Position numbers and translations under genes: made by a program. A stretch of 64,000 nt of DNA from an uncultured Parabacteroides sp. (GTDB lineage Bacteria; Bacteroidota; Bacteroidia; Bacteroidales; Tannerellaceae), in contig CASFJQ010000022.1 in assembly GCA_949295065.1 (NCBI GenBank), forward strand, positions 1-64,000, in the 5' to 3' direction. The notes beneath the pieces are model-generated. The model was not told the DNA's origin. It ran no database searches and was given only the letters and a program-made list of their open reading frames with translations. Positions 1 through 64,000 of this stretch are shown in pieces (position 1 is the first letter of the stretch; each line of letters begins with the position of its first letter).

Positions 1-220
1 TACTCGACTGGGGTACTGGCGTATTGCTGACAGTTGGATAACACACAGTTCTATGACTAACGAACGACTAAAAATTGCCGGGTATCCAACCCTTTATGAC
101 GAGTATCTCAAATGGTATCCTAAATAAAGAACCGCCACGTGCGGAACCGCATGCGTGGTGGTGGGAGAGGTCGGAAAACGAAAGAAGGAAGAAAACTACT
201 TCGTTTTTCTCCTACTCGAT
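1..220 (+). mobile_element. Group II intron, 3' end (5' part outside window)
   Basis: The left edge holds the last part of a bacterial group II intron: the C-terminus of its maturase, then a domain V-like hairpin from about 129 (GAACCGCC... GGTGGTGGGAGAGG) and a domain VI-like stem (AAAACGAA near 176-183 pairing with TTCGTTTT near 200-207). The intron should end at ...CCTACTCGAT, position 220, because bacterial group II introns commonly end in this type of sequence. The 5' boundary lies outside the window. It sits upstream of a glycosidase gene on the same strand, so the insertion appears intergenic. Confidence 0.85.
2..127 (+). CDS. ltrA: Group II intron reverse transcriptase/maturase, C-terminal fragment
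   Basis: Frame 2 is open from the window edge to a TAA at 125-127. It reads as the end of a group II intron-encoded protein: GYWRIADSWITHSSMTNERL followed by KIAGYPTLYDEYLKWYPK. The pattern GYWRIA...TNERLK.AGY is typical of the maturase/endonuclease C-terminus of LtrA-like proteins, which splice the intron RNA and copy it into DNA targets. Only about 41 residues are visible, so the catalytic YADD motif and domain X cannot be checked. The stop lies just before domain V, the usual place for an ORF carried in domain IV. Confidence 0.85.
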   Translation, partial: TRLGYWRIADSWITHSSMTNERLKIAGYPTLYDEYLKWYPK

Positions 221-375
221 TATATTAAACAAAAGAAAATGTAACATTAATATATCATTCTTAAAAATATAAATATATGTATTGTATATAATTTTAGAAG
301 ATAATTATATAATCAATGAGTTTATAAAATATTTCTCTGTACTTTTACCCTGTATAATATTTAATTGCAGACAAA

Positions 376-1332
376 ATGAAAAACCTAATCTTAAATCTAT
401 TTCTAGCTGGAGCAATGATTTATCCGGCTTTAGGACAGAAGGAGCATAAGCTTATCCTACCTGTTCCTTCAACAGAGCCGAGTGAGGCTCAGCTTCAACA
501 GATTGAACGCAAATATGGAATGTTCATACATTTTGGTATCAATACATTCCATGATGAAGAGTGGACTGACGGATCAAAACCGGCTGAATCATATGCGCCG
601 ACAGCAGTAGATGCTGATCAGTGGATAAGGACAGCAAAAGAAGCCGGAATGAAATATGTTATTCTGATTACGAAGCATCATGAAGGCTTCTGCCTTTGGG
701 ACAGTAAATATACTGAATATGATGTGGCTTCGTCGAAGAACCCGACGAATGTTGTTGAGGCAGTTGCCAAAGCTTGCAAGAAATATGATATAGGCTTAGG
801 GCTGTATTATTCGTTGTGGGACAGGAAGGTTAATCCTGATGTGGAAGATCAGAGCAAAGATGCGGCTTATAATGAGTATATGCTCAATCAGCTTGATGAA
901 GTGATAGACATTGCACAGAAACATACAGATATTGTAGAGTTCTGGTTTGATGGGGGATGGGTGAAGCAGAATTACCGTTGGCCAATTATGGATATTTACC
1001 AGACAGTAAAACGCAAGGCGCCACAATGTCAGGTTGGCGTAAACTGGACTATTGGAACACCGGGGAATGTAGATAAAAACACTGTTTTGCCTCAGGATCA
1101 GAAAGAAGGTTTTCCGATTCGTTATTTCCCAAGTGATTTCCGTTTGGGTGACCCTTATCTGCCTACAGACAATGACCCGAAAGTCTTTACTCACAATGGC
1201 AAATCCTATTATTTGCCATGGGAATCAACTGTATGCATAAGCCAGCGCTGGTTCTATAACACTAAGGATAATAAATTTAAGAGTGTGGATGAATTGGAAA
1301 AGTTTAGCTTGCGAAGCTTAAGTAAAATATAG
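376..1332 (+). pseudogene. Truncated GH29 alpha-L-fucosidase
   Basis: A signal peptide (about 1-20) leads into a GH29 (beta/alpha)8 barrel: YGMFIHFGINTF, ITKHHEGFCLWDS and the nucleophile region VEFWFDGGW with Asp192. Family members release alpha-L-fucose from glycans in the periplasm. At 318 residues the protein is shorter than usual Bacteroides GH29 enzymes (about 450 or more). It breaks off at FKSVDELEKF, where relatives continue through the last barrel strands. The ORF instead enters a copy of a dispersed repeat end (1300-1323) and stops after LRSLSKI. The nucleophile is present but the barrel is incomplete, so activity is doubtful. No frame restoring the missing part was seen downstream. 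Confidence 0.75.
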
Positions 1333-1357
1333 TTTATAACTTTATAATAATATATCT

Positions 1358-2506
1358 ATGATGTTAAATAAAAAACCATTAATTAACGGAATGATATTGC
1401 TAATATCATTTTTGTTCATAACTACTTTTTCTTCATGTAGAAAAGATAATGTTTATAAATCTTTTAAGCCTGGAGAGCTTTGGCTTGATAACAAAGGTGT
1501 TCATATTAATGCTCATGGTGGTGGAATTTGGTTTTCAAATGGTGTTTATTACTGGTTTGGTGAACATAAAACAGAAGGTAGAAATGGAAATGTTGCGAAT
1601 GTTGGCGTCCATTGTTATTCTTCAAAAGATTTATATAATTGGAAAGATGAAGGTATTGTATTGCATGTAGAGCCGGAAGGTTCAGGAAGTCCAATAGAAA
1701 AAGGTTGTATATTGGAACGTCCTAAAGTGATATACAATAAGAAAACAAATAAATATGTAATGTGGTTTCATTTAGAGCCTAAAGGTTTGGGATATAAAGG
1801 AGCACAAAGTGGTGTGGCTGTAAGTGATAATGTGTCAGGTCCGTATAAATTTGTTCATGCCGGAAGAATTAATGCTGGTAAATGGGCAATAAATACTCCG
1901 ACAAGAATGAAGGAAATGCCTTTGCAGGAATTGGTGACAAACTATTCCGGAGGAAGTTTACCTCAACATCCGGATTCAATGAATATTCATAAACGAGATT
2001 TTGATAAGGGGCAAATGGCTAGAGATATGAACCTTTTTGTTGATGATGATGGAAAGGCATATCATATTTATGCTTCGGAAGAAAACAGCACATTGCATAT
2101 AGCCCAGCTTTCTGATGATTATCTGTCTCATAATGGACAGTATATTAGATGTTTTGCAGGACGTTTTATGGAGGCTCCTGCTATGTTCAAATATAAAGGA
2201 GATTATTATTTGATGATGTCGGGATGCACAGGCTGGGCGCCAAATGCTGCTCGCTCTGCAAAAGCTGATTCAATATTTGGAGAATGGAAAGAGTTGGGAA
2301 ATCCATGTATTGATAACGATTCGTCTTTGACATATCATTCGCAAAGTACATATATTTTGCCGGTACAAGGAACAAACGATAAATTTATATATATGGGTGA
2401 CAGATGGACTCCGGATAATGCTATTGATGGCCGTTATATTTGGTTACCTTTAGAGTTTGATGGAGAGAGATTTATAATTCCATGGAAGGATGAATGGAAG
2501 CTGTAG
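1358..2506 (+). CDS. GH43-like five-bladed propeller glycosidase, lipoprotein
   Basis: The 382-residue product starts with a hydrophobic segment and a lipobox-like TFSSC (Cys27), so it is probably a surface or periplasmic lipoprotein. The mature part has GH43-type propeller features: WLDNKGVHINAHGGGIWFSN and YYWFGEHKTEGR near the start (candidate catalytic Asp), YNKKTNKYVMWFH in blade 2, ARDMNLFVDDDGKAYHIYAS, and a late MEAPAMFKYKGDYYLMMSG with the Glu expected of the general acid. It resembles the galactan/galactofuranoside-active branch of GH43, but the substrate cannot be set from sequence. It follows the broken GH29 by 25 bp and is probably co-transcribed with it. Confidence 0.75.
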   Translation: MMLNKKPLINGMILLISFLFITTFSSCRKDNVYKSFKPGELWLDNKGVHINAHGGGIWFSNGVYYWFGEHKTEGRNGNVANVGVHCYSSKDLYNWKDEGIVLHVEPEGSGSPIEKGCILERPKVIYNKKTNKYVMWFHLEPKGLGYKGAQSGVAVSDNVSGPYKFVHAGRINAGKWAINTPTRMKEMPLQELVTNYSGGSLPQHPDSMNIHKRDFDKGQMARDMNLFVDDDGKAYHIYASEENSTLHIAQLSDDYLSHNGQYIRCFAGRFMEAPAMFKYKGDYYLMMSGCTGWAPNAARSAKADSIFGEWKELGNPCIDNDSSLTYHSQSTYILPVQGTNDKFIYMGDRWTPDNAIDGRYIWLPLEFDGERFIIPWKDEWKL

Positions 2507-2617
2507 GATATAAGTGTCATTTTTTATACTGACTTTTCAAATACTGGTTTATATGAAGAAAACAATTCTGCTTGTCTGTCAGTACACCGGGAGCAGCCTG
2601 AATAATATTAATAACTC

Positions 2618-2738
2618 AAGTTTCGCAAGCTAAACTTACAGATAACAAGTTGACAAGAAGACAAGTTAACAAAGTTGACCTTGTCAACTCGTATCTGAAG
2701 CCTTGTTAACTTCTAAGTTGAGCAACTTGCGAAACTTA
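2618..2738. repeat. Palindromic intergenic element with CTTGCGAAACTT ends
   Basis: This 121-bp element has perfect 12-bp inverted ends (AAGTTTCGCAAG at 2618-2629, CTTGCGAAACTT at 2726-2737). Inside are nested inverted repeats (CAGATA/TATCTG, AAGTTGACAAG/CTTGTCAACT, AAGTTAACAA/TTGTTAACTT) with a loose 8-bp period. It carries no ORF of note and resembles a MITE or REP-like hairpin. Related ends recur at 1300, 9234, 16669, 38247 and about 44966. Confidence 0.7.
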
Positions 2739-2758
2739 ATTAATAAAATATATCTTCC

Positions 2759-3784
2759 ATGAAATTATCCAGAAGAAAATTTTTCAAACAAAGCCTTGTT
2801 GGTGCAATGGCTATAGGTGCAATTCCTGAATCAAAAGCTGTGGAATATGATACAGAAAATGTTTCTGCATCACTGCCGGGTGGCGGTTCATCGAGCAAAT
2901 TTATTTCTTTTTCGGAGAAAGAGAATAATGCTTATATTCTGCTTGAAGGAGTTGAGTCGGATTTTAAGGTGATGCACATAACGGACTGTCATATAACAGT
3001 GCCAAGCCGGAAAGATGGGGAAGTATGGGAAAAATGTAAGCGAATGCATCAGGCATACAAGGATACTGATTCTCATGAGTCCGGTAAAAACGTCAGCCGT
3101 GAAGAAGCTTTCTCCATGTTACTGGAGAAGGCAAAGAATGATAAAGTGGACTTCATAGTTCTTTCCGGTGATATAATTAATTTTCCGTCAGAAGCTTCTG
3201 TTGATTTTGTTTATAAGGAATTGCAGAAGTGTGGAATACCATATGCCTATATATCCGGAAACCATGACTGGCATCTTGAGGGAACTCCAGGGTCTGATAA
3301 TTCTCAACGTAAACAAATGATAGGTGTTCTTAAACCTTTATATAATGGAAAGAATCCTTTCTGCTATTCTACTTTGTATAAAGGTGTCAATTTCGTATGT
3401 ATCGATAACTCAACATATCAGGTTGACGGTGAACAACTGGCGTTTTTCAAACAGCAGCTCAATAAACCATATCCTGTTGTTCTGGTTATGCATATTCCTG
3501 TGTACACGCTGCTCAATAATGGAAACGCAACTTTCGGAAATCCAAAGTGGGGCAGGGCAATAGATGAGAGTTATGAAATAGAAAGACGTGAGCCTTGGAG
3601 TGATAAGGGAAATACAGATGAGACCAAAGAGTTTTACAACTTGGTTATGGATAATAACGTAATAGTTCTTTCCGGGCATATACATACAAACTGTGTGGAT
3701 CGGGAGAAAAATATGTTGCAATTGGTGACCGGGCTTTCCAGAAATGGTGTTCACAGGATGATTAATTTTAAATCGAGGAAATGA
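2759..3784 (+). CDS. Exported calcineurin-like metallophosphoesterase
   Basis: The 341-residue protein carries the metal-binding signature of calcineurin-like phosphoesterases in order: D-x-H in ITDCHI (Asp76, His78), GDIIN (Asp138), GNHD (167-170), an MHIP loop and the C-terminal GHIHTN. These residues bind a dinuclear metal centre that hydrolyses phosphoesters. The N-terminus SRRKFFKQSLVGAMAIGAI looks like a twin-arginine signal, suggesting folded export. It lies among glycan-degradation genes, where such phosphatases may remove phosphate from glycans, but the substrate is unknown. The start codon is 20 bp after the repeat element. Confidence 0.8.
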   Translation: MKLSRRKFFKQSLVGAMAIGAIPESKAVEYDTENVSASLPGGGSSSKFISFSEKENNAYILLEGVESDFKVMHITDCHITVPSRKDGEVWEKCKRMHQAYKDTDSHESGKNVSREEAFSMLLEKAKNDKVDFIVLSGDIINFPSEASVDFVYKELQKCGIPYAYISGNHDWHLEGTPGSDNSQRKQMIGVLKPLYNGKNPFCYSTLYKGVNFVCIDNSTYQVDGEQLAFFKQQLNKPYPVVLVMHIPVYTLLNNGNATFGNPKWGRAIDESYEIERREPWSDKGNTDETKEFYNLVMDNNVIVLSGHIHTNCVDREKNMLQLVTGLSRNGVHRMINFKSRK

Positions 3785-3911
3785 AAGATCAGAATAAAGG
3801 CTGGCAAATGATATCAGGTTGCGGAATACTGTGTATGAAGTGTGTGAAACGGGATAAACCTTTTTGAGGTAATGAATATATAAATTAAAAACACCACAAA
3901 AACAATAAACC

Positions 3912-5774
3912 ATGAAATCTATACTTTATTTTTTATCCTTCTTCTTTTGCTGCTCAGTTTTGAACTCTGCAAACCTGTTTGTTGAGGCTGAGTCATTCAA
4001 GACGAAAGGTGGTTGGGTTGTTGACCAACAGTTTATGGATTTGATGGGCTCGTCATATCTGATGGCCCATGGGATGGGAAAACCGGTGAGTGATGCGGTG
4101 ACTTCCGTAGATTTCCCAGAGAAAGGAACTTATTATGTGTATGTGCGTACCTATAACTGGACTTCACCATGGAAAGATGGTGAAGGAGCAGGGAAGTTTT
4201 CTCTTTATGTGGATAATCAGAAACTGACTTCGCCTTTAGGCTGTGAGGGTAATGCTTGGATGTGGCAGAGTGCTGGAAAAATTGTAGTTAAGAATACAAA
4301 TGCCCGCTTGCGTCTTCATGATTTGACAGGATTCAATGGCCGTTGCGATGCTATTTATTTTACTACGGAAAAAGATGATTGTCCGCCATCGGATGTAGCT
4401 GCGCTTGAGAAATTCAGACGTGCAAAATTGGGTATTCCGGATGTTGCTCCTCTTGCGGGAAAATATGATTTGGTGGTTGTTGGTGCAGGAATAGCAGGAA
4501 TGAGCGCTGCAGTTTCTGCAGCACGACTAGGCTGCAAGGTGGCATTAATCAACGACCGTCCGGTGTTGGGCGGAAACAACAGTTCGGAAGTTCGTGTTCA
4601 TTTGGGCGGACGAATCGAGGCTGGTCCGTATAAGGAACTTGGTAATTTGCAGAAAGAATTCGGTCCTGTAAATGGAGGAAATGCAAAGCCGGCAGAAAAT
4701 TATGAAGACCAGAAGAAAATGGATTGGCTTCTCCAGGAAAAAAATGTGACTTTGTTTGCTAATTATCGTGCTATTGCTGTTGAAAAGGATGGTAATCGCA
4801 TTACGGCTGTAGTAGCCAAGCATATAGAGACTGGCGAGGAACTTCGTTTTGAGGCACCGTTGTTCTCGGATTGCACCGGTGACGGCACAATAGGGTATCT
4901 TGCAGGTGCGGATTATCGAATGGGGCGTGAAAGCAAATCTGAGTTTGGTGAGGCTACTGCTCCCGAAAAGGCTGATAATATGACGATGGGTGCCTCTGTT
5001 CAGTGGTATTCCGTAGAAAAACAGAAGCCTACTGCTTTTCCTTTCTTCAATTATGGTGTTCATTTTGATGATAATAGTTGCGAAAAGGTAACGATGGGTG
5101 AATGGACATGGGAAACTGGTATGAATTACGATCAGATAAAAGATTTCGAGCGCATACGTGATTATGGCCTTATGGTTGTTTATTCAAACTGGAGTTATCT
5201 GAAAAATGAATTGAAAGAAAATGATATATACAAGAACAGGGAGCTTGGCTGGGTTGCTTATATTTCCGGCAAACGTGAATCGCGCCGCCTTATGGGAGAT
5301 TATATACTTAAGGAAGATGATTTGCGCAAGGCTGTAGAGCATGAAGATGGAACGGCTGCTACAACTTGGACTATTGACTTGCATTATCCGGACCCGGCAA
5401 ACACGAAGAACTTCCCGGGTGCTGAGTTTAAGTCGATAGCCAAACATATACCGATTTATCCTTATCCGATTCCTTATCGTTGTCTGTATTCCCGCAATAT
5501 AGATAATTTATTTATGGCAGGCAGGAATATCAGTGTTACTCATGTAGCTTTGGGTACAGTGCGAGTTATGCGAACAACAGGGATGATGGGCGAAGTGGTT
5601 GGCATGGCTGCATCATTGTGCAAGAAACATAACGTATTGCCACGCCGCATATATCAGTCTTATTTGGATGAATTGAAAAAGCTTTTGAAAGAAGGTGTTG
5701 GAAAAAAATGTCTTCCTAATAATCAAAAATATAACGAAGGAAGCACGTTAAAGGAGAAACCTTCGTTTTATTGA
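3912..5774 (+). CDS. Secreted FAD-dependent oxidoreductase with N-terminal beta-sandwich
   Basis: The 620-residue protein has a signal peptide (1-19), an N-terminal beta-sandwich-like domain of about 150 residues (LFVEAESFKTKGGWVVD, YYVYVRTYNWTSPW), and then a FAD-binding Rossmann domain with VVVGAGIAGMSAAVSAARLG near 190-210, followed by DRPVLGGNNSSEVRVHLGG and a C-terminal LFMAGRNISVTHVALGTVRV that binds FAD. This is the FAD-dependent oxidoreductase group often found in Bacteroidetes polysaccharide loci. The reaction is not known. It is 128 bp downstream of the phosphoesterase on the same strand and ends at a terminator hairpin. Confidence 0.78.
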   Translation: MKSILYFLSFFFCCSVLNSANLFVEAESFKTKGGWVVDQQFMDLMGSSYLMAHGMGKPVSDAVTSVDFPEKGTYYVYVRTYNWTSPWKDGEGAGKFSLYVDNQKLTSPLGCEGNAWMWQSAGKIVVKNTNARLRLHDLTGFNGRCDAIYFTTEKDDCPPSDVAALEKFRRAKLGIPDVAPLAGKYDLVVVGAGIAGMSAAVSAARLGCKVALINDRPVLGGNNSSEVRVHLGGRIEAGPYKELGNLQKEFGPVNGGNAKPAENYEDQKKMDWLLQEKNVTLFANYRAIAVEKDGNRITAVVAKHIETGEELRFEAPLFSDCTGDGTIGYLAGADYRMGRESKSEFGEATAPEKADNMTMGASVQWYSVEKQKPTAFPFFNYGVHFDDNSCEKVTMGEWTWETGMNYDQIKDFERIRDYGLMVVYSNWSYLKNELKENDIYKNRELGWVAYISGKRESRRLMGDYILKEDDLRKAVEHEDGTAATTWTIDLHYPDPANTKNFPGAEFKSIAKHIPIYPYPIPYRCLYSRNIDNLFMAGRNISVTHVALGTVRVMRTTGMMGEVVGMAASLCKKHNVLPRRIYQSYLDELKKLLKEGVGKKCLPNNQKYNEGSTLKEKPSFY

Positions 5775-5795
5775 TTGTTTTTATAGTGTGAAGTA

Positions 5796-5846
5796 TGAGT
5801 TGGCAGGGATTCAAAATAATATATTTTCCTTGTCAACTCATTTTTT
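5796..5846 (+). terminator. Terminator after the FAD oxidoreductase
   Basis: TGAGTTGGCAGGGA pairs with TCCTTGTCAACTCA (with G-U pairs), followed by a T run at 5841-5846. The right arm carries the CCTTGTCAACTC word of the dispersed octamer family. Confidence 0.7.
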
Positions 5847-5961
5847 ATCATATTCAGAGTTACAATCGATATCTGTGATAAAAGTTTTATCATAACTTCC
5901 AATCATCCACATCATATTCCCAATTTAACAATATCAATATAAATATGGAGAGAAGTTACTT

Positions 5962-5990
5962 TTTGGACTAAACAGCTTTCTGTATATTTG
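5962..5990 (+). promoter_or_regulatory. Bacteroidetes promoter for the acyltransferase
   Basis: TTTG at 5962-5965 and TATATTTG at 5983-5990 fit the -33/-7 consensus (TTTG, TAnnTTTG) with 17-bp spacing. Transcription should begin near 5997, giving a 5' leader of about 105 nt. Confidence 0.6.
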
Positions 5991-6102
5991 TGGAGGATGT
6001 GGATTGATTTGGTAAAAAGTCAAGGAGTTATATTGTCTGCTTGCCTCTGCAGCCAGGTTGATTCCAATGTTAAGCAATTTGAAAAATTGATGAACTAATA
6101 TT

Positions 6103-7026
6103 ATGAAATACGCGATAACAAATTATAAAGAAAGGATAGTTTGGCTTGACGTTGTAAGACTGATAGCAATTTTTCTGGTAATAGCCTGTCACTGCACAGA
6201 TCCGTTCAATGCTTCACCCGAAGCGAGGGCAAATCCTGATATAAATTTCTGGGGCTCAGCCTATGGCTCAATGTTGAGGCCCTGTGTGCCGCTGTTTGTT
6301 ATGATGACGGGTTTTCTTCTCCTTCCCGTGAAGCAGGAAGCTTCGACTTTTTACAGGAAAAGGATTCCGAGAGTGTTGTTCCCGTTTTTGGTGTGGTCGA
6401 TATTGTTTGACCTTTCCCCTTGGTTTATACAGTTTGTTGGTGGATCAAAGGAGCTTGTTATCCAGTTTTTCCCCTGGGAACCTAATCCTTCAGCATCGCT
6501 TGCAGATGCATTGAAGACGATAGCGATGATACCTATTAATTTCACAGTTTATGCAACGCCAATGTGGTATATATATACATTGATAGGCTTGTATCTTTAT
6601 ATGCCGGTGTTTTCGGCTTGGGTTGAGAAAGCATCAGATAAGGCTAAACTGTGGTTCCTGGGAATTTGGGCTGTCAGTCTGTTTATTCCATATCTGATGG
6701 TTTTCGTATCCCAATATTTGTTTGGTACTTGTTCATGGAATTCGTTCGGATTGTTCTATTATTTTGCCGGTTTCAATGGATATATGCTTTTGGGTCATTA
6801 TCTTGGCCGGATTGAAAAGCCTTCTTTGGCAAATCTTACGAAATGCGGTTTCGGCATATATTGTGTTCATTATTTCTTTATCGGTCCATGCTATATGTTC
6901 ACGCTTTGGCTTGGTGTGCCGCTTCAGGTTGTTGTTCCTGTATCTGCATTGTTCACATTTGTCTGCTCGTGGACATTTGTTTATTTTGTGAGCAAATTGC
7001 CGGGTTCGAAATATGTTGTCGGTTAA
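6103..7026 (+). CDS. Membrane acyltransferase (acyltransferase-3 family)
   Basis: The 307-residue polytopic membrane protein begins with the family signature ERIVWLDVVRLIAIFLVIACHC: the His of the first membrane segment is part of the catalytic site used to transfer acyl groups to sugars or peptidoglycan. About eight to nine hydrophobic segments follow, including RKRIPRVLFPFLVWSI (the conserved Arg-rich loop) and WYIYTLIGLYLYMPVF. It is slightly short for the family but ends in a membrane segment, so it may be complete. It stands alone between two terminator-like regions, and the acceptor cannot be predicted. Confidence 0.75.
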   Translation: MKYAITNYKERIVWLDVVRLIAIFLVIACHCTDPFNASPEARANPDINFWGSAYGSMLRPCVPLFVMMTGFLLLPVKQEASTFYRKRIPRVLFPFLVWSILFDLSPWFIQFVGGSKELVIQFFPWEPNPSASLADALKTIAMIPINFTVYATPMWYIYTLIGLYLYMPVFSAWVEKASDKAKLWFLGIWAVSLFIPYLMVFVSQYLFGTCSWNSFGLFYYFAGFNGYMLLGHYLGRIEKPSLANLTKCGFGIYCVHYFFIGPCYMFTLWLGVPLQVVVPVSALFTFVCSWTFVYFVSKLPGSKYVVG

Positions 7027-7076
7027 GAAGTTGTTTATACAACTTTCAGTTAACGGATTGACAAGAGTTTTTAAAT

Positions 7077-8135
7077 TCAAGACTTCATCCTAACAATAAA
7101 TATCACTGCATTGTTGCTTTCCGCATTTTCTGGGAAACTACTTTTCAATGCGTCGCCACTTTTGAAGAATGAATATGTGTGGCAATAGATATCAGAAGGA
7201 TAAAGGTTTGTTATTCTTCCGGACAGAAAGAAATCATCTGTAAATCCGCCTTTAATCTGCCAAGCTTCGTTGTTTCTGATATCAAGGCAGAATATGTTGT
7301 TTTTCTCAGCGAAGGAGTTGCTTGTATGAGAGGAAATCCAATATCTTGTTCCTAGCTGCACGGGAAAAGAGGATATGATGTTTTCATCAGATTTTCTGTG
7401 TCCGTCATTATTGAAAATATACAGAGAATCACGGAGCAGGCTTTCCGGTTCTGAAGTTTCCTTATAGGCATATATTATACCTGAATCTTTGTTTACCATA
7501 AGATTTGCTCTGTGATAGTTTGGAGCAATATGCTTTCTGCCGTTCTCGGCATCACATAACTTTTTTTCTCCTATTTTGTTGAAAGAAGTGTCATATTCCA
7601 CAACGCAGTCAACAATCCTTGTGTTGTTATCGATAGAATCTTTTATTTGCTTTCTTTCCGAAGTGTAAATCCTATTATTGTAGAGGACAGCCGACATTAC
7701 GTTTTGCTGAGGCAGGTCACTTTTCAGTTTCTTTTTCTTGAGCAGTTTGCCGCTGAAATTATAGTAATGGATATCATCTTTGTTGCCCAGTACAATTATT
7801 TCCTTTTTTCCTTCATTTATCATATATCCGGCAACGCTTATTTCATCAGGATTTGTTATTTGTCTGATAAATTCGCCTTTTCGGTTGAAAAGGAACAATG
7901 TATTACGGCTGACAAGAAAGAGGTTGTCGCCTTGTTTGCTTATGTTCCGTGCATATTTAATTGGTTCCATTCCCGAAGGTGTTTGCAACGGGATAGCTAC
8001 TACTTCTTCAGCTATGTCCGACAGAACTCCGTCATTGTGTTTCTCTGTGGCTGTGTCTTTATTTATTTTATGATATAATTGCCAGGCTGATATAGAGAAT
8101 ATCAGTGTAATCAGTAGAATGAATGACTGCTTCAT
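7077..8135 (-). CDS. 6-bladed beta-propeller protein, membrane-anchored or secreted
   Basis: The 352-residue protein starts with a signal/anchor segment (MKQSFILLITLIFSISAW) and shows repeated beta-propeller strands such as LFLVSRNTLFLFNRKGEFIRQI, DIHYYNFSGKLLKKKK and VVEYDTSFNKIGEKKL. This matches the Bacteroidetes 6-bladed propeller family (often DUF4934 or BF3164-like), usually cell-surface proteins of unknown function. It converges with the acyltransferase gene and is separated from tyrA by a large octamer repeat array. No catalytic residues can be pointed to. Confidence 0.6.
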   Translation of the reverse strand: MKQSFILLITLIFSISAWQLYHKINKDTATEKHNDGVLSDIAEEVVAIPLQTPSGMEPIKYARNISKQGDNLFLVSRNTLFLFNRKGEFIRQITNPDEISVAGYMINEGKKEIIVLGNKDDIHYYNFSGKLLKKKKLKSDLPQQNVMSAVLYNNRIYTSERKQIKDSIDNNTRIVDCVVEYDTSFNKIGEKKLCDAENGRKHIAPNYHRANLMVNKDSGIIYAYKETSEPESLLRDSLYIFNNDGHRKSDENIISSFPVQLGTRYWISSHTSNSFAEKNNIFCLDIRNNEAWQIKGGFTDDFFLSGRITNLYPSDIYCHTYSFFKSGDALKSSFPENAESNNAVIFIVRMKS

Positions 8136-8206
8136 AATTTTGCGTTGTTTTATTTAATAACGCAGGGGAAAGGGAAATATTGTGTAGGAGGGAAGAGATT
8201 GGGGAA

Positions 8207-8430
8207 TTAAGTAGTTAAGTAGTCAAGTAGTCAAGTAGTTAAGAAGTCAAGTAGTTAAGTAGTTAAGAAGTCAAGTAGTTAAGTAGTTAAGAAGTCAAGT
8301 AGTTAAGAAGTTAAGGAGTTAAGGAGTTAAGTAGTCAAGGAGAAAATGCTTTATATTCTGTAGCCTTGTCAACTCGTCAACTTGTTAACTCATCAACTTG
8401 TCAACTCATCAACTTTTCTCCTTGTCTCCT
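8207..8430. repeat. Octamer repeat array with complementary arm
   Basis: Positions 8209-8342 hold 16 full copies plus a partial copy of an 8-bp unit AAGNAGTY (N mostly T, A or G). A spacer with the core TTCTGTAGCC follows, and then 8365-8420 carries a second 8-bp-period run of AACTCGTC/AACTTGTT/AACTCATC type. The two arms are partly complementary and can form a long, slippable hairpin. It is the largest member of the intercistronic family in this window, and its core is antisense to the flanking minus-strand genes. Confidence 0.85.
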
Positions 8431-8439
8431 TCCTCTATG

Positions 8440-9213
8440 TTACTCAATATTCTTTCTTATTTTGCCAAGATATCCTTTTATACCTTCTGCATCTTTATTT
8501 TTTATCATTTCCTGTAAAATCTCCAATTCATTCTGGATACGTTCGATTTGCTTTGGAGTACGAGGATTGAACAGAATTTCAGTCAGCAGATAATCATCTT
8601 CAGAAAGAAGGCCACGGGCAATTTTCATATGACGCTTGAAAGTTGTTCCAGGTGCATCCTGATGCTTCATTGTTGCTGCGAAAACCATAGTTGAAGCGAA
8701 TGGAATGCCAAGTGAATAAGCAACAACTTTGTCGTGTTCTTCAAAAGAATATTCGCAAATATGCAAGTGAAGTTTGCCATATAAATCTTTGAAGAAAATT
8801 TTACCTAAATGGTCACCTTCAGTAATTATGATGGTGTTCTCTTTTTCAAGATTACTCAGATTTGCAAATGTTGGTCCGAACATCGGGTGAGTTGAAACAT
8901 ATGGGAAACCGCATGTTTCATAGAATTCTTTAAGATTTGTTTTTACTGATGCAATATCTGAGATAATACAATAAGGAGGTAAATATGGCAAAACCGAGCG
9001 GAAAGCATCAATTGTGTGATTCAATGTGACGCAGTTTATGACAAGTTCCGGTTTGAATTCCGTTATTTCCTCTTCATTGCAGAGGCGCAGTGCGTTGTAG
9101 ATAAAACGCATTCTTTTCGGATCTTTTTCCAGAACTGCCACTTCGTGTTCGAAGCTCAGAAGGTCTGTGAAAAAAGAACCCATTTTCCCTGCACCTAAAA
9201 TAAGTATTTTCAT
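8440..9213 (-). CDS. tyrA: Prephenate dehydrogenase
   Basis: The 257-residue cytoplasmic enzyme oxidatively decarboxylates prephenate to 4-hydroxyphenylpyruvate, the committed tyrosine step. The N-terminus MKILILGAGKMGSFFTDLLS is a Rossmann NAD(P)-binding loop (GxGxMG). It is followed by CIISDIASVKTN and the substrate-site signature YVSTHPMFGP (catalytic His in STHPMFGP), then the all-helical dimerisation half. It is the last gene of the minus-strand aromatic operon, about 130 bp after the DAHP synthase gene, with an intercistronic repeat between them. There is no fused chorismate mutase; that domain sits on the preceding gene. Confidence 0.9.
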   Translation of the reverse strand: MKILILGAGKMGSFFTDLLSFEHEVAVLEKDPKRMRFIYNALRLCNEEEITEFKPELVINCVTLNHTIDAFRSVLPYLPPYCIISDIASVKTNLKEFYETCGFPYVSTHPMFGPTFANLSNLEKENTIIITEGDHLGKIFFKDLYGKLHLHICEYSFEEHDKVVAYSLGIPFASTMVFAATMKHQDAPGTTFKRHMKIARGLLSEDDYLLTEILFNPRTPKQIERIQNELEILQEMIKNKDAEGIKGYLGKIRKNIE

Positions 9214-9233
9214 CTTTCGGTCTGTTTTTGTAT

Positions 9234-9335
9234 AAGTTTCGTAAGCTCTGCTTACAGTTGAGAAGTTTACGTGTTGGCAAGGCTACAGGAAACAGATGTT
9301 CTTTTCAACTTGTTTCTGAAGCCTTGTCAACTAAA
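9234..9335 (-). repeat. Intercistronic octamer element between DAHPS and tyrA
   Basis: Read on the minus strand: an arm AGTTGACAAGGCTTC, then the core TTTCCTGTAGCC (complement near 9273-9284), then CTTGCCAAC, AAACTTCTCAACTG and an end CTTACGAAACTT. Both the core and the terminal CGAAACTT word recur elsewhere in the window. It fills the gap between two genes of one operon. Confidence 0.7.
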
Positions 9336-9341
9336 CTGAAA

Positions 9342-10418
9342 TTATTTATCATTATTCATTATTATCATCTGCTGACGTACAGATTCTTCGTGAATTTCGC
9401 GCAAGATGTTCTTTACAAATTCAGTACTCAAATCCATTTGTTCACCCATGCTTGAACGATTTTCAAGGATTTCGCTGTAGCGCGGAGACTGAAGGATTGG
9501 CATATTATGTTCTTTCTTGTATGTTCCGATTTCTTTTGAAATACGCATACGTTTAGCCAAAAGTTCAAGTAGCTGCTCGTCGATTGCATCAATCTGGCGT
9601 CGTAGAGCACTTAAGTTTTCAGTGGTCTGGTTTGACTCACGTATTACAAGCAAATTGAGAACATAGTCCAGAACGTCCGGAGTGATTTGCTGTGCGGCGT
9701 CGCTCAAGGCACAATCCGGATTGCAGTGAGATTCGATAATCAGTCCGTCGAAACTCAAGTCCATTGCCTGCTGGCAAAGAGGAGCGATAAGTTCGCGCTT
9801 ACCACCAATATGGCTAGGGTCGCAGAAAATAGGCAAATTAGGCATGCGGCGACGCAATTCGATTGGAATATGCCACAAAGGAAGGTTACGGTAAATTTTC
9901 TTGTCGTATGAACTGAAACCACGGTGGATTGCTCCAAGTTTACGGATTCCTGCACCGTAAATACGCTGGAATGCTCCAATCCACAATTCCAAGTCAGGAT
10001 TAACTGGATTCTTTATCAATACTGGAACATCAACACCTTTAAGAGCATCTGCAATTTCCTGAACAGCAAAAGGGTTAACAGTTGTGCGTGCTCCAATCCA
10101 AAGAATATCTATTCCGGCTTTCAACGCTTCGAATACGTGGTCTTTGTTGGCAACTTCAGTGGCAACATACATTCCAGTTTCTTCTTTCACACGCTTCAGC
10201 CATTTCAATCCTTGAACGCCAATACCTTCAAATCCTCCTGGTTTTGTACGAGGTTTCCATATTCCTGCACGGAAAATCTTTATACCTTTTGATGATAACT
10301 CTTTGGCAGTTGTCATAACCTGCTCTTCGTTTTCTGCGCTACATGGTCCGGCGATAACTATTGGACGCTGTGAATCAATGCCTGGTAGCAAAATTGATTC
10401 CAAATTCATTGTTTCCAT
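9342..10418 (-). CDS. aroF: Bifunctional DAHP synthase / chorismate mutase
   Basis: The 358-residue fusion catalyses the first shikimate step (PEP + erythrose-4-phosphate to DAHP) and the chorismate-to-prephenate rearrangement. Residues about 1-265 are a KDO8P-synthase-like (type I beta) DAHP synthase with VIAGPCSAENEEQV, RAGIWKPRTKPGGFEG, IGARTTVNPF and FCDPSHIGGKRELI. Residues about 275-350 are an AroQ chorismate mutase with LSALRRQIDAIDEQLLELLAKRM. This domain order is typical of Bacteroidetes; the fused mutase can make the synthase sensitive to prephenate. The gene is third in the aromatic operon. Confidence 0.9.
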   Translation of the reverse strand: METMNLESILLPGIDSQRPIVIAGPCSAENEEQVMTTAKELSSKGIKIFRAGIWKPRTKPGGFEGIGVQGLKWLKRVKEETGMYVATEVANKDHVFEALKAGIDILWIGARTTVNPFAVQEIADALKGVDVPVLIKNPVNPDLELWIGAFQRIYGAGIRKLGAIHRGFSSYDKKIYRNLPLWHIPIELRRRMPNLPIFCDPSHIGGKRELIAPLCQQAMDLSFDGLIIESHCNPDCALSDAAQQITPDVLDYVLNLLVIRESNQTTENLSALRRQIDAIDEQLLELLAKRMRISKEIGTYKKEHNMPILQSPRYSEILENRSSMGEQMDLSTEFVKNILREIHEESVRQQMIIMNNDK

Positions 10419-10455
10419 ATTTGTATGTTTTTTATTGTTCTTTGTTGCTTATTTG

Positions 10456-10517
10456 TTAGTTGACAAGTTAACAAGGCTACAGGAAAGAATCTCTATCTCC
10501 TTGACTTCTTGACTCAA
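10456..10517 (-). repeat. Intercistronic octamer element between aminotransferase and DAHPS
   Basis: On the minus strand it begins directly after the aminotransferase stop codon with GAGTCAAGAAGTCAAGGAG. It then passes the core TTTCCTGTAGCC (complement of 10475-10486) and ends with TTGTTAACTTGTCAACTAAC, about 40 bp before the next ATG. The arm-core-arm order matches the elements at 22795, 29381 and 47961. Confidence 0.75.
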
Positions 10518-11705
10518 TTATTTCCCCATCACAGCCTTAACTCTCCCCAACGCTTCGGCCAGAGCTTCATTCTTGCAGCAGAGAGAAATTCTGATATATC
10601 TTTCGCCGCGGCTGCCGAAGATGAATCCTGGAGTAATGAAAACATTTGCTTCGTAAAGCACTTTGTCGGCAACAGCTTCGCTGCCAGCAGCATCGGCTGG
10701 GATTTTTCCCCACAGGAACATTCCGACCTGGTTTTCATCGTATGTGCAACCTATGGTTTTCATTATCTCACCGGCAAGAGAACGGCGGCTTCTGTATATT
10801 TTGTTCATTCCGTCATACCATTCTTTCTTTGCAGACAAGGCTTCGACTGCGGCATACTGCATTGGCTTGAACTGTCCTGAGTCGATATTGCTTTTCACTT
10901 TCAGAATCCACTGGACAAACTGAGAGTTAGATGCAAGCATCGCCATTCTCCATCCAGGCATATTGTGTGCCTTGCTCATTGAGTTCATCTCAATACAGAT
11001 ATCTTTTGCACCAGGAATGCTGAGGATACTGATTGGATTGTCGTTCAGAATAAAGCTGTATGGATTATCGTTACATATTATAATATTATGTTTCTTTCCG
11101 AATTCAACCAGTTTCGCATATAATTCCATGCTGGCATTTGCTCCGGTCGGCATATTCGGATAATTGGTCCACATAAGTTTTACGGACGAAAGGTCCATTT
11201 TTTCCAGTTCTTCGAAATCCGGCTGCCAGTTGTTGTCTTCCTTCAAATCATAGTTGATAAGATTTGCACCGACAAGTTTGCTTACTGAACTGTATGTCGG
11301 ATATCCTGGGTTAGGAACAAGAACTCCGTCTCCTGGATTAAGGAAAGCAAGGGAAATGTGCAAAATACCTTCCTTTGAACCGATGAGCGGCTGGATTTCT
11401 GATTTTGGGTCCAAATCAACATTATACCATGTTTTGTACCATTCTGCATAACCTTTTCTCAGTTCAGGAATACCAACATAAGGCTGATAGCCATGTTCGT
11501 TGGCATTTCGCGCATGTTCACACAGAGTTTCAATGGTTTGTTCAGAAGGCGGCATATCCGGACTTCCAATACCAAGATTAATCACATTCTTTCCGGCTGC
11601 ATTCATCTCGGCTACTTCTTTCAGTTTCTTTGAGAAGTAGTATTCCTGGACGCTGTTGACGCGTTCTGCCGGAACTATGTTACATACTTTGTTTTCCTTC
11701 TGCAT
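10518..11705 (-). CDS. PLP-dependent aminotransferase of aromatic amino acid synthesis
   Basis: The 395-residue class I/II aminotransferase has the fold-type I signatures NLGIGSPDMPPSEQTIE, GYQPYVGIPELRKGYAEW, the NYPNMPTGA substrate loop, ICNDNPYSF (PLP-ring Asp/Tyr) and the PLP-lysine motif EMNSMSKAHNMPGWRM. By position, second in the operon after pheA, it most likely transaminates phenylpyruvate and 4-hydroxyphenylpyruvate to Phe and Tyr. An alternative is a more general aspartate or LL-diaminopimelate-type enzyme. Its start overlaps the end of pheA by 26 bp, suggesting translational coupling. Confidence 0.85.
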   Translation of the reverse strand: MQKENKVCNIVPAERVNSVQEYYFSKKLKEVAEMNAAGKNVINLGIGSPDMPPSEQTIETLCEHARNANEHGYQPYVGIPELRKGYAEWYKTWYNVDLDPKSEIQPLIGSKEGILHISLAFLNPGDGVLVPNPGYPTYSSVSKLVGANLINYDLKEDNNWQPDFEELEKMDLSSVKLMWTNYPNMPTGANASMELYAKLVEFGKKHNIIICNDNPYSFILNDNPISILSIPGAKDICIEMNSMSKAHNMPGWRMAMLASNSQFVQWILKVKSNIDSGQFKPMQYAAVEALSAKKEWYDGMNKIYRSRRSLAGEIMKTIGCTYDENQVGMFLWGKIPADAAGSEAVADKVLYEANVFITPGFIFGSRGERYIRISLCCKNEALAEALGRVKAVMGK

Positions 11706-12525
11706 ATTCTCCTAATATTTTTAAGTCTTTAGTAAGTGGACGTATTGCATCCAAAGCTTGTCTGTATCTTGTATAGTCTGAAAATGTCAGGTTGATATAG
11801 AACAGATATTCCCATTCTCTTCCGATAATAGGCAAAGATTGGATTTTTGATAGATTCATATCATAGAATGATAAAACTGACAGAACTTTGGAAAGGCTTC
11901 CTGAAGTGTGAGGTAAGGCAAATACAAGAGAGGCTTTGTTTTTAACGGTGTTTCGTTGTATTTCGTCGGCAGTCCATCTGTCAGCTATTGCCAGAAAACG
12001 GGTGAAATTTCTTTTGTTGGTCTCGATTCCTTCTGCCAAAACTTCCATGCCATAGATTTCCGCAGCAAATTTTCCGCAAATTGCAGCGTGGCCTTTAAGC
12101 TTATTTTGCGCAATCCACTGTGCGCTTCCTGCTGTGTCTTCTTTTTCAACAACTTTTGCCGTTGGAATTGTGTCAAGAAAATCGGAACACTGCATCAAGG
12201 CAATAGGGTGGGAGTTTACTTCTGTCACTTCATTTATTTTTGTTCCCGGAAGAGCAACCAGAGAATGTGATATTCTAAGTTTATACTCACCAATTATGGA
12301 GAAATCACTTTCTCTTATCAGCTCGTGATTTTGCAGAAGACTTCCGGCAATTGTATTTTCTATAGCCATCAGACCTAAAATTTTCGGGTCTTTCTTTATT
12401 GTTGAAATTACATCGCGGAATGTATTACATGGAATTGTTTCCACTTCATCTCCTTCAAAATATTGTCGGGCTGCTATATCGTGATACGATCCCGCTATTC
12501 CTTGTATTGCAACTTTCCTTTCCAT
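11680..12525 (-). CDS. pheA: Prephenate dehydratase
   Basis: The 281-residue cytoplasmic enzyme converts prephenate to phenylpyruvate, the committed phenylalanine step. The catalytic half starts with VAIQGIAGSYHDIAARQYF and contains the signature TRF at 175-177 in NFTRFLAI. A C-terminal ACT domain (about 195-270, SLVFALPHTSGSLSKVL) is the site where phenylalanine gives feedback inhibition in this family; the usual ESRP-like stretch reads KIQSLPI here. It is the first structural gene of the operon. It starts 20 bp after an attenuator terminator and about 95 bp after a Phe/Tyr-rich leader peptide gene. Confidence 0.92.
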   Translation of the reverse strand: MERKVAIQGIAGSYHDIAARQYFEGDEVETIPCNTFRDVISTIKKDPKILGLMAIENTIAGSLLQNHELIRESDFSIIGEYKLRISHSLVALPGTKINEVTEVNSHPIALMQCSDFLDTIPTAKVVEKEDTAGSAQWIAQNKLKGHAAICGKFAAEIYGMEVLAEGIETNKRNFTRFLAIADRWTADEIQRNTVKNKASLVFALPHTSGSLSKVLSVLSFYDMNLSKIQSLPIIGREWEYLFYINLTFSDYTRYRQALDAIRPLTKDLKILGEYAEGKQSM

Positions 12526-12544
12526 TGATTTTATAGTTTTAAAA

Positions 12545-12576
12545 TAAAAAAAGTCCCACCAAAACTGGCAGGACTT
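12545..12576 (-). terminator. Attenuator terminator of the Phe/Tyr operon
   Basis: In the minus-strand transcript, AAGUCCUGCCA pairs with UGGUGGGACUU (11 bp including two G-U pairs) around a GUUU loop and is followed at once by a long U run. It lies between the leader peptide and pheA with no gene ending just before it, so it should stop transcription before pheA. Its 5' arm contains UCCUGCC (12567-12573), which can instead pair with GGCAGGA (12633-12639) at the end of the leader peptide gene to form an antiterminator. Confidence 0.88.
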
Positions 12577-12620
12577 TATATTTACAATTGATTATACATT
12601 CAACATCTAGTATCAATTCT

Positions 12621-12698
12621 TTACATACAAACTCCTGCCTTTACCTTGCTAAAAAAGTAAAAGTAATAAAAGTAATATGTAAAGCTAAATCGAGTCAT
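12621..12698 (-). CDS. pheL: Phe/Tyr-rich attenuation leader peptide
   Basis: This 25-codon ORF begins about 21 nt after the predicted transcription start and reads MTRFSFTYYFYYFYFF followed by SKVKAGVCM. Residues 4-16 contain six Phe and five Tyr in 13 positions. That is the hallmark of a leader peptide whose translation senses charged tRNA-Phe and tRNA-Tyr. The stop is about 95 nt upstream of pheA. The GGCAGGA antiterminator segment covers codons 20-22, so a ribosome reaching the stop would mask it and one stalled in the aromatic run would leave it free. The gene symbol is by analogy only. Confidence 0.85.
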   Translation of the reverse strand: MTRFSFTYYFYYFYFFSKVKAGVCM

Positions 12699-12725
12699 TT
12701 TGTCTAATTGTTTTTTATTCTGCTG

Positions 12726-12755
12726 CAAATGTAACGATATTTTTTTAAAACCAAA
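12726..12755 (-). promoter_or_regulatory. Promoter of the Phe/Tyr operon
   Basis: On the minus strand TTTG (12755-12752), an 18-bp spacer and TACATTTG (12733-12726) match the Bacteroidetes -33/-7 consensus. Transcription should start near 12719, giving a leader of about 190 nt before pheA. It lies in the 58 bp between the oxyR stop and the leader peptide start region. Confidence 0.75.
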
Positions 12756-12783
12756 TCTTTTTACGAAAAAAGATATAAAAAAG

Positions 12784-13710
12784 TTACACTGCCTTTTGTC
12801 CGGCATGGAGAGACAGCATTTCTTTAGGTACGGAATTACGTATATTTTCCACAAGAATACGCGCAATACTGAAGCGTACGAAGTCTTTCCTGCTTATGAA
12901 TACAATTTCGCGCGTAGGTTTGGGAATAGCAAAAGGTCTTACTAATTCCTTTTGCTTTTCGCTTAGCTGGGTGACTGCCAGTTGTGGAATGAACGTCATG
13001 CCGTTTCCGTTTTCAACCATTCGCATAAAGGTTTCCAGGCTTCCAAGTCTGTAGGCCGCCTGGTTGATTTTTACTTTCTCACGTTGGCAGAACCTTACCA
13101 GCTGGTCGCGGAAGCAATGTCCTTCATCGAGCAGCCATAGCCTTTCGTCGTTGATGTCGGCTGTTTTTATAATAGGCTGTTCGAAGATTGGTTCTTCTCT
13201 TGAAATATATCCGAAGAATTCCTCGAAATATAGAGTTGTTCCGTCGAGTGCCGGATCATCCGGCTGGTTGGCTATTATTGCCGCGTCGATTTCTCCTTGT
13301 TTTATGGCAGCCATAGTAGGAGCTGTTTGCATTTCCAGGATTCGTAGGTCCAGTTCAGGATATTGTTGTTGTATTTTATGCATTATGCGAGGAAGCAGGT
13401 AAGGCGCAATTGTAGGTAACACGGCAAGACGGAATGTTCCGCTGATTTGTTCTTCCTCTTCTTTTACTATATCCTTGATTTTGGAAACCTGCTGTAGGAC
13501 TGTTCTTGCCTGCTGCAAAACTTTTTTACCGGTAGGTGTGGGTTTGATAGGTTGTGACGAGCGGTCGAATATTTTCACTTCAAGCTCATCTTCCAGTTTC
13601 TGTATCATTGTACTCAAGGTTGGTTGAGTCACTCTACAATGCTCGGCTGCTTTGGCAAAATGCTTATAATTTTCTACGGCAAGGATATATTCCAGTTGTT
13701 GTATGTTCAT
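12784..13710 (-). CDS. oxyR: Hydrogen peroxide-sensing regulator OxyR
   Basis: The 308-residue LysR-type regulator has an N-terminal winged helix-turn-helix (NIQQLEYILAVENYKHFAKA, VTQPTLSTMIQKLE) and a C-terminal periplasmic-binding-like sensor domain. Both redox cysteines of OxyR are present at the E. coli positions, Cys199 in DEGHCFRDQ and Cys208 in VRFCQRE, so peroxide should drive a disulfide switch. This separates it from generic LysR proteins. It activates catalase, Dps and peroxidase genes in Bacteroides; no such gene adjoins it here, although tpx lies 27 kb away. Confidence 0.92.
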   Translation of the reverse strand: MNIQQLEYILAVENYKHFAKAAEHCRVTQPTLSTMIQKLEDELEVKIFDRSSQPIKPTPTGKKVLQQARTVLQQVSKIKDIVKEEEEQISGTFRLAVLPTIAPYLLPRIMHKIQQQYPELDLRILEMQTAPTMAAIKQGEIDAAIIANQPDDPALDGTTLYFEEFFGYISREEPIFEQPIIKTADINDERLWLLDEGHCFRDQLVRFCQREKVKINQAAYRLGSLETFMRMVENGNGMTFIPQLAVTQLSEKQKELVRPFAIPKPTREIVFISRKDFVRFSIARILVENIRNSVPKEMLSLHAGQKAV

Positions 13711-13735
13711 GGATTTATTTTTCTATGTTGATAAA

Positions 13736-13743
13736 CAAAGATA
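13736..13743 (-). promoter_or_regulatory. Probable oxyR -7 element
   Basis: The complement reads TATCTTTG, matching TAnnTTTG, 26 bp upstream of the oxyR ATG. No clear -33 TTTG lies at the usual distance, so the promoter may be weak or need an activator. Confidence 0.45.
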
Positions 13744-13836
13744 TTGTTTTTTTATTAATAAGTAATTGTTCAATATTAATTTTATATTTAGTTGTATAAC
13801 ATATGGAGTTACAGGAGTTATGAACTAAAAACATAA

Positions 13837-13877
13837 AAAGACAATGCGTCAAATGTTTATTCTGACACATTGTCTTT
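13837..13877 (-). terminator. Hairpin terminator, minus strand
   Basis: AAAGACAATG-C-GTCA (13837-13851 region) pairs with TGAC-A-CATTGTCTTT (13863-13877). On the minus strand the stem is followed by TTTTTATG, so it can end transcripts from the gene at 14016-14396. The remaining 13711-14015 sequence has octamer-like GGAGTTACAGGAGTTA and no convincing gene. Confidence 0.55.
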
Positions 13878-14015
13878 AGCAAATAAGAATTATTCTTCAG
13901 CTTTCCCGGAATTCCACATAATAATTTGCCAAGACGGTGTTGATATTGTGGAAATATGGGAAATGCTCCTGAAAGCAATCCAAAAAACTAAGATAGTTAA
14001 ATCTTTAAACAGCCT

Positions 14016-14396
14016 TTAAAAATCTATATCCAATTTTATAGGATTATTATTGGAAGTGTTTTCCTCATTTTTTTCTTCATGCTCATATAAATCCTCAGTT
14101 TGTTTATAAGGATTATTGGATTTGATGTAGTTTATAACTTCTTCCATCCCGTCCATAAATTTTGTAAAATCTTCTTTGTATAAGAAAATTTTGTGCTTCT
14201 CGAAAGAAATCGGACCATTTCCTCTTCCACTCTTAGACTGAATTTTCTTGCTTTCAGTTATAGCAAGAAAAAGGTCGTTTTTCAGATTCTTTTTTACATC
14301 CAAGTAATAAATCCTCTTACCAGCTTTTATGGCTTTAGAATATATAATTTCTTTATCGCCATTCTCAACATGAACTTTTCTTTCAGATTCTTCCAT
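14016..14396 (-). CDS. Pur-alpha-like DNA/RNA-binding protein (DUF3276)
   Basis: This 126-residue acidic-tailed protein has a single PUR-type repeat: SKAIKAGKRIYYLDVKKNLKNDLFLAITESKK followed by GPISFEKHKIFLYKEDFTKFMDGMEEVINYI. The arrangement (AGKRxYyxDVK, LxITESKK, FEKHKIFLYKEDF) is the Bacteroidetes DUF3276/PUR family, related to Pur-alpha and Borrelia BpuR, which bind single-stranded nucleic acid and repress translation. The C-terminal 30 residues are acidic and probably disordered. It is a single-gene unit on the minus strand, divergent from the DUF151 gene. Confidence 0.75.
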   Translation of the reverse strand: MEESERKVHVENGDKEIIYSKAIKAGKRIYYLDVKKNLKNDLFLAITESKKIQSKSGRGNGPISFEKHKIFLYKEDFTKFMDGMEEVINYIKSNNPYKQTEDLYEHEEKNEENTSNNNPIKLDIDF

Positions 14397-14496
14397 GACA
14401 GTATATTCGGTTAATATTACACTTACAACCCCAAATTTGTAAATTTTATTTTAATATACCAACTTTTTAAAATAGTTTTTCTGAAAAAAATGATTT

Positions 14497-14531
14497 TTTG
14501 CTGCATCGAAAGTGTATTTTTATTAGATTTG
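14497..14531 (+). promoter_or_regulatory. Possible promoter of the DUF151 gene
   Basis: TTTG at 14497-14500 and TAGATTTG at 14524-14531 fit the -33/-7 motifs, but the 23-bp spacer is at the long end. A start near 14538 would give a leader of about 65 nt. Confidence 0.45.
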
Positions 14532-14603
14532 TTCAGGAAATAAGTTTATGACTTGCTGACAGAGCTGCTAATTTCCTTTTTAATTTATTAAAAACTTGAA
14601 CTT

Positions 14604-15230
14604 GTGGAGAAAAAGATAAAATTGAGGGTGCAAGGACTCACCAACAGCCAGATTCATTCCAGCGCTTATGCTCTGGTCCTTGCAGAAGAAAACGGGAATC
14701 GCCGTATTCCGGTAATAGTCGGGACTGCCGAAGCTCAGTCCATAGCAATAGCAATTGAGCGTATATTGACACCGCGTCCGCTCACTCATGACCTCTTCGT
14801 CAGATTTTCTAAAGCTTTTGATGTAGAACTCAAAGAAGTGCTTATATATAAATTCCTTGACGGTGTGTTTTATTCGCAAATGTTGTTTACCAACGGAGAA
14901 CACAAAGTTTATATTGATTCAAGAACTTCCGATGCAATCGCTATAGCTCTTCGTATGAATTGTGATATTTATATTTATGAGAAAATAATGGAAGAGTGTG
15001 GTGTGGAACTGGAAAATACCAATGATAATATATATGAAGAAGATGAAGATGACTCAAAAAATCTTCTCGACCTTGAGCCGGAGGAAATAGACGACCCGGG
15101 TTTGCTCAAGCAATGGCTTTCGGTTCTTTCGATAGAGGACTTGCAGGAGCGTTTGGAACTTGCCGTTGAAACGGAGAATTATGAATATGCAAAGATGTAT
15201 CAGGAAGAGTTGAACCGAAGAAAAATATGA
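14604..15230 (+). CDS. Bifunctional nuclease family protein (DUF151) with UVR-like tail
   Basis: The 208-residue protein begins at a GTG (14604); the in-frame sequence MEKKIKLRVQGL matches the family start. Residues about 1-140 form the DUF151 domain (IPVIVGTAEAQSIAIAIE, RPLTHDLFVRF, VYIDSRTSDAIAIALRM), reported to have RNase/DNase activity in plant and Thermotoga relatives. An acidic linker follows (EEDEDDSKNLLDLEPEEID), then a UVR-like motif near the C-terminus (DLQERLELAVETENYEYAKM), which mediates protein contacts in UvrB/UvrC and Clp partners. It is 4 bp upstream of the nucleoside transporter gene, so the two are co-transcribed. Confidence 0.8.
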   Translation: MEKKIKLRVQGLTNSQIHSSAYALVLAEENGNRRIPVIVGTAEAQSIAIAIERILTPRPLTHDLFVRFSKAFDVELKEVLIYKFLDGVFYSQMLFTNGEHKVYIDSRTSDAIAIALRMNCDIYIYEKIMEECGVELENTNDNIYEEDEDDSKNLLDLEPEEIDDPGLLKQWLSVLSIEDLQERLELAVETENYEYAKMYQEELNRRKI

Positions 15231-15234
15231 TTTT

Positions 15235-16518
15235 ATGGATATATTAAGAGGAATTACCGGGATATTTTTAGTAGTGTTGATTGCTTATTTGTTCAGTTCG
15301 GACAGGAAACGGATTGACTGGAAACTGGTCGGAGGAGGATTGTTTCTCCAGATTGCATTTGCTTTGGCAATATTGCATGTGCCATTTGTCGGAGTGTTTT
15401 TCCAGTATTTGGGAAAGGCTTTTATTAAATTGATGGACTTCACAGGTGCAGGTTTGTCTTTTCTGTTGGGACCGTATGCGTCAAAAGCCAATGGGTTCAG
15501 TTTCTTGCTTCATTCATTGCCGATTGTGGTATTCTTCTCGGCTTTGGTTTCTTTGTTTTATTATTGGGGAATCATACAGCGCATAGTTGGTGCGATGGCA
15601 TGGTGTCTCAGGAAGTTTATGAATATTTCAGGAGCAGAAGGACTTGTGGTTTCGGGAAATATTTTTTTAGGTATGACGGAATCACCTGTCTTGATAAAGA
15701 ACTATCTGCCTTCTATGAATAAGTCTGAGATTTTCCTGGTTATGGTTGCCGGAATGTCAACAATTGCCGGTTCGGTTATGGGTTCGTATGTCAGCCTTTT
15801 AGGAAATGGCGACCCGGCAGCGCAGCTTCTGTTTGCAAAGCATTTGCTTTCTGCTTCAGTTATGGCTGTTCCGGGTTCTATAGCAATAGCCAAAATAATG
15901 TGCCCGCAGACGGAAAAAGTCGTTGATAGTGAAAATAAGTCTGTTGAGCAAAATTCTTCAGACAATATTTTGAGTGTTATAGCTTCAGGTACGCAGACCG
16001 GTGTGAAACTTATGGTGAACATTGCTGCAATGCTTCTCGTTTTTATAGCTCTTGTTGCTCTTGTCAATTTCATTATGTGTGATATAATAGGTAAATACAC
16101 TGGGCTGAATGACTGGATAGTTGAGTTTTCGCATGGTAGAGCTGTCGGTCTTACATTCCAGTTTATCTTGGGTGTTATAACTGCTCCTTTTATGTGGCTT
16201 ATCGGTGTACCTTATGAAGACATGATGGTTGTAGGTTCGCTGCTGGGACAGAAAACCATATTGAATGAATTTGTGGCTTATATGCAGATGCAGCAGTGGC
16301 GTGAGGCTGGAATATTCATTTATGATAAGTCTGTAATAATGTCAACATATCTGCTTTGTGGTTTTGCAAACATTTCTTCTATTGGGATTCTGCTCGGAGG
16401 TTTGGGCGTTTTGGCTCCAGAAAAGAAAGGAATTATCAGCCGGATGGGTGTGAAGTCAATGATTGCAGGAATGATGGTTGCAATACTTTCGGCTACGATT
16501 ATCGGAATGATTATTTAG
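15235..16518 (+). CDS. nupC: Concentrative nucleoside transporter (NupC/CNT family)
   Basis: The 427-residue inner-membrane protein has about ten hydrophobic segments and the CNT layout. The N-terminal helices include DWKLVGGGLFLQIAFALAIL. The core has ISGAEGLVVSGNIFLGMTESP (the G-x-x-E-S type nucleoside/cation-binding loop) and later GVITAPFMWLIGVPYEDMMV and LNEFVAYMQM. Family members import nucleosides with H+ or Na+. The tight 4-bp spacing to the DUF151 nuclease gene hints at linked nucleic-acid scavenging or shared expression. Specificity for pyrimidine or purine nucleosides cannot be read from the sequence. Confidence 0.88.
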   Translation: MDILRGITGIFLVVLIAYLFSSDRKRIDWKLVGGGLFLQIAFALAILHVPFVGVFFQYLGKAFIKLMDFTGAGLSFLLGPYASKANGFSFLLHSLPIVVFFSALVSLFYYWGIIQRIVGAMAWCLRKFMNISGAEGLVVSGNIFLGMTESPVLIKNYLPSMNKSEIFLVMVAGMSTIAGSVMGSYVSLLGNGDPAAQLLFAKHLLSASVMAVPGSIAIAKIMCPQTEKVVDSENKSVEQNSSDNILSVIASGTQTGVKLMVNIAAMLLVFIALVALVNFIMCDIIGKYTGLNDWIVEFSHGRAVGLTFQFILGVITAPFMWLIGVPYEDMMVVGSLLGQKTILNEFVAYMQMQQWREAGIFIYDKSVIMSTYLLCGFANISSIGILLGGLGVLAPEKKGIISRMGVKSMIAGMMVAILSATIIGMII

Positions 16519-16599
16519 GTAAATATTGTTTTACATTATTATATTAATCAATTTCCATAGGAAAACAAATTGGCAAGAGTTTCTGATATATTCAAATAG

Positions 16600-16677
16600 A
16601 GGAGTAATGGTTGTTTCTCCTTGTCAACTGGTTGCTGATGCCTTGCAGATTCTTTAGTTCAGCAATGTGCGAAACTT
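16600..16677 (+). repeat. Dispersed repeat copy ending in GCGAAACTT
   Basis: It contains TTTCTCCTTGTCAACTGGTT, GATGCCTTGCAGATTC and ends AGCAATGTGCGAAACTT. It is a diverged copy of the CTTGCGAAACTT/CCTTGTCAAC family found at 2618-2738 and 9234-9335. Confidence 0.55.
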
Positions 16678-16684
16678 TATATTT

Positions 16685-16785
16685 GGAAAAAGTTTTTCAT
16701 CAGGATGAAAAAAAAGTTTCATATATTGTGAAAAAACTTTTCCATCTAGATGAAAAAAGTTTTCCAAGCTGTAAAAATCTTGTGG
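16685..16785. repeat. Imperfect tandem of A/T palindromic units, about 22 bp
   Basis: Four imperfect units of about 22 bp follow each other, each of the type GAAAAAGTTTTTCAT-CAGGATGA or AAAACTTTTCCATCTAGATGA. Each unit has its own AAAAGTTTTT/AAAACTTTT dyad. It lies in the 400-bp gap before rsmE, where no gene was seen. Confidence 0.6.
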
Positions 16786-16925
16786 AAATGCAAATATTTG
16801 ATATACAGGAATAAAACGATATAGACGATTTGTTTGGAATTGTTGCTGTTAACTAACTGCCAATTTATAGACAATATGTCGTTGCCGTTTAATAAGTCTT
16901 TAAAATGAAAAATTATAGATAGACG

Positions 16926-17621
16926 ATGCAAATATTTTATACTCCAGATATTAATATTAAACCGGAACTGCCGGAAGAAGAATCCGGACATTGTGTCCGT
17001 GTTCTCCGGCTTTCGGAAGGTGACGAAATTCTTCTGACAGACGGTAAAGGCTTTTTCTATAAAGCTACAATTACAAATGCTCATCCAAAGCATTGTGAAT
17101 TTGAGGTTGTTGAGACAATTAAGCAAGAAGCTTTATGGCCATTCTATTTGCATATAGCAGTGGCTCCGACCAAGAATATGGACCGCATGGAGTGGTTTGC
17201 CGAAAAAGCTACGGAAATCGGGATTGATGCAATAACTTGTCTGAACTGCCGCTTTTCCGAACGTAAAGAAGTAAAGACTGCAAGATTGGAAAAGATTCTG
17301 GTGAGTGCGATGAAGCAATCGCAAAAAGCTACATTGCCGGTGCTGACCGGAATGACAGATTTCAAGAAATTTGTTCAGCAGCCTTTTGACGGTCGGAAGT
17401 TTATTGCCCATTGCGAAGAAGGAGAGAAGCTTCTTCTTAAGGATACATATAAGCCGGGAGAAAATGCTCTTGTGCTGATTGGTCCGGAAGGTGATTTCAG
17501 TCCTGAGGAAATAAAACTGGCAATTGAGAATGGCTTTGAACCGATTTCTTTAGGTAAGAGTAGATTGCGTACGGAGACGGCGGCGCTGGTGGCTTGTCAT
17601 ACGTTGCAGGTGTTGAATTGA
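16926..17621 (+). CDS. rsmE: 16S rRNA (uracil-1498-N3)-methyltransferase RsmE
   Basis: The 231-residue SPOUT methyltransferase methylates U1498 of 16S rRNA using S-adenosylmethionine. The N-terminal PUA-like part includes HCVRVLRLSEGDEILLTDGKG. The catalytic half has AVAPTKNMDRMEWFAEKATEIG, RKEVKTARLEKILVSAMKQSQK and the SAM-binding trefoil-knot region LIGPEGDFSPEEIKLAIENG with LGKSRLRTETAALVA. Length and motif order match the family. It is followed within 10 bp by an octamer repeat array. Confidence 0.93.
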   Translation: MQIFYTPDINIKPELPEEESGHCVRVLRLSEGDEILLTDGKGFFYKATITNAHPKHCEFEVVETIKQEALWPFYLHIAVAPTKNMDRMEWFAEKATEIGIDAITCLNCRFSERKEVKTARLEKILVSAMKQSQKATLPVLTGMTDFKKFVQQPFDGRKFIAHCEEGEKLLLKDTYKPGENALVLIGPEGDFSPEEIKLAIENGFEPISLGKSRLRTETAALVACHTLQVLN

Positions 17622-17627
17622 GGAATT

Positions 17628-17776
17628 GAGTAGTTAAGGAGTTAAGTAGTTAAGGAGTTAAGTAGTCAAGTAGTTAAGAAGTTAAGTAGTTAAGAAGTCA
17701 AGGAGTTAAGTAGTTAAGTAGTTATGGGTTGTTTTATCCTTCTTGACTTCTTGACTCCTTGACTTCTTAACTCCTA
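17628..17776 (+). repeat. Octamer repeat array with complementary arm
   Basis: Twelve in-register 8-bp units of AAGNAGTY type (17628-17723) are followed by a short loop (TGGGTTGTTTTATCC) and four units of the complement type (TTGACTTC, TTGACTCC, TTGACTTC, TTAACTCC; 17740-17773). The arms can form a long hairpin with alternative registers. It fills the space between rsmE and the esterase gene and ends 14 bp before the esterase ATG. Confidence 0.85.
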
Positions 17777-17789
17777 AAAATAAATTTCT

Positions 17790-18593
17790 ATGCGTAAAAT
17801 TTTATTTTCAGCTTTCTTCGCTATTATAGCTTTTGCTTCCGAGGCAGCAAAAGTGGATACTGTAATGGTGAGAAGCAATACGATGAACAAAGATGTACAG
17901 ACAGTGATTATTGCTCCGGATAAAGCTGTGGATGATAAATGTCCTGTAGTGTATTTGCTGCATGGGTATGGTGGTGATGCTAAAACATGGATTGTAATCA
18001 AACCGGAATTGCCGGAAATAGCGGATGAGAAAGGAATTATCTTTGTTTGTCCTGACGGCAAGAACACTTGGTATTGGGACAGTCCGAAGAATAAGGATGT
18101 CAGATATGAAACTTTCATCTCAAAGGAACTTGTTTCATATGTGGATTCACATTATAATACCATTGCAGACAGAAAAGGACGTGCAATTACTGGATTGAGT
18201 ATGGGAGGACATGGAGCGATGTGGAACGCTATCCGTCATACAGATGTGTTTTCGGCAGCAGGAACAACCAGTGGAGGAATGGATATCCGTCCGTTCCCGA
18301 AGAATTGGGAAATGAGCATTCAGCTCGGTGCATTGTCGGAGAATAAAGAAATATGGGATAATCATACGGTTATAAATCTTGTTCCTGCAATGAAACCGGG
18401 CAGACTGGCGATTATCATGGATTGCGGTGAAAGTGATTTCTTCCTCGAAGTGAACAAAAACTTGCATGAAGCATTTCTTAAGCAAGGAATCGAGCATGAT
18501 TTCATCACTCGTCCAGGCAATCATGATTTGGAATACTGGAACAATTCAATAGATTATCAGATTCTGTTTTTCCAGAAACATTTCATGAAATAA
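17790..18593 (+). CDS. Secreted esterase of the alpha/beta-hydrolase (esterase D / CE1) family
   Basis: The 267-residue protein has a signal peptide (about 1-19) and an alpha/beta-hydrolase fold. It shows the oxyanion region VVYLLHGYGGDAKTW, the nucleophile elbow GLSMGGHGA, an acidic residue in IMDCGESDFFLEVN and the catalytic His in RPGNHDLEYW. It resembles S-formylglutathione hydrolase/tributyrin esterase and feruloyl-esterase-like CE1 proteins. Export suggests a role on acylated carbohydrates rather than formaldehyde detoxification, but the substrate is not proven. Confidence 0.8.
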   Translation: MRKILFSAFFAIIAFASEAAKVDTVMVRSNTMNKDVQTVIIAPDKAVDDKCPVVYLLHGYGGDAKTWIVIKPELPEIADEKGIIFVCPDGKNTWYWDSPKNKDVRYETFISKELVSYVDSHYNTIADRKGRAITGLSMGGHGAMWNAIRHTDVFSAAGTTSGGMDIRPFPKNWEMSIQLGALSENKEIWDNHTVINLVPAMKPGRLAIIMDCGESDFFLEVNKNLHEAFLKQGIEHDFITRPGNHDLEYWNNSIDYQILFFQKHFMK

Positions 18594-18634
18594 AAAAGTG
18601 CCACCCGTTATAGTCTCACGACTTTGCGGGTGGC
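18592..18634 (-). terminator. Terminator, best on minus strand
   Basis: GCCACCCG (18600-18607) pairs with CGGGTGGC (18627-18634), with an inner AGTC/GACT stem. On the minus strand the stem is followed by ACTTTTTTA, so it ends transcripts of the PepSY-like gene; it may also act on the converging esterase transcript. Confidence 0.75.
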
Positions 18635-18684
18635 TGTTAACTTATAAGGATAAACTTGTTATGAATGAGTATGGTTAATTTGTA

Positions 18685-19005
18685 TTATTCTTCAGCAAAT
18701 TCACCGTTTTCGTTTATAATGACAACAATTTCGCCACTGTCAACTGTTTTTACGGTTACTTTGTAGATTTTACCTTCTTCTGTTTCCTTAACAGAAGCTT
18801 CTGTTATTTCTGATTCTGTAAATTTTTCTGTAACAGCACCGGTTACAGCTGCAGGAATATCCTTTATTTCAATCTTTTTGAAATCTTCCTGTTGGATAGT
18901 CATTGTTGTACTACTATCTGTAGGCATTACGTTTTCAACTGCGAACAAATTGGCAGAAGCCATTGCTGTAAACATCATCACTGATAAAAATGCTAACTTT
19001 TTCAT
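18685..19005 (-). CDS. Small secreted PepSY-like protein
   Basis: The 106-residue product has a signal peptide (MKKLAFLSVMMFTAMASANLFA) and a small alpha/beta domain: DFKKIEIKDIPAAVTGAVTEKFTESEI followed by three strands (KIYKVTVKTVDSGEIVVIINENG). The pattern IPAAVxxAVxxKF...A...V..GxxYKVTV...G is that of the PepSY-like/DUF2874 proteins common in Bacteroidetes. They are presumed periplasmic, with unknown function. It forms a one-gene unit ended by the terminator at 18592. Confidence 0.65.
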   Translation of the reverse strand: MKKLAFLSVMMFTAMASANLFAVENVMPTDSSTTMTIQQEDFKKIEIKDIPAAVTGAVTEKFTESEITEASVKETEEGKIYKVTVKTVDSGEIVVIINENGEFAEE

Positions 19006-19251
19006 ACTTGATAATTTTAATAGGTAAATTTTGTGTTTTTTGAAACTCTCGCTTCTTGCTAACTATAGTGCAAGAGCTATGCCAAATTATTATAGTTTTT
19101 GGTAAATGGTTGAAATATAGTTGGCATATGGATAATGAGTGTAATAGAGTGGTGGAAATAATGTTGTGGACAAAGTTCTCAGTTGTGGAAAAGCTCACCG
19201 GATATTATATGAGATTACCCTCTGAAAATATCCGATGAAGCTATGCCGTCT

Positions 19252-19692
19252 TTAGTCAACAGCCCATTCTTTCATTTCATACATGTCTTTGTATTCTTCC
19301 CAATCGTTGTCGATTTCCGTATAAATTGAAATTGGCAGAAGTTCGAATGATGCAAGGGCTTCGTTCAGCCTTTCTCCAAAGACGCGGACAGTTCTGGTGT
19401 AGAAAACCCATACTTTTTCATTTCCTCCGGTGTAAATGCTGGTCATGATGGCGAGTTTGTCTTTTTTCTCCATGGCTTTACGCAAAGTTCCTTCGACAGA
19501 TTCCATAAGTTCGCCTACAGATTCCGACGGCATGCCTTTTTCGTCACCATCGTATTTCCAGGTTATTTCAACACGTTCTTTATATTTCCCGCTTTGGATA
19601 AACTCATCAAGTTCGTCTCTTCCGCTGATAGTTATAATCTGTCCTTCCTCGTTTTGGGAAAGAGCAGTGAACCAAACGTCTGATAGTTTCAT
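19252..19692 (-). CDS. DUF695-like protein
   Basis: The 146-residue cytoplasmic protein has the features of DUF695: WFTALSQNEEGQIITISGRDELDEF, RVEITWKYDGDEKGMP, LAIMTSIYTGGNEKVWVFYTR, ERLNEALASFELLPISIYTE and DWEEYKDMYE. Its function is unknown, though the domain turns up in contact-dependent toxin-immunity contexts. It directly follows the SUKH gene (24-bp gap) on the same strand, so the two form a pair. No toxin or Rhs/CDI-like gene is nearby. Confidence 0.6.
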   Translation of the reverse strand: MKLSDVWFTALSQNEEGQIITISGRDELDEFIQSGKYKERVEITWKYDGDEKGMPSESVGELMESVEGTLRKAMEKKDKLAIMTSIYTGGNEKVWVFYTRTVRVFGERLNEALASFELLPISIYTEIDNDWEEYKDMYEMKEWAVD

Positions 19693-19716
19693 ATATATGT
19701 TTTCTCCTTTCCTAGA

Positions 19717-20436
19717 TTATTCTTCATCGCCCATATACTGGAACGTATTATACAAATTGTTGTATTTGATTTCGGCTTTCATCAACTTGTAATATTCATC
19801 CTGAGTGAGCAGACCTTTACATGTCATAGTTTCCTTATCGTTTACCGGGCAACTGTATGTGAAAGGCTTGCGTTTGTATATATCTTCAAGTATTTCCTGG
19901 CGGTGCTTGTTCAGATACTTTTTGTGAGAATTGAACTGTGCAACCAAATCTTCATATTCAGTTTTTTCATCTCTTTCTTCAGGAATATAAGGATTCACAA
20001 CAGCTTCCATCAATGAAATGAAGATGAAATCGTCCAGATTCTTTGCCAGATAAGTAGCGTCAATCTCATCATGCGGAGCCAGAACAACAGGAATGTCTTT
20101 CCCTTTCTTTTCGTTCAGGCAGAAACAATACAAATCGCCGGAACCATTCTGACCGAACGGAACAAGCTTTATTTCTGAAGGAATTTTTCTGTAATCATCA
20201 GGGTCGGCCATTTTTTTCATTTCTGCGTCAACATCTTCAGCATATAATATTTCAAAGTCACAGTTGAACAGTAGCAATGGCGGATTCTTCCGGATTTTTG
20301 GATACTCAGTTTCAAACCAGTTTTCTGTATATTCACCGGCAAACAGCATACCGTCGGCACATAATTGTCTGAACAATTCAGGATATTTGAAGCCGAAAGT
20401 CTTTTCTATTTTCTCAAGTTCTGGGATATTTCTCAT
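19717..20436 (-). CDS. SUKH (SMI1/KNR4) superfamily protein, possible orphan immunity protein
   Basis: The 239-residue protein has a SUKH-like core in the first 150 residues: IPELEKIEKTFGFKYPELFRQL, LLFNCDFEILYAEDV, KLVPFGQNGSGDLYCFCLN, IPVVLAPHDEIDATYLAKNLDDFIFISL. The PFGxNGxGDxYCF motif and the Asp/Glu-rich later strands are characteristic. SUKH proteins neutralise polymorphic nuclease toxins, but many are standalone. A charged helical extension (about 165-200) and a C-terminal YYKLMKAEIKYNNLYNTFQY follow. It shares a transcript with the DUF695 gene. Confidence 0.7.
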   Translation of the reverse strand: MRNIPELEKIEKTFGFKYPELFRQLCADGMLFAGEYTENWFETEYPKIRKNPPLLLFNCDFEILYAEDVDAEMKKMADPDDYRKIPSEIKLVPFGQNGSGDLYCFCLNEKKGKDIPVVLAPHDEIDATYLAKNLDDFIFISLMEAVVNPYIPEERDEKTEYEDLVAQFNSHKKYLNKHRQEILEDIYKRKPFTYSCPVNDKETMTCKGLLTQDEYYKLMKAEIKYNNLYNTFQYMGDEE

Positions 20437-20500
20437 TTTCTGACAGTTTGTATGGTTGTTATATATAATGCAAATTAAATGTTTTTTCTGCTTTTAGCAA

Positions 20501-21394
20501 TTAGCTAGTGCCAATTTCCTTCTTCCTGTATGCCGAAGGAGACATGCCCATTATCTTTGTGAACAGCCGGGAGAAATAAGCAGGTTCTTCAAAACCAAGA
20601 ATCATTGCTATTTCGTTTAGCTTCATGTCCGTAAGCTCAATATACTGACAAGCTTTCTGTATTTTAAGACGCAGGAAATAACTTATCGGTGAAACACCGG
20701 TTTCTTTCTGGAAAAGCATTGATAAGTGCGAAGGTGAATATCTGAAATATGACGACAATTGTTCAAGGCTCAGATTATGCTGTATATTCTCTTGCATATA
20801 ATGAATAACTTTTGCAGAGAAAGACAAATGCTGTTCCGGAGATGAGGCAAATGACCTGTATTGCTCCAATAGGACGAAAGATGATAAGAAGGCATAAAGA
20901 TTCAGTGAGGAATACAACATATATTCCTTTATATATCCCATAGAGAAACAACGGTAAATTTCCTCGAACATCTGTAGCCTTTCCTGAACTCTGGAGTTGT
21001 CGGAAGGCGAAATTTCTTTCGGCTTAGCTGATGCCGGAGCAAAATATTTGCTTAGCTTGCCTTTGAAATGCAGCCAATATATACTCCAAGGTTCATCATT
21101 GTCTGCCCCGAATGAGTATGGCACACCTTCCGGAATAATAATATATTCATTCTTTCTTACAGGATATGTTTTGTCGTTTATTTTATACCAGCCTTCTCCA
21201 TCAATGCAATATATAAGCATAGAATAATCGCATCCGTTTTCCTTTTGGACATAGTGATATTTTACATGCGGGAAGAAACCTATTTTGCGAATATAGAGAT
21301 TCCCGATGATTGGATCTTTGCTATATTTTGCTAACAAATCGTCAGGCAAAGAAATAAAGCGTTCCCCTTTGAATCCTTCTTTTATTTTTGCCAT
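20501..21394 (-). CDS. AraC-family regulator of the mannoside locus
   Basis: The 297-residue regulator has an N-terminal cupin-type ligand domain (YSMLIYCIDGEGWYKINDKTY, YIIIPEGVPYSFGADNDEPWSIYWLHF) and two C-terminal helix-turn-helix motifs (LSLEQLSSYFRYSPSHLSMLF, LNEIAMILGFEEPAYFSRLF ending GMSPSAYRKKE). Such proteins bind a sugar and activate adjacent catabolic genes. It is transcribed divergently from the glycosidase-manA-rok-GH92 cluster with only 90 bp between the start codons, and the shared region has symmetrical -7 elements. Control of that cluster is inferred from position. Confidence 0.85.
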   Translation of the reverse strand: MAKIKEGFKGERFISLPDDLLAKYSKDPIIGNLYIRKIGFFPHVKYHYVQKENGCDYSMLIYCIDGEGWYKINDKTYPVRKNEYIIIPEGVPYSFGADNDEPWSIYWLHFKGKLSKYFAPASAKPKEISPSDNSRVQERLQMFEEIYRCFSMGYIKEYMLYSSLNLYAFLSSFVLLEQYRSFASSPEQHLSFSAKVIHYMQENIQHNLSLEQLSSYFRYSPSHLSMLFQKETGVSPISYFLRLKIQKACQYIELTDMKLNEIAMILGFEEPAYFSRLFTKIMGMSPSAYRKKEIGTS

Positions 21395-21428
21395 CGCTAA
21401 ATCGTAAGATTGTGTAAGTAAATAAAAA

Positions 21429-21467
21429 CAAAGGTATAATTTCCTTTGATAATGAAGCCTACCTTTG
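21429..21467. promoter_or_regulatory. Symmetrical divergent promoter region
   Basis: CAAAGGTA (21429-21436, minus-strand TACCTTTG) and TACCTTTG (21460-21467) are identical -7 elements facing opposite ways, forming an 8-bp inverted repeat with a 23-bp gap. Neither has a -33 TTTG at the normal spacing. Transcripts should start near 21420 (regulator) and 21474 (operon), which rules out an upstream ATG at 21446 as the start of the first operon gene. Confidence 0.6.
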
Positions 21468-21484
21468 CAGTAAAAAATAATAAT

Positions 21485-22786
21485 ATGAGAAAAATGAAGT
21501 ATTTTGTATCTGGAGCTTTGTCTCTAATGTTGCTGTCTTGTTCACAGCCTTCTGCAGAAAAAATGCTGGCAGAAAAGATTCAGAAAGATATTACATTGCA
21601 TAAGGTTGACAGTATGGCACGTGCCGTAATAGGTCCGGGGCTGAATGCCGGAAGCGGTTATTCTCAGATTTGGGCAAGAGATATGAATACATTCATTGAG
21701 GTGGCTTGCGAGGAAACTGACCATCAGGTATTACGTCAGGCAATAGTACTGTTCTTTGCTCTTCAGCAGCCAAATGACGAAATGATTGACGGATACGTTT
21801 TGAAACCGGAATTCACATGGTATGACGATACTCCATATTATTCGGATGCAGCTCCTGACCATGTAGCTTTCAAGAATACAGTTGAGACAGATCAGGAAAC
21901 ATCACTGATTCAGATTGTCGGAAAGTATATCCGCAAAACAGGAGATAAATCCATCTTGAGCGAAAATGTTGCCGGACGTACAGTTCTTGAGCGTATGGAC
22001 GATATGGTGGATTATCTTATGCGCGAGCGTTATTCTGAGAAATATGGATTGATTTACGGTGCGATGACTGCCGATTGGGGTGACGTTCAGCCAGGAACAG
22101 GCTTTGCCTGCGATATAAATGATAAATCATACATGGCTATTGATGTTTATGACAATGCCATGTTTATAATAGCATTGGATTATCTTCAGGAAATGACTGA
22201 CGATAAGGTTTTGCAGGAAAAATGGAAGAATCTTCGTGACAGAATAGCTGAAAATTCAAGAAAATATTTGTGGGACAGCGAACATCAGAAATTCATCCCT
22301 CATATTTATCTGGACAAAACTCCTGATTTTGGAGATTTCGATGAAAATAAGGTTCATTATCATGGAGGAACAGCTGTAGCTATTGAAGCCGGCTTGCTTA
22401 CTAAAGAAGAAATAAAGGCTGTAAATGCTCAGATGCTTGAAAATGTCCGTTTTTCAGGAATGCCAAGTATTGGTCTTACTCTTTATCCTACTTATCCTGA
22501 AGGTTTCTTTGGTGGCGGAATGGCTGAGGCTTATAATTATCAGAATGGCGGTGACTGGACTTGGTTCGGTGGCAGAATGATTCAGCAGCTTATTGCAAAT
22601 GGAATGGTTGAAGAAGCCTATGACGAAGTTCGTCCGATGATTGACCGCGTAATAAAGAACAATGGTTTCTACGAATGGTATGGAATGGGAAATGTTCCTA
22701 GTGGAAGCGGTCATTTCAAAGGTTCTGCCGGTGTGCTTGCCAAAGCTATCGAGATGTTTAATGATTGGGCTGAAAAGCAGAAATAA
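21485..22786 (+). CDS. Six-hairpin glycosidase-like lipoprotein
   Basis: From the ATG at 21485 the 433-residue protein has a type II signal (MRKMKYFVSGALSLMLLSC, Cys19), so it is a lipoprotein. The ATG at 21446 lies upstream of the predicted transcription start and would spoil this signal. The mature part resembles (alpha/alpha)6 glycosidases: GYSQIWARDMNTFIEVA, FKNTVETDQETSLIQIVG, YGAMTADWGDVQPG, VYDNAMFIIALDYL, YHGGTAVAIEAGLLT and NGGDWTWFGGRMIQQL. WARDMNTF with a later acidic residue is the usual active-site pattern. A mannoside is the likely substrate given its neighbours, but the GH family was not settled. Confidence 0.65.
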   Translation: MRKMKYFVSGALSLMLLSCSQPSAEKMLAEKIQKDITLHKVDSMARAVIGPGLNAGSGYSQIWARDMNTFIEVACEETDHQVLRQAIVLFFALQQPNDEMIDGYVLKPEFTWYDDTPYYSDAAPDHVAFKNTVETDQETSLIQIVGKYIRKTGDKSILSENVAGRTVLERMDDMVDYLMRERYSEKYGLIYGAMTADWGDVQPGTGFACDINDKSYMAIDVYDNAMFIIALDYLQEMTDDKVLQEKWKNLRDRIAENSRKYLWDSEHQKFIPHIYLDKTPDFGDFDENKVHYHGGTAVAIEAGLLTKEEIKAVNAQMLENVRFSGMPSIGLTLYPTYPEGFFGGGMAEAYNYQNGGDWTWFGGRMIQQLIANGMVEEAYDEVRPMIDRVIKNNGFYEWYGMGNVPSGSGHFKGSAGVLAKAIEMFNDWAEKQK

Positions 22787-22794
22787 TAGGAATA

Positions 22795-22890
22795 GAAGTT
22801 GAGAAGTCAAGAATTAATTCCTTGTTTTCTGTAACCTCGTCACCTTGTAAACTTAAAAACTTAGAAACTGAAAAACTCAAAAACTAAAAA
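22795..22890 (+). repeat. Intercistronic octamer element before manA
   Basis: Arm GAAGTTGAGAAGTCAAG, a core region CTTGTTTTCTGTA, then in-register 8-bp units ACCTCGTC, ACCTTGTA, AACTTAAA, AACTTAGA, AACTGAAA, AACTCAAA, AACTAAAA running to 4 bp before the manA ATG. Confidence 0.8.
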
Positions 22891-22893
22891 CAT

Positions 22894-24633
22894 ATGCGTA
22901 AAAGCAATTACGATAAATTTCCTGCAATCAACGTTGTTGGTTCTTTGTGGAAAGGTTGGGAATCAATTTGCTCTGAGTTGAAAAAAGCTTGCAACAAGGA
23001 AAAGTTCGTTGTTGTGATTGAATGCTATCAAGGCGTTTATTACGAAGAATTGAAAAAAGGCTTTGCCGGTTTGCAGGCTGATTTGTGGATTGATACACAA
23101 AACTTGTTCAAATCAGTTTCGGAAATCGAGAAGATGACTTATCCGTACACTACAGATGATCGCTTGTTTGGTTTCCGTGCAAATTTCTCTTTTGCAGATT
23201 TTCTTGATGCAGATAAACTTTCTGAAGCAAAGAAGCAGGTTGCCGAATCTAAAGCACTGACAGTAGTTTATGGTCATGGCGCTGCATTGGTTGCCCCAGA
23301 TGCCGATTTGATTGTTTATGTGGATATGGCACGTTGGGAAATCCAGATGCGTTCTCGTCGTCATGAAGTGAATGGCCTTGGTGTTGAGAATAGTGCAGAA
23401 GGAGCTTCATATCATTATAAGCGCGGTTATTTTGTTGACTGGATTGTATGCGACAAACTTAAGAAACAGTTATTGCCTAAAGCTGATTATTGGTTGGATA
23501 CTCACATTGCAGGTCAGCCTAAAATGATAACAGGTGAAACTTTGCGTGAAGGTTTGAACATCACAGCACATAAGCCATTCCGCGTAGTTCCGTTCTTTGA
23601 CCCGGCTCCTTGGGGCGGACAATGGATGAAATCAGTCTGTGGCCTTGATCCGAAAGAAGATAATTACGGATGGTGCTTCGACTGTGTTCCTGAAGAAAAT
23701 AGCTTATATTTTAAAATAGAGGAAGAATTATTTGAAATGCCGTCTAATAATCTCGTGTTCTTTAAGACAAGGGATTTGCTTGGCGGTCCTGTTGAATCTC
23801 GTTTTGGCCAGGATTTCCCTATTCGATTCGATTTCCTTGATACAATAGGTGGCGGAAACCTTAGTTTGCAGGTTCACCCGACTACACAGTATATCCGTGA
23901 TACATTCGGTATCTATTATACTCAGGATGAAAGCTACTATTTGCTTGATGCGGAAGAAGGTGCTACAGTGTTCCTTGGTTTGAAAACCGGAGTTAATCCT
24001 AAGGAAATGATTGATGCGTTGAATGAATCTCAGGAAACTGGAAAAACATTTGATGCTGGCAAGTATGTAAATCAATGGCCGGCAAAGAAGCATGACCATT
24101 ATTTGATTCCTAACGGAACTATCCACTGTTCCGGAGCTGGAGCAATGGTGTTGGAAATCAGTGCTACTCCAAGTATATTTACATTCAAACTTTGGGACTG
24201 GGGCCGATTGGGACTCGATGGTCTGCCTCGTCCTATCAATATCGGTCATGGTTCTCATGTAATACAGTGGGAACGTCAGACTGACTTTGTGCGTGAAAAC
24301 CTTGTGAACTGTATTCAGCCGATAGCTCAGGGCGAAGGCTGGAGAGAAGAACGTACCGGATTGCACGAAAACGAATTTATCGAAACGCGCCGTCACTGGT
24401 TTACAGCTCCTGTCACTCATCATACAGACAATGGTGTTCAGGTGTTCAATCTGATTGAGGGAGAAGAAGCTATCGTGGAAAGTCCTACCGGAGCATTTGA
24501 ACCGTTTGTTGTTCATTATGCTGAAACATTCATCATCCCTGCTTCTGTTGGTGAATATACAATACGCCCTTATGGCGCTTCTGAAGGAAAAGAATGCGGA
24601 ACAATCAAGGCTTACGTTAGATTCAGAAAATGA
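22894..24633 (+). CDS. manA: Class I mannose-6-phosphate isomerase with extra N-terminal domain
   Basis: The 579-residue protein is far longer than a simple ManA (about 320 residues). The C-terminal part (from about 240) is the zinc cupin isomerase: PAPWGGQWM, GNLSLQVHPTTQYI (Gln/His zinc ligands), DESYYLLDAEEGA and LIPNGTIHCSGAGAMVLEISATPS. The first 200 residues (EKFVVVIECYQGVYYEELKKGF, TVVYGHGAALVAPDADLIVYVDMARWEIQMR) look like a uridine-kinase-type P-loop fold without a recognisable Walker A. It interconverts mannose-6-phosphate and fructose-6-phosphate in the cytoplasm. It overlaps the ROK kinase gene by 4 bp (ATGA), so the two are coupled. Confidence 0.85.
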   Translation: MRKSNYDKFPAINVVGSLWKGWESICSELKKACNKEKFVVVIECYQGVYYEELKKGFAGLQADLWIDTQNLFKSVSEIEKMTYPYTTDDRLFGFRANFSFADFLDADKLSEAKKQVAESKALTVVYGHGAALVAPDADLIVYVDMARWEIQMRSRRHEVNGLGVENSAEGASYHYKRGYFVDWIVCDKLKKQLLPKADYWLDTHIAGQPKMITGETLREGLNITAHKPFRVVPFFDPAPWGGQWMKSVCGLDPKEDNYGWCFDCVPEENSLYFKIEEELFEMPSNNLVFFKTRDLLGGPVESRFGQDFPIRFDFLDTIGGGNLSLQVHPTTQYIRDTFGIYYTQDESYYLLDAEEGATVFLGLKTGVNPKEMIDALNESQETGKTFDAGKYVNQWPAKKHDHYLIPNGTIHCSGAGAMVLEISATPSIFTFKLWDWGRLGLDGLPRPINIGHGSHVIQWERQTDFVRENLVNCIQPIAQGEGWREERTGLHENEFIETRRHWFTAPVTHHTDNGVQVFNLIEGEEAIVESPTGAFEPFVVHYAETFIIPASVGEYTIRPYGASEGKECGTIKAYVRFRK

Positions 24634-25739
24634 TGAAGAATTGTGAAAAAATAGTTTTGACGTTGGATGCCGGCGGAACCAATCTCGTTTTCTCAGCCAT
24701 TAGAAATGGCGAGGAGATTGTTTCTCCGGTGACAATTCCAACTGTTACTGATGATTTGGATGCCTGTCTTCAAACAGTGAAGACAGGCTTTGAGACTATA
24801 TGTTCAAAGCTTACCGAATCTCCGTCGGCAATTAGTTTTGCTTTTCCTGGTCCGGCTGATTATGAAGCAGGAATAATTGGAGACTTACCTAATTTCCCAG
24901 CATTTCGTGGTGGCGTGGCTTTAGGTCCGTTTCTTGAGAAACATTTCGGAATACCTGTTTTTATAAATAATGATGGAAACTTATTTGCTTATGGTGAAGC
25001 AATTGCTGGTTTGTTGCCGGAAATAAATGCCAAACTGGAAGCTAATGGAAATCCTAAGCGATATAAGAATCTTATAGGTGTCACTCTTGGTACAGGTTTT
25101 GGAGGAGGAGTTGTCATCAATAATCAACTGTTGTTTGGTGACAATCAGATAGGTGGTTATTTATGGTGTATGCCTAATAAGAAATACGAAGGAATGATTG
25201 CAGAAGAGAGTGTTAGCATTCGTGCAATCAAACGTGTTTATTCGGAAAAATCCGGAGATAATACGGAATATACACCAAAAGATATTTATGACATAGCTGA
25301 AGGTCTTCGTCCTGGAAATAAGGAGGCAGCAATTACTGCATTTGAAGAACTAGGGGAAATGGCAGGTCATACTATTGCAGCCGCAGTAACTCTTATTGAT
25401 GGCTTGGTAGTTATAGGAGGTGGTGTTTCAGGTGCTTCCAAATATATAATGCCAGCTCTTATGAAGGAGCTAAGGTCAGAAACCGGAATGATGAGTGGTG
25501 TTCGTTTCAATCGTATTCAGTCTGAGGTGTATTGTCTGGATAATCAGACAGAGCTTGATAAATTTCTGGAAAGTACAGTTTGTAAGGTGAACATTCCTGG
25601 AACTGAAGATAAAGTGGATTACCAGACTGTTAGACGAACAGGTGTGGCATTGTCACGTAACGGAGCAAGCCGTTCTATAGCGTTAGGAGCATATTGGTTT
25701 GCTGTTAATCAATTGGAGAGAAGTAGTTTTCCTATTTGA
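24630..25739 (+). CDS. ROK-family sugar kinase, probable mannose kinase
   Basis: The 369-residue cytoplasmic kinase has the ROK/actin-like ATPase signatures LTLDAGGTNLVFSAIR (phosphate 1), SFAFPGPADYEAG, FINNDGNLFAYGEA (catalytic Asp in NNDGN), GVTLGTGFGGGVVIN and VVIGGGVSG. The usual EIGH-type His/Glu loop reads DNQIGGYLWCM here and the CxCGxxGC zinc site is missing, so it belongs to a divergent subgroup. Translationally coupled to manA, it probably phosphorylates imported mannose. Fructose or glucose are alternatives. Confidence 0.8.
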   Translation: MMKNCEKIVLTLDAGGTNLVFSAIRNGEEIVSPVTIPTVTDDLDACLQTVKTGFETICSKLTESPSAISFAFPGPADYEAGIIGDLPNFPAFRGGVALGPFLEKHFGIPVFINNDGNLFAYGEAIAGLLPEINAKLEANGNPKRYKNLIGVTLGTGFGGGVVINNQLLFGDNQIGGYLWCMPNKKYEGMIAEESVSIRAIKRVYSEKSGDNTEYTPKDIYDIAEGLRPGNKEAAITAFEELGEMAGHTIAAAVTLIDGLVVIGGGVSGASKYIMPALMKELRSETGMMSGVRFNRIQSEVYCLDNQTELDKFLESTVCKVNIPGTEDKVDYQTVRRTGVALSRNGASRSIALGAYWFAVNQLERSSFPI

Positions 25740-25756
25740 TTGTCCATTTATATTTT

Positions 25757-25805
25757 GTGGATAATAAAACTTAAAAACTTAATAAAAACTTAAAAACTTA
25801 AATTT
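25757..25805 (+). repeat. A-rich octamer run before the GH92 gene
   Basis: AAAACTTA units occur twice, are interrupted by ATAAA and then continue as AACTTAAA twice, 10 bp before the ATG at 25810. This is a short member of the AACTNNNN family without the hairpin arm. Confidence 0.6.
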
Positions 25806-25809
25806 TATA

Positions 25810-28167
25810 ATGCTAAATAAATCTATCATATTAACTATAGCTTTGGCTTCCTCTATGTTTTCATGTTCGGTTCAGAAACAAGGAGAAGATGTAAAGCATG
25901 AAGACTTGACACAATATGTTGAGCCGAGAATTGGAACGGCACATTGCCGTTGGTTTCATTTCACTCCGGGAGCAATGCCTTTCGGTTTGGCAAAACCTGC
26001 ACCTTCTACAAATGGAAGTTTGGGAAATAATTCTGGTTGGGAAGCTACCGGATATGATTACAGAGAGAATACAATTGAAGGTTTTCCTTGTTTGCATGAA
26101 TTTCAGGTGGGTGGAATTGTTTTGATGCCAACAAGTGGAGATTTGGTGACAATCCCGGGCTTGCCTACTGATTCTGTGAAGACTGGTTACCGTTCACATT
26201 TCGACAGAAGCAATGAGATTGCAACTGCAGGATATTACTCTGTTATTCTCGACGATTATAATATTAAGGCTGAACTTACAGCAACTCCACGTGTAGCTTA
26301 CCAAAGATTCACTTTCCCTAAAGGCGATTCCAATCATATCCTCTTTAATATTGGTAACCGTCAGGGTGAGAGCGGTGCAGTTAAAGATGCTTGCGTGACA
26401 TATACTGCTGACGGACGTGTTGAAGGCTGGGTTGTTACTATGCCTGAATATGTGAAGAAATATCAGCCGGGAGCAACTGTCCCTTTGTATTTCTCAGCAG
26501 TTATGGATAAAACTCCGGTTTCTTTCGGTTCATATAACGGTAACTCACAGAAAGAAGACGAACGTGAAAGCAAGGGTGTTGGTGCTGGAATGTATTTCAC
26601 ATTCAGTAATGACAAAGATGAGGCTGTAACAGCAAAAGTCGGTCTTTCTTATACTTCAGTTGAGAACGCTCGTTTGAATCTTGAAACAGAAGCCGCAAAT
26701 CTTTCGTTTGATGATGCAAAGGCTGAATCTCATCGTGTTTGGGAAGATTATTTGAGCCGTATTACAGTTGAGACTTCAAAGAAAGAAGATAAAGTCAAGT
26801 TCTACACCGGATTATATCACGCTTTGTTAGGCCGTGGTATGGCTAACGATGTGAATGGTGATTATCCGCGTAATGATGGTTCCGTTGGAAAATTGCCGAT
26901 GGAAAACGGAAAGCCTTTGTATAATGTTTATAATACAGATGCTGCATGGGGCGCGCAATGGAATCTTTCCCAGTTGTGGATTCTTGCTTATCCGGAATAT
27001 ATGACTGAATATGTAAGTACTCATTTGCAGGCATATAAAGATGCGGGATGGCTTGCAGATGGTTTGGCAAACAACAGATATGTTTCTGGTGTGGGTACAA
27101 ATCTACTTAGTACAATAATAGCCGGAGCATATCAGTGTGGTATTCGTGACTTTGATACAAAGACTGCATATGAAGCTTGTCTGAAGAACGAACTTGACGG
27201 CGAAAACCGTCCTTTCGGAGCTGGAAAAGTGAATACTGCTGAATTTGTAAAATATGGTTACGTTCCTCATCTTGATCAGGGTGAAGGTCATCATGAAACT
27301 TTCATGTTCTCTGCATCACATACTTTGGAGTATTCTTATAGTGCATGGGCTGTTGCTCAGTGGGCAAAAGAACTTGGTGACCAGGAACATTATGACAAAC
27401 TTATGGATTTGTCAAAAGGTTGGGAACGCTTGTATGACACATCATGTAATTTTATTCGTCCTAAAAAGGCTGATGGAAAATTCATTGACAATTTCAATCC
27501 ATTGCAAGTTTGGCGTGGATTCCAGGAAGGCAACGCATGGCAATATACATTCTATGTTCCTCATGATGTAGAAGGACTTGTTTCAAAAGTCGGTGCAGAT
27601 GAGTTTAACGCTCGACTTGATAGTATATTCACTGTTTCACAGACAAAGATATTCAGTGGAGGAACAGAAGTTGGTGCTTTTGCCGGTTTGCAGACATTAT
27701 ATAATCAGGGAAATCAGCCTTGCTTGCATATCTCATGGTTGTTTAATGAGGCCGGACGTCCGGATTTGACACAAAAATGGGTTCGTGCTATTCTGAATGA
27801 ATTCTATGGTACTGACGGAATTCATGGATATGGCTATGGTCAGGATGAAGACCAGGGACAGCTTGGCGCATGGTATGTTATATCATCAATGGGATTGTTT
27901 GACGTGAAAGGTCTGACAGATTCAAATCCTTCATTCGGTTTGGGAGCTCCTTTGTTTGATAAAATAACTATTCGCTTGAACGAAAAATATTATCCGGGTA
28001 AAGAGTTTGTTATAACTACAACAGGAAATACTGATGCTAACAATTATGTTCAGGAATATAAATTGAACGGAAAAACGTTGAACGGCGTACGTGTTCCATT
28101 CTCTGATGTTGTGAAAGGCGGAAATCTTGAAGTAGTTATGGGTTCTGAACCAAAGTGCAAGTATTAA
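25810..28167 (+). CDS. GH92 alpha-mannosidase lipoprotein
   Basis: The 785-residue protein has a lipoprotein signal (Cys19 in MFSCS) and the two-domain GH92 fold. The N-terminal beta-sandwich starts TQYVEPRIGTAHCRWFHFTPGAMPFGLAKPAP. The (alpha/alpha)6 domain includes KVKFYTGLYHALL, YNTDAAWGAQWNLSQLWIL, GHHETFMFSASHTLEYSYSAWAVAQWA and the base region GQDEDQGQLGAWYVISSMGLF (acidic 679-681). GH92 enzymes are Ca-dependent inverting exo-alpha-mannosidases. This one has DEDQGQLGAW where the better-known group has NDDCGQMSAW, so its linkage preference may differ. It acts in the periplasm or at the surface within the mannoside operon. Confidence 0.9.
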   Translation: MLNKSIILTIALASSMFSCSVQKQGEDVKHEDLTQYVEPRIGTAHCRWFHFTPGAMPFGLAKPAPSTNGSLGNNSGWEATGYDYRENTIEGFPCLHEFQVGGIVLMPTSGDLVTIPGLPTDSVKTGYRSHFDRSNEIATAGYYSVILDDYNIKAELTATPRVAYQRFTFPKGDSNHILFNIGNRQGESGAVKDACVTYTADGRVEGWVVTMPEYVKKYQPGATVPLYFSAVMDKTPVSFGSYNGNSQKEDERESKGVGAGMYFTFSNDKDEAVTAKVGLSYTSVENARLNLETEAANLSFDDAKAESHRVWEDYLSRITVETSKKEDKVKFYTGLYHALLGRGMANDVNGDYPRNDGSVGKLPMENGKPLYNVYNTDAAWGAQWNLSQLWILAYPEYMTEYVSTHLQAYKDAGWLADGLANNRYVSGVGTNLLSTIIAGAYQCGIRDFDTKTAYEACLKNELDGENRPFGAGKVNTAEFVKYGYVPHLDQGEGHHETFMFSASHTLEYSYSAWAVAQWAKELGDQEHYDKLMDLSKGWERLYDTSCNFIRPKKADGKFIDNFNPLQVWRGFQEGNAWQYTFYVPHDVEGLVSKVGADEFNARLDSIFTVSQTKIFSGGTEVGAFAGLQTLYNQGNQPCLHISWLFNEAGRPDLTQKWVRAILNEFYGTDGIHGYGYGQDEDQGQLGAWYVISSMGLFDVKGLTDSNPSFGLGAPLFDKITIRLNEKYYPGKEFVITTTGNTDANNYVQEYKLNGKTLNGVRVPFSDVVKGGNLEVVMGSEPKCKY

Positions 28168-28195
28168 GTTGACTTTATCTGATAATCTGACAGAT

Positions 28196-29332
28196 ATGAA
28201 AAATACAATTTCCATAATGAAACTGCTCCCTATAATGTTCGGTTTCTTTGTGATGGGATTTGTCGATGTTGTGGGTATTGCGACAAACAATGTCAAGAGT
28301 GATTTTGCATTGTCTGATACATTGGCAAATCTTATCCCGATGATGGTTTTCCTTTGGTTTGCTGTTTTCTCTATACCAACAGGAATTGTTATGGGCAAGA
28401 TAGGTAGAAGAAATACAGTTCTTCTGTCTATGGCTATCACTATTGTGGCAATGATTTTGCCGTTGCTTTATTATAGTTTTGCCTGTTTGCTTTTTTCCTT
28501 CGCATTATTGGGAATAGGAAATACAATATTGCAGGTTTCCTTGAATCCGATGGTCGCAAAAGTAGTGTCAGCAGACAGAATAGCAAGTATCCTTACCATG
28601 GGTCAGTTTGTCAAGGCAATATCTTCCTTCTTGGGTCCGATTATTGCCGGTGCTGCAGCATCTTATTTCGGCAGTTGGAAGTTGATATTCGTGGTTTATG
28701 CAGTAACAACTGTTTTGTCTGCGCTATGGCTTATGATGTCTGTTGAGGCAGACCATTCTGTAGAGGAAAAACCTGCTACTTTCAGCTCTGCATTGTCCTT
28801 ATTCTCTGATAAGACAATATTATGGCTTTTTGTCGGAATTTTGGCTGTTGTAGGTATTGATGTTGGTTTGAATACATGCATTCCAAAATTATTGATGGAA
28901 AAAACAGGACTTGCTCTTAGTGAAGCAGGATTGGGAACAAGTTTGTATTTTGTTTCCAGAACTGCAGGAGCTTTTGCCGGAGCATTTTTGTTGGCTCGTA
29001 TAGCCGGTAACCGTTTCTTGCGAATCTGTATGATTATTTCAGTTGTGGCATTTGTTGCAATGTTACTAGTCTGTGATTTGTGGGTATTGCTATTTTTGAT
29101 AGTAGTTGTAGGTCTGGCATGTTCCAACGTATTTTCTATATTGTTTTCTTATGCATTACAACACAAACCAGAACAGGCAAACGAAGTATCAGCACTTATG
29201 ATCATGGGTGTTTCCGGTGGGGCTTTAGTTATGCCGTTTATGGGAATACTATCTGATACTTTTGGTCAGACCGCAGGAATGATACCGTTGCTGGTATGCA
29301 TGCTTTATTTGGGATATTTAAAGGTGAAATAA
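28196..29332 (+). CDS. MFS sugar transporter
   Basis: The protein has 12 predicted membrane segments and an MFS loop 2-3 motif (GIVMGKIGRRNTVLL). I chose the ATG at 28196 (378 residues, MKNTISIMKLLPIMFGFFVMGFVD) over the TTG at 28169, because family members begin just before the first helix. It resembles FucP/GlcP-type hexose:proton symporters in Bacteroidetes (FALSDTLANLIPMMVFLWFAVFSIPTG). It most likely imports mannose released by GH92 and GH38. It lies 28 bp after GH92 and is followed by a terminator-like hairpin. Confidence 0.85.
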   Translation: MKNTISIMKLLPIMFGFFVMGFVDVVGIATNNVKSDFALSDTLANLIPMMVFLWFAVFSIPTGIVMGKIGRRNTVLLSMAITIVAMILPLLYYSFACLLFSFALLGIGNTILQVSLNPMVAKVVSADRIASILTMGQFVKAISSFLGPIIAGAAASYFGSWKLIFVVYAVTTVLSALWLMMSVEADHSVEEKPATFSSALSLFSDKTILWLFVGILAVVGIDVGLNTCIPKLLMEKTGLALSEAGLGTSLYFVSRTAGAFAGAFLLARIAGNRFLRICMIISVVAFVAMLLVCDLWVLLFLIVVVGLACSNVFSILFSYALQHKPEQANEVSALMIMGVSGGALVMPFMGILSDTFGQTAGMIPLLVCMLYLGYLKVK

Positions 29333-29349
29333 ATTTCAGTTAACGAGTT

Positions 29350-29379
29350 AACAAGAGTGTCAACTTGCTCTTGTTTTTT
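29350..29379 (+). terminator. Terminator-like hairpin between the MFS and GH38 genes
   Basis: AACAAGAG (29350-29357) pairs perfectly with CTCTTGTT (29368-29375) and is followed by TTTTT. It sits inside what otherwise looks like one operon, so it may cut transcription before GH38. Confidence 0.6.
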
Positions 29380-29380
29380 A

Positions 29381-29497
29381 GGAGTTAAGAAGTCAAGTAG
29401 CCAAGAAGTCAAGTAGAAATATCTTATTTCCTGTAGCCTTGTCAACTTAAAACTTAAAAACTCAAAAACTCAAAAACTTATAAACTCAAAAACTATT
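29381..29497 (+). repeat. Intercistronic octamer element before GH38
   Basis: AAGAAGTC/AAGTAGCC units, then TTATTTCCTGTAGCCTTGTC (core), then a 7-bp and six 8-bp units of AACTTAAA/AACTCAAA/AACTTATA type, ending with AACTATTT directly before the ATG at 29499. Confidence 0.82.
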
Positions 29498-29498
29498 T

Positions 29499-32399
29499 AT
29501 GAAACTAAAGAACTTACTTCTTGTCGGAGCTATACTGTTCTCAGGAACAGTGTCTGCCCAGTCGGTTTCCGCGGATAAACCGGAGGTTGAGACAAAAATC
29601 TGGCCTGCTGTTTATAAGTCGGAAAAAGGTCTCACACAGCGTGTGTGGGTAACAGTTCGCCACGAAGGAAAGCCTGTTTCGGCAACATTGCGTTTAGGCG
29701 AGCAGACTCAGAAAGTGAAACTGGCAGAAGGAGAGAACCGTTTCTTCTTTGAAATGCCGGAAGTTAAAACGATAGTTAAATTGCCATTCAGTGTTGTCTT
29801 AGGCAAGAATGAAATTGCTTCTGAAGAAATAACTGTTGCTCCGGCTCGTCACTGGCAGATGAATCTGGTGCAGCACACTCATACGGATATAGGCTATACT
29901 CGTTCGCAGATGGAGATTTTGGCAGAACATCTGCGTTATATCGACTATGCTTTGGACTATTGTGATGCAACGGATGATTATCCTGAAGCTGCTAAGTTCC
30001 GTTGGACTTGTGAAATTTCTTGGGCAGTCAGTGAATATCTGAAATGTCGTCCTGCAGAGCAGATAGCACGATTGAAACAGCGTGTCAAGGAAGGACGAAT
30101 AGAGCTTGCTACAATGTATCTTAATTTTGATGAGCTTCCGGATGAACAGACATTAGCAGCATCTCTTGCACCGATAAAACAATTCCGCGAGGAAGGTATG
30201 CGTGCAGAGCTGGCTATGCAGGATGATGTGAACGGTATCGGATGGTGCTTCAGTGAATTCTTTGCTGATGCAGGAGTCAAATATCTGAATATGGGAACTC
30301 ACGGACACCGTGCTTTGATTTGTTTTGACAAACCAACGGTTTTCTGGTGGGAATCTCCTTCAGGAAAGAAAATATTAGCTTATCGTGCAGAACATTATAA
30401 TCAAGGAAACTTCTTCGGGGTGCATACTGATGATTTCCAAACTTTTGAAATGCGAGTGCTGGATTATTTGAATCAGCTGGCTGATAAGAATTATCCATAT
30501 GATATCTGTGCGGCACAGCATTCGGGTTATTTCACAGATAATGCACCCCCTTCAACTAAGAGTTGCGAATTTGTGAAACGCTGGAACGAAAAGTATGAGT
30601 GGCCAAAATTGCGTACTGCTGTAGCCACTGAATTTATCAAGACTATGGAAACTGAATATGCTGATAAAATTCAGACAGTACGTGGAGCTTGGCCCGATTG
30701 GTGGACTGACGGTTTTGCTTCCGGGGCAAGAGAGGCTGCCGTATCACGCGTTACACATTCAAATATCATTGCTAACCAGGCTGGTCTTTCTTTTGCCAAA
30801 ATGCTTGGAGCAAAATTGCCGTCTGACGTGAATGAACAGATTTGGGATGTAAACAATGCATTGTTATTTTATGACGAACATACATTTGGTCATAGTGAAA
30901 GTGTGCGTAGTCCGTACGCTTTGGAAACTTGGGAGCAGCGTTCTCTGAAGCAATCTTATGCTTGGGAAGCATATCGTCATACCGGTTTGCTGGGTGAAAC
31001 AACTATGGGCTTGTTGCAGGCTTTTGTGCCAAAAGCTGAAGTTCCTTCAATCGCCGTGTTCAATACTTTGAACTGGGCATATAGCGGAATTGCCCGAATG
31101 TATATTGACCATCAGATTCTTCCAAAAGAAAAGGCATTCGAGATTGTTGATGCTGAAGGAAACATTATTCCTGCTCAGCCGGGAGAAAGCCGTTCGGATG
31201 GAACTTATTGGAATATTTATGTTAAAGATGTTCCGGCTTTGGGTTATGCTCAATATTATATAAAGGTAAAAGACGAGGCTCGCCCTGAAACATTGCATGC
31301 TGATAAGCTTGAGAATGTAAAGATTGAGAATCCTTGGTATGTTATAGAGTTTAATAAAGGCAAGGGAACAATAAAGAGTTTGTTTGACAAAGAACTGGAT
31401 AAACAGCTGTTGACTGAGAATGCAGAATGGGAACTTGGTGAGTTTATTTATGAGATAATTGACAGCCGCCATCCTATGGAACGCTACACTGCTCCGCAGT
31501 TCCTTCGCCGTCGTCCGGAACGTATTCGTTTCGAATGCTATGAAAAAGGAGATATATGGGATACATATCGTTTCCGAGGAGAGACTGTCGCTGGTCGTGA
31601 ACCGAATAATCTTATGATTGAATATCGTATATATAATGTAGAGAAGAAAATTGAAATTGTATATCGTTTACGCAAAAAAGCAGTTACAGACCCTGAAGCT
31701 GTATATATTTCTTTCCCTTATCAGGTAGAAAACGGAAAGATTCATTTGGATGTTCCTGGTGGAAATATCGAAGCTGGAGTTGATCAGATACCTGGCTCTT
31801 CAAACGATTGGTACACTGTTCAGAATTATGCAACAGCACGTAATGAAAACTCTCAGGTGGTAATGTGTAGCCAGGAAATACCTCTGATGCAATTTGGCGC
31901 GATAAACACAGGGCGTTATAAAGCTGGAGCTGTTCCTCAGACAACGAATATGTATTCTTGGCCTATGAACAATTATTGGGTAACTAATTTCAATGCCGAC
32001 CAGATGGGAGAAATGCAGTGGAGCTATTGCATAAATTCTTCGGCAGACAATAGTATAGCTTATGCTACACGTTTTGCGTGGGAAAACCGTATTCCATTCC
32101 TTACACGTGTACTGCAAGCTGATGAAAAGGCTAAGATTGGAAACAGACTTCAACCGACATCTCTATTGAAAATTGTTCCGGATAACCTTTTGTTGGTGAA
32201 TATGACACCTGTTGCTGGAGAGAATGCCGTGATGCTCCAGTTAAGAGAGATTGGTGGAAAATCTGCAGTATTCGAGGCTGTTTCCGAAAAGATTAAGATT
32301 CTTAGAATGACAGCTTGCGATGTAGTCGGTTCTCCAACAATAAATGGTACTTTACAGTTTAAGCCGTGGGAGAATAAATTCATTAAAATTGAATTTTAA
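29499..32399 (+). CDS. GH38 alpha-mannosidase
   Basis: The 966-residue protein has a signal peptide (about 1-20, cleaved after VSAQ), an N-terminal beta domain, and then the GH38 catalytic domain with the zinc motif HTHTDIGYT (His128, Asp130), the nucleophile region AELAMQDDVNGIGWCF and a later HTFGHSESV zinc His. A large C-terminal beta-sandwich region (about 560-966) is typical of the family. These enzymes remove alpha-mannose with retention of configuration. In this locus it would work in the periplasm on mannosides pre-trimmed by GH92. It is last in the cluster and ends at the terminator at 32591. Confidence 0.9.
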   Translation: MKLKNLLLVGAILFSGTVSAQSVSADKPEVETKIWPAVYKSEKGLTQRVWVTVRHEGKPVSATLRLGEQTQKVKLAEGENRFFFEMPEVKTIVKLPFSVVLGKNEIASEEITVAPARHWQMNLVQHTHTDIGYTRSQMEILAEHLRYIDYALDYCDATDDYPEAAKFRWTCEISWAVSEYLKCRPAEQIARLKQRVKEGRIELATMYLNFDELPDEQTLAASLAPIKQFREEGMRAELAMQDDVNGIGWCFSEFFADAGVKYLNMGTHGHRALICFDKPTVFWWESPSGKKILAYRAEHYNQGNFFGVHTDDFQTFEMRVLDYLNQLADKNYPYDICAAQHSGYFTDNAPPSTKSCEFVKRWNEKYEWPKLRTAVATEFIKTMETEYADKIQTVRGAWPDWWTDGFASGAREAAVSRVTHSNIIANQAGLSFAKMLGAKLPSDVNEQIWDVNNALLFYDEHTFGHSESVRSPYALETWEQRSLKQSYAWEAYRHTGLLGETTMGLLQAFVPKAEVPSIAVFNTLNWAYSGIARMYIDHQILPKEKAFEIVDAEGNIIPAQPGESRSDGTYWNIYVKDVPALGYAQYYIKVKDEARPETLHADKLENVKIENPWYVIEFNKGKGTIKSLFDKELDKQLLTENAEWELGEFIYEIIDSRHPMERYTAPQFLRRRPERIRFECYEKGDIWDTYRFRGETVAGREPNNLMIEYRIYNVEKKIEIVYRLRKKAVTDPEAVYISFPYQVENGKIHLDVPGGNIEAGVDQIPGSSNDWYTVQNYATARNENSQVVMCSQEIPLMQFGAINTGRYKAGAVPQTTNMYSWPMNNYWVTNFNADQMGEMQWSYCINSSADNSIAYATRFAWENRIPFLTRVLQADEKAKIGNRLQPTSLLKIVPDNLLLVNMTPVAGENAVMLQLREIGGKSAVFEAVSEKIKILRMTACDVVGSPTINGTLQFKPWENKFIKIEF

Positions 32400-32590
32400 G
32401 TTTCATTTTGGAATAACATTATACCAATATGATTAAACTTTATTCGATTTTATGATAAATTGCGTAAAAGTTTTTATATTTATACCGTTTTTTGTTTTAA
32501 TGATTAAGAAAAACTTAGATACAAATAAAATTACCAAAACTCATAAGGGGATTATTCCCTATATTGTTTATTAAGATCAATTAATTTTGG

Positions 32591-32623
32591 AATAAGGAGG
32601 CCGTGAGGTCTCCTTATTTTTTT
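32591..32623 (+). terminator. Terminator, 200 bp after GH38
   Basis: AATAAGGAGGCC pairs with GGTCTCCTTATT (one G-U) with a short GTGA loop and a T run. The region 32624-32862 is AT-rich with no gene seen. Confidence 0.85.
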
Positions 32624-32862
32624 GTGGGGCAGAATAAAATTCTAATAAAATACAATCATTTTACAAATAGTTTTGTTTTATAGTCAAAGATGTTAAAAAC
32701 ACTGTTTTTTATAAGGAAAACATATATATTTATTTGTTTGAGTATCATAATGACAGAAATGTTGTCGGTTTTATTATCTTATTGTTTTTTAGATATGTAA
32801 GAGTGCAAATGTTAATTCGGAATATTTTATATGCAACGTGAAATTTTTTTTAAGGAAATACT

Positions 32863-32892
32863 TTTGTAATATAAATTTTAATTATAGTTTTG
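32863..32892 (+). promoter_or_regulatory. Promoter of susC/susD
   Basis: TTTG (32863-32866), an 18-bp spacer and TAGTTTTG (32885-32892) match the -33/-7 consensus. Transcription should start near 32899, leaving a leader of about 160 nt that could hold regulatory structure. Confidence 0.75.
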
Positions 32893-33061
32893 CAAGACGG
32901 TTAACAACATTTTGAATCATCTGTAATTGCTATAAACATAAATCTAAAGGATAAAAGACAAAACATAAATCTAGTAACAATTACATTAATGTTTATTTAT
33001 TGTTGACTTTAAGGTGTAAAGACATAAAAAACAACTATCATTTATATAAAAAAGAATTAAA

Positions 33062-36000
33062 ATGAAAAAAGAGCCGAATTTTCGTAATTCCATGAAAATT
33101 TCATCTTTCTTGTTGGCTTCTGCTTTCAGCGCATTCGCATTACCTGTAAATGCAGCTGACGTTCAGCTAAATGGAGATGACAATTTATCAGTTCAAGAGA
33201 CATTACAGACAAAAACTGTAACAGGTACAGTAGTTGATGCAGCAGGTATTCCTGTAATTGGTGCTAACGTAATAGTTAAAGGTACTACAAACGGAACAAT
33301 CACTGACTTTGACGGTAACTTCTCATTGGATGTTCCTGCAAATGCAGTGTTGGAAATCTCTTATATCGGTTATTTGACAGTTGAAACTCCTGTTGGCAAC
33401 CAGTCAAAAATCAATGTTACTTTGCAAGAAGACACTCAGGCTTTGGATGAAGTAGTAGTAGTAGGTTACGGTACAATGCGTAAGTCAGACGTAACAGGTT
33501 CTATCGCAACAGCTAAAGGTGAAGAGTTGACTAAGCAGCAGAGCTTTAGTGCATTGGATAACTTGCGTGGTAAAGTTTCCGGTGTTAACATCTTCTCAAA
33601 CTCCAGCCAGCCTGGTGCTTATAGTAACCGTGTGATTATCCGTGGTATGGCTACTATCAACTCATCTTCAGACCCGTTGTATGTTGTTGATGGTGTGGTA
33701 ATGGAAAACTTCGCATTGGTTAACCCTAACGATATCGAGTCAATGGAAGTATTGAAGGATGCTTCTGCAGCCGCAATCTATGGTGCTCGTGGTGCGAATG
33801 GTGTTATCATGGTAACAACAAAACGTGGTAAGAAAGACGGTGAAGGTATTTCTGTAAGCTATCAGGGTTCTGTCAGTGTTAGCTCAATGGCTCGTAAGAT
33901 GAAAACCTTGAATGCTCAGGAATGGTGTGATGCATTTATGATTGGTTTGGAAAACGAAAACAAATACCAAGGTACTAATTGGTCTTTGAATCGTACAGAC
34001 TGGTTTAATGACCCAACATATTTCGATGCTAACGGTAATCCTATTTATGATACAGATTGGCAGGATGAAGCAACTCGTAATGCGGTTTCTCACAACCATC
34101 AGTTGAATATCCAGCAAGCTGGTAAAAATTCTTCAATGGGTGCTTTCTTGAACTTCACAGACCAGCAGGGTATTGTAAATAATACTTACAACAAGCGTTT
34201 GAATGCTAAGATGACTTACGATGCAGATCCTACTAAATGGTTATCTACTTCTGTGAATGTTATGGTTAACCACACTTGGGGCCGTTATACTCCGGAGGAT
34301 ACTGGTGGACAGGATGCTCGTCGTACAATGATTGAAATGTTGCCTTGGTTACCGGTTTATGAACCTAACACAGGTAAGTACACTACAAGTACGTCTTCAA
34401 CTGTTAACGAAACTTTAGGTTTTGAGGGTATGTCTAACCCAGTATTTATCCTTGAAGAACAGAAGCGTATGAAATACAATACGCAGATTTTCGGTAATGC
34501 TGCATTGACATTCCACTTGGCAGAAGGTTTGGACTTGAAGACTCAGTTTGGTATGGACTTCCACAATATAGACTATCGTGGATATTCTTCTAAAGAATTG
34601 AATAATATCTCAATGCCGAATGGTTGGGCTGAGTTCAATAATGAACAGACTATGTACTGGCAGGAAGAAACTTACCTGACATACAATAAGACTTGGGAAG
34701 ATCATCGTTTGAATGCTATGGCTGGTCTTTCATGGCAGGAACGTACTTACAGATATAATAAGAGCTATACAGAAGGTTTCTTTGATGATTTCTTCCAAGA
34801 CAATAACATGGGTCTAGGTACAATCCCTAGCTCTCCAGAATCATCTTGGAATCGTTGGGCAATGAACTCTTACTTTTTGCGTTTTGCTTATACTTACAAG
34901 GATCGTTATTCTGCAACTGTTACAGGTCGTGTCGATGGTTCTTCTAAGTTCGGTGCTAACAATAAGTATGCGTTCTTCCCATCTGCAGGTTTGGCTTGGA
35001 ATATCTCTCAGGAAGACTTCTTGAAGGATAATAATTATATCAGCAACTTGAAGTTACACACAAGTTATGGTTTGACAGGTAACTCTGAAATTGATCCGTA
35101 CAAATCATTGGGTCTCGTTTCTTCAGGTACAACATTGTTTAATGGTTCACGTGTTCCATCATTGTATGTGAATAATATGCCGAACCCAGATTTGAAGTGG
35201 GAAAAGACTGCTCAGTTTGATGCAGGTATCAATTTGGGATTGTTCCAGAATCGTTTGAATTTCGATGTTTCTTACTATTTGAAGAATACAACAGATTTGT
35301 TGCTTGATTGCCCTGTTCCTCACTCAACAGGTTACTCTACAATTTTCAAAAATATCGGTTCTGTTCGTAACCAAGGTGTTGATATCATGATTAATGCTAC
35401 ACCTATTCAGGGTGAATTTACTTGGAATTCAACTTTGAACCTAAACTTCAATAAGAACGAAATCACTAAGCTGGGTGACACTGACGCTGATATTTATATG
35501 GATGACTGGGTTAATGGTGGTACAATCCTTCGTGTTGGTGAAAGCATGGGTAGCTTCTATGGTGTTGTTCGTGAAGGCATATGGACAGTAGAAGATTTTG
35601 AAGCAGGTAAGTGCGAAAAGACTCAGATTGGTCACGCAAGACGTAGCGAGTCCAAAGAGATTCTTGGTAAAGGTTTACCTGACTGGACAGGTAGCTGGAT
35701 AAATAACCTTTCATATAAAGGTTTCGATTTAACAGTTGACTTCCAGTTTGTTTGGGGTGTTGACGCATGGCAGCGCTTCATGCACTCAACTTACGACCGC
35801 TTCGGTATCACAAACGGTTTGGAAAACATCTTGTATGATGCATACGATGGTACAAACCCTGATACAATGCAGCAGATGATCTATTTGGCAAACTCTGGTC
35901 ACAAAGGTGGTGATACAACAAGTGATTCTCAGTGGATTTGCAATGGTTCTTATCTCCGTCTGAATATGCTCCAGCTTGGTTATACATTTGATTCAAGCAT

Positions 36001-36193
36001 CGCTAAAAAGATTGGTCTTTCAGGTTTGCGTGTTTACGCTAGTGGTAACAACTTGTTCTTGGTTACAGCAAGTGACTTCTTGGGTTATGATCCTGAATCA
36101 ACTTCTTCAACATCTAAGTTCGGTCAGAATATGACATTCTTCTCTTATCCGAGAGCAAGAACATTTACATTTGGCGTTAACGTAACATTTTAA
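33062..36193 (+). CDS. susC: SusC/RagA-family TonB-dependent outer-membrane transporter
   Basis: The 1043-residue protein has a signal peptide (to about 31, with an alternative start at Met11), a carboxypeptidase-D regulatory-like domain at about 52-122 (TVTGTVVDAAGIPVIGANV, DFDGNFSLDVP), the SusC TonB-box region DEVVVVGYGTMRKSDVTGSI (129-148), the plug (YVVDGVVMENF, AAAIYGARGANGVIMVTTKRG) and a 22-strand barrel ending TFGVNVTF. It imports oligosaccharides with SusD. Codon choice (GGT, AAC, CGT rich) differs from its neighbours and suggests strong expression. It may serve the mannoside locus upstream, but its own promoter and the terminator at 32591 make it a separate unit. Confidence 0.93.
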   Translation: MKKEPNFRNSMKISSFLLASAFSAFALPVNAADVQLNGDDNLSVQETLQTKTVTGTVVDAAGIPVIGANVIVKGTTNGTITDFDGNFSLDVPANAVLEISYIGYLTVETPVGNQSKINVTLQEDTQALDEVVVVGYGTMRKSDVTGSIATAKGEELTKQQSFSALDNLRGKVSGVNIFSNSSQPGAYSNRVIIRGMATINSSSDPLYVVDGVVMENFALVNPNDIESMEVLKDASAAAIYGARGANGVIMVTTKRGKKDGEGISVSYQGSVSVSSMARKMKTLNAQEWCDAFMIGLENENKYQGTNWSLNRTDWFNDPTYFDANGNPIYDTDWQDEATRNAVSHNHQLNIQQAGKNSSMGAFLNFTDQQGIVNNTYNKRLNAKMTYDADPTKWLSTSVNVMVNHTWGRYTPEDTGGQDARRTMIEMLPWLPVYEPNTGKYTTSTSSTVNETLGFEGMSNPVFILEEQKRMKYNTQIFGNAALTFHLAEGLDLKTQFGMDFHNIDYRGYSSKELNNISMPNGWAEFNNEQTMYWQEETYLTYNKTWEDHRLNAMAGLSWQERTYRYNKSYTEGFFDDFFQDNNMGLGTIPSSPESSWNRWAMNSYFLRFAYTYKDRYSATVTGRVDGSSKFGANNKYAFFPSAGLAWNISQEDFLKDNNYISNLKLHTSYGLTGNSEIDPYKSLGLVSSGTTLFNGSRVPSLYVNNMPNPDLKWEKTAQFDAGINLGLFQNRLNFDVSYYLKNTTDLLLDCPVPHSTGYSTIFKNIGSVRNQGVDIMINATPIQGEFTWNSTLNLNFNKNEITKLGDTDADIYMDDWVNGGTILRVGESMGSFYGVVREGIWTVEDFEAGKCEKTQIGHARRSESKEILGKGLPDWTGSWINNLSYKGFDLTVDFQFVWGVDAWQRFMHSTYDRFGITNGLENILYDAYDGTNPDTMQQMIYLANSGHKGGDTTSDSQWICNGSYLRLNMLQLGYTFDSSIAKKIGLSGLRVYASGNNLFLVTASDFLGYDPESTSSTSKFGQNMTFFSYPRARTFTFGVNVTF

Positions 36194-36222
36194 GTAAAAC
36201 CATTTATTAAGACAATTTAGAA

Positions 36223-37794
36223 ATGAAAAATATATTAACAATTGCAATTGCATGTGCCGGATTGATTAGTTTCTCGGCATGTAATGATTTCTTGGAAGAG
36301 AATCCGCGCTCTTCTATGGCAACGGAATCACTCTTCCAGACTCAAGAAGGAGCTGAAGGTGCTATCTATAACCTTTACAGAACAGGTGCTATAAGTAATT
36401 ATGTTGGTTTTGGTAGTGCATACGTAAACACTTTTGCTTCTCTACCTGAAGAATTAACAGGTTATTTTACTAACAGCTACGAGAATCAGGAAATTCAATG
36501 TAAATATAGCCGTGAGTTGACTCGTCAGGAGCACACAATTGAAATGGCTAGCAAAATGGATGGTGTTTGGGATGCATGTTATAAAGGTATTAACCGTGCA
36601 AATCAGGCTATTAAATACATTTCATCAGCTAGTTATACTGAACCAGGTGTTAGTGAACGTTTAATAGCTGAAGCTAAGTTCTTCCGTGCATTCAACTACT
36701 TCTATTTGGTGAAGACTTTCGGTGCGGTTCCTTTCTATACAGAACCATATGAATCTGCTGAAAACATGGAGTTACCGCGTACTGAAACATCTACTATCTA
36801 TGTTCAGATAGAGACTGACTTGAAGGAAGCTATTCCAAATTTGACAAATGGCCGATTCACTGATAGCCATCACATTACTCAGAATACTGCAAACATGTTG
36901 TTGACAGATGTCTATATGTATCAGCATAAATATGCAGAAGCTGCAGAAGCTGCTAAATCTATCATTAACTCTGGTCTGCATAGCTTGTTGTCTAATACAG
37001 ACATGGGGCTGAATAGTGCATACAACCAATTGCGTACTATCGACAACAATGCAGAAGTTGTATATTCTTACGAACATGATGCTGCTATTTCAACAAGCGG
37101 TTGGTTACCTACATATGCATTTAGTAGTTCTGCTGTTTCAGTATTTGATAAATATTCTATCTTTGAACGTACTCATGGTCCGATCGATCTTTATCTGAAT
37201 ATTTATGAGGATAACGATCTTCGTATCCAGCCACAGCAGTTCTTTGTTTGGGAATATACTAATCCAACAAATAATAAGACTTGGACTTCTGATGTTGCAG
37301 GTTGTTGGTATTATTTTGATCAGGATGCTATGGAAAATACTGGTAAAGGAAGCAAAGACTGGAACATTTATCGTTATGCTGAAACATTGCTTTCTGCTGC
37401 TGAATCAATCGCTCAGTCTGCAGGTGTAACAACTGAAGCTGCTAACTATTTGGCACAGGTTAAGGCTCGTGCTAACATGGATGGTAAGACTGTCAGTGAG
37501 ATTGCTGCTGAATTACAGACTTTAGGTAAAGACAAATTCATTGAAGAATGCTGGAACGAACGTCTTCGTGAAATGCCTTTGGAATTCAAGATGTGGGATC
37601 TATGCGTTCGTGTAGGTAAATTCCCGAACATCTCTGAAACAACTAAGGGTCAGATTACTTGGGTTAGCTTAGTTGGTGCTAAAAATGCATCTGGATATAC
37701 TATTAAAGATACAGATTTGTTGTGGCCGATTTCTACAAATGAAATACAGCGCAATCCTAATTTGGAACAGAATCCAGGTTATGCAAGACAATGA
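36223..37794 (+). CDS. susD: SusD/RagB-family glycan-binding lipoprotein
   Basis: The 523-residue protein has a lipoprotein signal (Cys20 in SFSACND) and the SusD TPR-like fold: CNDFLEENPRSSMATESLFQTQEGAEGAIYNLY, MDGVWDACYKGINRANQAIKYI, AEAKFFRAFNYFYLVKTFGAVPFYTEP and the C-terminal ECWNERLREMPLEFKMWDLCV and LLWPISTNEIQRNPNLEQNPGY. SusD forms a lid on SusC and binds the glycan at the cell surface. It follows susC by 29 bp and is ended by the hairpin at 37846. No enzyme genes follow. Confidence 0.93.
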   Translation: MKNILTIAIACAGLISFSACNDFLEENPRSSMATESLFQTQEGAEGAIYNLYRTGAISNYVGFGSAYVNTFASLPEELTGYFTNSYENQEIQCKYSRELTRQEHTIEMASKMDGVWDACYKGINRANQAIKYISSASYTEPGVSERLIAEAKFFRAFNYFYLVKTFGAVPFYTEPYESAENMELPRTETSTIYVQIETDLKEAIPNLTNGRFTDSHHITQNTANMLLTDVYMYQHKYAEAAEAAKSIINSGLHSLLSNTDMGLNSAYNQLRTIDNNAEVVYSYEHDAAISTSGWLPTYAFSSSAVSVFDKYSIFERTHGPIDLYLNIYEDNDLRIQPQQFFVWEYTNPTNNKTWTSDVAGCWYYFDQDAMENTGKGSKDWNIYRYAETLLSAAESIAQSAGVTTEAANYLAQVKARANMDGKTVSEIAAELQTLGKDKFIEECWNERLREMPLEFKMWDLCVRVGKFPNISETTKGQITWVSLVGAKNASGYTIKDTDLLWPISTNEIQRNPNLEQNPGYARQ

Positions 37795-37845
37795 TTATGT
37801 TATGGATAAATATTCTATTTCATACATAATATTTTGATTTAATAT

Positions 37846-37878
37846 AAGGCGGGATAATTATTTATCCCGCCTTTTTTG
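37846..37878 (+). terminator. Terminator after susD
   Basis: AGGCGGGATAA pairs with TTATCCCGCCT around a short loop and is followed by TTTTTT. It is a strong GC-rich intrinsic terminator. Confidence 0.92.
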
Positions 37879-37940
37879 TTTCTAAGAAAAATACAATAAC
37901 TCTTTTAGTATTTCCTCTAGATTAACAATAAATTACTAAT

Positions 37941-37976
37941 AAAAAGTCCGCCGAATCCGCCGAGTCCGCCAATACC
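37941..37976 (+). repeat. Left arm of a 36-bp perfect inverted repeat
   Basis: AAAAAGTCCGCCGAATCCGC continues with CGAGTCCGCCAATACC. It consists of three 9-bp TCCGCCGAA-like steps. The partner is at 38524-38559, with weaker similarity extending inwards. It also pairs locally with TTCGGAGGACTTTTT at 37984-37998, so it may act as a terminator too. Confidence 0.9.
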
Positions 37977-38246
37977 TTATATTTTCGGAGGACTTTTTGT
38001 TGATTTCGTTATATTTCCCTGATATATAAATCCTTAGAAGAAATTATGTTTAGATTTGTTTATCTCGGAAAATAACCTTCCGTACAAACGGAAAATAATG
38101 AGGATAATATGTGTTTTTCATATTTTTATTTTATTAAAATATACAATAAGTCTCCTGCAGCATTATGTAATTGCATCTAAAATCTATTGACTTTTAACTT
38201 CACAGCTATGAGAAGCATAACTTCGTATAATTCCTTTTAGTTGAGT

Positions 38247-38310
38247 CTTGCGAAACTTGAATTGTTTAATAAAACTTAGTCAAGTTGTTAACTGAAAATG
38301 GAGTTAGCAA
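38247..38310 (+). repeat. Dispersed CTTGCGAAACTT element inside the inverted-repeat spacer
   Basis: CTTGCGAAACTT at 38247-38258 is identical to the end of the element at 2618-2738. It is followed by AAAACTTAGTCAAGTTGTTAAC and GTTAGCAAAACTTC, diverged octamer words. The rest of 37977-38523 is AT-rich with no gene I would support. Confidence 0.55.
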
Positions 38311-38523
38311 AACTTCTAATATTATTTAATATTTTGGACTTATTGTATTTTCTTCTTGTGTAATTAACCGCTAATTTATAAGAGTAGGCATCGTACGGAA
38401 GAGCAAATTCCACTTCTCGAATTTTTTGTGAGAAATTGATGTTTTGTACTTGTATTTGATTGATTATTAATGATATGAGGTAAGGGCCGAAGCTAATTGT
38501 GTATTTTTCCTCCAAAAATATGC

Positions 38524-38559
38524 GGTATTGGCGGACTCGGCGGATTCGGCGGACTTTTT
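38524..38559 (-). repeat. Right arm of the 36-bp perfect inverted repeat
   Basis: GGTATTGGCGGACTCGGCGG continues with ATTCGGCGGACTTTTT. It is the exact reverse complement of 37941-37976 and lies 547 bp away, just before the guaA terminator. Confidence 0.9.
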
Positions 38560-38667
38560 TTCATGGATTAGATAATACTTATTGTAAAAAATGATAATAT
38601 AGTTTTTGGAAAAACACTGTAGTCTTTTTTTTGAAACACTACTATCTTTTTTTTAGAGCATGGGCAT

Positions 38668-38706
38668 AAAAAAACACAGAGACGGGAATTTGTCAACGCC
38701 TCTGTG
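38668..38706 (-). terminator. Terminator of guaA
   Basis: On the minus strand CACAGAGGCG pairs with CGTCTCTGTG (one G-U) and is followed by seven T residues. It lies 30 bp after the guaA stop. Confidence 0.9.
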
Positions 38707-38736
38707 CTTAATATATTTTTAATCTAAATCATCAGA

Positions 38737-40257
38737 TTATTCCCACTCAATTGTTGCTGGTGGTTTAGAACTGATGTCATAAACTACGCGGTTTACACCT
38801 TTCACCTTGTTGATGATTTCATTTGAAACTTTTGCAAGGAATTCATATGGAAGGTGAGCCCAATCTGCAGTCATTGCATCTGAAGATGTAACGGCACGCA
38901 AAGCTACAGTGTTTTCGTATGTACGTTCATCGCCCATAACACCTACAGAACGGATTGGCAACAAGATTGCTCCTGCCTGCCATATCTGGTCATACAGTCC
39001 CCATTCGCGCATCAATGACATATAGATATCGTCTGCTTCCTGAAGGATACGTACTTTTTCTTCTGTTATATCGCCTAAAATACGGATTCCTAAACCTGGT
39101 CCTGGGAATGGATGGCGTTTGATAAGGTGCTCTTGCATTCCTAGCTCAATACCAACACGGCGAACTTCGTCTTTGAACAATAGGCGCAAAGGCTCAACTA
39201 GTTTAAGGTTCATCTTTTTAGGAAGACCTCCAACATTATGATGGCTCTTGATAGTTGTTCCAGTTATAGATAAAGACTCGATTACGTCCGGATAAATAGT
39301 TCCTTGACCTAACCATTTGATGTCTTTTAGCTTGTGGGCTTCTTCGTCAAATACATCAATAAAGCCTTTGCCTATGATTTTACGTTTCTTTTCCGGATCT
39401 GAAACTCCGGCAAGTTCGCTGTAGAATTTGTTCTTCGCATTTACACCGATTACGTTCAATCCAAGATGCTCATAATCTTTCAATACGTTTTCAAATTCAT
39501 TTTTACGCAACAAACCGTGATCTACAAAGATACATGTAAGGTTTTTGCCAATAGCTTTGTTCAATAAAACAGCTGTTACAGAAGAGTCAACTCCACCTGA
39601 CAAAGCCAAGATTACTTTGTCATCGCCCAATTGTTCTTTCAGTTCAGCAACTGTAGATTCGATGAATGAAGCCGGAGTCCAGTCTTTTGCACATCCGCAG
39701 ATGCTCAAGAAGTTGTCGAGCAGTTTTGTTCCGTCAATTGAATGGAAAACTTCCGGATGGAACTGGACGCCCCATGTTTGTTCTCCTTCGATGCGGTAAG
39801 CTGCATTCTGAACGTCGTTAGTGCTGGCAATGATTTTGAAATTCTCTGGAAGCATGGTGATGGTATCGCCGTGTGACATCCAGATTTGTGAACCTGTTTC
39901 AATACCTTTGAACAATGGATCTTCTGCATCAACTTTTGCCAGATTTGCACGACCGTATTCACGTGTGTTTGCTGGCTCAACCTTACCACCAGATGTGTAT
40001 GCAAGGAACTGTGCTCCATAGCAAATTCCCAATACAGGGTATTTACCACGAATTTCACTCAAATCCGTCTTAAATGCGTTTTCGTCGTAAACGGAGTAAG
40101 GACTACCGGAAAGTATGACTCCTTTTACATCCGTTGCATCATGCGGAAATTTGTTGTAAGGAACGATCTCGCAATACATATTCAACTCTCTGACCCGTCG
40201 GCCAATTAACTGAGTTGTCTGCGAGCCGAAATCAAGAATAATAAGTCTTTCGTGCAT
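38737..40257 (-). CDS. guaA: GMP synthase (glutamine-hydrolysing)
   Basis: The 506-residue cytoplasmic enzyme converts XMP to GMP with glutamine and ATP. The class I glutaminase domain (1-190) has [18 protein letters not shown], the nucleophile [13 protein letters not shown] and QFHPEV. The ATP pyrophosphatase domain has the P-loop [31 protein letters not shown] and the C-terminal dimerisation part [15 protein letters not shown] and [14 protein letters not shown]. Length and order are normal for the family. It is a single-gene transcript. Confidence 0.96.
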
Positions 40258-40287
40258 GCAATACTATTATTATTTAATTGAGTGGTA

Positions 40288-40318
40288 CAAAGATAATGAA
40301 ATTTTTTATTTCTGCGAA
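40288..40318 (-). promoter_or_regulatory. Probable guaA promoter
   Basis: The minus strand has TATCTTTG (40295-40288) and, 19 bp further up, TTCG (40318-40315), one mismatch from TTTG. A start near 40281 gives a leader of about 24 nt. Confidence 0.5.
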
Positions 40319-40346
40319 CGAGCAACGGAATCTATATTTGTCTTGA

Positions 40347-40910
40347 TTATTTAGACAATGATTCTAAAGCTTTCTGATAGTTCGGCTCTTCTGAAACATT
40401 TTTGACCAATTCAGTATGAATTATTTTCCCTTCGCTGTTTATGACTATTACGGCTCTTGCAGTCAGGCCTCTCAATGGTCCGTTTGTACATATGACTCCG
40501 TAATTCTTTTTGAAATCAGGACTGCGGAATACAGATAAAGGAATTACGTTGTTTAATCCTTCAACGCTGCAGAATCGTGATTGTGCAAAAGGCAAATCCA
40601 TGGATATACAAAGAACCACGGTATTGTCAAGTGAAGATGCTTTTGCATTAAACTGTCTCACAGACATTGCGCAAGTAGGTGTGTCGAGACTCGGAAATAT
40701 GTTTAATATAACATTCTTTCCTTTATAATCTGATAACTGAACATCAGTCATGTCAGCTTTAGTAGCAGTAAAGTTAGGCGCTTTTGTATCTTCCTTTGGA
40801 ATATTTCCATTCAGAATGGTTTCGACACCGCGAACTGAAACTTTTTCCTGCGAATTGATATTTGACGTTAGAGTAAAGAAAGAAATAACTGCAAAAAATA
40901 ATTTTCTCAT
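40347..40910 (-). CDS. tpx: Thiol peroxidase with an export signal
   Basis: The 187-residue atypical 2-Cys peroxiredoxin has the peroxidatic Cys80 in SLDTPTCAMSVRQF and the resolving Cys114 in SRFCSVEGL, with the usual APNFTATKADMTDVQLSDYKGKNVILNIFPS start of the thioredoxin fold. It reduces peroxides using thioredoxin. The first 20 residues (MRKLFFAVISFFTLTSNINS) look like a cleavable signal peptide, unlike cytoplasmic Tpx of most bacteria, so this copy may act in the periplasm. It could belong to the OxyR regulon, though nothing in the sequence proves that. Confidence 0.88.
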   Translation of the reverse strand: MRKLFFAVISFFTLTSNINSQEKVSVRGVETILNGNIPKEDTKAPNFTATKADMTDVQLSDYKGKNVILNIFPSLDTPTCAMSVRQFNAKASSLDNTVVLCISMDLPFAQSRFCSVEGLNNVIPLSVFRSPDFKKNYGVICTNGPLRGLTARAVIVINSEGKIIHTELVKNVSEEPNYQKALESLSK

Positions 40911-41058
40911 AAAATTGATATTTTAGTTTATGTAAAAATGAATGTTTTACGAACTCTGTTTATGAAAATAACAAGATAAAATATCAATTTGTTTATGAGT
41001 AAATTGTAATCTTATGCTGATTGTGTAGGAATAAAATATGATACATATATATAAAAAT

Positions 41059-41135
41059 AATGAGGAAAAACTTCACAGCCTTTCCTCATTCATAACCAAA
41101 ACCTTAACTATGAAAAAAACTTGCGATAGCAAGTT
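41059..41135 (-). ncRNA. Candidate small RNA or leader with two tandem terminator hairpins
   Basis: Two strong hairpins lie in tandem: AACTTGC/GCAAGTT (41118-41135), which on the minus strand is followed by TTTTTTC, and AATGAGGAAA/TTTCCTCATT (41059-41090), followed by ATTATTTTTAT. With the good minus-strand promoter at 41180-41210 this predicts short transcripts of about 60 and 110 nt, or an attenuated tpx leader. On the plus strand an 8-codon ORF (MKKTCDSKL type) spans the first hairpin. It is not matched to any known RNA family. Confidence 0.45.
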
Positions 41136-41179
41136 ATGATATTCATTTAAAGAGGTAAAATATTTTGATTTGTTTGATG

Positions 41180-41210
41180 CAAAAGTATAGAATAATATTT
41201 ATTGCACAAA
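41180..41210 (-). promoter_or_regulatory. Strong minus-strand promoter upstream of tpx
   Basis: TTTG (41210-41207), a 19-bp spacer and TACTTTTG (41187-41180) match the consensus exactly. The start would be near 41172, 260 nt before tpx and just upstream of two terminator hairpins. The rest of 41211-41518 is AT-rich; no clear atp operon promoter was found. Confidence 0.7.
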
Positions 41211-41416
41211 TTTATTTATTGTGTTTAATAACATCTTTTGCTTATTAACATAAAGATACAATCTGCCGTAAATATTGATATTAATCAAATGCTGTTTTGT
41301 TACTGCGTTAATATATAGTCTTTTGATTGTTATATGGATTAATGAATGATTAGTCTTTTTGTAATGGATATTGGTATATTTATATATATTATATGTATGG
41401 TAAATGGTTTAACTAA

Positions 41417-43039
<1,623 letters not shown>

Positions 43040-43090
43040 TGTTTTTTTGGTGAGACAGTAAAACTTGTAATTATAGTATTAAAGTAACTT

Positions 43091-43342
43091 ATGAAGTTAG
43101 AAATCATATCACCGGCAGGACTGTTGTTCGAGGGAGAGACAAATAGTGTTACTTTCCCCGGTGCAGGTGGAATGTTTGATGTGTTGCCGCATCACGCTCC
43201 ATTGATAGCAGCTTTGCATGCAGGTGTTATCCGTTATGAATCGGATGGGAAAACACAGGAGATGATGATTGAAAGTGGTTTTGTTGAGGTCAAGGATGAT
43301 TTGCTTAGCGTTTGTGTAGAAGCAGGTGCTGGTTCTTACTAA
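43091..43342 (+). CDS. atpC: F1Fo ATP synthase subunit epsilon, short form
   Basis: The 83-residue protein contains only the N-terminal beta-sandwich of epsilon (MKLEIISPAGLLFEGETNSV, MFDVLPHHAPLIAALHAG, FVEVKDDLLSVCVEAG). The C-terminal helical hairpin, which can rise and block rotation in E. coli and Bacillus, is absent. This short form is usual in Bacteroidetes, so inhibition of ATP hydrolysis must occur in another way, if at all. It couples c-ring rotation to gamma. It is 51 bp after atpD. Confidence 0.92.
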   Translation: MKLEIISPAGLLFEGETNSVTFPGAGGMFDVLPHHAPLIAALHAGVIRYESDGKTQEMMIESGFVEVKDDLLSVCVEAGAGSY

Positions 43343-43374
43343 ATGTTACGAGTTGTAAATTGTAAATATAAAGA

Positions 43375-43458
43375 ACATAAGGAACTGTGGGTTTACAGAG
43401 TTAAGGAAGCCTGTCGAACTCACAAACTCAAAAACTTACAAACTCAAAAACTTAAATA
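43375..43458 (+). repeat. Intercistronic octamer element in the atp operon
   Basis: GGGTTTACAGAGTTAAGGAAGCC is followed by five in-register 8-bp units (AACTCACA, AACTCAAA, AACTTACA, AACTCAAA, AACTTAAA) and TAAT, ending at the next ATG (43461). Confidence 0.8.
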
Positions 43459-43460
43459 AT

Positions 43461-43889
43461 ATGACTGGCAGATTAAAAATGAAACTGATGGCTCTCGTGA
43501 CGTTTATAAACGTTGTTGTGGGTGTTTCATTGGGAGGATTGCTTTATACAATATGGCCGGACCACTATTTTCATTGGTATCCTTTAATTCCAACTTTTTA
43601 CTGGTTGACGGCTTTGGCTATGATTTCCTTCCTGGACAGAGTCAATAGAAAGAAAGGTGATGTAACAGTTACTACATTTATGGTAGTAAGATTCTGCAAA
43701 TTCACTCTGGCAATAATTTTCCTTTGGCTTTATGCAGTTCTGATAGGAGAGAAAATGAGAGCATTTGGTTTTACATTGATACTTTTCTATTTTATCTATT
43801 TGGGACTTGAGACATATTCTTTGTATTTGTTTGAAAAAAAGAGGATGAAAAGGGAGAAGAGAGAACGTGATGAACAGATTCAGAAATGA
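43461..43889 (+). CDS. atpI: AtpI-like membrane protein of the atp operon
   Basis: The 142-residue protein has four predicted membrane segments (ALVTFINVVVGVSLGGLLY, WLTALAMISFL, VVRFCKFTLAIIFLWLYAVLIG, ILFYFIYLGLETYSLYLF) and a very basic C-terminal tail (EKKRMKREKRERDEQ). Its place between atpC and atpB matches the small assembly protein AtpI/UncI, which helps c-ring assembly elsewhere, though sequence similarity to AtpI is weak. Its last 20 bp overlap the start of atpB, so translation is coupled. Confidence 0.6.
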   Translation: MTGRLKMKLMALVTFINVVVGVSLGGLLYTIWPDHYFHWYPLIPTFYWLTALAMISFLDRVNRKKGDVTVTTFMVVRFCKFTLAIIFLWLYAVLIGEKMRAFGFTLILFYFIYLGLETYSLYLFEKKRMKREKRERDEQIQK

Positions 43890-44928
43890 AATAGGTTTGT
43901 GGCTGGTTTCACTTCTGGCTTTCCTGTCTGTTGGCAGTTTGAAGGCTGAAGAGATTGCTGAGCCGGTTGATGTGCAGGAAATAGTTTTCTCGCATATTCA
44001 AGATGCTTACACTTGGCATGTGACAAAAATCGGTGAAACTGAAATATCTGTTCCGCTGCCTGTTATAGTTTGGGATAAAGAAAGCGGACTGGATGTTTTC
44101 CTTTCCTCACGGCTTCATGGCGGAAACGTATATAATGGCTATAAGATAGCTGAAGACGGTGAGTTTGCCGGAAAAATCGTGAGAGAAAACAGTGAAGGCG
44201 AATATGTTCGTCCAGTTGATTTGTCGATGACCAAGAATGTGTGTGGAATGTTGCTGGGATGCGCGCTTTTGTTGGCGGCAGTTCTTGGAACGGCTTCGTG
44301 GTACAAGAAACATCCTAACCAGGCTCCTGGTGGTTTTGTCGGCATGATGGAAGCTGTAATAATGTACATGCAGGAAGACGTGATAATTAAATCGGTAGGA
44401 AAAGAATACAAGAGATTCTCGTCATATTTGTTGACTGTATTCTTCTTTATCCTGTTTAACAATTTGCTGGGCATTATCCCGATATTTCCCGGTGGTGCGA
44501 ATGTGACAGGAAATATTGCTGTCACGATGGTTCTTTCTGTGTTTACTTTCCTGGCAATAAATTTGTTTGCCACCAAAGGTTATTGGAAGGATATATTTTG
44601 GCCTAAGGTTCCGATATTTCTGAAACTGCCTTTGCCAATTATGCCTTTTGTAGAGTTTTTCGGTGTGTTTACTAAGCCGTTTGCCTTGATGATTCGTCTT
44701 TTTGCCAACATTATGGCAGGACATACGATAATCCTGGCGCTTACTTGCCTGATATTTATTACAGCATCAATGGGTGTTGTGATAAATAGTGGAATGACAG
44801 TTGTGTCAGTTTTCTTCTGTGTGTTTATGAACTGTATGGAATTGTTTGTGGCTTGTTTGCAGGCGTATATATTCACATTGTTATCGGCTAATTACATTGG
44901 ATCTTCAAAAGTTGAAGACGAGGATTGA
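43870..44928 (+). CDS. atpB: F1Fo ATP synthase subunit a
   Basis: The 352-residue subunit forms the proton half-channels against the c-ring. The essential Arg is Arg276 in MIRLFANIMAGHTIILAL. I chose the ATG at 43870; a GTG lies directly before it. A signal-like segment (LWLVSLLAFLSVGSLKAEE) and an extra periplasmic N-terminal domain of about 100 residues precede the usual five helices, a length typical of Bacteroidetes. It overlaps the upstream AtpI-like gene. Confidence 0.93.
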   Translation: MNRFRNEIGLWLVSLLAFLSVGSLKAEEIAEPVDVQEIVFSHIQDAYTWHVTKIGETEISVPLPVIVWDKESGLDVFLSSRLHGGNVYNGYKIAEDGEFAGKIVRENSEGEYVRPVDLSMTKNVCGMLLGCALLLAAVLGTASWYKKHPNQAPGGFVGMMEAVIMYMQEDVIIKSVGKEYKRFSSYLLTVFFFILFNNLLGIIPIFPGGANVTGNIAVTMVLSVFTFLAINLFATKGYWKDIFWPKVPIFLKLPLPIMPFVEFFGVFTKPFALMIRLFANIMAGHTIILALTCLIFITASMGVVINSGMTVVSVFFCVFMNCMELFVACLQAYIFTLLSANYIGSSKVEDED

Positions 44929-45027
44929 TTTAACAAATTCATGTTTTGCAATATACTGACTTTAAGTTGAGGTGTTGCGAAACGTCTGAAAAATAAATAG
45001 TATTATCAAGATTTAGAAAACAATTAA

Positions 45028-45291
<264 letters not shown>

Positions 45292-45306
45292 TAAAATTAA
45301 AAGCTT

Positions 45307-45807
45307 ATGTCACTGTTAACACCAGATTCAGGTCTTCTTTTTTGGATGATTCTGTCGTTTGGTATTGTTTTGGTGATTCTTTCAAAATATGGTTTTCCTG
45401 TTATCATTAAATCTGTAGAACAGAGAAAAGCGTATATAAATGATGCGTTGGATGCAGCTCGGAAAGCAAATGAGCAGTTGTCCAATTTGCAGGCAGAAGG
45501 AGAGATGATCATCGCCAAAGCTAAAGAACAGCAGAATGCCATTCTGAAAGAAGCGATGAAAGAAAAGGATAATATTATAGCTGAAGCCCGTCAGAAAGCT
45601 AATGACGAAACTCGCAGGCAAATGGAAGAAGCAACTGCACGTATCCGTGAGGAAAAAGAAAAGGCTATCCGCGAAGTGCGTGCCGAAATTACAGACTTGT
45701 CTGTTGCCATTGCCGAGAAAGTTTTGCGTGAATCTCTATCTGCCGAAGGTAAACAAAAGCAGATGATTGATAAGCTTCTTGACGATGTTTCATTTAGAAA
45801 ATCATAA
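45307..45807 (+). CDS. atpF: F1Fo ATP synthase subunit b
   Basis: The 166-residue peripheral-stalk protein has one N-terminal membrane helix (SGLLFWMILSFGIVLVILSKYGFP) and a long charged coiled coil (AARKANEQLSNLQAEGEMII through KEKAIREVRAEITDLSVAIAEKVL). It forms a dimer that holds F1 against subunit a. It is 15 bp after atpE and 3 bp before atpH, in one transcript. Confidence 0.95.
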   Translation: MSLLTPDSGLLFWMILSFGIVLVILSKYGFPVIIKSVEQRKAYINDALDAARKANEQLSNLQAEGEMIIAKAKEQQNAILKEAMKEKDNIIAEARQKANDETRRQMEEATARIREEKEKAIREVRAEITDLSVAIAEKVLRESLSAEGKQKQMIDKLLDDVSFRKS

Positions 45808-45810
45808 ATT

Positions 45811-46365
45811 ATGGATATTGGAACACTTTCCTCAAGATATGCCAATGCTCTTTTCTCCCTGGCAACAGACAAAGGCGAGGAAGAAAGAGTTTATAAAGAT
45901 ATAAAAATGCTTGCCGACAGTTTCCTCATGGAAAAGGAATTGCAGACAGCTTTGGATAATCCATTGGTATCGGATGCTGACAAGGAAAAGATATTGATTG
46001 CAGCCGGAGGTATTGAGGTGTGCGATTTGTATGTCCGTTTTATCCGTTTGGTCCTGCAGCACAAAAGGGAAAGCATTCTGCTTTTCATAGCCCGTTCTTT
46101 CATCGAGCAATACCGCAGGGTCAAGAAAATAACTCGAGTCCGTTTCACTACGGCTGTTCCTGTTGACAAGGATATTCAGGAACATCTGCAGAAAAAGCTG
46201 AGTGAGGAAACGGGATATACAGTTGAGTTTTCCGGTCGGGTAAATCCAGATTTGATAGGCGGTTTCCAGTTGCAGATTGGAAACTACAGGCTGGACACCA
46301 GCTATGCTTCGCAGCTCCGCAGGATAAGGAGCGGACTGCTTGCCGAAATTGAAACAGATAAATAG
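45811..46365 (+). CDS. atpH: F1Fo ATP synthase subunit delta
   Basis: The 184-residue protein joins the b stalk to the top of F1. It has the N-terminal helical domain ([27 protein letters not shown]) and the conserved C-terminal region with [21 protein letters not shown] and [30 protein letters not shown] delta gene in the cluster distinguishes it from N-type (Na+) ATPase operons, which lack one. Only 10 bp separate its stop from atpA. Confidence 0.93.
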
Positions 46366-46375
46366 AGAAAGAATT

Positions 46376-47959
46376 ATGACAGATCAGATAAAAGTTAGTG
46401 AAGTTTCGGCTGTTCTTCGTCAGCAGCTTGAAGGCATCAGCACTGATGTGAAGATGGAGGAAGTCGGAACTGTTCTTCAGGTGAGCGATGGTGTGGCTCG
46501 TATTTATGGTCTTGACAATGCCGGGGCTAGCGAGTTGCTCCAGTTCGACAATGGAATGGGTGCCATTGTGATGAACCTGGAGGTGGACAATGTCGGTGCC
46601 GTTCTTCTTGGTCCTACTGACCATGTGAAAGAAGGCGATACGGTGAAACGTACCGGACGAATTGCTTCTATCAACGTGAGCGAAGGCATGATTGGCAGGG
46701 TTATTGATCCTCTGGGCAATCCTATCGACGGAAAAGGTGATATTGTTGGTGAGACTTGCGAGATGCCGCTTGAACGTAAGGCTCCGGGTGTTATTTTCCG
46801 TCAGCCGGTAAACGAGCCGTTGCAGACAGGTATAAAGGCTGTTGATGCAATGATTCCTATCGGACGTGGCCAGCGTGAGCTTATAATCGGCGACCGTCAG
46901 ACCGGAAAGACTTCAATAGCTATTGATACGATAATCAACCAGAGAGGAAACTATGAAGCAGGCAATCCTGTTTATTGCATCTATGTTGCAATCGGTCAGA
47001 AAGGCTCAACTGTTGCTGCATTGGTGAATACGCTTCAGGAAAAAGGAGCGATGGATTATACAGTTGTTGTTAGTGCAACTGCTTCAGACCCGGCAGCCAT
47101 GCAGTATTTTGCTCCATTTGCCGGCGCTGCGATTGGTGAATATTTCCGTGATACTGGCCGCCATGCGCTTGTTGTTTATGATGATTTGTCAAAACAGGCA
47201 GTTGCATACCGTGAGGTTTCATTGATTCTTCGCCGTCCGTCAGGCCGTGAAGCTTATCCGGGTGATATTTTCTATTTGCATTCTCGTTTGCTGGAACGTG
47301 CTGCTAAGATTATCAATCAGCAGGAAGTTGCTGAGCAGATGAACGACCTTCCGGACAGTTTGAAAGGAAAGGTTCGCGGCGGCGGTTCATTGACGGCATT
47401 GCCAATCATCGAAACTCAGGCAGGCGACGTTTCCGCATATATCCCGACAAATGTTATTTCTATCACTGACGGACAGATATTCCTTGAAACAGATTTGTTC
47501 AACCAGGGTAATCGTCCGGCTATCAATGTCGGTATATCAGTTTCCCGTGTGGGCGGTAATGCTCAGTTGAAGGCAATGAAGAATGTTGCCGGAACATTGA
47601 AGATTGACCAGGCTCAGTATCGTGAACTTGAATCATTCTCAAAGTTCGGTGGAGATATGGATCCTGTTACTGCATTCACAATCGACAAGGGACAGAAGAA
47701 TACACGACTTCTGATTCAGCCGCAATACAGCCCAATGCCGGTTGAGGAACAGATAGCAATACTTTATTGCGGAACAAAAGGCTTGCTGAAGGAGGTTGCG
47801 CTGTCAAAAGTTCATGATTTTGAATCGGCTTTCCTTGAAACAATGCGCACTTCACATCAGAAAGATGTGTTGGATTTGCTTCGTAAGGGAATAATCAACG
47901 ATGAAATAAAGAAAACGCTGGAAACAGAGGCACGTCAGCTGGCAGAATCGTATAAGTGA
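46376..47959 (+). CDS. atpA: F1Fo ATP synthase subunit alpha
   Basis: The 527-residue non-catalytic nucleotide-binding subunit has Walker A GDRQTGKT (172-179), [66 protein letters not shown] (alpha signature) and the catalytic-interface Arg in [11 protein letters not shown] chose the ATG at 46376 ([20 protein letters not shown]), which matches family starts; an ATG at 46340 lies within atpH. Confidence 0.96.
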
Positions 47960-47960
47960 T

Positions 47961-48078
47961 TAAGTAAACAAGGAAACAAGTAGAAAATAAGCTTTCTAAC
48001 CATGTCAACTCGTTACCTTGTTAACTTATAACCTCGTCAATTTTCAAACTCAAAAACTCAAAAACTAAAGAACTAATT
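47961..48078 (+). repeat. Intercistronic octamer element between atpA and atpG
   Basis: An arm AACAAGGAAACAAGTAG, the spacer GCTTTCTAACCATGTC, then nine 8-bp units in register (AACTCGTT, ACCTTGTT, AACTTATA, ACCTCGTC, AATTTTCA, AACTCAAA, AACTCAAA, AACTAAAG, AACTAATT) ending 2 bp before the atpG ATG. It shows the hairpin-arm type and the A-rich type joined in a single frame. Confidence 0.82.
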
Positions 48079-48080
48079 CT

Positions 48081-48938
48081 ATGGCTTCCCTTAAGGAGAT
48101 AAAATTGCGAATAAACTCTGTCCAGAGTACGCAGAAAATTACTTCTGCCATGAAGATGGTTTCTTCTGCCAAATTGCATCATTTCCAGGCTGAAGCAGAA
48201 CATACTTTGCTCTATTCGGAAAAGCTGACCGGAATATTGAACGGATTGCTTGCCGATTCCGACGATTTGAACACTCCGTATGCGGAACAACGCAAGCTCA
48301 GCTCTGTTGCTTTGGTCGTATTTTCTTCCAGCAATGGACTCTGCGGTTCCTATAATGCCAATGTATGGAAAGAACTGTTGAATATGATTCGCCGTTATGA
48401 GGCTGAAAATATATCCGTTCGGCTTGTTCCTGTTGGGAAAAAGGTGGCTGATGAGTTGCAGCATGCCGGATATGAGATTGATGACAGATTCATTCACGCT
48501 GCGGAAAAACCTTCATATGCGCAAGCGGTTGAAATGGCTGAAGAATTGACCAATCTGTTCGTTTCTCATACGGTGGATAAAGTTGAGTTCTTGTATCATC
48601 ATTTCAAGAACACTGCGACGCAGATTCTTACAACAAAGGTTTTTCTTCCTGTTGTTGTTGAGAATAACTCAAACGGCGGAGTCGTTGAAGATTACTTGTT
48701 TGAACCATCAATAGGGTATCTCCTGGAGATACTTTTTCCAAAGTTGCTGAAACTGACTGTATATACGGTTATGCTCGATACAACAACTGCAGAACACGCT
48801 GCCAGAATGATGGCTATGCAGGTGGCAAACGACAATGCAAACGACTTGATTCAGCAATTGACATTGCAATATAACAAGAACCGCCAGCAAGTTATTACCA
48901 ATGAATTGTTGGATATAATGAGCGGTTCGATGAAATGA
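48081..48938 (+). CDS. atpG: F1Fo ATP synthase subunit gamma
   Basis: The 285-residue central rotor shaft has the conserved N-terminal helix LKEIKLRINSVQSTQKITSAMKMVSSAKL, the Rossmann-like middle (VALVVFSSSNGLCGSYNANV) and the C-terminal helix EHAARMMAMQVANDNANDLIQQLTLQYNKNRQQVITNELLDI. Length is normal. It closes the atp operon and is followed by the terminator at 48987. Confidence 0.95.
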   Translation: MASLKEIKLRINSVQSTQKITSAMKMVSSAKLHHFQAEAEHTLLYSEKLTGILNGLLADSDDLNTPYAEQRKLSSVALVVFSSSNGLCGSYNANVWKELLNMIRRYEAENISVRLVPVGKKVADELQHAGYEIDDRFIHAAEKPSYAQAVEMAEELTNLFVSHTVDKVEFLYHHFKNTATQILTTKVFLPVVVENNSNGGVVEDYLFEPSIGYLLEILFPKLLKLTVYTVMLDTTTAEHAARMMAMQVANDNANDLIQQLTLQYNKNRQQVITNELLDIMSGSMK

Positions 48939-48986
48939 CAGAATAAGAAAAATTCCGGTAGTTTTTCGTTCCGGAATATATTTGTT

Positions 48987-49041
48987 AAAAAGGCGATATG
49001 CAAAACTGGTATTGATATCCGTTTTGTGTATCGTCTTTTTT
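48987..49041 (+). terminator. Terminator of the atp operon
   Basis: AAAAAGGCGATA (48987-48998) pairs with TATCGTCTTTTTT (49029-49041), and inside it CAAAAC pairs with GTTTTG. The A and T tracts on both sides allow action on either strand. A smaller TTCCGG/CCGGAA hairpin precedes it at about 48951-48976. Confidence 0.85.
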
Positions 49042-49113
49042 ATCTGTATCTTTGTAGAAAATTCACTACATGTGAATCTCTTTTATATGTTTTCTCCATA
49101 ATATAATCAAGAA

Positions 49114-50004
49114 ATGACAGATATTCCACAAATAGAAATAGATGTTTTGAATGCGGAAATATTTTCCAGAGACAGCTTCCTCAATGATTTGACAGTTGCT
49201 GATATCGAAGGAAGAGTGCTTGTCGAAAGAATAAACACTGTTAATTCTTTTCGGCTTAATGCGCTGATTGTGTTTTTGATTTTTGAAGGCTCATTGGAAC
49301 TTGATATAGATTTTACCGAATACACTTTGGGACCGAATACATTCCTCACGATAATGCCTACGCATATTTTGAGGTTTAAAAATGCTTCGGATTCTTTGCG
49401 GGGAAGAATGTTGATAGTTTCTCGCCCGTTTATGGAGCAAACATTTCCGTCGAAGCGTTCGTCAAACATTCATTATATGCAAATCCGCAAGAATCCTTGT
49501 GTAATTCTTCAGCCGAAAGATTTGTTCTTTTTGGATAAATGTATGCAAAGGATAAGGGAAAAAATACGTTGCAGGACTCATTTCCTGCAACGCGATCTTT
49601 TGCAAAATAACCTGTTGGAATTCTTTATTGAGGTTGCCAATATAATGATTTGCCGCGGAGAATTCCTGTCTCCGCCAACCTTGAGCCGTAAGGAAGAATT
49701 GCTCGACAAATTCTTGCAGCTCCTTTTTGAGAACTGCAAGAAAGAACATGGAGTTACGTTCTATGCCGAAAAGCTTTTCATCACGCCGCAGTATTTGTCG
49801 CTTGTACTTAAAGAAATGACCGGTAAGTCAGCCAATAAGTGGATTGACGAGTCCCTTATTGTTGAAGCAAAGATTTTGCTGAAAACTCCGGATATAACAG
49901 TGCAGCGTGTTGCCGACCTGCTAAACTTTTCCGACCAGTCAACATTCGGCAAATTCTTCAAGAAACATGTAGGACTTTCACCGATAGAGTTCAGGAAATC
50001 CTGA
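49114..50004 (+). CDS. AraC-family transcriptional regulator
   Basis: The 296-residue protein has an N-terminal beta-rich sensor domain (ALIVFLIFEGSLELDIDFTEY, NTFLTIMPTHILRFKNAS) and a C-terminal AraC DNA-binding domain (VTFYAEKLFITPQYLSLVLKEM, ITVQRVADLLNFSDQSTFGKFFKKHVGLSPIEFRKS). Ligand and targets are not indicated; its neighbours are the atp operon and an HdeD-like membrane protein convergent to it. It resembles the many orphan Bacteroides AraC regulators lacking a two-component sensor. Confidence 0.82.
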   Translation: MTDIPQIEIDVLNAEIFSRDSFLNDLTVADIEGRVLVERINTVNSFRLNALIVFLIFEGSLELDIDFTEYTLGPNTFLTIMPTHILRFKNASDSLRGRMLIVSRPFMEQTFPSKRSSNIHYMQIRKNPCVILQPKDLFFLDKCMQRIREKIRCRTHFLQRDLLQNNLLEFFIEVANIMICRGEFLSPPTLSRKEELLDKFLQLLFENCKKEHGVTFYAEKLFITPQYLSLVLKEMTGKSANKWIDESLIVEAKILLKTPDITVQRVADLLNFSDQSTFGKFFKKHVGLSPIEFRKS

Positions 50005-50031
50005 CTCCATGGTTTATAATGGGTGCATCCG

Positions 50032-50571
50032 TCAGTCAATCTGGATGTAATCTCTTTTGCGGAATTTATACCAGTTTATAAATTCAGTTATTCCGTATAT
50101 CATTATCGCAATGCCGAAAATTACAAATGTGTTTGCAGCAATTGATGCCGGATTATATATTATCATGCATCCGGTCAGTAAAATCAATGTCGGCAAAATA
50201 TAGAATGATACTGGAACCGGACTCCAGTTTCGTGCCTTGGCCAATGTTATTATCTGCTGAATACCTGCAATTACTAGTATAGCACCAAGAAGATACATCA
50301 GGAAATTCACAAAGAATCCGGGCATTGCAACCAGCCATATACCTAAAAGCAAGCTGCCTATTCCATCAATCGGGAAGAATTTCTTGCGTCCGTTGTATTG
50401 TGATTCGTCATAAGTGAAATAGTTTATGAACGAAATAATGCCTGGAATTATGAAGAATATACCGATTAGCATAACCAGATAATGGATTACTGATTCCGGC
50501 CATAATATAAGAACCAAACCAAGAATAACGGCAAGGATGCTGCGTAATACTGAGTTGTTGAATCGTTTCAT
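50032..50571 (-). CDS. HdeD-like membrane protein (DUF308)
   Basis: The 179-residue protein has six predicted membrane segments in three pairs (SILAVILGLVLILWPESVIHYLVMLIGIFFIIPGIISFI, IGSLLLGIWLVAMPGFFVNFLMYLLGAILVIAGIQQII, ILPTLILLTGCMIIYNPASIAANTFVIFGIAIMIYGITEFI). The repeated G-xx-LI-P-pattern is that of DUF308/HdeD, linked to acid resistance in E. coli but of unknown function in Bacteroidetes. It is monocistronic and converges with the AraC gene. Confidence 0.78.
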   Translation of the reverse strand: MKRFNNSVLRSILAVILGLVLILWPESVIHYLVMLIGIFFIIPGIISFINYFTYDESQYNGRKKFFPIDGIGSLLLGIWLVAMPGFFVNFLMYLLGAILVIAGIQQIITLAKARNWSPVPVSFYILPTLILLTGCMIIYNPASIAANTFVIFGIAIMIYGITEFINWYKFRKRDYIQID

Positions 50572-50773
50572 AAATAGTTTGTTTTTAATTGTCTTACATT
50601 AAAATATTCATATAAATATCAAGGCTCGCACTTATAGGTTTGTTTTACACTGCAAGTCTTTGTCTTTTTCATCGTATTAATAACAAAGTTTGAGAATTGA
50701 TTGTTCAAAATAAACTATGTTGATTCCATATTTGATTTCAATTGCTTTCCCATTAATTATATAAGTAATGATA

Positions 50774-50869
50774 TAATCTTAAAACTAAGGCTGAGTTTAT
50801 AAAAACTAAGACTTAATTTATGAAAACTAAATCTGAGTTTATAAAAACTCAGCCTTAGTTTTAAGATTA
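50774..50869. repeat. 96-bp palindromic element with internal 21-bp tandem units
   Basis: A perfect 25-bp inverted repeat (TAATCTTAAAACTAAGGCTG + AGTTT at 50774-50798, its complement at 50845-50869) encloses three 21-bp units of CTGAGTTTATAAAAACTAAGA type. The whole can fold as one long hairpin. It lies in the 870-bp gap before the glycogen operon; the rest of 50572-51207 is AT-rich with no gene seen. Confidence 0.85.
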
Positions 50870-51207
50870 CATTAAGTATTTTAATCTTATAATCAGGTTA
50901 ATGGATGAAAAGGAAATACGTTTTCAGGCGTTTTCAGGCATTTAAATAGTGAAAATGCTGCTTCTTAACCTTGCCAATTTGAGTCAGGAGCCTCTACATC
51001 TTAATTTATAATTTATTTGATTTTGCTCTCAATTGTTTAAGTTTATGTTTGAAAACCTAAGTATTTGGAATATAATATGTAATGAAGATAATTATATTTT
51101 GTGTTTGATAACATATGTTTAGAACATACTTTGTTTTTTAACTCTTTGATAAGCAAACCTTAAGAAATGAAAAGAATAAATTGTTTATGAAAATAACTGA
51201 AAATCTA

Positions 51208-51239
51208 TTTGCTTTTTTAGTTTGTTAGTTTTACTTTTG
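51208..51239 (+). promoter_or_regulatory. Promoter of the glycogen/alpha-glucan operon
   Basis: TTTG (51208-51211), a 20-bp spacer and TACTTTTG (51232-51239) match the -33/-7 consensus. The start near 51246 gives a leader of about 195 nt, which contains the direct repeat at 51339-51377. Confidence 0.7.
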
Positions 51240-51338
51240 ATACAAAATAACATAAGTTTCAAAGACGAAGCATATTAAGGCGATTTAATCATAAATGTCG
51301 GGTTATGTAATTAAGAAAGTGCTGCTTGAATATTTATT

Positions 51339-51377
51339 TTGAAAAACACGTTCTTATATTGAAAAACACGTTCTTAT
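51339..51377 (+). repeat. Tandem 19-bp direct repeat in the operon leader
   Basis: TTGAAAAACACGTTCTTAT occurs twice in perfect copies at 51339-51357 and 51359-51377, period 20 bp. It is downstream of the predicted transcription start and about 65 bp before the GH133 start codon, so it could be an RNA or DNA binding site. Confidence 0.85.
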
Positions 51378-51442
51378 CATATTATTCCTGTTGAAACTTG
51401 TGTGATTTAAATGGACGAAAAACTTAAAAACCAAATAATCGT

Positions 51443-53380
51443 ATGAGTTATCTTAAATTTGACAAAACAGTAATGATAAATTTGGAAGAGTCTTTAACCC
51501 GTGAAGTGTTACGAACAAATAGGTTAGGGGCTTATCATAGCAGTACTGTTGTTGATTGCAATACAAGGAAATACCACGGTTTGCTTGTAATGCCGGTACC
51601 AACCCTGGATGATGACAACCACGTCATATTATCTTCATTGGATGAAACAGTTATTCAGCACGGTGCAGAATTTAACCTTGGACTTCACAAATATGGCGAA
51701 AACAATTTCAGTCCAAAGGGTCATAAATACATCAGAGAATATTCTTGTGATACGGTGCCAAGAACTGTTTATCGTGTTGGCGGTGTGATTTTCTCAAAAG
51801 AGAAAGTGTTCTCAACTTTTGAGAATCGTATTATGATTAAATATACTCTTGAAGACGCACATTCAGCTACAACTTTGCGTTTCCGCCCGTTCCTGGCTTT
51901 CAGAAACGTGAAAGACCTTACTTATGCTAATAATTCTGTAAACCAGAATTATACAGAGGTCCCGGGTGGTATAAAGACTTGTATGTATGCCGGATATCCG
52001 GATTTGTTCATGCAGTTCAGCAAAAAGCCGAAATTCGTGTTTGACCCGAAATGGTATTATGGAATAGAATATTCAAAGGAACAGGAAAGAGGCTATCCTT
52101 ATAAGGAAGATTTGTATGTTCCGGGATATTTTGAAATTCCAATCAAAAAGGGCGAGTCTATAATATTCAGTGCAGGAGACAGCCAGGTGGCTACTACTCG
52201 CCTGAAAACATTATACGAAACAGAAGTTCAATCACGTACACCGCGAACAAGTTTCTTCAATTGCTTGAAGAATTCAGCTCAGCAGTTCTATTTCCGTCCT
52301 AAAAAACAGGATGCATATTTGCTGGCAGGCTATCCTTGGTTTAAGGTAAGAGCAAGAGATTTGTTTATTTCTACTCCGGGATGTACTTTGTCAATAGGCG
52401 ATCCAGTCCGTTTTGAAAAGATTATGGCAACGGCAATCCCTGCGTTGACAGCCTTTATGGAAGACGGTTCGAAAGATGCTGTTATCACTGAAATTGAACA
52501 TCCAGATATTTTGCTTTGGGCAATATGGGCAATTCAGCAGTATGCAAAGAAAGAAGGTGTTGAAAAGACTAAAGAATTATATTCAGACTTCCTGACTGAT
52601 GCATTGACTTATATTATCAGCCAGAAGCACCCGAATCTTAAAGTTATGGATAGCGGACTTGTTTACTCCGAAGGACGCGACAAGGCTATTACATGGATGA
52701 ATTCAGTAGTTGATGGAAAACCTGTTGTTCCACGTTCAGGTTATATTGTGGAATTCAATGCATTGTGGTATAATGTTTTGTGCTTCTACAAAGAACTTCA
52801 GATCGAGTCAACTATAAGATCAAAGGTTGAAAGTCTGATAAAAGATATAGATGTGTCATTCCCGAATACATTTATAAATGGATACAACTATTTGTTCGAT
52901 TATGTGAACGGTTCATTTGTTGACTGGAGTGTACGTCCTAATATGATTTTTGCGGTTGCACTTCCTTATTCACCTCTGACAAGAATGCAGCGCCGTGCAG
53001 TCCTTGATATCGTAACCAAAGAGTTGCTGACACCTAAGGGAATCCGTTCGTTGAGTCCTAAGAGCGAAGGTTATCGTCCGTATTGCAGCGGTCCGCAGCG
53101 CGAAAGAGACCTTGCTTATCATCAGGGAACAGCTTGGCCTTGGTTGCTTGGTGCATATTTGGAAGCTTATTTGCGAGTTTTTGGAAAATCAGGTGTGGCT
53201 TTTGCTGAACGTATGCTTATTAGTATGGAAGACGAAATGTCTAAACATTGTATAGGAACTATTGCGGAAATATTTGATGGTAATCCTCCGTTCACAGGCC
53301 GTGGAGCCATTTCGTATGCGATGAACGTGGCAGCTATGCTTCGCATATTGGATATTTTAGATATGTATAACGCCGAATAA
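51443..53380 (+). CDS. Glycogen debranching enzyme (amylo-alpha-1,6-glucosidase, GH133)
   Basis: The 645-residue protein has no signal peptide, so it is cytoplasmic. The N-terminal beta-sandwich (VLRTNRLGAYHSSTVVDCNTRKYHGLLVMP) is the domain found in bacterial and archaeal debranching enzymes. The (alpha/alpha)6 catalytic domain has LLAGYPWFKVRARDLFISTPG, VYSEGRDKAITWMNSVVDGKPVVPRSGYIVEFNALWYN and YHQGTAWPWLLGAYLEAYLRVFG. It removes alpha-1,6-linked glucose from glycogen branch points. It is first in a three-gene operon with GT4 and GH57, a conserved arrangement in Bacteroidetes for intracellular alpha-glucan turnover. Confidence 0.9.
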   Translation: MSYLKFDKTVMINLEESLTREVLRTNRLGAYHSSTVVDCNTRKYHGLLVMPVPTLDDDNHVILSSLDETVIQHGAEFNLGLHKYGENNFSPKGHKYIREYSCDTVPRTVYRVGGVIFSKEKVFSTFENRIMIKYTLEDAHSATTLRFRPFLAFRNVKDLTYANNSVNQNYTEVPGGIKTCMYAGYPDLFMQFSKKPKFVFDPKWYYGIEYSKEQERGYPYKEDLYVPGYFEIPIKKGESIIFSAGDSQVATTRLKTLYETEVQSRTPRTSFFNCLKNSAQQFYFRPKKQDAYLLAGYPWFKVRARDLFISTPGCTLSIGDPVRFEKIMATAIPALTAFMEDGSKDAVITEIEHPDILLWAIWAIQQYAKKEGVEKTKELYSDFLTDALTYIISQKHPNLKVMDSGLVYSEGRDKAITWMNSVVDGKPVVPRSGYIVEFNALWYNVLCFYKELQIESTIRSKVESLIKDIDVSFPNTFINGYNYLFDYVNGSFVDWSVRPNMIFAVALPYSPLTRMQRRAVLDIVTKELLTPKGIRSLSPKSEGYRPYCSGPQRERDLAYHQGTAWPWLLGAYLEAYLRVFGKSGVAFAERMLISMEDEMSKHCIGTIAEIFDGNPPFTGRGAISYAMNVAAMLRILDILDMYNAE

Positions 53381-53394
53381 ACTATGTACTATAT

Positions 53395-54657
53395 ATGAAA
53401 GCATTAATGTTTGGATGGGAGTTTCCTCCTCATATCCTTGGAGGATTGGGAACTGCCAGTTACGGTTTGACCAAAGGTATGGCTCTACAGCCGGATATGG
53501 ATATTACATTCTGTATTCCAAAGCCATGGGGTGATGAGGATCAGAGTTTTTTGAAGATAATAGGAGTTAACAATGTTCCTATTGTATGGCGCGATGTGAA
53601 TTATGATTTCGTAAAAGAACGCCTGGGCAAATATATGGATCCTCAGTTATATTTTGATTTCAGGAACAATATTTATGCGGACTTCTCATATCGCTATGTA
53701 AATGATTTGGGATGCCTTGAATTCTCCGGCCGTTATCCTGATAACTTGCTGGAAGAGATAAACAACTATTCAATTGTTGCGGGTGTGATTGCGAGAACTG
53801 TTCCTTGCGATGTTATTCACGCTCACGACTGGCTGACATATCCTGCAGGAATACATGCAAAGCAGGTTACAGGAAAACCTCTTGTAATCCATGTTCATGC
53901 AACGGACTATGACAGAAGCCGCGGTAATGTCAATCCTGATGTTTATGCCATTGAAAAGAATGGTATGGATAATGCCGACCATATCATCACTGTAAGTAAT
54001 CTTACACGCCATACTGTTATTGAGAAATATCATCAAGATCCTGCAAAAGTGACAACTGTGCACAATGCCGTTGAACCTTTGAGCCCGGAAATCCTGGCAA
54101 TACAGGACAAGAAAGGTGTGAACGATAAAATCATTACTTTCCTTGGACGTATAACAATGCAGAAAGGACCGGAATATTTCGTTGAGGCTGCTGCCAAGGT
54201 TTTGGCTAAAGCTCCTAACGCACGTTTCGTGATGGCAGGAAGCGGGGATATGATGGACCAGATGATTCGTCTGGCTGCTTCCCGAAACATTTCGGACCGT
54301 TTCCATTTCACCGGCTTTATGAAAGGAAAGCAAGTGTATGAAGTATTGAAGGCTAGCGATGTGTATGTGATGCCTTCTGTTTCGGAGCCTTTCGGTATTT
54401 CTCCTTTGGAAGCTATGCAGTGCGGTGTTCCGAGTATTATTTCAAAACAATCCGGATGTGCGGAAATTCTTGATTATGCAATCAAGGTAGATTATTGGGA
54501 TATTGAAGCACTTGCTGATGCTATGTATTCAATAATAACTTATCCGGCTATGCACGAATTCCTGAAGGTTGAAGGAAAACGTGAAGTTGATAATATCAAA
54601 TGGGAATATGCCGGACAGAAGGTTCGCCGTATCTATGATATGGTAATGCACAAATAG
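53395..54657 (+). CDS. GT4-type glycogen synthase-like glycosyltransferase
   Basis: The 420-residue GT-B protein starts MKALMFGWEFPPHILGGLGTASYGLTKGM, the N-terminal nucleotide-sugar motif (GGLG) of glycogen synthase-like enzymes. It contains VIHAHDWLTYPAGIHA and the C-terminal FLGRITMQKGPEYFVEAAAKVL and VSEPFGISPLEAMQCGVPSIISKQSGCAEIL (the E-x7-E motif of retaining GT4/GT5). It is shorter than classical GlgA (about 480). Placed between debranching and GH57 genes, it probably builds or extends alpha-1,4-glucan. The spacing to GH133 is 14 bp. Confidence 0.85.
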   Translation: MKALMFGWEFPPHILGGLGTASYGLTKGMALQPDMDITFCIPKPWGDEDQSFLKIIGVNNVPIVWRDVNYDFVKERLGKYMDPQLYFDFRNNIYADFSYRYVNDLGCLEFSGRYPDNLLEEINNYSIVAGVIARTVPCDVIHAHDWLTYPAGIHAKQVTGKPLVIHVHATDYDRSRGNVNPDVYAIEKNGMDNADHIITVSNLTRHTVIEKYHQDPAKVTTVHNAVEPLSPEILAIQDKKGVNDKIITFLGRITMQKGPEYFVEAAAKVLAKAPNARFVMAGSGDMMDQMIRLAASRNISDRFHFTGFMKGKQVYEVLKASDVYVMPSVSEPFGISPLEAMQCGVPSIISKQSGCAEILDYAIKVDYWDIEALADAMYSIITYPAMHEFLKVEGKREVDNIKWEYAGQKVRRIYDMVMHK

Positions 54658-54711
54658 TTTTGTGCCAAATAGTCAAAATAACAGTATAAATTTAAAAAAA
54701 GACATACAATT

Positions 54712-56010
54712 ATGAAAACAATCTGTTTTTACTTTCAGATACATCAACCGTTTCGTTTAAAAAGATACCGTTTCTTCGATATAGGTAATGATCATTATTA
54801 CTATGATGATTTCCAGAATGAAGAGATTATCCGCCGCATAGCTGAGAGATGTTATTTGCCGGCAAACAGGACAATTCTGGAAATGATTAAAAACAGTGGA
54901 GGTAAGTTTAAGGTTGCCTTCTCAATTTCAGGTGTTGCCCTTGAGCAAATGGAAATTTATACACCTGAGGTAATTGACAGCTTTAAAGAACTGGCTGCTA
55001 CAGGAAACATTGAATTCCTTTCTGAAACTTATGCACATTCTTTGTCTTCATTAGGTGATATCGAAGAATTCAAACATCAGATTAAGAAACAGGAAGATAA
55101 GATATACACTCTTTTCGGTGTAAAACCTAAAGTGTTCCGTAACACTGAGCTTATTTATTCTGACGATATTTCTGAAGCAGTTTATGAAATGGGCTACAGA
55201 GGTATGTTGACAGAAGGTGCTAAGCATATTCTTGGTTGGAAGAGTCCTAACTATATGTATGCATCATGCGTCAGACCGGATTTGCATTTGTTGCTTAAGA
55301 ACGACAAATTCAGTGAAGACCTTTCTGAAAGATTCACTGACTACAGTTGGAACGAATATCCATTGACTGCTGATAAATTCATCTCATGGATTGCTTCAAC
55401 TCCGGAATCAGAACAGGTTATAAATCTGTTTATGAATTATGAAGTTCTTGGTTCTTTGCATAGTGCTTCTTCAGGAATCTTTGACTTCTTTAAGGCTTTG
55501 CCTCAGTATGCGGCTGAAAAGAATATCGGATTCTCAACTCCATCTGAGATTTTTAAATTGATGAAACCGGTGGATTGTTTGTCAGTTCCATATCCAATGT
55601 CTTGGGTGGACGAAGAAAGAGATACAAGCTCTTGGTTGGGTAATGTTCTCCAGCAGGAAGCATTCCGCAAGATTTGCGAGATTGGTGAACGTGTTCGTAT
55701 GTGCGAACCTCGCCGTATCCGTCAGGACTGGTATTATCTTCAGAGCAGCGACCATTTCTATTATATGAGCACTAAACATATGGGACAGAAAGGCTTCAGC
55801 CCTTATGACAATCCATATGATGCTTTCAATAATTATATGAATGTGTTGTCTGACTTTATTGTCCGTGTTAAAGCTCAGTTCCCTGAAACTATCGAAAACG
55901 AAGAGTTGAACTCTTTGTTGGCTACAATCAAGAACCAGGGTGAAGAAATTGAAGCATTGCAGAAAGAACTGGACAAAGCTAAAAAAAGACAATCTAAAAA
56001 AGAAAAATAA
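54712..56010 (+). CDS. GH57 alpha-amylase / 4-alpha-glucanotransferase-like
   Basis: The 432-residue cytoplasmic protein shows GH57 motifs: motif 1 FQIHQPFRL (residues about 7-15), the nucleophile region VFRNTELIYSDDI with its Glu, motif 5 FMNYEVLGSLHS, and a C-terminal coiled coil (NQGEEIEALQKELDKAKKRQSKKEK). GH57 members act on alpha-1,4-glucans by hydrolysis or transfer with retention. As third gene of the glycogen operon it likely trims or rearranges linear glucan chains. It is 54 bp after the GT gene and is ended by the hairpin at 56042. Confidence 0.87.
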   Translation: MKTICFYFQIHQPFRLKRYRFFDIGNDHYYYDDFQNEEIIRRIAERCYLPANRTILEMIKNSGGKFKVAFSISGVALEQMEIYTPEVIDSFKELAATGNIEFLSETYAHSLSSLGDIEEFKHQIKKQEDKIYTLFGVKPKVFRNTELIYSDDISEAVYEMGYRGMLTEGAKHILGWKSPNYMYASCVRPDLHLLLKNDKFSEDLSERFTDYSWNEYPLTADKFISWIASTPESEQVINLFMNYEVLGSLHSASSGIFDFFKALPQYAAEKNIGFSTPSEIFKLMKPVDCLSVPYPMSWVDEERDTSSWLGNVLQQEAFRKICEIGERVRMCEPRRIRQDWYYLQSSDHFYYMSTKHMGQKGFSPYDNPYDAFNNYMNVLSDFIVRVKAQFPETIENEELNSLLATIKNQGEEIEALQKELDKAKKRQSKKEK

Positions 56011-56041
56011 GCCTTTGTGCTTTTTAAAGTAATCAATTAAG

Positions 56042-56082
56042 GGACTACGCCGATTTGTTAAATTCGGCGTGGTCCTTTTTTT
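56042..56082 (+). terminator. Terminator of the glycogen operon
   Basis: GGACTACGCCGA pairs with TCGGCGTGGTCC (one G-U) and is followed by seven T residues. Confidence 0.92.
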
Positions 56083-56136
56083 GTGTGTCGATTCTTGAAA
56101 AAAATACTTGATTTCGGGGAACTTATTTCTCAGTAT

Positions 56137-56168
56137 TTTGCATAAGATAAAAATATTATATATGTTTG
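56137..56168 (+). promoter_or_regulatory. Promoter of the GH51 gene pair
   Basis: TTTG (56137-56140), a 20-bp spacer and TATGTTTG (56161-56168) match the consensus. The start near 56175 leaves only about 25 nt before the ATG at 56200. Confidence 0.7.
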
Positions 56169-56199
56169 TGTATGGATTACATTTATAAATCTGATATTT

Positions 56200-57738
56200 A
56201 TGAAAAAAGTTTTTTTAAGTTTAGCATTATTTACCACATTGTCAGTCTGTGCACAGACACAAGTATCTGTAACTCTTCATACAGAAGAAGCTACACAGAA
56301 AATCAACAAAGAAATATACGGACAGTTCGCCGAACATCTGGGAAGCTGTATATATGGAGGACTTTGGGTTGGTCCGGAATCGGATATACCAAATCAGGAC
56401 GGATACAGAACAGATGTCCTTGAAGCCTTGAAAAAGCTTAAAGTTCCGGTGCTGAGATGGCCGGGAGGATGTTTTGCCGATGAATATCATTGGATGGACG
56501 GAATTGGCCCTAAGGAAAACCGTCCTAAGATGGTGAACAACAACTGGGGCGGAACAGTGGAAGATAACAGTTTTGGCACGCACGAATTCCTGAATTTGTG
56601 TGAACTGCTGGGTTGTGAACCTTACATTAGCGGAAACGTGGGAAGTGGAAGCGTTGAAGAATTGGCAAAATGGGTTGAATATATGACGGCCGAACAAGGA
56701 AGCCCAATGGCAAAACTGCGCAAGGAAAACGGACGTGAAAAGCCTTGGAAAGTCAAATATCTTGGTGTCGGTAATGAAAGCTGGGGTTGCGGAGGAAGTA
56801 TGCGCCCGGAATATTATTCAGATTTGTACAGAAGATATTCAACATATTGCAGAAATTATAATGGAAACCAACTTTATAAAATAGCCAGCGGTGCAAGTGA
56901 TTATGACTACAACTGGACTGAGGTGCTGATGAAGAATATCGGAGGCAGAATGGATGGTATATCTCTTCATTATTATACTGTTACCGGCTGGCAGGGTAGT
57001 AAAGGTGCTGCAACAGTATTTTCTGCTGATGATTATTACTGGACAATGGGAAAATGTCTGGAGATTGAGGACGTAATCAAACGTCATATATCTATAATGG
57101 ATAAATATGACCCAAACAAGAATATAGATTTGCTTGTTGACGAATGGGGAACATGGTGGGATGAAGAACCTGGAACGACACCGGGACACTTGTTCCAGCA
57201 GAATACAATGCGTGATGCTTTTGTGGCTGCATTGACCCTGAATATATTCCATAAATATGTTGACCGTATAAAAATGGCTAACATTGCTCAGATAGTAAAT
57301 GTTCTGCAGTCAATGATACTTACTGATGGACCAAAGATGGTTCTTACACCGACTTATCATGTGTTTGAAATGTATAATGTTCATCAGGATGCAACATATA
57401 TTCCTTTGGATATAGAATGTGAACGTAAAGTTGTGCGTGATGACAGAATAGTTCCAATGCTTAGCGCAACTGCATCGAAAGATAAAGACGGATTGGTTCA
57501 TATTTCATTGGCTAATGTGAATCTTGAAGAATCTCAGACTGTATCAATAGATTTGGATGGTATAAAGAACAAAGCTGTTACAGGCAGAATCTTGGTCTCA
57601 GAAAAGATAGATGATTATAATTCATTTGAGAATCCGGATAAAGTAAAACCTGTAGCTTTCAAGGATTGCAAGATTTCCGGAGGAAAGCTGGTTGTAAATG
57701 TTCCGGCTCAATCTATCGTCGCTCTTGAGTTGAAATAA
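56200..57738 (+). CDS. GH51 alpha-L-arabinofuranosidase
   Basis: The 512-residue protein has a signal peptide (cleavage after about CAQ, 19) and the GH51 barrel: [41 protein letters not shown], the acid/base Glu193 in [11 protein letters not shown] and the nucleophile Glu315 in [10 protein letters not shown]. These retaining enzymes cut alpha-L-arabinofuranosyl side chains from arabinan or arabinoxylan. The signal peptide puts it in the periplasm. It is 28 bp before a second, larger GH51 gene with which it shares a promoter. Confidence 0.93.
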
Positions 57739-57766
57739 AATTGTTGTAGTATTTTAATTGTAAAGT

Positions 57767-59749
57767 ATGAAAAAGACTTTTTGGATATCTTTGGCTGCAT
57801 TGTTTGCTACATCGTTTGCTTATGCCGGAAATGTAAATAATATTGTATTGAAAGCCAATAAAATTGGGGCTGAGATAAAACCGACAATGTATGGGCATTT
57901 TTTCGAGGATATAAATTTCGGAGCAGACGGAGGTCTTTATGCGGAGTTGGTGAAAAACCGTTCATTCGAGTTCCCTCAGAATTTTATGGGATGGAATGTT
58001 TTTGGCAATGTCAAACTTATGGATGATGGCCCGTTTGAAAGAAATCCACATTATGTGAGATTGGGAAATTCCGGACACAGAGAAAAACATACAGGTCTGG
58101 AAAATGAAGGCTTTTTCGGAATCGGGCTTAAGGAAAACGCTAAATATCGTTTTTCTGTTTGGGCTAGGGGCAAAGGCCAGAATATAAGAGTGGAGTTGAT
58201 AGATAATGATTCCATGGCTGAAACACAAGTTCTGGTGTCCTCCAAATTGGATATAAATTCGTCCGAATGGACAAAATATGAGTTGGAGATGGTTTCTCCT
58301 GTTACTATAGACAAAGCTCATCTGAGAATTTTCCTTACATCAGACGGTGATGTCGATTTGGAGCATATATCATTGTTCCCGGTTGATACTTGGAAAGGAC
58401 ACAAAAACGGATTGAGAAAAGATTTGGTTCAGGCATTGGCTGATACCAAACCCGGCGTGTTCCGTTTCCCCGGCGGATGTATTGTTGAGGGAACAGATTT
58501 GGATACAAGATATAGCTGGAAAAACTCTGTAGGTCCGGTTGAGAATCGTCCTTGCAATGAGAACAGATGGCATTATACTTTTCCACATCGCTTTTTCCCG
58601 GATTATTTCCAAAGTTATGGAATGGGATTTTATGAAATGTTCCTTTTGTCTGAAGAAATAGGAGCAGAACCTCTGCCTGTGTTGAGTTGCGGTTTAGCTT
58701 GTCAGTTCCAGAATGACAATGAAGACGCTCACGCCGGTTTGGATGAGTTGGATCCGTTCATACAGGATGCTTTGGATTTGATAGAATTTGCTAATGGCGA
58801 TGCAACTACAACCAAGTGGGGAAAACTCCGTGCAGAAATGGGCCACCCGGCACCATTTGGTTTGAAATTCATAGCTATTGGAAATGAGCAATGGGGCGAT
58901 TTATATACTAAACGCCTTGAACCTTTTGTAAAGGCAATCAGAAAAGCATATCCGGATATTCAGATTATCGGTTCGTCAGGACCTAATTCAGAAGGAAAGG
59001 ATTTTGAGTATTTATGGCCTGAGATGAAGAGAATCAAGGTGGATTTGGTTGATGAACATTTTTATCGTTCGGAGAAATGGTTCTTGTCGCAAGGCAATCG
59101 TTATGATAAATATGACAGAAAAGGTCCTAAAGTGTTTGCCGGTGAATATGCTTGCCATGGAGCAAATGGCAAGAAATGGAATCATTTTCATGCTTCTTTG
59201 CTTGAAGCTGCTTTTATGACCGGACTTGAGAGAAATGCAGATGTTGTTCATATGGCTACTTATGCGCCATTACTTGCTCATGTTGAGGGATGGCAGTGGC
59301 GTCCGGATTTGATTTGGTTTGACAATCTTAGAGTGGCTCGTTCATGTAGTTATTATGTTCAGCAATTGTATGGAAACAATAAAGGTACTAATGTGGTTCC
59401 TTTGTTAATGGATGATAAGCCGGTTGCTGGTAATCCTGATCAGAACGGTTTGTTTGCAAGTGCAGTTTGGGATAGTAACACAGAGGAATATATCGTGAAA
59501 ATAGCAAATACTTCATCACAACCTCAAAGTATTAAATTGGATTTTGAAGGACTTAAGAAGAAGAAATTATCTGGCAGAGTTGAAGTTATAACTCTTCATT
59601 CAGATGATATATATCTGGATAATACGTTGGATAAACCTTTACAGATTGTTCCTCAAAATTCATTTATGAATATGGGAGAGAATGGTTTTGATGCAGATAT
59701 TCCAGCATATACATTTACCGTATATAAGTTTAAATGTGAGAAGAAATAG
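57767..59749 (+). CDS. GH51 alpha-L-arabinofuranosidase with carbohydrate-binding-like insert
   Basis: The 660-residue protein has a signal peptide (cleavage after AYA, 20) and the larger GH51 architecture. After MYGHFFEDINFGADGGLYAELVKNRSFEF a CBM4/galactose-binding-like domain (about 65-205, SVWARGKGQNIRVELID) is inserted before the barrel. The barrel has FRFPGGCIVEGTDLDTRYSWKNSVG, the acid/base Glu in FIAIGNEQWGDLY and the nucleophile Glu in VFAGEYACHG. The two GH51 enzymes are clearly different subgroups and may split linkages between them. Confidence 0.93.
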   Translation: MKKTFWISLAALFATSFAYAGNVNNIVLKANKIGAEIKPTMYGHFFEDINFGADGGLYAELVKNRSFEFPQNFMGWNVFGNVKLMDDGPFERNPHYVRLGNSGHREKHTGLENEGFFGIGLKENAKYRFSVWARGKGQNIRVELIDNDSMAETQVLVSSKLDINSSEWTKYELEMVSPVTIDKAHLRIFLTSDGDVDLEHISLFPVDTWKGHKNGLRKDLVQALADTKPGVFRFPGGCIVEGTDLDTRYSWKNSVGPVENRPCNENRWHYTFPHRFFPDYFQSYGMGFYEMFLLSEEIGAEPLPVLSCGLACQFQNDNEDAHAGLDELDPFIQDALDLIEFANGDATTTKWGKLRAEMGHPAPFGLKFIAIGNEQWGDLYTKRLEPFVKAIRKAYPDIQIIGSSGPNSEGKDFEYLWPEMKRIKVDLVDEHFYRSEKWFLSQGNRYDKYDRKGPKVFAGEYACHGANGKKWNHFHASLLEAAFMTGLERNADVVHMATYAPLLAHVEGWQWRPDLIWFDNLRVARSCSYYVQQLYGNNKGTNVVPLLMDDKPVAGNPDQNGLFASAVWDSNTEEYIVKIANTSSQPQSIKLDFEGLKKKKLSGRVEVITLHSDDIYLDNTLDKPLQIVPQNSFMNMGENGFDADIPAYTFTVYKFKCEKK

Positions 59750-59788
59750 CAAAGGCTGTAAAGCCGTTTGTTTATTATGTGTTTCCTT

Positions 59789-59821
59789 TTGTCCGAAGCT
59801 GATTTACTTGGCTTCGGACAA
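59789..59821 (+). terminator. Hairpin after the GH51 pair
   Basis: TTGTCCGAAGC pairs perfectly with GCTTCGGACAA; the following GTTTTAAT is only a weak T tract. Confidence 0.75.
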
Positions 59822-59918
59822 GTTTTAATATTAAGTTTAAATTCTATGTATTATATGAAATGTTAGGTGTCAAGTGAAAAAAGAAATATTAGTTGAGGTT
59901 TAAAAATCCGGAGAAAAA

Positions 59919-59949
59919 TTTGCATTTAATAAAAATGTTTATACCTTTG
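59919..59949 (+). promoter_or_regulatory. Promoter of tRNA-Trp
   Basis: TTTG (59919-59922), a 19-bp spacer and TACCTTTG (59942-59949) are an exact consensus promoter; the predicted start is near 59956, a few bases before the mature tRNA. Confidence 0.85.
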
Positions 59950-59959
59950 CACCCGCAAT

Positions 59960-60032
59960 ACGGAACTAGCTCAGTTGGTAGAGCACTGGTCTCCAAAACC
60001 AGGTGTCGGGAGTTCGAGCCTCTCGTTCCGTG
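59960..60032 (+). tRNA. trnW: tRNA-Trp (anticodon CCA)
   Basis: The 73-nt cloverleaf has a 7-bp acceptor stem (ACGGAAC with GTTCCGT), a D arm with AGCTCAGTTGGTAGAGC, an anticodon stem CTGGT/ACCAG around loop CTCCAAA (anticodon CCA), and a T arm with GTTCGAGCC. The discriminator is G and the CCA end is not encoded. It has its own promoter and terminator. Confidence 0.97.
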
Positions 60033-60044
60033 CAGAGAGGGAGT

Positions 60045-60078
60045 CTTTCCGGATTTATCGTCCGGAAAGGCTTTTTTT
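60045..60078 (+). terminator. Terminator of tRNA-Trp
   Basis: CTTTCCGGA pairs perfectly with TCCGGAAAG and is followed by GC and seven T residues, 13 bp after the tRNA. Confidence 0.93.
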
Positions 60079-60204
60079 ATATACTTATGTCTTATGATTG
60101 AAAAAAAAGAAAAGCTGATTTTTTAATGAAAAGGGAAATAAAATCTTTTATATTTATGAATTTCTCACCTTTTTTGCTTTTCTTTGCGGAAAATATTAAA
60201 TGAC

Positions 60205-60933
60205 GTGAATCTTATAATTGAACAAGGAAACACATCAACAAAGGTTGCTATTTATGAGCAAGGATGCATTAAGGAATATTTCATGTATAAACATGTAAAT
60301 ATAGAAGAGATTGCAGCATTGCTAAAAAAGTATAGTTGTACGTGCGGTATATTGTCAACGGTTATAGATATTGATGAAGAACTTGTGTCTTACTTGCAAA
60401 CAAATTTGACGCATTTTATTTTTCTTGATGAGTCTGTCAAATTGCCGGTATTGATTGAATATGATACTCCTAAAACACTAGGAAAAGATAGAATTGCAGC
60501 GATTGTCGGAGCTAATTATCTTATGCCGGGGAAAGATTTGTTGATTATAGATGCTGGAACAGCAATAACATATGAGCTTGTTGAATCTACAGGAGTTTAT
60601 AAAGGTGGAAATATATCACCAGGTATGACAACCCGCTTCAAGGCTCTTAACTGTTTTACAAAAAAACTACCTTTGGTACAAGAAGAGAATGACGTTCCGT
60701 TGATTGGAACCAGTACAATAACTGCCATCCAGGCAGGTGTTGTCAATGGTGTAGTTTTTGAAATGGAAGGATATATTGATAGCTTGCGAAAGATATATCC
60801 CGGACTTTTGGTTTTTTTAACAGGCGGTCATTCATTTTATTTTGAAAGCCGACTAAAAAACACCATCTTTGCAGATATTAATTTAGTGTTGACAGGATTA
60901 AATAGAATCTTAGAGTATAATGTTGAAGTGTAA
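60205..60933 (+). CDS. coaX: Type III pantothenate kinase
   Basis: The 242-residue cytoplasmic kinase makes 4'-phosphopantothenate, the first CoA step. I chose the GTG at 60205 because family proteins begin MNLIIDxGNT; the TTG at 60184 adds seven unmatched residues. Motifs are NLIIEQGNTSTKVAIY (phosphate loop), TLGKDRIAAIVGANYL and LLIIDAGTAITYELV followed by GGNISPGM. Residue 6 is Glu where the family has Asp in DxGNT, a conservative but notable change at the ATP/metal site. Its end overlaps the next gene by 14 bp. Confidence 0.9.
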   Translation: MNLIIEQGNTSTKVAIYEQGCIKEYFMYKHVNIEEIAALLKKYSCTCGILSTVIDIDEELVSYLQTNLTHFIFLDESVKLPVLIEYDTPKTLGKDRIAAIVGANYLMPGKDLLIIDAGTAITYELVESTGVYKGGNISPGMTTRFKALNCFTKKLPLVQEENDVPLIGTSTITAIQAGVVNGVVFEMEGYIDSLRKIYPGLLVFLTGGHSFYFESRLKNTIFADINLVLTGLNRILEYNVEV

Positions 60934-62209
60934 TAAATTAATAATAGTTGCATTATTGCTTCTTGTACAGTTGGGTGTAACAGCTCAAAATAATACAAAT
61001 TCGCCATATACACGCTTTGGATATGGAAATTTGGCAGATCATTCATTTGGTGCGAACCGTTCAATGGGAGGCGTAGGCATTGCATTACGTGACCCATCTC
61101 AGATAAATCCTATGAATCCGGCTTCATATAGTTGTATGGATTCAATGACATTTTTGTTCGATTTTGGAGCAGGATTGCAGTTGGCGCGATTCAGTGACGG
61201 AGTGAACTCGGACAATAAACTGAATGGTAATTTGGAGTATTTTGCAATGCAGTTCCCGATTACGCGTTGGTTGGCGATGAGTGCGGGTATTAAACCTTAT
61301 TCCTTTGTCGGTTATAGTTATGGAGCTGTTGAAACAATTGGAGATACAAAATATGCAAATACATATAGTGGAGAAGGCGGATTAAACGAATTGTATGCTG
61401 GATTGTCTATAGATATATGGAAGAAAAGATTGGCTGTTGGTGCAAATGTCGGTTATTTGTTTGGAAACATTATTCATAGCCAGAATTTGACATTTAGCGA
61501 TGATGCATCATCTGCTTACACAACAAGCCGAAGCCAGTCAATGGATGTAAGAGATGTGAAGTTTGATTTTGGTATCCAATATACTCAACCTGTAAGTGCT
61601 ACAGAAAGTTTTACTTTAGGTTTGACTTATTCGCCCTCCAACAGATTGAACTCAACATCTTATAATTCATTCCAACGTTATTCAAATTCGAGCGGAACTT
61701 TGATTGAATCGAAAGTTGATACATTGGCAGGAGCTATATCCGATTTGCCGGATACGTATGGTATAGGATTGTCATATAAGAAAAATAATAAGCTTGTTGT
61801 TGCGGCTGATTTCCTGTATGAAACATGGGATAAATGCTTGTATATGGGGCAAGATGATGCATTCAGCAACAGAATGCGTATAGGTGCTGGAGTTGAATAT
61901 ATACCGGCATATAATAAAAGACTGTATTTTAACCGTATTAAATATCGTGCTGGAGTTCATTACTCTAACTCTTATTTGAATGTGAATATGGCAGATGGAG
62001 GTGTAGCCAAGAATTATGGATATAAGGAATATGGTGCTACTGTTGGTTTTGGCTTTCCTTTGATCGACAACCGTTCTTATTTGAATTTTGGAGTTGAATA
62101 TGTTAATGTAAAACCGGAACATCCTTCAATGATATCGGAACAGTATTTTCGCTTTTCCGTTAGTTATGCATTTAATGAATTCTGGTTCTTTAAACGAAAA
62201 GTGGATTAA
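60920..62209 (+). CDS. Outer-membrane beta-barrel protein, FadL/porin-like
   Basis: The 429-residue protein has a signal peptide (about 1-22, ending VTAQ) and repeated amphipathic beta-strands through to a C-terminal strand EQYFRFSVSYAFNEFWFF with aromatic residues, the usual signal for barrel assembly. NSPYTRFGYGNLADHSFGANRSMGGVGIAL at the start and NPASYSCMDSMTFLFDFGA are like the Bacteroidetes long-chain-fatty-acid-transporter-related proteins. No function is known. It is coupled to coaX by a 14-bp overlap and followed by the TPR gene. Confidence 0.7.
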   Translation: MLKCNKLIIVALLLLVQLGVTAQNNTNSPYTRFGYGNLADHSFGANRSMGGVGIALRDPSQINPMNPASYSCMDSMTFLFDFGAGLQLARFSDGVNSDNKLNGNLEYFAMQFPITRWLAMSAGIKPYSFVGYSYGAVETIGDTKYANTYSGEGGLNELYAGLSIDIWKKRLAVGANVGYLFGNIIHSQNLTFSDDASSAYTTSRSQSMDVRDVKFDFGIQYTQPVSATESFTLGLTYSPSNRLNSTSYNSFQRYSNSSGTLIESKVDTLAGAISDLPDTYGIGLSYKKNNKLVVAADFLYETWDKCLYMGQDDAFSNRMRIGAGVEYIPAYNKRLYFNRIKYRAGVHYSNSYLNVNMADGGVAKNYGYKEYGATVGFGFPLIDNRSYLNFGVEYVNVKPEHPSMISEQYFRFSVSYAFNEFWFFKRKVD

Positions 62210-62242
62210 AACAAATAGTTAACTTTAATAAGTAAGTAAAAT

Positions 62243-63607
62243 ATGAGAATCAAGGTATTACTACTAGCACTTGGCTGTACAATGGGAACATTGGGGGCTT
62301 ATGCACAAAAAGGTGTCGATAATGGAACCCAATTTGGTTCTGGTGAAGACAGCGTTCGTTGTATCACAAATATCAGCTTGTTTGTACCATATGCAAAAGC
62401 TGGTAATTTCAAGGATGCACGTGAATTTTGGAAAATAGCTTATGATGAATGTCCTGCTGCAACAAAGGATATTTATTTGTATGGCGTTCGTATTGTTGGT
62501 TGGCAGATCGAAAATGAAAAGGATGCTGCTAAAAAAGCAGAGCTTGTTAATAATTTGATGGAAGTTTATGACAAGCGTGTTAAGTATTTCGGTTCTGACA
62601 AACGTTATGGAAAAGACTGGATTGTAGCGAGAAAAGCTCAGGATTATATCCAGTATATGGAAAATAATGTTGATGCCAATAAACTTTATGGCTGGTTGAA
62701 GGAAATTATTGATGAATTTGGCAACAACACTGATGCTTTAGGTGTGAACTTGTTTACTTATGCTTCATTGCTTAAGATGCAGGCTGATGCTAACTTCAAA
62801 GATCAGTATATCCAGGATTATTTGAAAGCTGCTTCAGTTTTGGATGCTCAGTTGAAAGCTGCACAGGCTGCAAACAACGAGAAAGAAGTTAAGACTGTAC
62901 AGGCATATATGTCAAGTGTAGAAAACAATTTTGCTAATAGTGGAGCTGCTGATTGCGAAACTTTGCAGAATGTTTATGCATCTAAAGTTGAAGAAAACAA
63001 GACAAACTTGGATTTCTTGAAACAGACAATTGCTTTGTTGCGTCGTTCTCGTTGCCAGGAAGCTGAAGTTTATTTTACTGCTTCTGGTTATGCTCATGCT
63101 ATTGAACCTACTGCTGAATCTGCTGTTGGTTTGGCTAAGCAGGCTGTTAAAAAACAAGATTATGATTCTGCAATTAAATTCTTTGAAGAAGCAGTTTCTT
63201 TGGAATCAGATCCTGTTGAAAAAGCTAACGACTATTATATGATTGCATTGTTAGCTTTCGAACAGAACAGCTACTCAAAAGCAAGAGAATATTGCCGTAA
63301 AGCTATCGCTGAAAACGCAAACTATGGTGCTCCATATTTGTTGATTGGTAAGATGTATGCAGCTACTTCTAAGTCTATTTATCCAAGCGATGGTGTTATG
63401 GCGCGTGCCGTTTACTATGCTGCAATCGACAAATTCAGCAAAGCAAAACAGGTTGATGAATCTTGTGCTGAAGAAGCTAATCAGCTGATTAGTTCATACA
63501 GAGCTCACTTGCCTTCAAACGAAGAAGTCTTCATGCACCCGGATTTGGAAAAAGGTAAAGCTGTTACAATCGGTGGATGGATTGGTGAAAGCACTATCGT
63601 AAGATAA
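62243..63607 (+). CDS. Periplasmic TPR protein
   Basis: The 454-residue protein has a signal peptide (about 1-21, ending AYAQ) and helical repeats, the clearest being canonical TPR units near 300-375: AVGLAKQAVKKQDYDSAIKFFEEAVSLESDP, ANDYYMIALLAFEQNSYSKAREYCRKAIAENANYGAPYLLIGKMY. TPR proteins act as protein-binding scaffolds. Lying between a barrel protein and lptC it may take part in envelope assembly, but this is guesswork from position. Codon use is strongly biased, suggesting good expression. Confidence 0.72.
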   Translation: MRIKVLLLALGCTMGTLGAYAQKGVDNGTQFGSGEDSVRCITNISLFVPYAKAGNFKDAREFWKIAYDECPAATKDIYLYGVRIVGWQIENEKDAAKKAELVNNLMEVYDKRVKYFGSDKRYGKDWIVARKAQDYIQYMENNVDANKLYGWLKEIIDEFGNNTDALGVNLFTYASLLKMQADANFKDQYIQDYLKAASVLDAQLKAAQAANNEKEVKTVQAYMSSVENNFANSGAADCETLQNVYASKVEENKTNLDFLKQTIALLRRSRCQEAEVYFTASGYAHAIEPTAESAVGLAKQAVKKQDYDSAIKFFEEAVSLESDPVEKANDYYMIALLAFEQNSYSKAREYCRKAIAENANYGAPYLLIGKMYAATSKSIYPSDGVMARAVYYAAIDKFSKAKQVDESCAEEANQLISSYRAHLPSNEEVFMHPDLEKGKAVTIGGWIGESTIVR

Positions 63608-63616
63608 TATTTTATT

Positions 63617-64000
63617 ATGGCAAATACGCGTTTTCTTAGTAAAACGAAAAGAAATGGCATAACAACGACCAGTATGGTTGTTGTTATGCTTCTTCTTTTA
63701 TTGACAATAGCTTGCAGTTCGGAGAAAAAAGAAATTGTTGATGTCGCTTTTGATCCGGAAAAAACTTATACGATGAAAGCTACAGAGGTAAATTCTCTTG
63801 TCTCAGATTCGGGATTGACACGTTACAGGCTTAATGCAAAAGAATGGCTGGTTTTTGATAAAGCGAAAGAGCCTTACTGGTATTTCCCGGAAGGTATTTA
63901 TGTCGAGAAATTTGATACTTTGTTTCAGGCAGAAGCAAGTATAAAGGCCGATACTGCATTTTATTATAGCAAACAGGAACTTTGGCGTTTGGTAGGAAAT
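63617..64000 (+). CDS. lptC: LPS export protein LptC, 5' part (runs off the window)
   Basis: The first 128 codons are visible. An N-terminal membrane/lipoprotein signal (VVVMLLLLLTIAC, Cys33) is followed by the start of the LptC beta-jellyroll: YTMKATEVNSLVSDSGLTRYRLNAKEWLVFDKAKEPYWYFPEGIYVEKFDTLF. The S-D-S-G-x-T-R-Y-R and EPYWYFPEGIY stretches are characteristic of Bacteroidetes LptC, which passes lipopolysaccharide from the LptBFG complex to LptA. It begins 9 bp after the TPR gene and is in the same transcript. Confidence 0.85.
   Translation, partial: MANTRFLSKTKRNGITTTSMVVVMLLLLLTIACSSEKKEIVDVAFDPEKTYTMKATEVNSLVSDSGLTRYRLNAKEWLVFDKAKEPYWYFPEGIYVEKFDTLFQAEASIKADTAFYYSKQELWRLVGN

Follow-up and report, generated by a model that had tools for sequence, protein, structure and literature searches.

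The region upstream of pheA in the 64,000-nucleotide stretch of DNA analysed here (the window) is very probably a classical ribosome-mediated transcription attenuator, one that would read the charging of both tRNA-Phe and tRNA-Tyr. Sequence comparison demonstrates a promoter, a leader, three alternative stems with covariation, the position of the switch and a match between the codons of the leader and the content of the operon. Several elements by which an attenuator is recognised are found at the locus: a leader ORF containing codons for the products of the pathway, a terminator before the first gene, and a competing antiterminator at the end of the leader. A further one, that the position of the ribosome decides the outcome, is found in the folding model.

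The element is encoded on the minus strand and separates pheA from a gene for a LysR-type regulator (Table 1). After the leader, the gene order on this strand is pheA, aminotransferase, DAHP synthase/chorismate mutase (CM) and tyrA, and therefore the operon serves the synthesis of both Phe and Tyr. The positions given in the original prediction hold for its features, with the correction that all of them lie on the minus strand. Its consensus promoter is also present, although not as a sigma-70 type: the E. coli-type promoter was rejected, as 0 were found at the window locus, and the elements are instead TTTG and TACATTTG, which we take to represent the Bacteroidetes consensus TTTG / TAnnTTTG. 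The full arrangement TTTG-N17-22-TAnnTTTG occurs upstream of 76 of 166 leaders, compared with 0.25 in shuffles, and TAnnTTTG is found no more than 75 nt 5' of the ATG in 124 of 166, compared with 8.2 in shuffles, its median start being 34 nt before the leader ATG. The LysR-type regulator gene (12784-13710, minus strand; Pfam) is directly upstream of the element and in the same orientation.

Table 1. Features of the attenuator and its operon in the window, in order of transcription
Feature	Position	Strand	Basis
-33 element TTTG, Bacteroidetes-type promoter	12752..12755	-	sequence match
-7 element TACATTTG (TAnnTTTG)	12726..12733	-	sequence match
Leader ORF, 25 codons and stop, MTRFSFTYYFYYFYFFSKVKAGVCM	12621..12698	-	translation
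Regulatory codon run, codons 4-16, 6 Phe and 5 Tyr	12651..12689	-	translation
Protector stem 5' strand CUUUACAUA (region 1)	12676..12684	-	fold and covariation
Inner protector helix 5' strand CUUUUACUUU, from run codons 12-15	12654..12663	-	covariation
Inner protector helix 3' strand AAGGUAAAGG	12638..12647	-	covariation
Region 2, antiterminator 5' strand GGCAGGAGUUUGUAU	12625..12639	-	covariation
Protector stem 3' strand UAUGUAAAG	12619..12627	-	fold and covariation
Region 3, antiterminator 3' strand AUAUAAAGUCCUGCC, partly shared with the 5' arm of the terminator	12567..12581	-	covariation, shuffled and swapped-arm controls
Intrinsic terminator hairpin (regions 3 and 4)	12550..12577	-	12 pairs, 5 G-C, loop of 4
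U-rich tail UUUUAUUUUA; tail assigned to the terminator hairpin, TTTTATTTTA	12540..12549	-	sequence
pheA, prephenate dehydratase	11680..12525	-	Pfam PDT 1.9e-53
Class I/II aminotransferase of the operon	10518..11705	-	Pfam Aminotran_1_2 3.2e-60
DAHP synthase-chorismate mutase fusion	9342..10418	-	Pfam DAHP_synth_1 2.6e-42, CM_2 1.4e-25
tyrA, prephenate dehydrogenase	8440..9213	-	Pfam PDH_N 1.3e-07

The leader MTRFSFTYYFYYFYFFSKVKAGVCM has Phe at codons 4, 6, 10, 13, 15 and 16 and Tyr at codons 8, 9, 11, 12 and 14, exactly the 11 aromatic residues in codons 4-16 of a 25-codon ORF that had been predicted. An alignment of 73 rows was built from the window and 72 loci, excluding L078, in which no terminator was found, and L080, which has a long spacing. 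Its codons 9, 10 and 11 are Tyr in 35, 35 and 36 rows and Phe in 30, 36 and 36 rows, respectively. Codons 12-14 are almost invariant including the third base (TAC TTT TAC), and this stretch forms the 5' strand of the inner protector helix. Past the run, some lineages show an early stop or another reading frame of the same RNA (e.g. L042 and L054). As judged from these sequences, the leader peptide itself is not what is conserved. It is accordingly very unlikely that the short ORF encodes a small functional protein or an arrest peptide and that the hairpin merely ends the transcript of the upstream gene: the two aromatic residues replace each other freely, the frame is abandoned or cut short as just described, and promoter, leader and terminator make up one unit leading into pheA. 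In Parabacteroides the C-terminal KVKAGVCM is kept at the peptide level, which would favour a functional product, and we attribute this conservation to the covarying RNA. Elsewhere in the genome of the window, aromatic runs occur at just two more places; since the control with the pattern read backwards gave the higher count (8 vs 6), we do not propose a second leader.

The stems of a leader that acts as an attenuator are likewise discernible in the window. The terminator hairpin and U run expected just before pheA are located at 12577-12550 on the minus strand, the end of the hairpin being 24 bases from the start of pheA. GGCAGGA (12639-12633) and the complementary UCCUGCC (12573-12567) occur as the original prediction described, and the antiterminator extends beyond this core as GGCAGGAGUUUGUAU/AUAUAAAGUCCUGCC with one G.G mismatch. 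The CUUUAC/GUAAAG pairing proposed as a protector is real and longer than had been claimed, comprising CUUUACAUA/UAUGUAAAG and, in addition, the inner helix CUUUUACUUU/AAGGUAAAGG. The fold of the window RNA has a z value of -4.84, with 0 of 200 shuffles equally stable, and is predicted to consist of the long protector hairpin, including the helix of run codons, and the terminator.

Across the 73 rows, the terminator is paired in 99.1% of cells with 25 cells changed on both sides, the antiterminator in 89.9% with 12, the outer protector in 92.2% with 36, and the inner protector in 94.6% with 10, although the rows are related and these covarying cells are therefore not independent events. One core pair of the antiterminator changes from GC to AU in 7 rows, and one pair of the inner protector from CG to UA in 6 rows, where a Tyr codon TAC becomes TAT and is matched by its partner. 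Each helix exceeds its own slid versions both in cells paired and in covariation score, and 0 of 500 shuffles reached either value. Other measures were less clear: 101 of 500 shuffles had at least as many pairs changed on both sides as the outer protector and 152 of 500 at least as many as the inner one, which 351 of 500 also equalled in further pair types. At the level of the aligned sequences, terminator, antiterminator and protector covary.

Outside the close group, the arm sequences diverge widely, e.g. CGAGGCTT/AAGCCTCG, GGTCGGG/CCCGACC and GGTGAGG/CCTCACC. We defined a strong own-arm antiterminator helix as a score of at least 16 between the region after the run and the terminator arm of the same locus. 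Such a helix is present in 81 of 121 loci outside the Tannerellaceae-type set, compared with 2.7 for shuffled regions and 16.8 (maximum 23.0) when arms were swapped between loci. Among all 167 leaders, 156 have at least 25 bases between run and terminator and were used for the antiterminator and folding tests; 116 of these, from all lineages, bear the helix. The median distance from the last aromatic codon to its start is 11 nt, and in 100 of the 116 it reaches to no more than 15 nt from the stop codon. A terminator with a dG not above -8 kcal/mol is found in 166 of 167 leaders, compared with 24 of 167 shuffles. The original prediction had named as its check that relatives should keep both the leader ORF and the GGCAGGA/UCCUGCC pairing. 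This is borne out by compensatory changes in three stems, by conservation across the class and by the swapped-arm controls.

We propose that, when tRNA-Phe and tRNA-Tyr are both charged, the ribosome would cross the aromatic codons to the end of the leader and cover region 2 (GGCAGGA...), whereupon the terminator would form and transcription would stop before pheA. When either charged tRNA is short, the ribosome would stall in the run, the protector stem would be opened and region 2 left free; it could then pair with the 5' arm of the terminator, and the polymerase would read into pheA-aminotransferase-DAHP synthase/CM-tyrA. With no translation, the protector stem would favour termination. We infer that the leader is translated, that ribosomes stall in it, that read-through changes, and that Tyr is sensed as well as Phe.

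To model the position of the ribosome, the window RNA was folded for each A-site codon with everything under and behind the ribosome removed. In the absence of a ribosome the terminator has a predicted probability of 1.00. With the A site at codon 3 the value is 0.99; it lies at 0.45-0.12 over codons 4-8, is 0.00 throughout codons 9-16, recovers to 0.47 at codon 17 and is back at 1.00 from codon 18 until the stop. In this model the fold flips at the end of the aromatic run, which reproduces the predicted behaviour of a ribosome stalled in the run giving the antiterminator and one at the stop codon giving the terminator. The complete three-state logic is obtained at equilibrium in 34 of 156 leaders, compared with 1 of 468 controls. 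Since the terminator would win at equilibrium in most members, antitermination must be kinetic. When folding was evaluated for the stage before the 3' arm of the terminator exists, the 5' arm was held upstream with a stalled ribosome and free with a ribosome at the stop in 141 of 156 loci, compared with 54 of 312 shuffles. The window RNA cut before the 3' arm forms the antiterminator even without a ribosome. The protector stem is present and covarying, and the terminator probability of 1.00 without a ribosome holds in the full-length window RNA only, so that the predicted state without translation depends on the fold of that complete RNA.

Control of the terminator by a riboswitch or an RNA-binding protein rather than by the ribosome has only a slight likelihood. 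Although the structured 5' leader speaks for such control, the codon run is the main constant outside the stems, the predicted switch falls at its last codons, and neither the window nor 20 related loci gave a match to any Rfam riboswitch or T-box at the gathering score.

The leader is distributed widely. For Bacteroidales, a leader was counted when an ORF beginning with ATG and holding 7 or more Phe/Tyr within 12 codons lay no farther than 400 bases 5' of pheA. A pheA match was present in 160 genomes; 22 of them were left out (many of them lower-scoring or at a contig edge) and L159 was too short, so that 137 remained. Of the 137, 124 have a leader, compared with 1 of 137 for the reverse complement and 0.7 of 137 for dinucleotide shuffles. 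Phe and Tyr codons do come easily in AT-rich intergenic DNA, the looser threshold of at least 4 in 12 codons arising in 42.3 of 137 shuffles, and this would be the ground for regarding the ORF and the nearby terminator as a chance pairing. Given the contrast at the strict threshold and the covarying stems, conservation refutes this explanation, whose probability we consider negligible. The 13 genomes without a leader at the strict threshold include several with sub-threshold or ATG-less aromatic runs (e.g. L156, L182, L197, L206 and L209), and nothing convincing was seen upstream of pheA in L131, L141, L148 and L184.

Among 80 loci of close relatives, mostly Tannerellaceae, L050 begins at pheA and L021, L026 and L077 have no more than 143 upstream bases; the leader is present in 74 of the remaining 76, which have enough upstream DNA. 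One of the two others, L061, has neither terminator nor leader ORF upstream of pheA. At L038 the terminator is kept and the leader ORF was not found, owing to either a decayed leader or an assembly error.

The search of the phylum covered 67 upstream regions of 212 newly matching genomes, of which 20 belong to genomes of other classes, from different families, picked before their upstream regions were inspected; G483 was added later on account of its high PheA score. Other orders of Bacteroidia have the leader in 40 of 44 cases at a threshold of at least 7 Phe/Tyr/Trp, the four misses being L233, L241 and L245, which belong to one genus, and L267, whose run lacks an ATG start. By contrast, it is present in 4 and absent in 20 of 24 genomes of other classes. 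The carriers are G341 (L219/L328), G393 (L269/L312), G460 (L226/L329) and G483 (L327), and their PheA proteins group with those of Bacteroidia and not with 16 leaderless PheAs of other classes (branch support 94/98). These genomes pair a Bacteroidia-type PheA with an aromatic leader, as if operon and attenuator had moved together.

To relate codon content to operon content, the downstream genes were read for 61 leaders, excluding L305, which has no ATG-started leader. In five genomes from four families (G271, G062, G052, G133 and G278), pheA stands alone, i.e. without a same-strand aminotransferase, DAHP synthase/CM or tyrA in the 5.1-5.6 kb downstream, a share that is no population estimate because the loci were chosen partly for low Tyr. 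The Tyr share of the leader is at most 0.14 in all five of these, the run being Phe-only or nearly so (0-1 Tyr), whereas 55 of 56 operon leaders have a share of 0.18-0.78. Only G104 (0.11) departs from this, with a near Phe-only leader in front of a complete operon. Stand-alone pheA thus accounts for 5 of 6 low-Tyr leaders and 0 of 55 others (p = 1.0e-6, ignoring kinship and the choice for low Tyr). On the PheA tree there are four changes between the stand-alone and operon states, all forced by well-supported branches.

In three of the stand-alone families, the split-off tyrA genes have a Phe/Tyr leader of their own, and the leaders of split-off operons with tyrA have Tyr equal to or exceeding Phe. 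The order aminotransferase-DAHP synthase/CM-tyrA lies behind leaders such as MIKNISVFAYFYYYFYFSNK and a terminator in G176, G271 and G062, and in G052 the leader MNNTFGYYAFYYYFFYNN and a terminator precede the tyrA, DAHP synthase/CM and dehydroquinate synthase genes. G133 and G318 have two tandem aromatic leaders, each with a terminator, before aminotransferase, tyrA and DAHP synthase/CM. The tandem leaders lie in L397:1-470 (G318) and in the reverse complement of L398 (G133), e.g. MMTTYTFSYFYYWFRTP followed by MVNFEFYYGFYYYLD. No leader was found at the split-off genes of G278 and G072, where the DAHP synthase matches are at contig ends, and pheA of G176 and G318 has no detectable leader. This leaderless pheA of G176 (L148) is in the same genus as Phe-only leaders, and its split-off aminotransferase-DAHP synthase/CM-tyrA operon keeps a leader.

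The loss of Tyr codons from the leaders of stand-alone pheA genes supports the suggestion that the mixed Phe/Tyr codons fit a two-product operon. It is possible that only stalling at Phe codons matters and that the Tyr codons, one base off Phe codons, are tolerated neighbours. Codons 9-11 interchange Phe and Tyr freely, and the Phe-Tyr-Phe leader of C. glutamicum reportedly answers Phe and not Tyr (accessible text of PMC11802643). However, Tyr falls to 0-1 in 5 of 5 stand-alone runs, all 56 operon leaders keep at least 1 Tyr and 55 have at least 2, and in the leaders of the split-off tyrA operons Tyr is at least as frequent as Phe. We therefore consider Phe-only sensing rather unlikely, and retain the reading of both tRNAs.

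Tryptophan codons might add a third input. With the cores of 167 leaders defined by Phe and Tyr only, Trp makes up 21 of 327 other residues inside the core, compared with 25 of 1872 outside (Fisher p 4.5e-7, kinship ignored). This enrichment suggests that some lineages sense all three aromatic amino acids, which would make sense because the operon holds DAHP synthase. On a broader scale, we see about even chances that this is an ancestral aromatic attenuator of the class Bacteroidia, perhaps among the most widely kept, that senses Phe, Tyr and in many lineages Trp at once and travels with the pheA operon into other classes; upon splitting of the operon, the codons would have been re-sorted to the products of each piece, with tandem attenuators in one family.

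With the proposed attenuator, the synthesis of Phe and Tyr in a dominant gut and environmental class gains a concrete, testable control circuit; such control is little described for this class in the literature we found. The operon splits constitute a natural experiment linking leader codons to operon products, and let one ask whether one leader can report two charged tRNAs. The leader alignment, furthermore, is a basis for a possible Rfam family.

Searches with known RNA families gave only sub-threshold matches, among them PyrR at 25.1 bits and Phe_leader (RF01859) at 20.4 bits (E 0.6, gathering 55), and these were judged to be chance. Bacteroid-trp (RF01692), described in the original prediction as a tryptophan leader, had no gathering-score match in the window or the 20 related loci. 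It is a cis-regulatory RNA listed for Bacteroidetes in Table 1 of PMC2864571, as far as that source was accessible. The same table names the Leu/phe leader of Lactococcus (RF01743), which likewise refers to two amino acids; it belongs to another phylum, concerns other amino acids, and had no match in the window or the 20 related loci. The table also lists, for Bacteroidetes and Proteobacteria, a weak candidate called GUCCY-hairpin, known to us by name only. Many terminators here start with GUCCC or GUCCU, and part of that motif might be such terminators.

Bacteroidetes/Chlorobi are reportedly mentioned in the attenuator survey of Vitreschak 2004. According to the accessible text of Naville 2010 (PMC2965389), Proteobacteria and Actinobacteria were the only groups with demonstrated leader-peptide systems until the Firmicutes case of that study. 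The available parts of later sources mention leader-peptide-like sORFs in B. thetaiotaomicron (Ryan 2020, PMC7366714) and, from a survey that covered 26 genomes in 2021, a candidate leader of aroF in Acholeplasma (PMC8632094). Guerin 2021 (PMC9723704), as far as accessible, reports clues that amino-acid operons of Flavobacterium psychrophilum are preceded by attenuating leader peptides, together with a structured 5' element of pheA that is conserved in Flavobacteriaceae and has no Rfam hit. Compared by description, this is probably the same element as our non-Bacteroidales leaders, although the accessible description names no Phe/Tyr codons, alternative stems or Bacteroidales occurrence. In our literature search, with subscription papers mostly outside its reach, we recognised no paper that describes a Phe/Tyr attenuator upstream of pheA for Bacteroidales. 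The original statement that no Phe+Tyr version is known in this group is qualified by the Flavobacteriaceae pheA element with its clues to attenuation, and by the Phe-Tyr-Phe leader of Corynebacterium.

In E. coli, pheL (RF01859) is likewise a leader peptide before pheA, set by Phe-charged tRNA (accessible text of PMC11802643). It is a functional relative of the Bacteroidia leader rather than a relative in sequence or structure, since the latter has both Phe and Tyr codons, precedes an operon for both amino acids and occurs in another phylum. The aroR leader of C. glutamicum, located before aroF (DAHP synthase), has the Phe-Tyr-Phe sequence mentioned above, which PMC11802643, as accessible, reports from Neshat 2014, and is reported to respond to Phe only. 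Whereas aroR belongs to Actinobacteria, the Bacteroidia leaders have dense runs (at least 7 of 12 codons) in which the Tyr codons follow the content of the operon. Given the precedents of pheL, aroR and the Flavobacteriaceae, the mechanism is already known; the class-wide breadth of the leader and the tracking of operon content by its codons look new.
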